Below are positions 1 through 31,825 of a DNA stretch of 31,825 nucleotides, one piece after another. The DNA comes from a virus, in the IMG/VR virus record IMGVR_UViG_3300047560_003133, positions 1 to 31,825 of that record; one strand, 5' to 3'. The notes under the pieces are model-generated. The model saw nothing but the letters and a program-made list of their open reading frames with translations, was not told the origin of the DNA and made no database searches. Numbering within the stretch: position 1 is the stretch's first letter; each line of letters starts with the position of its first letter. A program made the translations under genes and the position numbers.

Positions 1-1834
1 ACGCATTATCACTGGTGCTCAGTGTTTGTGGTGACCCGTATTGGAGCGATGCTCCAGAGTTGTTACCGTTGAGGTTGATAGATGTTGTTGTGTTAGCAAT
101 AAAGCGAACGTTTGCTGAATTGTTGCTATGAACGAAATCAGGAGACAGGAATACGTTTTCCGTATCGGTCAACAAACCGATAGCAAATGTTGCTCCTGTT
201 CCTGTACTAACGTTTGCAACGGTGGCGATCGTATTAGACATCGATCCGACAAGGTTAGCATAAGGCGTTGGTAGGAATGGATTAGTGATATCGGTTACGC
301 CGAGATACCCATTTGAGCTTGTTGTGTTTGATCCGACTACGTTACCTACAGCAGTTCTATCAGCGTAGTTCGTAGCAACAGCTGAGCCGTATACTTTGTT
401 GAATGCGTGACCACTCTCATTCAAACCAGCAGTGACATTAATAGGTGTACCATTAGCTACCGTTGATAGCTGTAACGTTTGTGGGTGAGCATTGACAACG
501 AAGTAAGCAACACCAACAGTCAAGCCGCTAATTGCTGTATTACCTGTGAACACTTGGTACAGAACAATATCGTTGTTTACGAAACCGTGATCGCCACCGC
601 TTCTAGTTACAGTGATTACGTCTGTTGTGTTTGCTACACCACTATTAGCATTGAATGTTGCTGGGAATTGTGTGAGTACCGAAGGTGTTCCGTTTGGCGT
701 AACAGCAAACGTAGTATCAAACGCTACGACGTTACCGTAGTTTGGCGCGATAACTATGTACCCCGAATTGTTGGTAGTTGGTACCGAAGCAACGATTGTA
801 CCGTTACCACACACATCACCGTTTGAATAATAGTTCTCAACTACCGCACCAGCAACAAAGTTTGCATTGTTAGGTGTTGCAGTATTGTATTCAATGTTTG
901 CAAGTGCTTGTGTCACGTCTTCAAAACGCTGGAATGATGTGACTTGACCGTTAGCATTTGTTATGTTGTTGAGTGTCAGTACTTTTTGCGAAACGATAAC
1001 ATTTGCGTGATCAAGGCTGTAACCCCAACCACCACTTGTTAGAGCGTCGACGAAAGTAAAGCTAACAGTACCTGTTTTATCAGATATACCTGTTACGATT
1101 GCTTTGCCTTGCTTACCGTTTGACGAAACAACATCAAATTTATCACCGATAGCAAAGTTTGCACCACCATAAACAACGGTAAGATCCGTCATCGAACCCA
1201 CAACTCTAGGTGCAAGCTCGGTGTTTGTATCTGTAGTTGTAGTTACGTAATCGCCTGTTATGAAGTCACCACGCACGTTACTCAGGTATGCGACATCGAT
1301 GTAGCGACCACCAATTCTTCTCTTTACAACGTTTTCAATGAACGCTCTCGCCCCCGATGCACTGCCGACAACTTCACGACCAACAAACGAGATTGTGCGG
1401 CTAGAGGATGACAATTCAAGATAGATTGGTTTCACCCATGTTCCATCTGATGACTTTAGCAGGTCCTTGCCTGGGAAATAGATCGTGGATTCCTGATCGA
1501 AAAGACCCTGGATAACCAACTTAACACCACGCTCAGTACCTTTTGATTTGTAGATATCTGTAGCGTGTTTGATTAAGTTGTGAGTGTTTGCTTGTGTCGA
1601 TAACGGAACACCGTTCAAATACTTTTCTTTGAAGTACTTAACAAACTCATCTTTTGTTTTGTCGATATCACGGTTATCGAACAGAGAACGTGAAGCATTG
1701 ATTGCTTGGTTCTCTTGCTCCATCCACACATAATATTGCTTTACAAAATCAACAAAGCGCGAGCCCTCTTCCCTGTAGAATTCAGGGAACTGGGATTCGA
1801 CAAAAGGTGATAAGTGCTTGTCTATATCTTTCAT
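1..1834 (-). CDS. Large virion structural protein downstream of gp6 (partial, C-terminus off left edge)
   Basis: An open minus-strand frame starts at the ATG at 1834 and runs off the left edge (about 611 codons visible, no stop). Its start overlaps the gp6 stop as ATGA. The first ~60 residues are charged and helical and include FPEFYREEG and FVKQYYVWMEQE, the type of N-terminus I associate with very large structural proteins following gp6 in T4-like environmental phages. After about residue 150 it becomes Gly/Thr/Val/Asn-rich beta structure. Near residues 395-475 there is a module with YFVV and LQLST strands that resembles beta-sandwich units in fibre or wedge proteins. T4 has gene 7 (a 1032-residue wedge protein) in this position, so a gp7-like role is plausible, but homology to gp7 is not shown by the sequence alone. 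Confidence 0.8.
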   Translation of the reverse strand, partial: MKDIDKHLSPFVESQFPEFYREEGSRFVDFVKQYYVWMEQENQAINASRSLFDNRDIDKTKDEFVKYFKEKYLNGVPLSTQANTHNLIKHATDIYKSKGTERGVKLVIQGLFDQESTIYFPGKDLLKSSDGTWVKPIYLELSSSSRTISFVGREVVGSASGARAFIENVVKRRIGGRYIDVAYLSNVRGDFITGDYVTTTTDTNTELAPRVVGSMTDLTVVYGGANFAIGDKFDVVSSNGKQGKAIVTGISDKTGTVSFTFVDALTSGGWGYSLDHANVIVSQKVLTLNNITNANGQVTSFQRFEDVTQALANIEYNTATPNNANFVAGAVVENYYSNGDVCGNGTIVASVPTTNNSGYIVIAPNYGNVVAFDTTFAVTPNGTPSVLTQFPATFNANSGVANTTDVITVTRSGGDHGFVNNDIVLYQVFTGNTAISGLTVGVAYFVVNAHPQTLQLSTVANGTPINVTAGLNESGHAFNKVYGSAVATNYADRTAVGNVVGSNTTSSNGYLGVTDITNPFLPTPYANLVGSMSNTIATVANVSTGTGATFAIGLLTDTENVFLSPDFVHSNNSANVRFIANTTTSINLNGNNSGASLQYGSPQTLSTSDNA

Positions 1835-3618
1835 TGCTTAACACCAGTAACAGTAACAGTGACATCTTCAGGTGAAATTTGAAGGATTACGTTTTTGTCG
1901 CAAACGATATTTTTCGATGCAGTAACGAATCTCATTTCGATATAGTTGCCTTCGTATGCATCGATAACGATGGATGTAATAACAACCTTACCTGTTGTGT
2001 AATCGATTGTTCCGACTTGTCTAATAGCCGTTACCGTAGAACCTTGAACAGCACCGATGTACACGTTGCCGAGAGAGTCGTCAACGAAAACACTTTGAAT
2101 GCCTTGGTATGTAAACTGCGAGCTTGTCAAAGCGTGACCGAAGTGTTGATCGCCACCACTTAGCTCAACGCCAGTCTCCGTCTCAATCGGATTGAACGCA
2201 CTAATTGTGTACGCGTTGCTCGTTTTTAATATTGGTACAAAACGTTTGACAAGAGTAAGTGTTGTGTCGTTACCAACAATGCTTGCCTCTGCTGCATCGA
2301 TCGCCTTAACAAGAGCACTGTACTGGAGTTTTGTTTTAAAATTCTGCAGTGATGTGCTGCTGTAGTTGCTAATTGCAGCTTGAACGAGTGTTTTAATATC
2401 CGCTGTTGTCTTTGTTGTGGTGGATGTATTATAATCTACCTTGGTATCAACTTTTACGTACGTAAACTCAGGATCAATAAATTCTGTTTGAATAGTAGTG
2501 AGAGTTTTAGTCTTAATGTAGTCGAGATACACAGCTTTACGTGATTCAGGAGCACCGTCCGCGTTTGCAACGTCAACTGAAATGAATACTTTACCAAACT
2601 GAGGTGGGTCGTGGTCTTCACCACCATACACGCTAATAGCTTGGATGTCTGAGAACTTGTTTTTCAACAGCGTTTCATAATCGGTTGTCGTAACAGCACG
2701 ACCTTGAGCTTGGAACGCACGTGGTGCGTTGTAGCGAATTGATTCGATTGTTTCATTAACAGCGCCACCAGCGGCTGATGTTACTGTTGTAACCGCAACG
2801 TTAGTGTGACCATCGATCGCACTGTCGACAGCAAAAGTACTTGCACCGTTTGGAAGCTCGCCAGAACACGCTCTGTATTTTACGGAAACAATTGAGCCAT
2901 CTTTTGGTTTTTGTCCGAATACGTTATCACCAAACACGATTTCATACTGCTGGTTTTCAGCAGCTTGTAAGAAGTATGCTTTTGTTGAGCTGGTAACATC
3001 CAACAGGCTTTCAGCTTGAACGTAGTCGATTGCTGTTTGGCCGTTATCTTCGTATACAACAACTGTCATAGATGATGTATCGATTGTTGGGTTTGAAAGA
3101 ACGAATCGTTGAGAAGTGTTCGAATAGTTCAGAACAAAGTTCTCTGTAGTCGTAATACCTTCGAATACATCAACAGTCATTGAGAATACACCGTTTGATG
3201 AACTCGTTAATACCATACTCTCATTGGTAGAGAACGAATAGGTATTGGATCCTAATCTAGTAGTAAAAGAAGTATATTTTGGAACCACAATGGACGATAC
3301 ACTGGTTGCCGGAGTGATGTCAACAGTTATTTTTGCTTGAGCCCCGGTGAATGATCGCGGAACGTAGTTGAGTTCCTTGGCATGAGACACGATACTATCG
3401 CGTAGTTGTGCGGTATCCATGAACATTTCACTTGCCACCATATTTGTATAGAATCCATTCAAATAAGTGTTGTAGGCAAGCAGGTCAAGCAACACGTTCA
3501 TGTTCGAGCCCTCGTAATCGAGGTCTTTGAACTGAGTGTTGTTCTTTAGAAACGTTTTTAAGTTGGTTTTAAGACTGTTGAAGTCTAGGCCGACTAAGTC
3601 GATGTTGGTGTTGGCCAT
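1831..3618 (-). CDS. 6: Baseplate wedge protein gp6 (Mu gp47/baseplate J-like family)
   Basis: 595 residues. T4 gp6 forms the inner iris of the baseplate and links the wedges around the hub. The N-terminus (LVGLDFNSLKTNLKTFLK, then YNTYLNGFYTNMVASEMF) and a following beta region with VVPKYTSFTT are typical of gp6/baseplate-J proteins. Its central segment has the YRACSGELPNG and NAPRAFQAQGRAVTTTDYE motifs found around the conserved core of this family. Length is close to T4 gp6 (660 aa). It starts directly after the gp25 stop (TAA then ATG with no gap) and its own stop overlaps the next gene, so translation is probably coupled. gp25 directly upstream supports the call. Confidence 0.9.
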   Translation of the reverse strand: MANTNIDLVGLDFNSLKTNLKTFLKNNTQFKDLDYEGSNMNVLLDLLAYNTYLNGFYTNMVASEMFMDTAQLRDSIVSHAKELNYVPRSFTGAQAKITVDITPATSVSSIVVPKYTSFTTRLGSNTYSFSTNESMVLTSSSNGVFSMTVDVFEGITTTENFVLNYSNTSQRFVLSNPTIDTSSMTVVVYEDNGQTAIDYVQAESLLDVTSSTKAYFLQAAENQQYEIVFGDNVFGQKPKDGSIVSVKYRACSGELPNGASTFAVDSAIDGHTNVAVTTVTSAAGGAVNETIESIRYNAPRAFQAQGRAVTTTDYETLLKNKFSDIQAISVYGGEDHDPPQFGKVFISVDVANADGAPESRKAVYLDYIKTKTLTTIQTEFIDPEFTYVKVDTKVDYNTSTTTKTTADIKTLVQAAISNYSSTSLQNFKTKLQYSALVKAIDAAEASIVGNDTTLTLVKRFVPILKTSNAYTISAFNPIETETGVELSGGDQHFGHALTSSQFTYQGIQSVFVDDSLGNVYIGAVQGSTVTAIRQVGTIDYTTGKVVITSIVIDAYEGNYIEMRFVTASKNIVCDKNVILQISPEDVTVTVTGVKQ

Positions 3619-4044
3619 TTATCGAATCCTGTTAAGAATGAGGTCAAGAGTTATAGGTTCTTGTTTATTTATTATCGAGAAAACAATCGTTACAGCCATC
3701 CATTGCTGGTCTTCATCAAACGAAATGTCGATGTTGTTGATTCGAGCGCGAGGCTCGTAGTTGTCGATTGTTGTTTTAATTAGATCTTTTAACACTTGTT
3801 CCGTTGCAGTTCCGTGCAACTCAAACAACATTGAGCGAATATCACTACCCAGTGTGTTGTTAAATAATCTATCACCTCTGTTAGTTAACAACAGATTCTT
3901 AATCGAAACTTTGATAGACTCTTCATTGGTTACACGCGAAACATCACCCTTACGGTCTGGTGTAAAGTCAGCTAAAACATCGGAAAAGTATTCCGGTTGT
4001 ACTCTTAGCGGTGTTATTAAATCTCTTCTTTGTATGACAGCCAT
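3619..4044 (-). CDS. 25: Baseplate wedge protein gp25 (GPW/gp25 lysozyme-like fold family)
   Basis: 141 residues, close to T4 gp25 (132). gp25 joins gp6 and gp53 in the inner baseplate and helps start sheath polymerisation. The sequence has the family pattern: ESIKVSIKNLLLTNRGDRLF, then GSDIRSMLFE, then an EPRARI segment carrying the conserved EPR motif near residues 97-99. Despite the historical lysozyme label it has no evident muralytic role. It lies 3 bases after gp5 and abuts gp6 in the same minus-strand operon. Confidence 0.92.
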   Translation of the reverse strand: MAVIQRRDLITPLRVQPEYFSDVLADFTPDRKGDVSRVTNEESIKVSIKNLLLTNRGDRLFNNTLGSDIRSMLFELHGTATEQVLKDLIKTTIDNYEPRARINNIDISFDEDQQWMAVTIVFSIINKQEPITLDLILNRIR

Positions 4045-4047
4045 TTG

Positions 4048-4800
4048 TTATCCTTGCGGTGAACCAACAGTACCACCTTGTGGGTCTGCGTGTGAATGAG
4101 TACTCAATCCGATACCAGCTCCAGTTACGGTTCCACTAACATTTAAATTACCATTAATTGAAACGTTTGGTGATGTTATAACCACATCACCCTGTACTTG
4201 AATATTCAAGTTACCTTGAATGAACACCGTCTTATCTCTTTGAACGATTTCGAAATCATCACCAACAATCTTGTTAACTCGTCTACCACTGTGATCGATT
4301 TCACTATATGTACCACTACGATGAGAAGTGTGTAATCTTTCAAAATTAGGTGTATCGTCAATCTCTATCACGTGTCCAGATTCAGACTGGAATACTTTGT
4401 TGTACGGGTATTTCGCGTTGTATGCCGACTCAGGTTCGGGTCCTACCTTTTCTCTATTTAGAGTGTTTTGACCGGATGCGAGTTTTGAAATGTCTCCAAT
4501 ACCTGGCAATACACCGAAAACGATAGGGAGGGTTGTCTCTTCACCGTCTAAGAAGAAACCAAACACAGTCGATCCAACCTGCAGTCCAGTAGAAGACGCA
4601 CCCACCTGTTTTAAACTGGCGCTATAACCTGGCATTAGAACGGGTGCCCATGGCAAGTCTTTAGTTGGTGCTTCGATCGGTGTACCGTGGATGCTGTGAG
4701 CACGCACTTTGACACGACCTTCTTTTTTAGGATCATCGCGATCCTCAACAACACCAACAAACCATCTAAAACCTTCTTCGCCAAATGCTTTTGTCGTCAT
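4048..4800 (-). CDS. 5: Baseplate central spike protein gp5 lacking the lysozyme domain
   Basis: 250 residues. The first ~110 residues form an OB-fold region (WFVGVVEDRDDPKKEGRVKVR, then LPWAPVLMPGY and VGSTVFGFFLDGEE). This passes directly to a gp5C/VgrG-like needle region (SESGHVIEIDDT, then repeated VVITSPNVSINGNLNV strands). The end, THSHADPQGGTVG, looks like a spike tip or PAAR-contact segment. T4 gp5 is 575 residues because a lysozyme domain lies between the OB-fold and the needle; here that domain is absent. A muralytic domain is instead encoded in the 12078-13916 gene. It follows gp27 without a gap, matching the gp27-gp5 hub complex. Confidence 0.88.
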   Translation of the reverse strand: MTTKAFGEEGFRWFVGVVEDRDDPKKEGRVKVRAHSIHGTPIEAPTKDLPWAPVLMPGYSASLKQVGASSTGLQVGSTVFGFFLDGEETTLPIVFGVLPGIGDISKLASGQNTLNREKVGPEPESAYNAKYPYNKVFQSESGHVIEIDDTPNFERLHTSHRSGTYSEIDHSGRRVNKIVGDDFEIVQRDKTVFIQGNLNIQVQGDVVITSPNVSINGNLNVSGTVTGAGIGLSTHSHADPQGGTVGSPQG

Positions 4801-6042
4801 TTAAATTCCCATCTTGACACAATCAAACGAGATTTGATGTCTCGACTTGGTGCCCGCTGTAATCATGTGTCTTAATCTGATAATCAAGTAATTACCAGAA
4901 ACCAGTTCGTCTTGTTTCTTGCGTTCTGTTGTACCGGTTGCTGCTGGTAAGTTCAATGTAATAAGATCGCCAACCTTCAAACCAGAATCACCGTGAATCA
5001 ATACGCGCGTAATATCAGAATTCAACAACATCGAAAAGGAGTTTCTCGTAGCGACCATAGTATCGATGAAGGTATCTAAACGCATCGTATCTTTTGGAAG
5101 AAAGAATTGTTTAGGAACACCGGAACCGAATTCTTCAATGAAGTTTGTACTGTTTGGTATTTGTTTTCCTACCGTTGGTAATTCAAACTTGTTGAAAACC
5201 TGTTGCAAATCAAAGTTTGTCGTTGTAACGGTCTTTGTTGCTAGATCGAATGTCTTCGTTACAGCCTTGTATACACCTTCGGATGCTTTCTTATTGGAAT
5301 CCGACTTTGCAATGTTGACATAATCAAGAATCGTTCGGAAAGACTTTGCTTCCGTTTCCTTGTTAGCCATAACGTTTTGCTGTGCATTAAATACTCGCGA
5401 TCCAATTGTCTTTCTACCTTCTTTGATCAAGCCTTCAATCGTTTTAAAATTAAAACCTGCTTGGTTTTCAAAGAACACATATGATGATGAAGCAAAGTTT
5501 TTGCTGACAGCACGCTGTCTGCACATATCAATTGCTTGTAAAGGATTCAGCTTAGGAATGACGAGTGTTTGAATACCTTTTGTTTCATCTATAATGATTG
5601 GCTTCTTACTCGACAGGTTGTATGCAATGATTACAGGAACGATGTTGCTGATTGTATCATTGAAAGACTGCTTAACAAGTGAAGATCCACTATACAGGTG
5701 CTCTTCACTGACACAACGTACCATGTACGTCATCCCTTTGCCGTTTACATCTTTCTGAACGTTCGCTACTTCGAAGCTTCTAAACGAATACTTGGTTGAC
5801 GAAGACATACCTGGCGTTTCGAATTCAATCGTAAACACTTCTTCACCGATAATCGGAAACGACTGAAGAAGTCCAACGTTATCTTCAAACATAAACGTTG
5901 CATACAGCGTAGGCTTCGACATATCTTCCCAGATATCAAAGCCTGCTAACTGACCTAGAGGATTCATCTTTGCACTGAGTGCTTTGTTTGCAATCTCGAA
6001 AGACTTGATCCGTACCTCACCTGGTTCTACGATCTGTGTCAT
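4801..6042 (-). CDS. 27: Baseplate hub protein gp27
   Basis: 413 residues, near the T4 gp27 length (391). gp27 forms the trimeric hub torus that joins gp5 to the tail tube. Supporting features are the N-terminal LAGFDIWEDMSKPTLYATFMFEDNVGLLQSFPIIGEEVFTI beta domain (quoted in part), the DTISNIVPVII and LNPLQAIDMCRQRAVSK helices, and the C-terminal domain ending in SGNYLIIRLRHMI and RHQISFDCVKMGI. The start overlaps the gp53 stop (ATGA), and the stop abuts gp5, so gp53, gp27 and gp5 are translationally linked. Confidence 0.87.
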   Translation of the reverse strand: MTQIVEPGEVRIKSFEIANKALSAKMNPLGQLAGFDIWEDMSKPTLYATFMFEDNVGLLQSFPIIGEEVFTIEFETPGMSSSTKYSFRSFEVANVQKDVNGKGMTYMVRCVSEEHLYSGSSLVKQSFNDTISNIVPVIIAYNLSSKKPIIIDETKGIQTLVIPKLNPLQAIDMCRQRAVSKNFASSSYVFFENQAGFNFKTIEGLIKEGRKTIGSRVFNAQQNVMANKETEAKSFRTILDYVNIAKSDSNKKASEGVYKAVTKTFDLATKTVTTTNFDLQQVFNKFELPTVGKQIPNSTNFIEEFGSGVPKQFFLPKDTMRLDTFIDTMVATRNSFSMLLNSDITRVLIHGDSGLKVGDLITLNLPAATGTTERKKQDELVSGNYLIIRLRHMITAGTKSRHQISFDCVKMGI

Positions 6043-6884
6043 GCTGCTAACAGCCCTTTCATATCACGTATAACAGCGTCGACATAGTTAACACTGAGAA
6101 GTCTAATGTGCTTTTTACTTTGATTCAGTTCGAACTGATATTCATATTGAGATACAGCAGTCCAGTAGCTCAACTCATCTGCTGGAATTGTTTCACTTAA
6201 AGTTGTTACTTCCGTGATCGTTGCATCTACTGCAGCGTCTGTGAGTGAATACGTCACGGGTGTAGCTGTTTGCCATTCACCGCTTATGTGTTTCAGTACT
6301 ACGTAGCTGGAGTTTGCAAAGGATACTGTACCCTTTGCACTGGTGGATTGTTTAATGACATCGTTTTCCTGCAGACCACTAAACGTACCTGCTAACGAAA
6401 TCACACGGTTTGTTTCCGCAACGTGATCAAACTCTTTACGCTGATACCCAATCACCTGATCGTTATAATTAGTTGTTGGAGACCAGTATTTTTTCTGTCC
6501 ACCACTTAGAGCGGTGTATGCAGACGTCGATATAACACGATCATCCGTTTCATAGTTGACTCTGTAGAAAGCAGTTTGTATTTGTGCATTAGCAGCTGTG
6601 CCGTATTGAGCAACGATATACTCTTCCATTACATTATCTTGCTTAGGCCAATCATTATATGGATCAATAATGCCGTTGCTCAGATACACGATCCAGTCAT
6701 ATGATGAATCTTCGTAATATGTTTCAGCAACTTGATCAGCACGTTCGCCGTCTTCGAGTGTGTATGGATAGAACACAGCGAGGTTTTTAGAAACACTCTC
6801 TTCAAACTTTACTTTTGCAATAACGTTAATAGCCGCCGTATTAGCATACATTAACGTCGGGAAAAAACTAAAATAGTGCGCCAT
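6039..6884 (-). CDS. 53: Baseplate wedge protein gp53 (LysM-like fold family)
   Basis: 281 residues; T4 gp53 is 196, so this one carries an extra insertion. gp53 clamps the gp6 ring and gp25 in the wedge. The start MAHYFSFFPTLMY and the segment DQVAETYYEDSSYDWIVYLSN, then DPYNDWP, are strongly typical of the family. Residues ~135-235 form an inserted beta-rich segment. The C-terminus, LNQSKKHIRLLSVNYVDAV, also fits. An AAGGA ribosome-binding site lies just upstream on the minus strand, inside the gp48 3' end. Confidence 0.88.
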   Translation of the reverse strand: MAHYFSFFPTLMYANTAAINVIAKVKFEESVSKNLAVFYPYTLEDGERADQVAETYYEDSSYDWIVYLSNGIIDPYNDWPKQDNVMEEYIVAQYGTAANAQIQTAFYRVNYETDDRVISTSAYTALSGGQKKYWSPTTNYNDQVIGYQRKEFDHVAETNRVISLAGTFSGLQENDVIKQSTSAKGTVSFANSSYVVLKHISGEWQTATPVTYSLTDAAVDATITEVTTLSETIPADELSYWTAVSQYEYQFELNQSKKHIRLLSVNYVDAVIRDMKGLLAA

Positions 6885-6886
6885 GT

Positions 6887-7909
6887 TTAATCCTTAATGT
6901 CTTCTCTTGTGAATGCGCTCATCTCTTTAAATGACATCGAGATTTCAACCATCACTGGATCACCTGTTTTGAAAAAAGCTGGGCCATTAGGTGCGTAGTT
7001 AATATCCAACGATTGCAGAACGCATCGCTTAATTCTGTATGGTGAATTGTCTAGTGGGCCAAATGTAATATCGCATACGTCTGGAAAAGAGAACAAAATA
7101 TCTTGACCCTGTGCCATACCTGGCAGCATTCTTGTTTTGAATTGCTTGATAATGCTTTTAAGCACTGCAAGTTCGCTCTCACTGTTTGGTGCAAACTTGT
7201 AACTGAACTTATGTTCGCGTAGGTTAATGTTCTTAAAAATAACAGCCATGTGAGGGTTAGGAACAGCACCAGCAGCCATTGCAGCAGCAGCACCAATACC
7301 ACCTGCACCGACTGCTTCACCAACAGCTTTTGCGCCACGTAAACCTACAGCACCCGCAGCTGCACCAGCTGTAGCGCTAAATGTCTTTTCTCGTTGTGTA
7401 TCAGCATCACCGCCATCACCACCCTGAGCCTGACGCGCACCACCAATAAAACTACCCGCTGCGGATCCAATAAATGCACCTAGTTCTGGTGTCTCATATT
7501 CGACACCGAACGTTTCTGCAAGGTTCGAAGGCATAGGAAGAACAATTGTAGCTGTTGAAATATCCTTTGCAGCCTCACCGATCGTTGTACGTCTGTATGC
7601 TTTAAACGAAAACACTGTATAATACTTGATTTCCTGGGGATATACGAGAGCGCCACTGAATTTCGAAGTTTTAGACACGACTTTCTTTTCTTCAGGGGTC
7701 TTCGTATCCTTTGCAGCCATCTGTGGTGACTTAGGCAAGTCTTTTGCTGACCAAGCGCTCTTTAACTTCAAAACAGCACCACCAACAGACGAAGATACCG
7801 CGTCCGAGATATTACCCAGACCATCTTTTACTTTCTGTATCGAGCTGTCAACAAACACTTTCGTATCGATTGAGTTATTCTGACTATATTGGCTAGCAGG
7901 ATCTGCCAT
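6887..7909 (-). CDS. 48: Baseplate tail-tube cap protein gp48
   Basis: 340 residues from the ATG at 7909 (MADPASQYSQ); T4 gp48 is 364. An AGGAA site lies about 9 bases upstream, which favours this start over longer readings into gp4. gp48 and gp54 form the tube-like rings from which the tail tube grows. Evidence: YTVFSFKAYRRTT and STATIVLPMPSNL in the first half, NINLREHKFSYKFAPNSESE, and the C-terminal MVEISMSFKEMSAFTRED pattern, which is typical of tube-initiator proteins. A Gly/Ala-rich stretch at about residues 145-215 (FIGSAAGSFIGGARQ, AAAMAAGAVPNPH) may be membrane-seeking or flexible. First gene of the minus-strand baseplate operon. Confidence 0.85.
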   Translation of the reverse strand: MADPASQYSQNNSIDTKVFVDSSIQKVKDGLGNISDAVSSSVGGAVLKLKSAWSAKDLPKSPQMAAKDTKTPEEKKVVSKTSKFSGALVYPQEIKYYTVFSFKAYRRTTIGEAAKDISTATIVLPMPSNLAETFGVEYETPELGAFIGSAAGSFIGGARQAQGGDGGDADTQREKTFSATAGAAAGAVGLRGAKAVGEAVGAGGIGAAAAMAAGAVPNPHMAVIFKNINLREHKFSYKFAPNSESELAVLKSIIKQFKTRMLPGMAQGQDILFSFPDVCDITFGPLDNSPYRIKRCVLQSLDINYAPNGPAFFKTGDPVMVEISMSFKEMSAFTREDIKD

Positions 7910-7916
7910 ATAAATA
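7909..7916 (+). promoter_or_regulatory. T4-type late promoter TATAAATA before gp4
   Basis: A perfect copy of the T4 late promoter core TATAAATA lies in the 12-base gap between the divergent gp48 and gp4 start codons. In T4 this core spans about -13 to -6, which would place +1 at 7922, the A of the gp4 ATG. The presence of gp33, the late co-activator, at 15502-15738 is consistent with late promoters of this type. Confidence 0.6.
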
Positions 7917-7921
7917 TTCCT

Positions 7922-8362
7922 ATGAGTTATAAAGGCCTCTTCAAACCACGCAATCCCCAAAAATACAAAGGGGATCCGTCTAATATCGTCTATCGCAGCC
8001 GGTGGGAGTTAAAGTTTATGGGCTATTTAGATGCCCATCAAGATGTTGTTCAATGGGGCAGCGAGGAGTTCTGTATTCCATACCGTTCTCCTATCGATAA
8101 CCGAATCCACAGGTATTTCCCCGACTTTTGGGTCAAGAAGATTAACACGGATGGCTCTTCTGAAACAGTTGTCGTTGAAATTAAGCCAGCCAAGGAAACA
8201 GTAGCGCCAGCTGTTCAGACTAAAAAGACCAAGCGATATCTGAGAGAGGTATATACTTGGGGCATCAACAGTGCAAAATGGGAAGCTGCAAGATCGTTTT
8301 GCGCTGATCGCAAGTGGAAATTTATTATTATGACAGAGCACGAACTAGGTATTAAATTCTAA
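7922..8362 (+). CDS. 4: Head completion nuclease gp4 (gp50), TnsA-like fold
   Basis: 146 residues from the ATG at 7922 (MSYKGLFKPRNPQKYKG), which matches the usual start of T4 gp4 homologues (T4: 150 aa). gp4 completes filled heads before tail joining. The restriction-endonuclease-like core is visible: Glu29 in RSRWE, Asp68 in RYFPDF, and Glu86/Lys88 in VVVEIKP, the PD-(D/E)xK arrangement of the TnsA-like family. The final WKFIIMTEHELGIKF is also typical. No Shine-Dalgarno site is visible before the ATG. The stop overlaps the next start as TAATG. Confidence 0.9.
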   Translation: MSYKGLFKPRNPQKYKGDPSNIVYRSRWELKFMGYLDAHQDVVQWGSEEFCIPYRSPIDNRIHRYFPDFWVKKINTDGSSETVVVEIKPAKETVAPAVQTKKTKRYLREVYTWGINSAKWEAARSFCADRKWKFIIMTEHELGIKF

Positions 8363-8952
8363 TGTCAATATCAAAACAACAAAAAATCTACCAAGATTTA
8401 CTCAAACAGACAGCTACTCCTGGCGAGCTTACGAAAAAAGCTGCCGACTGGCTTGTGGACAATTCACGCAGTGTAATGACTCCACAGACGTTTATGAAAA
8501 TCGGTGATGATCGTTTGTCTTCCAAGTTAGCGGTTGGCAGAATGTATCTGTTTGCGTATGACCCTAAACACAAAGACAAACTACCGTACTACGATAGATT
8601 CCCGTTGATTTTTCCTTTCAATAAAGACTCAGAAGGGTTTTGGGGAATCAACATGCACTACTTACCACCGCTGTTGCGCGCCAAATTAATGGACAGTTTG
8701 CATGACCTCGCGAACAACAAAAAGTATGACGACACAACTAAATTACAGCTGTCATACCAAATACTAACAGCTAGCTCGAAATTTAAATATTTCAAGCCAT
8801 GTGTCAAGCACTATCTAAATAGCCATGTTCAATCACGTTTTATGTGGATACCAGCGGAGTCGTGGGACAGAGTATTGTTCTTACCACTAGAAAGATTCGT
8901 TGGCGCATCAAAACAACAAGTTCACCGCGACAGCAGAAGAATGATAAAGTAA
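8362..8952 (+). CDS. Conserved T4-like phage protein next to gp4, function uncertain
   Basis: 196 residues, mostly helical. It contains VGRMYLFAYDPKHKDKLPYYD, then FPLIFPFN, GFWGINMHYLPPLLRAKLMD and FKYFKPCVKHYLNSHVQSRF. I recognise this as the kind of protein conserved next to gp4 in environmental T4-like phages but cannot assign it firmly. T4 has gene 2 (DNA end protector) beside gene 4, so a head-completion or DNA-end role is a positional possibility only. It overlaps gp4 (TAATG) and abuts gp54 (TAA then ATG), so it is probably a late virion or assembly protein. Confidence 0.7.
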   Translation: MSISKQQKIYQDLLKQTATPGELTKKAADWLVDNSRSVMTPQTFMKIGDDRLSSKLAVGRMYLFAYDPKHKDKLPYYDRFPLIFPFNKDSEGFWGINMHYLPPLLRAKLMDSLHDLANNKKYDDTTKLQLSYQILTASSKFKYFKPCVKHYLNSHVQSRFMWIPAESWDRVLFLPLERFVGASKQQVHRDSRRMIK

Positions 8953-9780
8953 ATGAGCTTACTAAACACCGGAATGAACGCGCTTGGCACGTTCGCAGTA
9001 GCAAAATCGCTTTTTGGCGGCAAGTCTGAAGAGGCTAAGTCAAAAGTAAATCGCTTCTTCTCTGAAATCAGAGCGAGCGGTGTTGCGCGCACCAACCTTT
9101 TCGATGTTGTCATTACGCCGCCAAAGATGATGAACGGTAACAAGACAGTCAACAAGATATCCCTATATGCAGAGGGTGCATCTGTGACTGGTCGTAGTAT
9201 TCAAACAGCAGACTTAAAGCGTTACGGCATTGGACCACAGGAAAAGATTCCTTACTCAATGCAATACAACGACATTACGTTGACATTCATCGGCGATGGT
9301 AAGGGTGAAGTCTACAAATTCTTCTACAACTGGATGCAGGGTATTGTAAGAGGCGACTCTGGAGTCACCACATATGATACTGAAAAGGATGGAAACGGTA
9401 AGACATCATACGAAGTCGAGTTTAAATCTAACTACGCAACAAACATTATTGTTACAACATACAATGAACAGGGCGATCCTGTGTTGTACACGCGTTTAAT
9501 CGGTGCATTTCCAATTAGCGTACCAGACATCTCTCTGAGCTGGTCCGATTCAGGAATGATGCAGTTTTCCGTTACCTTCGCATATCTTCAATCGCAGCTT
9601 GCAGATACTGAAACACCAATTAAGGTTGGTAAAGGCGGCGTTGAAGGTCTATCAGCTCTACAAAAGCTCGTCAAAATCGGTACAGCCGTACAAGCAATAT
9701 CTGCTCTCAAACGTCCACGCAATATTCAGGACGCACTTGCTTCTTCTACTTCGATCAAAAATATCACTAGTGGATTTTAA
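8953..9780 (+). CDS. 54: Baseplate tail-tube initiator gp54-like protein
   Basis: 275 residues (T4 gp54: 320). It has the tail-tube fold signature: ASGVARTNLFDVVITPP, LYAEGASVTGRSIQT, QYNDITLTFIGDGKGEVYKFFYNWMQ (quoted in part), and LYTRLIGAFPISVPDISLSW followed by MMQFSVTFAYLQ. gp54 sits on gp48 and templates gp19 tube polymerisation. It could in principle be a gp19-type tube protein, but its length, helical N-terminus (GMNALGTFAVAKSLFGG) and place among baseplate genes favour gp54. It is encoded in the opposite operon to gp48. Confidence 0.82.
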   Translation: MSLLNTGMNALGTFAVAKSLFGGKSEEAKSKVNRFFSEIRASGVARTNLFDVVITPPKMMNGNKTVNKISLYAEGASVTGRSIQTADLKRYGIGPQEKIPYSMQYNDITLTFIGDGKGEVYKFFYNWMQGIVRGDSGVTTYDTEKDGNGKTSYEVEFKSNYATNIIVTTYNEQGDPVLYTRLIGAFPISVPDISLSWSDSGMMQFSVTFAYLQSQLADTETPIKVGKGGVEGLSALQKLVKIGTAVQAISALKRPRNIQDALASSTSIKNITSGF

Positions 9781-9799
9781 CCTTTAACAGGAGTTTATT

Positions 9800-10510
9800 A
9801 TGGGATTACCAGTAGTCCAGCACCCGCTTTTTTCTTTAACTTTGCCCTCTAACAACAAAAAGGTAGAGTTCCGTCCGTTCCTCGTCAAAGAAGAAAAGAT
9901 TCTACTGATTGCTCAATCGAGCGGTGACCAAGGTGATATCGTCAGAGCAATTAAACAAGTGATCGCGAACTGTATCAAAACTCCCGACGTCAGTGTAGAA
10001 GACTTTACAACATTCGATCTCGAATACTTCTTCATTAAACTACGCGCCAAGTCAGTTCAAAACATCATCACGCTGTCATACAAAGATAACGAAGACGGTC
10101 AAATTTATGATGTCGAGGTCAATCTCGATGATGTTGAAGTGATGAAGCCTGACAACGTTGATCTCTTAATCGATGTTGATAACGATATGCAATTGGTTTT
10201 GCAATACCCTAAAATCAATATTATGAAAGACGTTGAACAGATTGACAACGCTGTTGACTTCAACCTCGCTATCATGCAAGCATGTATTTACGCCGTAGTC
10301 AATCAAGGTAAGCGTTTTGAGATGGATCAGTTTACTGTCGAAGAACGTGGCCAATTCATTGAGTCGCTGAGTGTTCCAGCATATCAGAAGATTCAAACGT
10401 TTGTCGAATCGTTACCACGCGTTGAACACGTGATCGGATACACGAACAGCAACGGCAAGCGTGTTAACATTACTTTGAAGACTTTGACTGATTTTTTTAC
10501 ATTGGGCTGA
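9800..10510 (+). CDS. 26: Baseplate hub assembly protein gp26 (T4 baseplate protein family), short form
   Basis: 236 residues (T4 gp26: 208). The start MGLPVVQHPLFSLTLPSNNK, followed by VEFRPFLVKEEKILLIA, is characteristic of the T4 baseplate protein family. Later LTDFFTLG ends the short product. An AGGAG site lies 8-12 bases before the ATG. The reading frame ends just after a run of seven T residues (10492-10498); slipping back one base there joins an open frame to 10677 (separate entry). Genes in this place, just before the tape measure, often make two chaperone forms this way. This supports an assembly rather than purely structural role. Confidence 0.87.
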   Translation: MGLPVVQHPLFSLTLPSNNKKVEFRPFLVKEEKILLIAQSSGDQGDIVRAIKQVIANCIKTPDVSVEDFTTFDLEYFFIKLRAKSVQNIITLSYKDNEDGQIYDVEVNLDDVEVMKPDNVDLLIDVDNDMQLVLQYPKINIMKDVEQIDNAVDFNLAIMQACIYAVVNQGKRFEMDQFTVEERGQFIESLSVPAYQKIQTFVESLPRVEHVIGYTNSNGKRVNITLKTLTDFFTLG

Positions 10511-10677
10511 GCCATAACACGATATCGAATTATTATTCGTTGAATTTCAGCATGGTTCAGCACCATAAATATTCCCTAAGCGAGATCGAAAATCTCTATC
10601 CTTTTGAACGTGATTTGTATGTTGATATGCTTAAGGATTACCTAAAAGAAGAACAACAGAGGCTTCAACAGCAATAA
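10498..10677 (+). CDS. Candidate -1 frameshift extension of gp26 (long form, gp26/gp51-like)
   Basis: In gp26 the codons GAT TTT TTT ACA (10490-10501) contain T_TTT_TTT followed by A. A -1 slip after 10498 continues as YIGLSHNTISNYYSLNFSMV, then KYSLSEIENLYPFERDLYVDML, to a TAA at 10675-10677. That adds 59 residues for a product of about 292. The only in-frame ATG (10552) has no ribosome-binding site, and the frame is open from the slip to 4 bases before the next gene, as in G/GT- and E/E'-type tail chaperone pairs. The IENLYPFERDLYV segment looks conserved and real. The slip itself is an inference; no clear downstream pseudoknot was identified. Confidence 0.65.
   Translation, partial: YIGLSHNTISNYYSLNFSMVQHHKYSLSEIENLYPFERDLYVDMLKDYLKEEQQRLQQQ
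10564..10571 (+). promoter_or_regulatory. Possible late promoter CATAAATA
   Basis: CATAAATA matches the relaxed NATAAATA late promoter reported for T4-like phages and lies about 110 bases before the gene at 10681. It is inside the gp26 frameshift extension, so the match may simply reflect coding sequence. Confidence 0.25.
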
Positions 10678-10680
10678 CAA

Positions 10681-12075
10681 ATGACTTCATTCGTTTCAGA
10701 CGTCAAAAAGACAGCACTTAAAAATGTCGGTAGATCTATGATGCAACACGGCATCATAGGTAAGGCGTTGGGTAAAGCATTTACTAAAAAATTTGCTGAG
10801 GATGAGGAAGACACAAGAGTTAGAGACGCTCTTGATCACCAGTCAGAACAGATTGATACGGTAAACACAACACTCTACCGTATGGAATCGATCGTGATGA
10901 ATATCGCGGACAACATATACAACATCGCTGGTGTTTGGAGCAACTATGTCTCTTCAATGGAAGAAGCAAAACGTGCTCAGAAAGAGCAGATGTTTAAAGA
11001 TGCAGCAGCGAAAGAAGAATCCGATGCTGAAGCACTAGCATCAGCTAAAGTCAGCGGACCCGGTGCTGCTGCAAGCAAAGAAGAAGAAGGTAAAAAAGGC
11101 CTCTTCGATGGATTAATTAAATCCGTTACATCAACTAAGTCAATCGTTAAGGATGTTCTTAAAACCGTTGGAACTGGTTTGGCGTCTCTTGCTGCAATTG
11201 GTGGTGTTGCTGCAGGGCTTGGTGCAGTGGCTGCTGTGTTTGCACCAAGTGCGAATGCTGGTGAAGTTCCACGCTTGCCTTCCGGTCAAACGGATCTAAG
11301 TTTGCCGTCACAATCGGCGATGCCAGTACCTGCGGCAAAAGAACAAACAAGTGATAACGTACCTCCAATTAACGTTCCTGCTAGTGCAACACAAGAAGTT
11401 GAACAAGTAAAGACACAAGCCGCAACACAGGTCGCGCCCCCTCCTCCAATCGCTGTTACTACTCCTCCAGCTCAGGACAGTGAAGTTGAAAAGATTAGCT
11501 CGTATCTGGAAAGACCAGAAAACGCAGCAGACAAACAACAGTTAACTGAAGTACAAAACAAGATTACAAGAGTTACTCAGGGTATTGAGCTAACCAAGAA
11601 CCTAATCAACAACGAAAAAGATCCCGCTAAGAAACAAGAGTATCAAGACATACTCAGAAACCAGCTCGAGCCTCAACTCGAAACAGCAAAGCAAGAAAAA
11701 AAGGATATCGTTCAAAGAGCGACAAAGGCAACAGCAGTTGCGAGTAAGGTTTCTGCTCCTCCAGCACCTACCTCAGCTCCAACAGGACAAGCAGCCGCCG
11801 AAGCTCCTTCGTCTGGTACTTCGAGTAGCAGTGTTGCCTCGTCAGGTGGTAGTGAAGCTTCAATGGTTACTCCACCTGCACCTTCGACGGGAACTGAAAT
11901 ATCCACTGCAAGCACATCGTTAGCAGCAGCTGGTGAATCATCACCATCTAATGTTTCTGAAACAAACGTTAGTAACAGCGGTGCAACTAACACTTCAGGC
12001 GGTGGAGGCATTCCTTCGCCAATTGCTGATAGAGGCTCCCTCGATGTTGGTACTACTTTTAACGTGGATGGTTGA
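10681..12075 (+). CDS. Long helical/proline-rich virion protein, tape-measure or hub candidate
   Basis: 464 residues, not matched to a named T4 protein. The N-terminus (MTSFVSDVKKTALKNVGRSM, MQHGIIGKALGKAF) is helical and basic. Next comes an amphipathic repeat, LYRMESIVMNIADNIYNIAGVW. A hydrophobic Gly/Ala stretch at about residues 160-190 (LASLAAIGGVAAGLGAVAAVF) could insert in membrane. A charged coiled-coil-like segment follows (residues ~265-350), then a Ser/Thr/Pro/Ala linker and NVSNSGATNTSGGGG at the C-terminus. Its place directly after the gp26 chaperone-like pair is where a tape measure (T4 gp29) is expected. It shares its N-terminal layout with the next gene, so both may be tail-lumen or hub proteins. 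Confidence 0.65.
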   Translation: MTSFVSDVKKTALKNVGRSMMQHGIIGKALGKAFTKKFAEDEEDTRVRDALDHQSEQIDTVNTTLYRMESIVMNIADNIYNIAGVWSNYVSSMEEAKRAQKEQMFKDAAAKEESDAEALASAKVSGPGAAASKEEEGKKGLFDGLIKSVTSTKSIVKDVLKTVGTGLASLAAIGGVAAGLGAVAAVFAPSANAGEVPRLPSGQTDLSLPSQSAMPVPAAKEQTSDNVPPINVPASATQEVEQVKTQAATQVAPPPPIAVTTPPAQDSEVEKISSYLERPENAADKQQLTEVQNKITRVTQGIELTKNLINNEKDPAKKQEYQDILRNQLEPQLETAKQEKKDIVQRATKATAVASKVSAPPAPTSAPTGQAAAEAPSSGTSSSSVASSGGSEASMVTPPAPSTGTEISTASTSLAAAGESSPSNVSETNVSNSGATNTSGGGGIPSPIADRGSLDVGTTFNVDG

Positions 12076-12077
12076 TC

Positions 12078-13916
12078 ATGGCATTCACGGAAGACGTCAA
12101 CAAAGAATTAAAAGAAGAGATTCGAAATAAGTTCGAACAAAATACCGGTATTATCGGTCAGACGATGCGCGCTCGTAGAAAACAAGCAGAGCGCTATGCA
12201 GAAACAACAAAAGAAGTTGAGCGCGTCGAGCAACTAACTCAAAAGTTTGTCAGCACCGACGATGTATTGAAACGAATGGAAGTATCTTTCATTCAGATTT
12301 CAAAGAACGTTCAGCTAATTGCAAAAGCAATGGATGCACAGGTTACTTTGCAAGAAGAAACACATGCTGCTATTGAGCGTCCACAACTAGAGATCGGTAA
12401 CAAGCGCAAGATATCGTCAACACAAGCTCAAGCTATTAGCTCCCTCGTGGATGACAAGGATGAAAGATCGTTGCTTGGTAAGCTAAGTGATATGGTTGGT
12501 AAGTTCAAAAAGACACCAACGCTATCACCAAAGGCTGCTGCAAAGCAGGCTGGTAAAGAAGCAGCAAAGAAGGCTGTTGCTAAGGGAGCTACGAAAGAAG
12601 CAGCAAAGCAAGCTGGTAAAGAAGCAGCAAAGAAAGCTTCAAAAGCTGCAATTAAAGCTGTTGCAAAAAAGTCATTACTCAAATCACTTGGTAAGTTTGC
12701 AGCTAAGTCCATTCCATTCCTTGGTTTAGGAATGGGAGCAGCGTTTGCTGCTGAGCGTCTTGTCAAGGGTGATATTGTAGGTGCAGGTTTAGAAGTAGTT
12801 GGTGGCCTCGGTGGTCCTTTGACTTCTGTTCCAGCAACAATTGCACAAACTGTACGTGATGTTTACTTTGACACTTACGGCATCTATCCAGAATCTGATC
12901 CGTTACGTGATGAGCGTTTGCAAGAAGTTAAAGATGCAGTCGGTGAAGCAGCGGAAGAGGTTATGGGTAGTAAGGTTACACCTGCTGAACCAACAGCTAA
13001 GCCGCAACCAGCAGCCACATCTACGACACCGCAGCCTACTACGACTGCTCCAACACCTACAGGCACAGAACCAACAGTGTCAGCTCCTGGTCAGCCACCA
13101 GTTCCACCACCACAACCTGTTGCTCCTCCAACGCCAATTCAGAAACCAACAACGACCGGTGCACCTCCAAGTACAGGAGGCGGTGAATCAGCGATGGAAG
13201 CAGCACTCAAACAAGAAGGATTCGATCCTGTAGCAATTGCGGCTATCATGGCGCAGACATCACATGAGTCCGGACATTTTAAGACATTACAAGAAAACCT
13301 CAATTACGGTGCTTCCGGTTTGATGGGGATTTTCAGCAGATACTTCAACTCTCAAACAGCTCAAATGTATGAGAGACAGCCTGAAAGAATTGCGAACCGT
13401 GTTTATGCTAACCGTATGGGTAACGGACCTGAAGAATCAGGCGATGGTTACCGTTATCGTGGACGTGGTTTCATCCAACTGACTGGTAAAGTTAACTACG
13501 CTGCTGCTGGTAGAGCGCTTGGTTTAGATCTTGTTAACAATCCCGACCTTGCAGCGGAAGCAACAAACGCATCTAAGATCGCGATCTGGTATTTCAAAAA
13601 GAATATGGGTCGCATTACGAACTGGGCCGATACAGCACAAATCACACAGATTGTTAACGGTGGTTTAAACGGCTTGGCTGATCGTCAAAGAGAGTTCCAA
13701 AAGTATTTGGCAAAGTACCAAGGTGGAGGAACAATGGTCGCTGGTGGTCCAGCTACTGGCAGAGAAGTTGCTATGAACAGCACAGACGTTGCTGCCGCCA
13801 AGAAAAACATACAGTCTGGTGGTAATGTTAGCATTGTTAACGTAAACAACACTACGCAAATAACAACGGCGGCCAATGGGCCGCCGCGTAAAGAGACTAT
13901 GTCAGTCGTTGGTTAA
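12078..13916 (+). CDS. Virion protein with C-terminal GH19-type muralytic domain; tape-measure/hub candidate
   Basis: 612 residues from the ATG at 12078 (MAFTEDVNKELK), 2 bases after the previous stop; an in-frame TTG at 12072 is less likely. Layout: helical N-terminus (to ~100), Lys/Ala-rich repeat (residues ~150-195), hydrophobic Gly/Ala helix (~210-245), long Pro/Thr linker (~300-370), then a GH19 chitinase-like lytic domain (~373-550). The lytic core includes AQTSHESGHF with Glu397, QENLNYGASGLMGIF with Glu406, and YRYRGRGFIQLTGKVNY. This family cuts peptidoglycan or chitin-type beta-1,4 bonds. Linkage to the late tail operon suggests a virion-associated enzyme that opens the wall during DNA entry, rather than an endolysin. 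It could be the functional replacement for the missing gp5 lysozyme. Confidence 0.85.
   Translation: MAFTEDVNKELKEEIRNKFEQNTGIIGQTMRARRKQAERYAETTKEVERVEQLTQKFVSTDDVLKRMEVSFIQISKNVQLIAKAMDAQVTLQEETHAAIERPQLEIGNKRKISSTQAQAISSLVDDKDERSLLGKLSDMVGKFKKTPTLSPKAAAKQAGKEAAKKAVAKGATKEAAKQAGKEAAKKASKAAIKAVAKKSLLKSLGKFAAKSIPFLGLGMGAAFAAERLVKGDIVGAGLEVVGGLGGPLTSVPATIAQTVRDVYFDTYGIYPESDPLRDERLQEVKDAVGEAAEEVMGSKVTPAEPTAKPQPAATSTTPQPTTTAPTPTGTEPTVSAPGQPPVPPPQPVAPPTPIQKPTTTGAPPSTGGGESAMEAALKQEGFDPVAIAAIMAQTSHESGHFKTLQENLNYGASGLMGIFSRYFNSQTAQMYERQPERIANRVYANRMGNGPEESGDGYRYRGRGFIQLTGKVNYAAAGRALGLDLVNNPDLAAEATNASKIAIWYFKKNMGRITNWADTAQITQIVNGGLNGLADRQREFQKYLAKYQGGGTMVAGGPATGREVAMNSTDVAAAKKNIQSGGNVSIVNVNNTTQITTAANGPPRKETMSVVG
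12537..12638 (+). repeat. 63-base-period direct repeat encoding Lys/Ala-rich helix
   Basis: Two copies of a 39-base unit (12537-12575 and 12600-12638) encode the same AAKQAGKEAAKKA sequence, 63 bases apart. They sit in the gene at 12078-13916 and form a basic helix before its hydrophobic stretch. Third positions differ between the copies (CAG/CAA, AAG/AAA). Confidence 0.8.
13858..13886 (-). terminator. Possible intrinsic terminator for the gp32 transcript
   Basis: An 8-base-pair GC stem (CGGCGGCC at 13867-13874 with GGCCGCCG at 13879-13886, loop AATG) lies within the 3' end of the convergent virion gene. Read on the minus strand it is followed by TTGTTATTT, a modest T-rich tract, about 30 bases past the gp32 stop. 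On the plus strand there is no T run. It therefore fits termination of the minus-strand transcript better. Confidence 0.45.
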
Positions 13917-14825
13917 TTAATCGTTAGCCAACTTCTGGAACATTGCCAGGTCATCATCCTCAGCATCATCCCATGGCACATCTGCCTTAGGAGTAAACTT
14001 AGGAGCAGCTGCACGTGGAGGAGGTGCATCCTCTTGTTCCCACATTTGCTGACGAGCCTGAGGAGCAGCAACGCCACTACCCTCTAAAGCAAGTACTTTG
14101 TTCAGACGACTCTTAATGGCGTCGTAGCTCTTGAAGTTTTCACGATTCAAGAATGGAACGAGAGAGTACTCGCGCTTCCAAATTGCTTCCATCACATCAT
14201 CATCTTCATCCAATGGACCAACAGAATCGAATTCTGATTTGTCATAGTTGGAGTACTTTTCAACTTTACGAATCTTCAACTTGAAGTTTGCACCAGACCA
14301 CAGATCGAATGGGTTCATTGGTGTTTCATCTTCGAACTCTGGATTCATTGCTGCATTCAGTTTGTCGAAAATCTTCTTACCATATTTGAACAACATGACC
14401 TTACCTTCGTTCTCAGGATGTGCTGGGTCCTTAACAACATAAACGTTGCTAATGAACGATAGCTTACGCTTCTGATTACGAACAATATCTTGGTTTTCTT
14501 TGGTGCCAGTAGCCCACAATGCACTGTTGTGTTCACAAACAGGACACGTTTCACCAACGGATGTCAAACAACCATCAATCAACCAACCACCAGCGCCTTT
14601 GAAAGCGTGGTCGAATAAACGAACGAATGGTACGTCCTCACCTGCTGGAGCAGGAAGGAAACGAATCACCGCATAGCCGTTACCAGCTTTGTCTACTTCT
14701 GGACGCCAGAAGCGATCGTCGTCTTGTGGTTTGCTTGAGGGGGTTGTCAACTTTGTAAGCTCGTTGTTGAGCTTGTCGATGGCAGAGCTGCTGCTCTTCT
14801 TGAGAGATTTAAAATCGATTGTCAT
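13917..14825 (-). CDS. 32: Single-stranded DNA-binding protein gp32
   Basis: 302 residues (T4 gp32: 301). gp32 coats single-stranded DNA in replication, recombination and repair and is the scaffold for gp59 loading. Visible parts: the basic N-terminal LAST-like stretch FKSLKKSSSSAIDKL used for cooperative binding; a core with RFWRPEVDKAGNGYAVIRFLP; zinc ligands His73, Cys86, Cys94 and Cys97 (CLTSVGETCPVCEH), the same pattern as T4; and an acidic C-terminal tail (WDDAEDDDLAMFQKLAND) for protein contacts. An AAGGAA site precedes the ATG. Its stop codon directly abuts the stop of the convergent plus-strand gene. gp59 and gp33 follow in the T4 order. Confidence 0.96.
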   Translation of the reverse strand: MTIDFKSLKKSSSSAIDKLNNELTKLTTPSSKPQDDDRFWRPEVDKAGNGYAVIRFLPAPAGEDVPFVRLFDHAFKGAGGWLIDGCLTSVGETCPVCEHNSALWATGTKENQDIVRNQKRKLSFISNVYVVKDPAHPENEGKVMLFKYGKKIFDKLNAAMNPEFEDETPMNPFDLWSGANFKLKIRKVEKYSNYDKSEFDSVGPLDEDDDVMEAIWKREYSLVPFLNRENFKSYDAIKSRLNKVLALEGSGVAAPQARQQMWEQEDAPPPRAAAPKFTPKADVPWDDAEDDDLAMFQKLAND

Positions 14826-14899
14826 ATGTATTTCCTTGTATAAATTGTATGTTTAGTATAAAAATGTATCCACGTTATCATAACGATATAGTATTTAGC
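14826..14899 (-). promoter_or_regulatory. AT-rich gp32 leader with a 13-base palindrome
   Basis: The 74 bases between gp59 and gp32 are AT-rich and contain an AAGGAA ribosome-binding site, a TATACT -10-like box (14855-14860, minus strand) without a convincing -35, and the palindrome CGTTATCATAACG at 14873-14885. T4 gp32 represses its own translation by binding an AU-rich leader. The composition here would allow the same, but no pseudoknot was identified. Confidence 0.35.
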
Positions 14900-15505
14900 T
14901 TACCTTTTGAGATCGAAGCGCTCGATCACAATCTTTTTTAGCTTTTCCTTATCATACTGTAAGAATGGATGGTACTTCTTGCATTTTTGTCTAATTTCAG
15001 GCCAAACAATGGTGTCCTGAATTTCACGGTTCCAAGAAGCGGTGAACCGCAATATGTCGTTCATAATAATGAACGTTTCCAAGTGAATCTCTTCACTTAG
15101 TAAAAGTTTTAGTGCGTGTGGGTGTTGGCCGTCCTCAACAATAAAGCTACTAATTAGGTCTTCATTGAACTTCTCAAGGTCGTTCATAAAAACATACGAC
15201 ATCGAGTCTCTAACCTTTTGCCATTTGAGGAACAATACTTCCGTTTCTTCGTTACGAAGAAGATCACCAATCCAGACATCCTTTTTACCATAGACGAACA
15301 TAGCAACGAGAAAGTCCAGGAGGTCTTTTCTTTTTGACAGCTTATGGAAAAAGTATTTGTCTTTGCGTGTATCGAACGATTCGCGCTTTGCTTTTACGGC
15401 ACCACCATACTTAAAATAATCATACGTCTTTGATGTGAAATGGCTTTTGAGAGCCAAGTACTGTTTGTATGCTTCAAATCCGTCCATTCTAAATGCGTAG
15501 CTCAT
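14900..15505 (-). CDS. 59: gp59 loader of gp41 replicative helicase
   Basis: 201 residues (T4 gp59: 217). gp59 binds fork DNA and gp32 and loads the gp41 helicase. The pattern matches T4 gp59 throughout: FEAYKQYLALKSHFTSKTYDY, RKDKYFFHKLSKRKDLLDFLV (both quoted in part), DVWIGDLLRNEE, then LKLLLSEEIHLETFIIMNDIL and WPEIRQKCKKYHPFL. It lies between gp33 and gp32, as in T4, and overlaps gp33 by ATGA. Confidence 0.9.
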   Translation of the reverse strand: MSYAFRMDGFEAYKQYLALKSHFTSKTYDYFKYGGAVKAKRESFDTRKDKYFFHKLSKRKDLLDFLVAMFVYGKKDVWIGDLLRNEETEVLFLKWQKVRDSMSYVFMNDLEKFNEDLISSFIVEDGQHPHALKLLLSEEIHLETFIIMNDILRFTASWNREIQDTIVWPEIRQKCKKYHPFLQYDKEKLKKIVIERFDLKR

Positions 15506-15738
15506 ATTGGTAGTTTAGTAGACTTTGGGAAGTAGTTCAACGCTTCCGCTTCGTCTTGAATTCGAGCCTTCATCTTGGCGCTCGTCTTAATTAAAGCACC
15601 TGCGACCTCTATTTCCATTCCTGTCTGTTCACAGTATAGTAGAACCGCATCCATAAAGTCAATGCGTTTTTCAAAAGCGACGCGATCAACTTCGCGCTGA
15701 AAATCTTTAAGGGTTTTTATCGTGGTTGGTTGGATCAT
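15502..15738 (-). CDS. 33: gp33 late transcription co-activator
   Basis: 78 residues. gp33 bridges host RNA polymerase (beta flap) and the sliding clamp to activate late promoters with sigma-like gp55. The segment RIDFMDAVLLYCEQTGMEIEV is typical of gp33 in T4-like phages, and the C-terminus (MKARIQDEAEALNYF, then KSTKLPI) resembles the region that contacts polymerase or the clamp. Order 33-59-32 is the T4 order. Small size lowers certainty, but context is strong. gp55 and gp45 are not in this window. Confidence 0.8.
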   Translation of the reverse strand: MIQPTTIKTLKDFQREVDRVAFEKRIDFMDAVLLYCEQTGMEIEVAGALIKTSAKMKARIQDEAEALNYFPKSTKLPI

Positions 15739-15760
15739 CTATTCAGCCTAAAAATTGTGA

Positions 15761-15773
15761 GTATAAATTATAC
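15761..15773. promoter_or_regulatory. Palindromic GTATAA-A-TTATAC between gp33 and desaturase
   Basis: The perfect palindrome GTATAAATTATAC sits in the 60-base gap between two divergent genes. It gives a TATAAT -10 box reading left toward gp33 and a TATAAATT late-like box reading right toward the desaturase. It could be a bidirectional promoter, an operator, or both. No good -35 boxes were found. The rightward gene has an AGG-containing site (GAGG) before its ATG. Confidence 0.4.
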
Positions 15774-15798
15774 ATAAGGAATATACAACGAGGTTATT

Positions 15799-16590
15799 AT
15801 GACTGCATTATCTTTTTTGATTGACAAATACAACAAATCCTACCCTTTCGGCAGAAAGATGTTTAGGTTCCACGTGTTAACACACCTGGCCCTGCTCTAT
15901 TTTATAGCAGTTGGTACTTCTTTTCAATGGTTCATGTTTCTCATTGCATACTTCTTGTATGCGTGTGTTGGATTTTCTATTGGATTTCATCGAATGCTGG
16001 CTCACCGAGCTTTCAAAGAGCAAGCATGGTTCAGACCTATTGCAATTTTATTTGGCACGCTTAGTGGCATTGGTTCGGCGTTGAGTTTTGTTAGTACACA
16101 CCGAGACCATCACAGATACTCAGACCGACCCGGTGATGCTTACTCGATGTACAATTTACCTGGCTGGTACGCACAGTGGTTTCCTATGTTTGAAAAGGTG
16201 TCTCTTAAAAGATCGTTTGATTTGTTTAAGGATCCCACCTGCCGCTTCACACAAAAACATTATTTCAAAGTACATATGGCGTGGGCTGCTTTGCTATTCC
16301 TTATAGATCCAATGGCTGTTATTTATTTCTACCTAGCACCCGTGGCTGTGTTTTGGAGTGCCGCAAATTCTTTAAACACTCTAAGCCATTGGCCAAACAC
16401 TAACTGGTTATTTTACAGAAATTTTGACACGAAAGACAAGAGCGTATGTTGCATACCTATTGGCATCTACACTTTTGGTGAAGGCTGGCATAACAATCAT
16501 CATCACAACGGTCGCGCAAAAAACTTCAAAGTCAAATGGTGGGAGTTTGATATATCGTACCATGTTATTAAGCTCGTTGAGAAAAAATGA
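15799..16590 (+). CDS. Membrane fatty acid desaturase (acyl-CoA/acyl-lipid delta-9 type)
   Basis: 263 residues. It should introduce a cis double bond into fatty acyl chains, using a di-iron site at the cytoplasmic membrane. All three histidine boxes are present: HRMLAH (64-69), HRDHH (101-105) and HNNHH (231-235). Paired hydrophobic segments lie at about 25-60, 78-98 and 150-190. GEGWHNNHHH with the conserved GEGWHNxHH form is diagnostic of the delta-9 family. Nothing essential is missing, so it looks active. It is the first gene of a tight plus-strand operon and overlaps the next start (ATGA). It probably adjusts membrane fluidity during infection; electron donors would be host proteins. Confidence 0.93.
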   Translation: MTALSFLIDKYNKSYPFGRKMFRFHVLTHLALLYFIAVGTSFQWFMFLIAYFLYACVGFSIGFHRMLAHRAFKEQAWFRPIAILFGTLSGIGSALSFVSTHRDHHRYSDRPGDAYSMYNLPGWYAQWFPMFEKVSLKRSFDLFKDPTCRFTQKHYFKVHMAWAALLFLIDPMAVIYFYLAPVAVFWSAANSLNTLSHWPNTNWLFYRNFDTKDKSVCCIPIGIYTFGEGWHNNHHHNGRAKNFKVKWWEFDISYHVIKLVEKK

Positions 16591-17222
16591 AGCACTTTGA
16601 TTATTATGCTAACCTCGATGACTACAGCGTTGAGGTTGTTGATTATTTTGATGAGGAGTTTGTAGACCGTCTTTACTCACTGACGGAGTCCTATTATCTT
16701 TCAGATAGACAAAAAGCTATCAACTACTCACGTGAGAGACTGTCGTCTGCACTTCTCGTCGATTTAAGGTTTGAATTTGGGTTCTATCTCGTAAAGCACA
16801 AGGAAAATGTAGTCGCATGCTTCGGGATCGACAACTTTTGTAACTGGGGTGTTATAAGCCGTTACATTAATATAAGCAACACCCCCTTTTTCATTCCTTT
16901 TGGTCATGGTGTTGGGTTCCCTTTTGCTGCAAACCATCTAAAAGGTGAAATCATTGGACTCTGTTCAACACAAAACCTTGACCAAAAAGATATTATGAAT
17001 CTAATTAACAAGCGATATGCTCGTCACATCGACTGCGATAATATGTTTGGTCAAGCTGCTCGTTTAACACTGAAAACCAGGATGCTACCCCATACGGTGT
17101 GGTACAGGCAGTGTGAACAAGATGTGTTTGTTTATGATAATGACGTTGATCCACCATTTGAAATATATGACAGAAGTAGAATACTACAAAAACCTAGACA
17201 ACTATTCAGTAAAAAGGTATGA
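16587..17222 (+). CDS. Unknown protein, first of two tandem paralogues (GNAT-like fold possible)
   Basis: 211 residues. I do not recognise the family. Features shared with the next gene include YYxNLDxYSV at the N-terminus, a VAxFGIDxFxxWxVIxR strand region, IPFxxGVGxP, GxCSTxN, and a C-terminal VFxYxxxxxPPFxxY. The alternating strands and helices, with a glycine-rich turn after a central strand, could suit an acetyltransferase-like fold, but no acetyl-CoA motif is certain. The last ~18 residues (after PPFEIY) overlap, in another frame, the start of the next gene and are not shared, so they look like a fortuitous extension. It overlaps the desaturase by ATGA. Confidence 0.75.
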   Translation: MKHFDYYANLDDYSVEVVDYFDEEFVDRLYSLTESYYLSDRQKAINYSRERLSSALLVDLRFEFGFYLVKHKENVVACFGIDNFCNWGVISRYINISNTPFFIPFGHGVGFPFAANHLKGEIIGLCSTQNLDQKDIMNLINKRYARHIDCDNMFGQAARLTLKTRMLPHTVWYRQCEQDVFVYDNDVDPPFEIYDRSRILQKPRQLFSKKV

Positions 17223-17733
17223 TCGTAATAACGTCGAGGCTCTTAATTGGCTTGCATCGTACAGTACGCAATCAGATAACTACAGCCTCTACAAATTGAG
17301 ATTCTTAATTGATAGTGATAGGCTATCGTTAGGCATCTATGTAGTACATCACCACGGAATTCCCGTTGCAATGTTTGGTGTCGATGAATTTAGAGGCTGG
17401 GCAGTAATAACTCGTTTTCTTAGACTTGCGAAAACCAATACAATGATACCGTTTGCTTTTGGTGTAGGAATTCCCCATGCTATGAAAGAACTTGAAGGAC
17501 AAGTGAAGGGATTCTGTTCAACAGAAAACAATAGAAAGACTAGCCTTATCGGAGCTCTCGTTAGAAGATTTTCTGATCACAAGGATACGGAAGGCATTTT
17601 CTATCAAGCAGCGTTAACGGCAAGACAAATAAACAAGCTACCATATGAAGTGTTGTATCGCGATGTAAGGCAAACAGTCTTTACTTACAATACAACAGAT
17701 ATACCACCATTTAAAAAGTATGAATATACCTAA
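17167..17733 (+). CDS. Unknown protein, second of two tandem paralogues
   Basis: 188 residues from the ATG at 17167 (MTEVEYYKNLDNYSV). This start is preferred because YYKNLDNYSV aligns with the start of the preceding paralogue. The upstream in-frame ATG at 17113 lies deep in the previous gene. It keeps all shared motifs (VAMFGVDEFRGWAVITRF, IPFAFGVGIPHAM, GFCSTEN, YQAAL, VLYRDVRQTVFTY, IPPFKKY). The gene overlaps the first paralogue by 56 bases in the +1 frame and the next gene by 14. A duplication followed by divergence is the simplest origin. Confidence 0.75.
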   Translation: MTEVEYYKNLDNYSVKRYDRNNVEALNWLASYSTQSDNYSLYKLRFLIDSDRLSLGIYVVHHHGIPVAMFGVDEFRGWAVITRFLRLAKTNTMIPFAFGVGIPHAMKELEGQVKGFCSTENNRKTSLIGALVRRFSDHKDTEGIFYQAALTARQINKLPYEVLYRDVRQTVFTYNTTDIPPFKKYEYT

Positions 17734-18298
17734 CAGAGTTTTTTTCACCGGAGCACCAGGGAGTCGCTGGAGCGGTACTGCTCAGATAATCGAGCAGATA
17801 TATCAGTTCAATACATCTGACCGAACACCAGAGCGTGAATACCTCCATTCGAGCTATTCTGGCCACAAGGGTGCATATTTTGGCCGAATGATGGAAATGG
17901 AAGCTAAGCTCGATCCGGAATACATCGATAGTGCGTGGAGAGTACAAGGTGGCACACGTCTTGTTAAAAGTCACGACTGGGCTTACTGTCTGCCAAAGAT
18001 CAAACAAGCGTTTCCAGATGACTGGATCATGCTTGTATGGAGAGAAAATCAAGCATGTTTTGATTGGTGGAAAGAAGCAGGAGGGTTCGATATTAAGTAT
18101 CCGAGCTACGGTAGCTACCGAAACGATGACAACATGAAGAAAGAGATTGACTGGCAAAACCAATCGATTCAAAAGTTTGCTTTGGAAAACAACTTGCAGT
18201 GGAGTTTGTTTGACACAGAATGGATATGGAATACATTCGATGTGCTTATTGAAGTAGATAAGGTTCACCCTGATGTTTGGGTAGCGGTGCTGAAATGA
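17720..18298 (+). CDS. Sulfotransferase-like protein
   Basis: 192 residues. Cytosolic sulfotransferases move sulfate from PAPS to a hydroxyl or amine. The N-terminal strand and P-loop-like turn FFTGAPGSRWSG (residues 8-19) fits the 5'-phosphosulfate-binding loop. LVKSHDW around residue 83 fits the strand/His region. WIMLVWRENQACFDWWKEAG, then DIKYPSYGSY, resembles the sulfotransferase-like proteins I know from T4-like cyanophages. It is shorter than classical enzymes (about 250-300 aa), so the acceptor site may be reduced. Overlaps both neighbours (14 bases, then ATGA). The acceptor is unknown; sugars or proteins on cell or virion surface are possible. Confidence 0.6.
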   Translation: MNIPNRVFFTGAPGSRWSGTAQIIEQIYQFNTSDRTPEREYLHSSYSGHKGAYFGRMMEMEAKLDPEYIDSAWRVQGGTRLVKSHDWAYCLPKIKQAFPDDWIMLVWRENQACFDWWKEAGGFDIKYPSYGSYRNDDNMKKEIDWQNQSIQKFALENNLQWSLFDTEWIWNTFDVLIEVDKVHPDVWVAVLK

Positions 18299-18522
18299 AA
18301 GACCACGTTTTCTACATCAAATATATAAGTGCGGTTACCATTCTCTGTGCAATGGTGTTACACGTGTTTGGCGTCACTCCTTGGAACAGCATTGTCCAAA
18401 TGATTGGCGCAAGTGGTTGGATATATGTCGGGTACAAGTGGAAAGAGAAAGCGCTAATGCTTAACTTTCTTCCACAGTTTTTTATTATCATCCCTGGCTT
18501 AATTTACATGTATTTTAAATGA
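18295..18522 (+). CDS. Small inner-membrane protein (75 aa)
   Basis: 75 residues from the ATG at 18295, overlapping the previous stop as ATGA. Three hydrophobic segments are visible at about 8-26, 31-47 and 52-72, separated by TPWNS and YKWKEKAL. The pattern WNSIVQMIGASGWIYVGYKW resembles small membrane proteins of marine bacteria and phages whose function is unknown. It sits between the sulfotransferase-like gene and the periplasmic TctC protein. Confidence 0.7.
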   Translation: MKDHVFYIKYISAVTILCAMVLHVFGVTPWNSIVQMIGASGWIYVGYKWKEKALMLNFLPQFFIIIPGLIYMYFK

Positions 18523-18528
18523 GGTTTT

Positions 18529-19488
18529 ATGAAGAAGTTAGTCGTTTCATTGTTGATGGTGGTTTCTTTGGCTGTTCAAGCATGGGAACCATCTAAGCCG
18601 ATCAAAGTCATTATGGGTCAAGCACCTGGGGCTGGTAATGAGATCAGTTTCCGTGCTATGTCAATGATCGTAGCCCAAAAAAATCCAAACGTTAGTTTCA
18701 TCTACGATCACAAACCAGGCGCTGACGGCAACATCGCAATGAATGCATTCGAGGAGACTGCACCGGATGGACATACAGTCATTGTTCCTAGCCTTCAAGG
18801 GCAGTTTGTCACTGGTGAGATTTGGTTCAAGGACATGGTCAAATACAATCCGATGGATTGGAAACTGATTACAGTAATCGCCAAGAGTCCTCTTTGTATT
18901 ATTGCTAATCCAAAAAGTCAAGTCAATTCGGTTCCAGAGTTGCTTAGCGCTCTGAAATACTCTGATCGTAATATCAACTTTGCAATCGGTGGTGGTGCTC
19001 ATAAGGTGGCGTTCACATACATGATCGAAAAGACAAAGAGCAACCCACACAACAACCAAGTAGTGTTCTATAAAGGACCAGCTCAAGCTGCCATGGGTGT
19101 TGCTGCTGGTGATACTGAGTTTGGTATCATGCCAATTTCAATCGCTAAACCACTGATCGATGGTGGTAGAGTTAAGCTGCTTGCTTTGACCGGCGAACAA
19201 CACTTACCAGGTATTCCCAGAACAGCATTAATGAAAGATTACGTTCCAGGTATGAACGTATATGCTGGATGGGTGATCGCTCTTCACAAAGACACACCAA
19301 AAGACATCGTCGATTGGTATGTTACCAACTTTACACAAGCAATCCAAACAAACGAAGCAAAAAGATACTTCGAAGAAAATTTGATGTTCACTGAACCCAG
19401 CGAACTAGGTCCAAGGGGTGCCCGTCAGGCTGTGACTAAGCTAAGAGAACAATGGATCCCGATCGTCAAAAATATGAAAGCAGAATAA
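18529..19488 (+). CDS. TctC/Bug-type periplasmic solute-binding protein of tripartite tricarboxylate transporters
   Basis: 319 residues with a Sec signal peptide (MKKLVVSLLMVVSLAVQA, cleavage after Ala18). Family features run the full length: PIKVIMGQAPGAGNE, YDHKPGADGNIAMNAF followed by APDGHTV, then GGGAHKVAF, a DTEFGIMPISIAKPLIDGGRVKLLAL-type region (quoted in part), and WVIALHKDTPKDIVDWY. TctC proteins bind carboxylates or related small acids and deliver them to the TctA/TctB membrane parts. Neither partner is encoded in the window, so it would have to work with a host transporter or scavenge a ligand. The gene has a GAGG site and overlaps the next start by TAATG. It is intact. Confidence 0.92.
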   Translation: MKKLVVSLLMVVSLAVQAWEPSKPIKVIMGQAPGAGNEISFRAMSMIVAQKNPNVSFIYDHKPGADGNIAMNAFEETAPDGHTVIVPSLQGQFVTGEIWFKDMVKYNPMDWKLITVIAKSPLCIIANPKSQVNSVPELLSALKYSDRNINFAIGGGAHKVAFTYMIEKTKSNPHNNQVVFYKGPAQAAMGVAAGDTEFGIMPISIAKPLIDGGRVKLLALTGEQHLPGIPRTALMKDYVPGMNVYAGWVIALHKDTPKDIVDWYVTNFTQAIQTNEAKRYFEENLMFTEPSELGPRGARQAVTKLREQWIPIVKNMKAE

Positions 19489-20213
19489 TGGAAAACAAAT
19501 ATCAAGATTGGCAGAACAGTCGTTGGGACTACACTAAATCGAAAAGCGAATGGCACTTTGATCCCAAGCGTCCACCTCTTCCTGGTCCGGATAGCTTCAC
19601 TCATGTATGCAACTTTGATTTCGATTTCACCGAAGTGATTGAGCAATGCATGCCACGCACTGTCGATAGCACATGGGCAACACGTAACAAGGATAAAATT
19701 CCAGGCGAGTTGTATAGTGCGAACCTCGAGCAACAAGATTTGATTCGTGCTGGAGCTGATCCTGACATGGAAATCTTTAGTCGAGCAAACGCTGCTGACG
19801 TTGTTATGTTTAAAGCAATTGCAGAGTACCTCGGCATCCACGACCCATCGATTAAATTTCACAATCAGCGCACTGGCCAAATGCTCGTTACGCATATCGA
19901 CAACTTTGCTGCGAGAGATGAGCGTGATAACAGCTTCATTGAAACTGATTTCGATCGGAATCCACGTTTGGTCCGTAGGTTTGCTATCATGTTGTCGGAC
20001 TGGCAATTAGGACAGGTATTCCAGCTCGGAAACGCGACATGGACACAGTGGAAAGCTGGTGATTGTATCACATGGGACTGGAAAGATATTCCTCACTCAA
20101 CATGTAATATGGGGTGGCATGATAGGCCGATGTTGCAGATTACTGGAAGAACGACGGAACGTACAGGCTTCGTTTTGGCTAGTGCTAGCAAACATCTAGT
20201 GATTAAGGTGTAA
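19488..20213 (+). CDS. 2OG-Fe(II) oxygenase-like protein
   Basis: 241 residues from the ATG at 19488, which overlaps the TctC stop (TAATG); longer readings run into TctC. The double-stranded beta-helix core carries His136-x-Asp138 (MLVTHIDNF), then His203 (DIPHSTCN) and Arg213 (DRPMLQITG). These are positioned like the iron triad and 2-oxoglutarate-binding Arg of hydroxylases. FAIMLSDWQLGQVFQLG and WKAGDCITWDW fit the intervening strands. The substrate is unknown. Proteins of this form are common in T4-like environmental phages. A cupin without oxygenase activity is the main alternative. Confidence 0.7.
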   Translation: MENKYQDWQNSRWDYTKSKSEWHFDPKRPPLPGPDSFTHVCNFDFDFTEVIEQCMPRTVDSTWATRNKDKIPGELYSANLEQQDLIRAGADPDMEIFSRANAADVVMFKAIAEYLGIHDPSIKFHNQRTGQMLVTHIDNFAARDERDNSFIETDFDRNPRLVRRFAIMLSDWQLGQVFQLGNATWTQWKAGDCITWDWKDIPHSTCNMGWHDRPMLQITGRTTERTGFVLASASKHLVIKV

Positions 20214-20214
20214 T

Positions 20215-20751
20215 ATGGTAGATCAAGAGAAACTAAACAAATATTTTTCAGGTACTTGGATTAAAACAAGACGAAACACTTCACTGATTAGCTTTGAGTT
20301 GACGGGCGCATCATTGATCGATAAGATTAAACCAGGTGAATCCGTAATCGATGTTGGTTGTGGTAATAACCCGTTCAAAGGAAAGATTCCAAACCTGATT
20401 GGTGTTGACCCTGCTTTTGATGAAGCAGATTTTAAATGCACGATCGATGAATTCGAAACTGATCAGAAATTTGACGTCGCTTTTTGTCTTGGATCGATTA
20501 ACTTCGGCTCCACTGAAGACATAATGCGTCAAATTAAAAAGGTAATCAGCCTTCTTAAACCGAACGGAAGAATATACTGGAGATGTAATCCAGGTGCCGC
20601 TGATCATAACAACGAAGAGTGCAAAGATATTCCGTTCTACAACTGGAGTCTAGAAAAGCACGTTAGGTTTAGTGAGATATTCAACTGCAGACTCGAGGAA
20701 TGTCGCTGGGACACTAACAATCGCCTGTATGCTGAATGGATCAGACGGTGA
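20215..20751 (+). CDS. Class I SAM-dependent methyltransferase
   Basis: 178 residues. Motif I is clear at 44-54 (VIDVGCGNNPF), followed by an acidic motif II strand (LIGVDPAF), a motif IV region (KFDVAFCLGSINFG), and the post-motif LLKPNGRIYWRCNPG. It resembles small-molecule or sugar methyltransferases rather than DNA methylases: no NPPY or target-recognition domain is seen. It begins one base after the preceding stop and ends overlapping a GTG-started microprotein gene. Confidence 0.8.
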   Translation: MVDQEKLNKYFSGTWIKTRRNTSLISFELTGASLIDKIKPGESVIDVGCGNNPFKGKIPNLIGVDPAFDEADFKCTIDEFETDQKFDVAFCLGSINFGSTEDIMRQIKKVISLLKPNGRIYWRCNPGAADHNNEECKDIPFYNWSLEKHVRFSEIFNCRLEECRWDTNNRLYAEWIRR

Positions 20752-20867
20752 TAACCGATTTAAAAAACCTCCTTGAAGGTCACGTAACTTATTGCTTGCT
20801 GCTAACATGGGTATCTGTTGTCAGTTTTTGGTTTGGCTTTATAATAGGCGTGTTCTTAACAAAATGA
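20748..20867 (+). CDS. 39-residue single-span membrane microprotein (GTG start)
   Basis: A GTG at 20748 overlaps the methyltransferase stop (GTGA) and opens a 39-residue frame ending at TGA 20865-20867. It has a polar head (TDLKNLLEGH), then one hydrophobic helix (YCLLLTWVSVVSFWFGFIIG) and a short VFLTK tail. It fills the gap exactly between two genes with overlapping or close junctions, which supports translation by coupling. Function unknown. Confidence 0.55.
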   Translation: MITDLKNLLEGHVTYCLLLTWVSVVSFWFGFIIGVFLTK

Positions 20868-20877
20868 GGTTTTTGAA

Positions 20878-21306
20878 ATGGTTCAAACATTTAATTCCGA
20901 GGCTTGGCATTTCCGCTTAGCCAACTTTGGCAGCAAACGCATCTGGGTTGATGAGCAATCAAACATCTGTGAGTACACACGAGCAGTGCTCGCTGGTCTT
21001 TTTTGCATGATTTTTGCATCGTTTGTAGTCGCGCTCGTTGCTGGTCTAGTTGCATTCACGCTAGCAAACACGTTCAGCTGGATGTTTCTTGGGTATCAAC
21101 TTTCGGACTTATCGCTTGCTGTGTGGTGTTTGGTGGCAATGTGGGTTGCTATAATTACACTCATTACAGCCGTCAGTCTGTATATGGATTATCGCAGAGA
21201 TCAACGTCAAAAACGTCGCGAACTTCCACCTACACCACCGACCTTTGTTGGAGCTGCTTACGACAAGTTTAAAAATAAAACATGCTTCATTGTAGAGTTC
21301 AAATGA
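20878..21306 (+). CDS. Two-span membrane protein (142 aa), function unknown
   Basis: 142 residues. A soluble N-terminus (MVQTFNSEAWHFRLANFG, then EQSNICEYTRAVL) precedes two hydrophobic segments at about 36-62 and 78-102. A basic cytoplasmic tail (DYRRDQRQKRRELPP) follows, ending in KFKNKTCFIVEFK. The NICEYTRAVLxG form is one I associate with small phage membrane proteins without known role. A GAGG site lies before the ATG. It overlaps the next microprotein gene by ATGA. Confidence 0.75.
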   Translation: MVQTFNSEAWHFRLANFGSKRIWVDEQSNICEYTRAVLAGLFCMIFASFVVALVAGLVAFTLANTFSWMFLGYQLSDLSLAVWCLVAMWVAIITLITAVSLYMDYRRDQRQKRRELPPTPPTFVGAAYDKFKNKTCFIVEFK

Positions 21307-21419
21307 AGTGGCATGAACTACTGAAAAGCCATAAAGATGTGTCGGGTGCTGAGGACTTCGCAGACTCGGTTGCTCTGATCATTATATGTGCTTTATTATT
21401 ATTCGTCGTCTTTATCTGA
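21303..21419 (+). CDS. 38-residue single-span membrane microprotein
   Basis: ATG at 21303 overlaps the previous stop (ATGA); TGA ends it at 21417-21419. The protein has a polar, charged N-terminus (MKWHELLKSHKDVSGAEDFA) and a C-terminal helix (ALIIICALLLFVVFI) reaching the last residue. The overlap and the start of the next gene 7 bases later support translation. Function unknown. Confidence 0.5.
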   Translation: MKWHELLKSHKDVSGAEDFADSVALIIICALLLFVVFI

Positions 21420-21426
21420 GGATGCT

Positions 21427-21606
21427 ATGGTTGAAATGAGATGGGTTATGAGGGAAACACCTAGCGGCAATGGCACCGTTAAGGTTTTACAATATCGTCA
21501 ATTGGTTGACAAAACCGTATACGCCAGTATGTGGGCACCAGAATCGTTGAAAAGAATGGAAATGTCTGAGTGGAAAGATGTTCCTGTTGTCCATAAAGAA
21601 GATTGA
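21427..21606 (+). CDS. Small conserved phage protein (59 aa)
   Basis: 59 residues from the ATG at 21427 with a GAGG site about 6 bases upstream; longer readings begin inside the preceding microprotein gene. The sequence MRWVMRETPSGNGTVKVLQ, then YRQLVDKTVYASMWAP and WKDVPVV, resembles short proteins found in many T4-like phages, in which a duplicated strand pattern precedes WxxVPVV. Function unknown. The next promoter's -35 box lies in its last codons. Confidence 0.65.
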   Translation: MVEMRWVMRETPSGNGTVKVLQYRQLVDKTVYASMWAPESLKRMEMSEWKDVPVVHKED

Positions 21607-21615
21607 CGGTATAAT
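21587..21615 (+). promoter_or_regulatory. Sigma70-like promoter for the 21639 gene
   Basis: TTGTCC (21587-21592) and a perfect TATAAT (21610-21615) are 17 bases apart. They lie just before a gene with a strong AAGGAG ribosome-binding site (21628-21633). The -35 box overlaps the end of the preceding gene. Confidence 0.65.
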
Positions 21616-21638
21616 AAGTTTTTTAACAAGGAGTTTGT

Positions 21639-21923
21639 ATGAAAAAAGGTCTCGCTCAACGTATTTGTGAACATCTGTATCCTACTGGTTTGGGATACGA
21701 CAACAAAGAACTTGCTGAGATGTTCCTCGGTCGCTCTGACAGCAACGCTCAAAACGCTGTACGTCAAGCATTCCAACAAATTCGTAAATACGGCTTCCGC
21801 GTCGTTAAGCGTATGTACGCTGTCGATGGTAAAGTGCAGCTGTGTAAGTACCATATCGTAGAAGGTGTGGCTGAACATCTCGACGTTCGCGTCGGTCGTC
21901 CACCACATAGCTGCTTGCAGTAA
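21639..21923 (+). CDS. Small basic protein, possible winged-helix DNA-binding protein
   Basis: 94 residues. The order LAQRICEHLYPTGLGYDNKE (helix), ELAEMFLGRSDSNAQNAVRQA (turn and helix) and QQIRKYGFRVVKRMYAVDGKV (helix plus hairpin) suggests a winged-helix fold with a beta wing (LCKYHIVEG). It is preceded by its own strong promoter and ribosome-binding site. A regulatory role is an inference; no named family is recognised. Confidence 0.6.
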   Translation: MKKGLAQRICEHLYPTGLGYDNKELAEMFLGRSDSNAQNAVRQAFQQIRKYGFRVVKRMYAVDGKVQLCKYHIVEGVAEHLDVRVGRPPHSCLQ

Positions 21924-21940
21924 CCTTCTGTTACCCCTTT

Positions 21941-22045
21941 TGGTGTGAATTCATTGTGGCTATAGTGTGTACGGACTGTTCCTCCATACGGTTGCGGAGA
22001 CTCACCTGGAGATGGCGACCAGGCACACCAAATCTTTTTCTTTCT
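21941..22045 (+). ncRNA. Possible structured RNA or attenuating leader
   Basis: The 132-base gap before the 22056 gene contains a nested fold. An outer 7-bp stem (TGGTGTG 21941-21947 with CACACCA 22024-22030) encloses an inner arm (GTACGGA 21969-21975 with TCCATAC 21983-21989, one mismatch, 7-base loop CTGTTCC) and a second arm (CCTGG 22005-22009 with CCAGG 22019-22023, 9-base loop). A pyrimidine-rich tract (TCTTTTTCTTTCT) follows directly. The form recalls a tRNA, and the inner arm even resembles an Asn anticodon arm, but there is no T-loop consensus. It could be a small RNA with terminator or a 5' leader. Confidence 0.35.
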
Positions 22046-22055
22046 AAGGAATATT

Positions 22056-22502
22056 ATGTCGGATATCGATCCAGATGACTTGTCGAACATTAGAATCAAC
22101 TACGATAAGATCATTGAAAGCACGGAAATGCTATCAGTGACTAGAATGCTCGCAATTGATATCAAAAAGAATCCATATACCACCGTTGGTGATTTTATTA
22201 AAAATCTTTCAGACGGTGACTTGGGTATGTTGCTGGATATTATCGATCGAGACAATATGGATGATGATGTTGCCGAAAACAACGTCCACCTAAGCGACAT
22301 TATGATGATCGCAGAAATTCTTGCACGTGCTGAAGGTCTAGAAACAAACGACTTGGAAGACATTACTAAGCGAATGCAAATGATGTCCATCTACATCGTG
22401 ATCGAATCCTTGACACGTAAAGGTCTTGTTAAACCCCACTACCATAATATGTCATTTGGCGACGACGCTGGTGACAAGATGATTGTCGAGAAATTGTTTT
22501 AA
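22056..22502 (+). CDS. Acidic helical conserved phage protein, function unknown
   Basis: 148 residues, acidic and nearly all helical, with no predicted membrane segment. The central IMMIAEILARAEGLETNDLE and the C-terminal IVIESLTRKGLVKPHYHNMSF, then GDDAGDKMIVEKLF, look like a conserved hypothetical protein of T4-like environmental phages. An AAGGAA site precedes the ATG. It may be under the structured leader just upstream. It ends 3 bases before the PP-loop gene. Confidence 0.7.
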   Translation: MSDIDPDDLSNIRINYDKIIESTEMLSVTRMLAIDIKKNPYTTVGDFIKNLSDGDLGMLLDIIDRDNMDDDVAENNVHLSDIMMIAEILARAEGLETNDLEDITKRMQMMSIYIVIESLTRKGLVKPHYHNMSFGDDAGDKMIVEKLF

Positions 22503-22505
22503 CTA

Positions 22506-23378
22506 ATGGACTTATCTCATCGAAATTATTTTCGTGGGTATGGTGTTCTAGAAAAGTGGAGGGTTGAGATCGATAGATGTCAACGTCCTCCACTTTCTTA
22601 TTTTGAAGAAGCGTGCATCAACGCTGAATTGATATGGGAACACAGTAACGGCCACATATACGTGTTGTTCAGCGGTGGGATGGACAGCATGTTTGTCGTT
22701 CAAATGTTACGACACATGAAAATGAAGTTCACACCAGTCATTATTCGCTTCAATGACGATTACAACTTTGAAGACGTTGACTGGGCTTGTAATTTTTGCA
22801 AAGACATAAACGCTGTACCGATCATACTAGATCTCGATTACGATAAGTTTATCGAATCGGGTACGATGTATGAACTAGCAATGCAGTATGAATGTGCAAC
22901 GTCGCAGCTATCGCATATCTTCTGGGCGGTTAAACAACTATGTGGTAGCGTTGTCATGGGAGAGTGCCCACCAAACATTCTACACCGCGAAGAAAGCAAC
23001 AGTTTTGTTTTTGAAGTACCGCGATATGACTTCTCTCCCCCACTTTTTTGGAAGCAAAATGGAATAGGTGGCACTCCATTTTTTCTCACATACACAGCTG
23101 AGTCTCTTCTTGCCTTTATGACTGACCCAACACTGGCACCATTCTTATCAAGAGAAGTAGACAACAAAACACTCGATAATTTCAAGGTAAACATATACAA
23201 CAACCAGCCTTATTTCAAAATTCCATTTAGAACAAAGCAAAGTGGTTTTGAATTCTTCGAGAAAACGCCAGCAGCACTACATTCCGATGTCGTCCAAGCA
23301 GACCTCTTATACAGAGTGTGGGGAGGTAGGCATTGTAGAGATTACAGGGCTGCTGTAAGTGATATGTTACCGCTGTGA
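22506..23378 (+). CDS. PP-loop (N-type ATP pyrophosphatase) enzyme
   Basis: 290 residues. The PP-loop SGGMDS lies at 56-61 after a hydrophobic strand (IYVLF). It is followed by MLRHMKMKFTPVIIRFNDDY and a WACNFCKDINAVPIILDLD Rossmann-like segment. PP-loop enzymes adenylate a carboxyl, carbonyl or sulfur group and release pyrophosphate, as in asparagine synthetase, QueC, PAPS reductase and tRNA thiolation. The SGGMDS form is closer to the asparagine-synthetase/QueC type than to CysH. No glutaminase domain or zinc-binding Cys cluster is evident, so the substrate is unknown. The 3' end overlaps the convergent hydroxylase gene by 12 bases. A second PP-loop gene is at 30072. Confidence 0.75.
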   Translation: MDLSHRNYFRGYGVLEKWRVEIDRCQRPPLSYFEEACINAELIWEHSNGHIYVLFSGGMDSMFVVQMLRHMKMKFTPVIIRFNDDYNFEDVDWACNFCKDINAVPIILDLDYDKFIESGTMYELAMQYECATSQLSHIFWAVKQLCGSVVMGECPPNILHREESNSFVFEVPRYDFSPPLFWKQNGIGGTPFFLTYTAESLLAFMTDPTLAPFLSREVDNKTLDNFKVNIYNNQPYFKIPFRTKQSGFEFFEKTPAALHSDVVQADLLYRVWGGRHCRDYRAAVSDMLPL

Positions 23379-23954
23379 TTCGCGGTACAGATTTTTAAGT
23401 TGTTTGAATCCATCTGCATCAGATTGAAACCAAAAAGTTATTGCACGTCTCTCGCCTGATGTAACTGTCAACGCTTGGTGTGGGTGTAGTGACGTAAACA
23501 CAGCATACCCACCAACAACGTTTGGTGCCATGTATTCTTTATTACAATCTCTTAAAACAAGACCACCACCCTCATACTGGTCATTGAGGTTAATCGATAT
23601 TGACATTAAACGATGTCCGCCATACAGATCACCCACATAATCAGTGTGCCAAAGATAGTAATCGTCCTTTTTGTAAGAGAGTAGCTGAACATCGGGAAAT
23701 GAATGGCATGGTAGTTTGCTACCTGTTACTTCACCAACTAATTCCAGCGCTATCGATACAGTATTTGTAATTCTGTGAGAGTAGTTTGTAAGAACTATTC
23801 CGTGAGACGATCTGTGAGTACTGACGCCTTCTTTTTTTAAATCCCCAATCACTCCACTTCTTTGAAATCTATGCGTTTGGAAAAACGGCAGGATTTCACT
23901 CTGTATCGTCTGCAAGTCTTCGGGATGGAGTACGCCGGTCGAAAATAGCTTCAT
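23367..23954 (-). CDS. 2OG-Fe(II) oxygenase, prolyl-hydroxylase/PiuC-like
   Basis: 195 residues. The catalytic pattern is complete: His103-x-Asp105 (YYLWHTDYVG), His159 in SLHPHQALTVTSGERRA, and the 2OG-binding Arg169. YEGGGLVLRD is the typical strand between them. These enzymes hydroxylate proline or other side chains, or small molecules, using iron, oxygen and 2-oxoglutarate. The start overlaps the stop of the upstream GT25-like gene (ATGA), so the two are made together. The hydroxyl it creates could be the sugar acceptor for that enzyme, by analogy with hydroxylase/GT25 pairs acting on collagen; this is an inference. Confidence 0.82.
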   Translation of the reverse strand: MKLFSTGVLHPEDLQTIQSEILPFFQTHRFQRSGVIGDLKKEGVSTHRSSHGIVLTNYSHRITNTVSIALELVGEVTGSKLPCHSFPDVQLLSYKKDDYYLWHTDYVGDLYGGHRLMSISINLNDQYEGGGLVLRDCNKEYMAPNVVGGYAVFTSLHPHQALTVTSGERRAITFWFQSDADGFKQLKNLYRESQR

Positions 23955-24709
23955 AGTTTTTTACGCTCGTTTGTGAATGGTTTTCTATGCTTTTTAATCA
24001 CATCTATCGTTAAAGGTCCTTCTAACAAATCGATGTCGACATAATATGGCCACGGTCTGTTGACGACTCCGTCAACTTCTGTATTCTCATAGTGCTGTAC
24101 TGTCGTTTTGTGAAAGTTGTGATGGATCTGCGTACATCCAGGATCGTAAAAGTCAGCTATCGTAGCTGGATCAACCACATGCCAATACCTACCATTCTTT
24201 TTCTCGTAAGCCCAAAACTCACACACCGTACCAAGCGGTCCCGAACATATTACATGCGTCTTAACATACTGAACCAACGCAGAAGCAAAGTCGGGTTCAA
24301 TAACATAGCACCCCAAAGCTCCCATATCAAACCTATGGAAGTCGATCATGGCATTATGAAACAGTTTTGAGTTATCAAACGGTACACAGTCGTGCTCAAG
24401 TATAAGGATTGGCTCACCTATATCAGCACACTTTTGCCATAGCGTAAAATGACTGTACCAGATTGCTCGTTCCGTAGGTGTAATAGTCTTTCCGCGACCG
24501 TTTGTAGCGGCCAGATACTTCTCAAGCATGCTGTTCCCAAACTTTAACGGACTCTCGGGTAGTGTACTAGGTGTAATTGCATCGAATCGCTTCGGATCGA
24601 CACCGATAGACCGCCAGACAGGTTGGATTTTATCGTAATAGTACTCCGAAGTGGGATTGCCCTTGACGACGATGGTAAACGTTGGAAAACTGCTGATATG
24701 TGCTGTCAT
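23951..24709 (-). CDS. Glycosyltransferase family 25-like protein
   Basis: 252 residues. GT25 enzymes include LPS galactosyltransferases and collagen galactosyltransferases. Supporting features: an N-terminal FTIVVKGNPTSEYYYDKIQP region, the family motif TPTERAIWYSHFTLWQKC (77-94), equivalent to the usual GEIGCxxSHxxxW segment, and LILEHDC (102-108), equivalent to the LILEDD metal-binding strand, with His in place of the first Asp. The change from EDD to EHD is an oddity. Tail residues include YYVDIDLLEG. The gene is the first of a two-gene minus-strand operon with the hydroxylase. Confidence 0.72.
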   Translation of the reverse strand: MTAHISSFPTFTIVVKGNPTSEYYYDKIQPVWRSIGVDPKRFDAITPSTLPESPLKFGNSMLEKYLAATNGRGKTITPTERAIWYSHFTLWQKCADIGEPILILEHDCVPFDNSKLFHNAMIDFHRFDMGALGCYVIEPDFASALVQYVKTHVICSGPLGTVCEFWAYEKKNGRYWHVVDPATIADFYDPGCTQIHHNFHKTTVQHYENTEVDGVVNRPWPYYVDIDLLEGPLTIDVIKKHRKPFTNERKKL

Positions 24710-24730
24710 AATAAATATTAACCTTACGAG

Positions 24731-24759
24731 TTGTCAGGTTATTGTGTTTGTGAGATACT
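24731..24759 (+). promoter_or_regulatory. Sigma70-like promoter for the 24785 operon
   Basis: TTGTCA (24731-24736) and GATACT (24754-24759) are 17 bases apart, and an extended -10 TG lies at 24751-24752. The following gene has an AGGAG site at about 24774. A late-like AATAAATA (24710-24717, plus strand) lies just upstream and could give a second start near 24723. Confidence 0.5.
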
Positions 24760-24784
24760 GGGGTTTCTTAACTAGGAGTTATTT

Positions 24785-24988
24785 ATGGACGCACACTGGA
24801 CACACATGATTCATAACCTGACCGGCGCAATTGCTGAATCAGATCCACACACATCAGACGAAATGGTAACTGACATTCGTTGTCTCTATGTCGAGGCCGT
24901 AATGTTACCACCAACTGCTATCATCACCCAACGGACACAATATGAAGCGAAACCACGTAGCGAAAGATCTTCGAACACCCAAGTATAA
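24785..24988 (+). CDS. Small phage protein of unknown function (67 aa)
   Basis: 67 residues. The N-terminal half is helical (WTHMIHNLTGAIAESDPHTS, then DEMVTDIRCLYVEAV). The C-terminal tail is polar and overlaps the next gene by 47 bases in another frame. A promoter and AGGAG site directly precede it, which is the main evidence that it is translated. No family recognised. Confidence 0.55.
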   Translation: MDAHWTHMIHNLTGAIAESDPHTSDEMVTDIRCLYVEAVMLPPTAIITQRTQYEAKPRSERSSNTQV

Positions 24989-25100
24989 AATGCGGGTGGT
25001 AAAATCTAAGAAGATTTATTCTAGAAAACTTAAACACAAACCGTTGACTTCCTCTGAAAAAGAAGGTAACGTCGAACTGTTGGCTGTGAAGGGTTATTAA
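24942..25100 (+). CDS. 52-residue basic conserved phage protein
   Basis: ATG at 24942, TAA at 25098-25100. The protein is very basic: MKRNHVAKDLRTPKYKMRVV, then KSKKIYSRK and KHKP. The pattern VAKDLRTPKYxxRVVKxKKxYxRK is one I recognise as a short conserved protein in many T4-like and other environmental phages, of unknown function. It overlaps the preceding gene by 47 bases and the following gene by TAATG, so coupling in one operon is likely. Too short for most gene finders. Confidence 0.7.
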   Translation: MKRNHVAKDLRTPKYKMRVVKSKKIYSRKLKHKPLTSSEKEGNVELLAVKGY

Positions 25101-25429
25101 TGAATCTTTTTGATTTTATAGAAGACGAAAAGCCGGCGGTCGAACAACCGCCGGTTCAAACTCTAAAGGAGAAGGTCCGTCAAAGGCGGGCTCAGATGCT
25201 GATCCACAGCTGCATCTATTATGAGTTAAATGAAACAGTAGTTGACGATCACACTTGGCAACGGTGGGCCGATGAACTCGAACAGTTGCAAAAACAAAAT
25301 CCAGAATTACTTGTTATTGATTTCTTTGATCACGAGTTTAAGGATTGGGATGGTGCAACTGGCGCGCACTTACCACACAGACACCCTTGGGTATACAATA
25401 AAGCGTTACAGATTTTAAATCACAAATAA
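25100..25429 (+). CDS. DNA ligase LigA-related small protein
   Basis: 109 residues. After an acidic start (MNLFDFIEDEKP), the segment VRQRRAQMLIHSCIYYELNE, then TVVDDHTWQRWADELEQLQ, resembles the N-terminal Ia region of NAD-dependent ligases (A-x-YY-x-L-x-x-x-x-x-S/D-x-x-Y/W). Many phages carry this fragment as a free-standing protein. There is no adenylation lysine or OB domain, so it is not a working ligase by itself. C-terminal HPWVYNKALQI is typical of the group. Confidence 0.6.
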   Translation: MNLFDFIEDEKPAVEQPPVQTLKEKVRQRRAQMLIHSCIYYELNETVVDDHTWQRWADELEQLQKQNPELLVIDFFDHEFKDWDGATGAHLPHRHPWVYNKALQILNHK

Positions 25430-25444
25430 AATCACAAACACTTG

Positions 25445-25472
25445 TTGACTTTTTGTCACAAACACATATAAT
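25445..25472 (+). promoter_or_regulatory. Sigma70-like promoter for the DUF932 gene
   Basis: TTGACT (25445-25450) and TATAAT (25467-25472) are 16 bases apart, the best match to a host housekeeping promoter in the window. The gene start follows about 35 bases later with a GAGG site. Confidence 0.75.
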
Positions 25473-25505
25473 GAAGTTTCTTTCAACAAACACTTGAGGT
25501 TTATC

Positions 25506-26456
25506 ATGGCTCATATGGTCGAAACAATGGCTTACGCAGGCGAAACTCCTTGGCACGGTTTGGGTGTTCAAGTTCCTAGCGATCTTGCACCTGCGCAAAT
25601 GTTGGAAAAGGCTGGTCTGGATTGGACAGTGCAGAAAGTTCCAGCGTTTGCTGAAGTTGGCGGCAAGAAGACATCTGTTGGTTGGTCTGCTTTGGTTCGC
25701 TCTAGTGATGAATCAATCTTGTCTGTTGTTTCCAATGATTGGAATCCTGTACAGAACCACGAAGCGTTTGAATTCTTCCATGAGTATTGCGCTGCTGGTG
25801 ATATGGAGATGCATACAGCAGGCTCTTTACGTGATGGTCAAGTTGTTTGGGCACTTGCTAAGATCAAAGATTCGTTTGAGTTGTTTAAAGGTGACCAGGT
25901 TGACTCATACCTGTTGTTTACCAATCCTCACAAGTTCGGTCAATCGATTGACGTTCGCTTCACACCGATCCGTGTTGTTTGTAATAACACACTGACATTG
26001 TCTTTGTCTCAAAACGCTGATCGCATGGTGAAAAAAAGCCACCGTACAGAGTTCAATGCAGCGGAGGTCAAAGAGCAACTCGGCATTGCGACTGATAAAT
26101 TGGCTAAATATAAAGAGATGGCTGCATTTCTTGGTTCAAAGCGCTACAACGATAGCAGCCTTAAAGACTATTTTAACCGCATCTTCCCGGTGCTGGCTTA
26201 CAATAAGGAAAAGGGTCCTCAGCGCAAAGATCTTTCAAAGTCTGCAACACGTGCTTTGGAAGTTATTACTACCCAGCCTGGCGCACAGTTCGCCGAAGGC
26301 AGCTGGTGGCAAGCATTCAATGCTGTCACATACTTAACAGACCACGAGATTGGACGCTCAGCTGATTCACGCTTGACATCAGCATGGTTCGGTCCAAACA
26401 AAAATCTCAAAGTCAAAGCTCTCGAGACTGCTGTTGAATTTGCCGAAGCAGCTTGA
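25506..26456 (+). CDS. DUF932 / phage-plasmid-like protein
   Basis: 316 residues from the ATG at 25506; a TTG 12 bases upstream is less likely because the GAGG site overlaps it. The start MAHMVETMAYAGETPWHGLG and the following WTVQKVPAF, LSVVSNDWNPVQNHEAFEF and VRFTPIRVVCNNTLTLSL are diagnostic of the DUF932 family. Its members are common on phages and plasmids and have no established biochemical role. A strong promoter of its own suggests early or abundant expression. Its 3' end carries the promoter for the tmRNA gene. Confidence 0.92.
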   Translation: MAHMVETMAYAGETPWHGLGVQVPSDLAPAQMLEKAGLDWTVQKVPAFAEVGGKKTSVGWSALVRSSDESILSVVSNDWNPVQNHEAFEFFHEYCAAGDMEMHTAGSLRDGQVVWALAKIKDSFELFKGDQVDSYLLFTNPHKFGQSIDVRFTPIRVVCNNTLTLSLSQNADRMVKKSHRTEFNAAEVKEQLGIATDKLAKYKEMAAFLGSKRYNDSSLKDYFNRIFPVLAYNKEKGPQRKDLSKSATRALEVITTQPGAQFAEGSWWQAFNAVTYLTDHEIGRSADSRLTSAWFGPNKNLKVKALETAVEFAEAA

Positions 26457-26463
26457 GTATAAT
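26434..26463 (+). promoter_or_regulatory. Sigma70-like promoter for the tmRNA gene
   Basis: TTGAAT (26434-26439) and TATAAT (26458-26463) are 18 bases apart. The -35 box lies in the last codons of the DUF932 gene. Expected +1 is about 26470, at the start of a 6-bp hairpin (AGGGAG 26469-26474 with CTCCCT 26481-26486, loop TTTCGG). Confidence 0.65.
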
Positions 26464-26469
26464 ATGTGA

Positions 26470-26794
26470 GGGAGTTTCGGCTCCCTACATAAAATATGGT
26501 TGTATGAAGCAACTAGAAAAGTGTTCTGGACGTGGGTTCGACTCCCACCTGGTCCACCAGAAAGCATACTCCGTGGGGGCTACGAACCACATTAAACAAA
26601 TAAGTAGTATGAGTATGCTTCCTAATGGGCCAGCCATGGTTTCGACAGGGCAACAAGTACAGAAGTGGACAACTCGACACAGAGAGTCGCTAAAAGTAAA
26701 TTAAGTAAAAGCAAACGAAGAAAGCTTTTTGATGGCTGCCTAATAGGCCCCATCTGAGTTTTGCTAGTTGAACTTGGAAACAGAATCAACTAGC
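26470..26794 (+). ncRNA. ssrA: Circularly permuted two-piece tmRNA (ssrA); tag ANEESFLMAA
   Basis: The gene has the permuted order: acceptor piece first, then a spacer, then coding piece. The acceptor piece ends at 26559 with T-arm GTGGG-TTCGACT-CCCAC (26532-26548) and CTGGTCC-ACCA. The coding piece starts at 26627 with GGGCCAG, which pairs with CTGGTCC over 7 bp, including the G3.U70 pair that marks alanine acceptors. The D-loop-like GGTTTCGACAGGG follows. GTACAGAA (26657-26664) pairs with TTCTGGAC (26524-26531) with one mismatch to give the P2 helix. The tag frame is GCA at 26711 to the double stop TAA TAG (26741-26746). The spacer is bracketed by a 10-bp inverted repeat. It rescues stalled ribosomes by alanine charging and tagging for proteolysis. 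The exact 5' end of the mature acceptor piece is not certain. Confidence 0.9.
26562..26620 (+). repeat. Inverted repeat bracketing the tmRNA spacer
   Basis: AAGCATACTC (26562-26571) and GAGTATGCTT (26611-26620) are exact reverse complements. The first begins 3 bases after the acceptor CCA end, and the second ends 6 bases before the coding piece. The resulting stem extends the acceptor helix, so it likely presents both ends for processing into two pieces. Confidence 0.8.
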
Positions 26795-26806
26795 CCTATT
26801 TTTATT
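26763..26806 (+). terminator. Intrinsic terminator of the tmRNA gene
   Basis: GCTAGTTGA (26763-26771) pairs with TCAACTAGC (26786-26794) over 9 bp and is followed by CCTATTTTTATT. The 3' arm contains the stop codon of the opposite-strand homing endonuclease. The stem may also be part of the mature coding piece. Confidence 0.65.
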
Positions 26807-27178
26807 AGGAATGCCTTTCCTCACGGATGGTTTTCCTAGTTTAGCAAGACTAAGTTTTTTTCGTTGTTCATCGGACATTGGCTTACCTTTGTTAGAGGGT
26901 ATAGATCCTTTTTTCCGGCCCATTTTAAGGTTATAATATTTTTTACCGAATTCAGATTCTTTAATCATACGGAGAAACCTAGCTTCTTCTGATCTAGCTG
27001 ACTCTCTATTATTAAACATTTTGATAATTTTTCTGCGAAAATCGTTTGGCCTATATTGGTACTCGCCGTTGAACCAACGGGACGATGAAGTATAATCATC
27101 GTCGATGTTGCCCTCATGTATGCCGACATAAAACATTTTTCGCGAACGGTCTGACCAAATGTATAAAAAGTATTGCAT
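26786..27178 (-). CDS. GIY-YIG homing endonuclease with NUMOD3-type DNA-binding tail
   Basis: 130 residues from the ATG at 27178 (MQYFLYIWSDRS); a GGAGG site lies 6-10 bases upstream, which excludes the longer reading. The GIY-YIG core shows FLYI (4-7) and MFYVGIHEG (15-23), a variant YVG in place of YIG, then NNRESARSEEARFLRMI, which holds the conserved Glu helix. The tail GSIPSNKGKPMSDEQRKKLS, then LAKLGKPSVRKG, fits NUMOD3 repeats that bind DNA in phage homing enzymes. It is free-standing, points toward the tmRNA gene, and its stop codon lies within the tmRNA terminator stem. Confidence 0.82.
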   Translation of the reverse strand: MQYFLYIWSDRSRKMFYVGIHEGNIDDDYTSSSRWFNGEYQYRPNDFRRKIIKMFNNRESARSEEARFLRMIKESEFGKKYYNLKMGRKKGSIPSNKGKPMSDEQRKKLSLAKLGKPSVRKGIPNKNRAS

Positions 27179-27201
27179 TGTTGTCCTCCAAGACGTATAA
27201 T
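27173..27201 (+). promoter_or_regulatory. Possible sigma70-like promoter for the outer-membrane protein gene
   Basis: A perfect TATAAT (27196-27201) with a weak TTGCAT -35 (27173-27178) at 17 bases. Expected +1 at about 27208 would begin the first leader hairpin. The -35 overlaps the divergent endonuclease start codon, so the two genes may interfere. Confidence 0.45.
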
Positions 27202-27206
27202 GTATA

Positions 27207-27278
27207 TAGTAAACGCGAACTTTTAAGAATGCGTTTACTAGGGTTTCGGTAGGTTTCCTCGTAACAGAATAACCTACC
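27207..27278 (+). promoter_or_regulatory. Two tandem stem-loops in the outer-membrane protein leader
   Basis: Stem 1 is TAGTAAACGC (27207-27216) with GCGTTTACTA (27231-27240), 10 bp, 14-base loop. Stem 2 is GGTAGGTT (27248-27255) with AACCTACC (27271-27278), 8 bp, 15-base loop. Both loops end in AGAAT. No T run follows, so they are more likely stabilising or regulatory leader structures than terminators. An AAGGAG site follows before the ATG at 27304. Confidence 0.55.
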
Positions 27279-27303
27279 ATCTTGTTAACAAAAAGGAGTT
27301 TCT

Positions 27304-27867
27304 ATGAAATCAAAAGTTGCCGTTATGGCTTTATTGGTTGGTTTGGCATCTACAGCTTGGGCTGAAGATTCTGTAACCGTTGGTTATGGTTGGCAAAAGA
27401 CGACCGCAGGTGTTGAGTCACGTGTACCGGCTTTGTCATTCAAAAAAGGCCTGACAGACACGTTTGCAATTGATTACAGCACCAATACAAACACAACCGT
27501 GACTGACAACAAAGTCACCACACGCAATGAGCTCGGCCTGAATGCTCAGCAAGCAATTACATCGTCTGTTACTGGCAGCGTTCGTGTCGCACATGGTTGG
27601 AAACAGGCATCCGGTTCTGAACAGTTCCGCTACTACGTTGTAGAACCAGCTGTTAGCACACGTGTTCTTAACACACCGGTTTCCGTAAAGTATGCATATC
27701 GTTATCGCGATGCGTTTAATTCAATCGATCACGAGCATAACATTACTAATCGCCTACAGGCATCTTACGACTTGACCAAAGTCGATAAAGTGTCTCTTGG
27801 TCGCGACTTCCAGCGTGGTGACGGTGCTAACCGAACAACTCAGGTAGCATACACGCGCTCGTTCTAA
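27304..27867 (+). CDS. Phage-encoded outer-membrane beta-barrel protein
   Basis: 187 residues with a Sec signal peptide (cleavage AWA-ED after residue 20). The mature part is alternating polar/hydrophobic strands (VTVGYGWQKT, FAIDYSTNTN, SVRVAHGWKQ, FRYYVVEPAV, VSVKYAYRYR, QVAYTRSF). The terminal Phe, with aromatic/hydrophobic residues at alternate positions, is the BAM recognition signature. About eight strands would fit a small OmpA/OmpW-sized barrel; no named family is recognised. It is preceded by its own promoter, two leader hairpins and an AAGGAG site. It may block superinfection or change permeability; that is an inference. Confidence 0.78.
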   Translation: MKSKVAVMALLVGLASTAWAEDSVTVGYGWQKTTAGVESRVPALSFKKGLTDTFAIDYSTNTNTTVTDNKVTTRNELGLNAQQAITSSVTGSVRVAHGWKQASGSEQFRYYVVEPAVSTRVLNTPVSVKYAYRYRDAFNSIDHEHNITNRLQASYDLTKVDKVSLGRDFQRGDGANRTTQVAYTRSF

Positions 27868-27878
27868 GAGCTAGGTTT

Positions 27879-27901
27879 GGCGGGTTCACCTCAAACCCGC
27901 C
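27879..27901 (+). promoter_or_regulatory. GC-rich hairpin between the outer-membrane protein and SleB genes
   Basis: GGCGGGTT (27879-27886) pairs with AACCCGCC (27894-27901), 8 bp, loop CACCTCA. No T tract follows, so it is a weak terminator at best. It could stabilise the upstream message or slow polymerase. An AAGGAG site for the next gene follows. Confidence 0.5.
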
Positions 27902-27928
27902 CACTTTCACCCTCGTAAAGGAGATCAA

Positions 27929-28504
27929 ATGCGTAAAGCACACGAGGCTGTCAAAAACAAATTGGCAGTAGCAATCAAAACGGTTTTTGTAATTATTGGA
28001 CTGATCATTGTCACAAACTGTGTCAAGATGGCCACTGATCACCGGACAAGAGTGTTCGAAGAAACACCCGACCGCGTTGCAACAAAAGCACGCGATGTCG
28101 AAAAACAACTGTCATGTCTCACCCGCAACATTTACTGGGAAGCAGCATCAGAGCCTTTCGAAGGTAAGGTAGCTGTTGCACAGGTAACGTTGAACAGAAT
28201 GGAGAGCGGCAAGTTTCCTGACTCTGTTTGTGGTGTTGTATTCCAAAAGACAACCGCATATCAAAAAGTAGTTTGTCAGTTCTCATGGTTTTGTGAAACA
28301 AACTACCAAACCAAAGCAGTCCACCGTCAAATGTATCAAGAGAGCGAAGAGGTTGCCAAGATGGTTCTCTTAGAAGGATTCCGACTTACTAGCATCAAGG
28401 AAGCGATATACTATCATGCAGACTACGTCAACCCAAGATGGAATAAAGAAAAGATTACTCAAATCGGTCATCACATTTTCTACAAGGATAAGCCAAATGT
28501 TTAA
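27929..28504 (+). CDS. SleB-type cell-wall hydrolase (Hydrolase_2), signal-anchored endolysin candidate
   Basis: 191 residues. A basic start and a single hydrophobic segment (about 12-33, VAIKTVFVIIGLIIV) anchor it in the inner membrane. The SleB domain runs from about 62: LTRNIYWEAASEPFEGKVAV with Glu71, VTLNRMESGKFPDSVCGVVF, CQFSWFC and YYHADYVNPRWN. This family cuts the glycan or amide bonds of peptidoglycan. The weakly hydrophobic anchor, with TNC following, would suit a signal-arrest-release endolysin. It overlaps the next gene, a candidate holin, by 8 bases. Confidence 0.87.
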   Translation: MRKAHEAVKNKLAVAIKTVFVIIGLIIVTNCVKMATDHRTRVFEETPDRVATKARDVEKQLSCLTRNIYWEAASEPFEGKVAVAQVTLNRMESGKFPDSVCGVVFQKTTAYQKVVCQFSWFCETNYQTKAVHRQMYQESEEVAKMVLLEGFRLTSIKEAIYYHADYVNPRWNKEKITQIGHHIFYKDKPNV

Positions 28505-28796
28505 CGTTGAAGCGGTACAGAACTTTTTCCAGACTCATGTAAAAGCAATCTCATCTGAAACGTTTGGGTGGTTAGCTGTCCTGTTCATCCACGGAGCAAC
28601 TATCCCACCAATGATTTCGTTGTTGCTCGGTGTATCCGATCGCTTACCGACAATCGATGTCATATTGTTCCTCTGGACCGGTCTGTTGTTATTGTTTGTA
28701 AAAGCACTTGTCAACAAAGACATGCTCAACATCGTTACGATCGGTGGTGGGTTTGTTATTCAAGCAGGACTGCTTGCACTGCTTGTTTTTAAGTGA
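28497..28796 (+). CDS. Candidate holin / three-span membrane protein
   Basis: 99 residues from the ATG at 28497, overlapping the hydrolase gene by 8 bases. Hydrophobic segments lie at about 23-45, 53-71 and 78-97. The segment WLAVLFIHGATIPPMISLLL, then GVSDRLPTIDVILFLW and VNKDMLNIVTIGGGFVIQA, resembles a membrane protein widely found in T4-like environmental phages, usually unassigned. Three spans and adjacency to a wall hydrolase fit a class I holin; the family itself has no proven role. Its last 8 bases overlap the convergent glycosyltransferase gene. Confidence 0.65.
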   Translation: MFNVEAVQNFFQTHVKAISSETFGWLAVLFIHGATIPPMISLLLGVSDRLPTIDVILFLWTGLLLLFVKALVNKDMLNIVTIGGGFVIQAGLLALLVFK

Positions 28797-29499
28797 GAAT
28801 GTAGCGGTCAACCGCTGCCGCTTCAATTACTCTAAGACTAGGGTGACGGGAGTGAACAGCAAGAGAAACCGATCTCTTACGTTTGTTGGTAACAACAACA
28901 AAGGGTGCACGCATACAATGCGATACATGCGTCCACCCGCCTTCGATTCCAACAATATACTTGCAGTTTGCAATTATTTTTAAGTTGAGCTCAAACGAAT
29001 GGTGGTCACCGAGTTCGAAAAACCTTTTGTTATCAACTAAACCACGTAGACGTTCGTTCTCTTCAACGTCGAAGAATTTTTCAACGATAGGATGATTGGC
29101 GTTGAAATCTTTATGATTCAATGCGAAAGCGATCGGTCCGTGGTTATTGCCTTTCCATTGTCGTTTAAACGGCCAGTAACCAATCTTTTGGTAGCTTCCA
29201 GAAAACCACACCGTTTCATCTACTTGAGATGTTTTTTTCCAGAACTTCTCCTTACCGAATTTTACCTCTCCACGATCCTTTGTCACGGATGACCAGGTAT
29301 GGTCTATTTCGTAAGTTATATTGTATGGTGGAGGCTCGAAGGCATCCATTAGCGAAGGAATCAACTTTTCATAGTTGTGATTGGCAGGGTAATGGAATAT
29401 AATATGACAATCGGTGTCGAGACCAAGTGTAAAAAAAGAAGATATACCTTCGACGATATCCCCCATTCCACGTTTACCAAATATGTGAGCAATTTTCAT
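28789..29499 (-). CDS. Glycosyltransferase-like protein (GT9/heptosyltransferase-like C-terminus)
   Basis: 236 residues. The N-terminus MKIAHIFGKRGMGDIVEGIS is a Rossmann start with a glycine-rich turn typical of GT-B enzymes. Near the C-terminus, IANCKYIVGIEGGWTHVSHC (with EGGWTH at 186-191) and APFVVV match the donor-binding pattern D/E-G-G-x-x-H-x-A of GT9-like enzymes. It is shorter than a full heptosyltransferase (about 320-350 aa), so the first domain is reduced. Its start codon overlaps the start codon of the divergent methyltransferase gene by 2 bases. Confidence 0.6.
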   Translation of the reverse strand: MKIAHIFGKRGMGDIVEGISSFFTLGLDTDCHIIFHYPANHNYEKLIPSLMDAFEPPPYNITYEIDHTWSSVTKDRGEVKFGKEKFWKKTSQVDETVWFSGSYQKIGYWPFKRQWKGNNHGPIAFALNHKDFNANHPIVEKFFDVEENERLRGLVDNKRFFELGDHHSFELNLKIIANCKYIVGIEGGWTHVSHCMRAPFVVVTNKRKRSVSLAVHSRHPSLRVIEAAAVDRYILT

Positions 29500-30079
29500 G
29501 GCAAGAGAACAAAGTAAAAGCGCTAAGCGCAGATTTAATAACGGAAAATTTCATAACCAATACTTTGTCGGTCATGGTATCGACATTGGTGCTGGCGCTG
29601 ACTCGCTTGCACAATACCTCCATGTATTTAGAGGCATTCAAAGAATCGATTCATGGGATCAACCACAGGGTGATGCTCAATACATGGCTTCAGTCAAAGA
29701 TGACACGTATGACTTTGTTCATTCGAGTCACTGCCTCGAGCACATGGTTGATCCATACATCGCTTTGAATCATTGGATCAGGATAACAAGGCCTGGCGGC
29801 TATCTGATCATCACTGTTCCTGAGGGTCGTTTGTATGAACATGATAAATGGCCGAGTCGTTTCAACGGCGATCACAAATGGAATTTCAGAATTTCAAAGA
29901 CGCTTGGTCCATCCAGCATTTGCTTAGTGGACATGCTAATGGAATTTAGCAACGATATCGAAATACATAAGATAGAGCTAATCGATGACTTCTTCAACCC
30001 CTTGGATGGATCGGATCAAACACGTTCCGTCACTACGGAATGCAGCATCGAGATTATTTTGAGGAAATTGAATGATTGA
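29498..30079 (+). CDS. Class I SAM-dependent methyltransferase
   Basis: 193 residues. GIDIGAGADSL (27-37) is motif I. The sequence continues with RIDSWDQPQGDAQYM (motif II region), YDFVHSSHCLEHMVDPYIAL (motif IV, with the SSHCLEH form of the Methyltransf_11 type) and WIRITRPGGYLIITVPEG. No DNA-recognition domain is present. Such enzymes act on sugars, lipids or small metabolites. It overlaps the following PP-loop gene by 8 bases, so the pair is likely co-translated. Confidence 0.82.
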   Translation: MAREQSKSAKRRFNNGKFHNQYFVGHGIDIGAGADSLAQYLHVFRGIQRIDSWDQPQGDAQYMASVKDDTYDFVHSSHCLEHMVDPYIALNHWIRITRPGGYLIITVPEGRLYEHDKWPSRFNGDHKWNFRISKTLGPSSICLVDMLMEFSNDIEIHKIELIDDFFNPLDGSDQTRSVTTECSIEIILRKLND

Positions 30080-31226
30080 TAGAGGGATCTATTTTGTTAA
30101 CGGCAAACCGTTTGGCGATAAGGTTCAGGCCATATTAGAGGCTAATAAAACAAAAACAGATCTAAGTTGGAATTTTCATAGAGAGTCACTCGCCAAGCTC
30201 GATTGGACTACTGAACCTGACATCTCTCTTGCTGACTGTTATGCTTTGCGAGCACAGCAGATCCGCGACGAGTTTGATTACGTTGTTGTCATGTGCAGTG
30301 GTGGCTCCGACAGCACCAATGTACTTGATTCTTTCTTAGACAATGGCATCTTCATTGATGAGGTAGTTGCATCAGCTCCTTTGTCTGGATTGTCGTCGTG
30401 GAATTTTAACAACAAAAATACCAATGCAACTAACTTTGTCAGTGAGGTTAAGTATGCGCAAATGCCGCTAATGGATGTTGTTAGAGCCAAGTCTCCGAAA
30501 ACAAGACTTACATTGAATGATTATTTCCCTCTTCTTGTTCAACTAACACCTGATGACTTATTGTATAATCGTGCCGATGCGATTCATCCATCAGCGCTTG
30601 GACATTTTAATCTTGAACTACTGACACACCTAAAAGACATTGCAGAGTCTGGTAAAAGAATAGCTGTTGTATACGGTGTTGAGAAACCGTACCTAGTTAG
30701 AAAGAACGGCAATATTGCATATACGATTCTAGACGTTGGTTTGAATTTGATACAGCAGCCATTCAAAACAGCATACACAAATGTCACCGCAATTCCTTTT
30801 TACATTGCATTTGATTTTCCACAGCTAATGATAAAACAAGCACACGTTCTTGCAAAGTGGCTGTTTAAGCCTGAAAACGCTGGTGTACTTTCAACTGTTA
30901 GTGATGCTGGCCGGGATCAAGATTTGCCAGCAACACGTAGACGTCAAAAATATAGTGCGTACGATCGAGGAATACGTAGTTGCATTTACCCAACATCATT
31001 TGATCCAAAAGTTTTCCAGACTGATAAGCTATCACGGCTATTCTTCGCAGATATCGATTACTGGTTCTTCTCTTTGCACGGAACTACTAAACAGTATCAA
31101 GCCATGGTGTCTGAATTCAATGTGTTTAAGAAAACGATCGATCGACGATACTTCAACAACGACGAGACGGGGTTTATTATCATGGGCAATGAATATATCA
31201 TTGGGCCCGAATCATGTTTTTGTTAG
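30072..31226 (+). CDS. PP-loop (N-type ATP pyrophosphatase) enzyme, second copy type
   Basis: 384 residues. The PP-loop SGGSDS is at 76-81 after the strand YVVVMC, with the following helix TNVLDSFLDNG. An N-terminal ~65-residue segment (IYFVNGKPFGDKVQAILEAN) precedes it. Later parts (KRIAVVYGVEKPYLVRKNG, then FYIAFDFPQLMIKQAHVLAKW) are unlike QueC or CysH and resemble phage asparagine-synthetase-like ATPases without the glutaminase domain. Adenylation of an acid group is the likely chemistry; the substrate is not known. It ends in a 15-base overlap with the convergent partial gene. Confidence 0.75.
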   Translation: MIDRGIYFVNGKPFGDKVQAILEANKTKTDLSWNFHRESLAKLDWTTEPDISLADCYALRAQQIRDEFDYVVVMCSGGSDSTNVLDSFLDNGIFIDEVVASAPLSGLSSWNFNNKNTNATNFVSEVKYAQMPLMDVVRAKSPKTRLTLNDYFPLLVQLTPDDLLYNRADAIHPSALGHFNLELLTHLKDIAESGKRIAVVYGVEKPYLVRKNGNIAYTILDVGLNLIQQPFKTAYTNVTAIPFYIAFDFPQLMIKQAHVLAKWLFKPENAGVLSTVSDAGRDQDLPATRRRQKYSAYDRGIRSCIYPTSFDPKVFQTDKLSRLFFADIDYWFFSLHGTTKQYQAMVSEFNVFKKTIDRRYFNNDETGFIIMGNEYIIGPESCFC

Positions 31227-31825
31227 GTTTGTAATTGCTTTGTTATAAAAATGATTGAGCAACACGGGGTTGTGTTGGTAGTATGGTGCGATTGTAACGT
31301 ATGTCAGTTCGATAACATCGACCATCCAGTTTCGTCTTACCAGCTCATCATACGTCATCCCAAATGTCTGCTCTATTAGTCTGAAATCATCGTTCCATTT
31401 TTTCTCAAACCTATCTGCATTCAGCGGAGCACTTGTATCAAACATCTCACTCCACTTGTTAAATTCAGAACGATGTTCAAACAACCGTGATAAAGAAAGC
31501 TCAGTAAAACTTTGTGGTACATATGGTGATTCGGCAAAGTCATATCGCCAAAACCCTCTGACGAGCTCAAAAGGATCACGCATTTTGCTTTTATAGCACA
31601 TGAAGAAAATTGACGGCTTGGTACCTGCTAAGCCAGTTGGGTCGAGAAGTACCTTAAGCACGCCTAAAATGAAAAAGAACGGTAGGTGATAGTCATCACA
31701 GACGATCCTGATCGGAACAACATTGGGTAGTTCTATAGCAAGGGGGTCTCTACAGTAGTGCGATTGAACAACATAGTGTTTGTCTGCGTATTGTGATAAT
31801 ATCTCTTTTGAGCGCAGCGATGCCA
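31212..31825 (-). CDS. Unknown protein, partial (N-terminus off right edge)
   Basis: The minus-strand frame is open from the right edge to the TGA/TAA-type stop at 31212, giving at least 203 residues. A GTG at 31661 could be misread as the start, but the open frame continues upstream with ordinary protein sequence (YADKHYVVQSHYCRD, LPNVVPIRIVCDDYH). The visible part is soluble and aromatic-rich, ending in HFYNKAITNLTKT. The upstream SHYCRD...IRIVCDD layout is faintly like sulfotransferase-type proteins, but no P-loop is visible, so no function is assigned. Confidence 0.7.
   Translation of the reverse strand, partial: ASLRSKEILSQYADKHYVVQSHYCRDPLAIELPNVVPIRIVCDDYHLPFFFILGVLKVLLDPTGLAGTKPSIFFMCYKSKMRDPFELVRGFWRYDFAESPYVPQSFTELSLSRLFEHRSEFNKWSEMFDTSAPLNADRFEKKWNDDFRLIEQTFGMTYDELVRRNWMVDVIELTYVTIAPYYQHNPVLLNHFYNKAITNLTKT

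Follow-up and report, generated by a model that had tools for sequence, protein, structure and literature searches.

A phage gene for a permuted, two-piece tmRNA, with a nuclease gene running into its 3' end from the opposite side, raises the question of what the RNA does for the phage and how its present form came about. As a rule, the tmRNAs of phages are treated as rescue genes that were taken from their hosts. The locus analysed here lies in a virus record of 31,825 nucleotides (31.8 kb; this whole stretch is called the window), whose baseplate protein has its nearest relatives in T4-like phages of Sinorhizobium, Caulobacter, Pelagibacter and Methylophilales and which, to judge from the larger genomes of its T4-like relatives, is a piece of a larger phage genome. 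The window carries a permuted tmRNA of a known family; we consider it probable that this tmRNA uses the SmpB of its host and that its tag and 3' end have been replaced by a homing cassette made of a tag, a 3' end and a nuclease gene.

The identity of the RNA was evaluated with ARAGORN and with Rfam models, which contain no pseudoknots. ARAGORN calls a permuted tmRNA at 26467-26834 with the tag ANEESFLMAA, and when the window was Markov-shuffled 300 times it made no such call; tmRNA_permuted (RF04321) matches at 26498-26743 with 113.5 bits (gathering threshold 47, E 1.1e-21) and beta_tmRNA (RF01850) at 26420-26807 with 100.5 bits (gathering threshold 84). A preliminary description of the locus had proposed these searches (Infernal with the permuted and beta models, and ARAGORN), and all of them were positive; the two-piece tmRNA that it had recognized is real, since ARAGORN and the two Rfam models agree. 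The elements it had named are all present, namely the acceptor-before-coding order, the 7-bp stem GGGCCAG/CTGGTCC, the G3.U70 pair, the T-arm, the CCA and the tag followed by TAA TAG, and its reading of the gene as phage-encoded, with an alanine-type acceptor stem, is supported by ARAGORN, Rfam and the T4-like baseplate protein of this virus record. The tmRNA was confirmed, but not its start at 26470, because the modelled acceptor piece begins near 26498. The RNA of the window belongs to the known family of permuted tmRNAs, and its carrier is a T4-like phage.

Upstream of the gene, on the plus strand, a sigma-70-type promoter candidate (TTGAAT-N18-TATAAT, 26434-26463, 10 of 12 consensus positions) overlaps the end of a DUF932 gene and corresponds, in the Rfam alignment, to a promoter-like stretch at the 5' side of the beta_tmRNA model. 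Two sites of promoter quality were found in the region against a mean of 1.0 in its shuffles, and scores of such quality occur upstream of 39 of 140 viral tmRNAs versus 14 of 374 control stretches. Between this candidate and the acceptor piece lies a separate, small perfect hairpin without a T run (26470-26485, GGGAG-TTTCGG-CTCCC). The acceptor piece (26498-26559, plus strand, from the RF04321 and RF01850 alignments) comprises the 5' strand of helix P2, the T-arm (26532-26548, from the Rfam alignments and their coordinates) and the acceptor 3' strand CTGGTCC-ACCA (26549-26559), in which CCA is encoded. It is followed by an intervening segment (26560-26626), closed by a 10-bp inverted repeat (26562-26571 with 26611-26620), which would be cut out of the RNA, judging from the known processing of permuted tmRNAs. 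The 5' part of the coding piece (26627-26710, from the Rfam alignments) holds the acceptor 5' strand GGGCCAG (26627-26633), a D-like loop and the 3' strand of P2, up to the resume codon; the tag frame (26711-26746, ARAGORN and sequence) opens at this alanine codon and closes with its stops, and the 3'-terminal hairpin of the present tmRNA lies at 26763-26794, with the beta_tmRNA match reaching 26807.

The window keeps its tag frame, stop codons, CCA, G3.U70 pair and T-arm intact. Among 57 distinct viral rows, acceptor-stem pairs 4-6 appear in G-C, C-G, A-U and U-A forms with pairing kept, G3.U70 is retained in 55, and 99% of the T-arm cells are paired; over the whole acceptor stem 88% of cells are paired, compared with 46-68% after sliding, some rows being out of register. 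The intervening segment is identical in the window and in the viral loci L012, L036 and L041 despite differing tags and acceptor pieces, nearly identical in L014 and L115 and highly variable in other phages; it may be exchanged as a unit.

The tmRNA would probably be transcribed from its own host-type promoter, tRNA-processing enzymes would split the transcript into acceptor piece and coding piece, and the RNA, charged with alanine, would together with host SmpB free stalled ribosomes and add ANEESFLMAA to their products. SmpB was found in none of 18 virus records (the window and 17 related ones, several of them fragmentary), which leaves the complete virus-controlled rescue system that had been suggested a supposition. 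Since all parts of the RNA are intact and a phage SmpB was not found, we take it to be a working tmRNA served by host SmpB, and it would act during infection.

A two-piece tmRNA in a phage is not in itself the novelty that the preliminary description implied. Phage Melnitz encodes one, and 53 two-piece forms from isolates, nearly all marine or aquatic phages, were counted among 133 distinct phage tmRNA structures (PMC9004378, 2022); in IMG/VR, at least 120 stretches fit a permuted-order pattern, with tags widely varied among the matches listed. Of the 107 loci having enough sequence, 45 have an endolysin relative downstream on the same strand, no more than 1.5 kb away, and all 14 phage relatives scanned match both the permuted and the beta model. 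The window gene resembles that of Melnitz in being permuted and phage-encoded, in belonging to aquatic T4-like phages and in that no phage SmpB was found here, but the Melnitz gene belongs to the alphaproteobacterial type and has a glutamine riboswitch (PMC9004378), whereas the window tmRNA matches the beta model, and the nuclease and displaced 3' end are features of the window. A glutamine riboswitch was sought within the window and none reached the Rfam thresholds. With betaproteobacterial tmRNAs (RF01850) the window gene shares a full-length model match, a promoter-like start and the MAA tag end; its score, however, is far under those of the best bacterial members (up to 336 bits), and its CCA is encoded where the RF01850 consensus shows a weakly conserved c. 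The MAA end, which had been thought unusual, stands in the tag of the Rfam beta consensus (ANDEHFAMAA in our reading) and in that of Gallionellaceae permuted tmRNAs (ANDENFAMAA, found with a looser pattern search). Beta-type permuted tmRNAs score above the cut-off in 16 of 399 species of the bacterial order searched. A close bacterial donor was rejected, as the tmRNA DNA of the window matched the 399 genomes of that order in short conserved stretches only; no FLMAA tag on a bacterial permuted tmRNA was found with the first pattern, a weak negative since this pattern demanded an encoded CCA and a long spacer.

Missing from the preliminary description were a homing endonuclease gene and a second, displaced tmRNA 3' end. 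The former, a predicted Seg-like GIY-YIG enzyme of 131 codons including the stop (26786-27178, minus strand, from Met 27178), has its stop codon inside the 3' hairpin of the tmRNA, and the two genes converge and overlap; the open frame reaches 27280, and the part shared within the family begins at Met 27178. It matches the phrog_314 homing endonuclease family (E 3e-13), and its identity to parts of enzymes annotated as Seg-like or homing is 30-49%. In 13 of 15 family members there is a match to Pfam GIY-YIG below its cut-off, NUMOD3 also gives a weak Pfam match, and a low-confidence fold model (pLDDT 65) has UPF0213 and I-TevI as its best fold matches, with E above 0.4; a profile search of solved structures with the nuclease alignment returned chance hits only. 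Sequence and fold are consistent with a GIY-YIG nuclease, although both lines are weak. Residues R34, E64, E65 and N83, invariant in the family alignment (A1), are presumably those of the active site, by analogy with I-TevI, and would fit an intact one. The nuclease has its own reading frame and is freestanding, and no group I or group II intron appeared in the Rfam scan of the window.

Two scans for relatives of the nuclease yielded 21 and then 67. With a threshold of 69% identity, 41 loci qualify; two of them stop at a contig edge, leaving 39 with DNA past the nuclease end; a permuted tmRNA lies at the 3' end of the nuclease in 36 of these (ARAGORN or Rfam), the three exceptions being L222 (which resembles L221), L242 (ARAGORN alone) and L233 (193 nt only). 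At 49-56% identity a permuted tmRNA is there in 12 of 17 relatives, and at 46% or less ARAGORN finds a tmRNA in none of nine. Many loci are near-duplicates, and clustering left 27 tmRNA groups with the nuclease, which is convergent in 26 and on the same strand in one. Two relatives from isolate phages, in Rhizobium phage RHph_I1_18 and Sinorhizobium phage phiN3, are flanked by protein genes, and the annotation shows no tmRNA at these sites. In the titles and abstracts of the open-licence literature searched we found no description of such a pairing, and the association of a homing endonuclease with a permuted tmRNA and its relic provisionally looks new.

Beyond the 5' end of the nuclease gene, at 27208-27278 of the plus strand, the window reads AGTAAACGCGAACTTTTAAG... 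and then contains a complete tmRNA-type 3' hairpin. This stretch, the relic, is what remains of a second tag region and 3' end of a tmRNA: its tag start has decayed (AGTAAACGCGAAC...) and its hairpin is intact (27248-27278). The arrangement recurs in most nuclease relatives. In our reading, the end codons of the relic still spell FALVA plus stop in L202 and FALAA plus stop in L203, and in L198 FALAA plus stop with one base missing. Elsewhere in 1.06 Mb of tmRNA loci the only convincing second 3' hairpin is in L064, which also bears the nuclease; L093 and L207 have the nuclease and no relic hairpin.

Comparison with loci without the nuclease (HEG-free) indicates which of the two ends is the older. 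The window relic resembles the native 3' ends of the HEG-free tmRNAs of L019 (87% over 79 nt) and L014 (98% over 48 nt), while its current tag and 3' end, of another type than the relic, are identical to those of L012 (84 of 84), a locus with the same tag and without the nuclease. HEG-free L098 and the relic side of L200 are 95.5% identical along 242 nt, an interval that begins just after the tag, takes in the 3' hairpin and reaches the next gene; on the left side, too, no locus matches L200 better than L098, and the current tag of L200 is of a different type. Similarly, HEG-free L028 matches the right side of L201 (84.5% over 465 nt), HEG-free L086 matches L196 on the left (90% over 94 nt) and on the right (100% over 46 nt), and L208 and HEG-free L014 share 97.3% identity in the 256 nt that lead to the tag, beyond which they diverge. 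For the window itself no single HEG-free relative matched both sides. From these empty sites and from the matches to L019, L014 and L012, the current tag and 3' end look incoming and the relic looks like the displaced original; replacement is well supported by these sequence comparisons. A cassette of tag, tmRNA 3' end and convergent Seg-like nuclease would have entered the tmRNA gene near the start of the tag, supplying a new working 3' half and stranding the decayed old tag and old 3' hairpin past the nuclease gene, and cutting of resident tmRNA genes by the nuclease would drive the replacement.

It might be argued that the nuclease is a mere neighbour, hitchhiking at a boundary while ordinary recombination between conserved tmRNA sequences shuffles the tags and 3' ends of working tmRNAs. 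Nuclease genes have been described at such exchange boundaries (PMC10448857), and tmRNA halves do recombine freely without the nuclease, as in L041, which shares 93.8% of the 5' part of the window gene and has another tag. We nevertheless hold this unlikely: in nearly all close relatives, in several phage backgrounds, the nuclease is tied to the tmRNA, mostly with a displaced 3' end, and HEG-free tmRNA loci are without such relics. Less probable still, in our judgement, is that the phage tmRNA is a decoy tying up host SmpB or tmRNA function, or a passenger kept as the home of a selfish nuclease. The absence of SmpB from the 18 virus records would agree with this, as would the tag-less tmRNA-like gene of mycobacteriophage DS6A, which has been discussed as an inhibitor (PMC4131195, PMC11915505), and the altered T-loops of some nuclease-bearing relatives; the intact tag frame, stops, CCA, G3.U70 and T-arm of the window and the covariation of acceptor-stem pairs across phages argue against it. 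These T-loops, in the nuclease-bearing tmRNAs of L189, L200 and L202, read TGCAAAT, or GGCAGTG in L202, instead of TTCGANT, possibly by decay or as a changed elbow; their frequency is not comparable with that in HEG-free loci, which were chosen on GGTTCRA.

If the cassette reading is right, the nuclease may also have left its mark on the tags. Clusters with the nuclease are enriched in LMAA tags (8 of 27, compared with 5 of 99 HEG-free clusters in an unbiased scan; Fisher p 0.001) and depleted in ALAA tags (8 of 27, compared with 67 of 99; p 0.0007), p-values that are optimistic since the tag clusters are partly non-independent. A nuclease targeting the common ALAA-type tag sequence, and travelling with resistant tags, would explain this skew. 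In matrix correlations nuclease similarity tracks the relic (0.38, p 0.017). Strict co-travelling of nuclease and current tag was not supported (Spearman -0.22 for the nuclease against current tag and 3' end); because nuclease similarity fails to track the current tag and L012 shares the tag without the nuclease, tags must also be exchanged by other recombination. We propose tentatively, and with rather less confidence than the cassette itself, that a family of homing endonucleases specialised on phage tmRNA genes spreads as its members cut resident tag regions and install their own tag and 3' end. The tags that phages carry would then be shaped by proteolysis and also by conflict with a selfish nuclease, and the LMAA tags enriched beside it would be cut-resistant alleles. 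If a dedicated nuclease keeps replacing 3' halves, this would help to explain why phages with similar tmRNA 5' halves differ in their tags.

Two known systems resemble this arrangement. An incoming genomic island restores the 3' end of a tmRNA gene and displaces the old end beyond itself. The likeness to such islands, which integrate into bacterial tmRNA genes (PMC11915505), lies in the restored 3' end and the displaced old one; in the window, however, the interval between the two ends contains a single homing endonuclease gene and no integrase, and the whole tag has been replaced. The other is T4 SegB (PMC2988022, PMC13096335), a freestanding GIY-YIG homing endonuclease and, like the window protein, a Seg-like enzyme adjoining translation RNA genes of a T4-like phage. 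SegB is located in the tRNA cluster of T4 (PMC2988022) and, in the face of defences, amplifies tRNA loci (PMC13096335). The window nuclease is about 30% identical to SegB-type proteins, its partner is a tmRNA and not a tRNA cluster, and, unlike in the SegB case, the 3' half of the partner has been replaced and the old end left behind. None of PMC2988022, PMC13096335 and PMC10448857 mentions tmRNA; if our reading is correct, the window nuclease would join SegB and its tRNAs as a second example in which translation RNAs of phages have a nuclease linked to them.

Some further genes of the window deserve mention. A separate gene at 25100-25429 encodes a protein of 109 amino acids that corresponds to the N-terminal NAD+-binding domain (Pfam Nlig-Ia, E 5.9e-26) of a bacterial DNA ligase and to no other part of it. 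By eye, 18529-19488 appears to encode a secreted substrate-binding protein of the tricarboxylate-transporter (Bug/TctC) type and 15799-16590 a fatty-acid desaturase, both probably of host origin.
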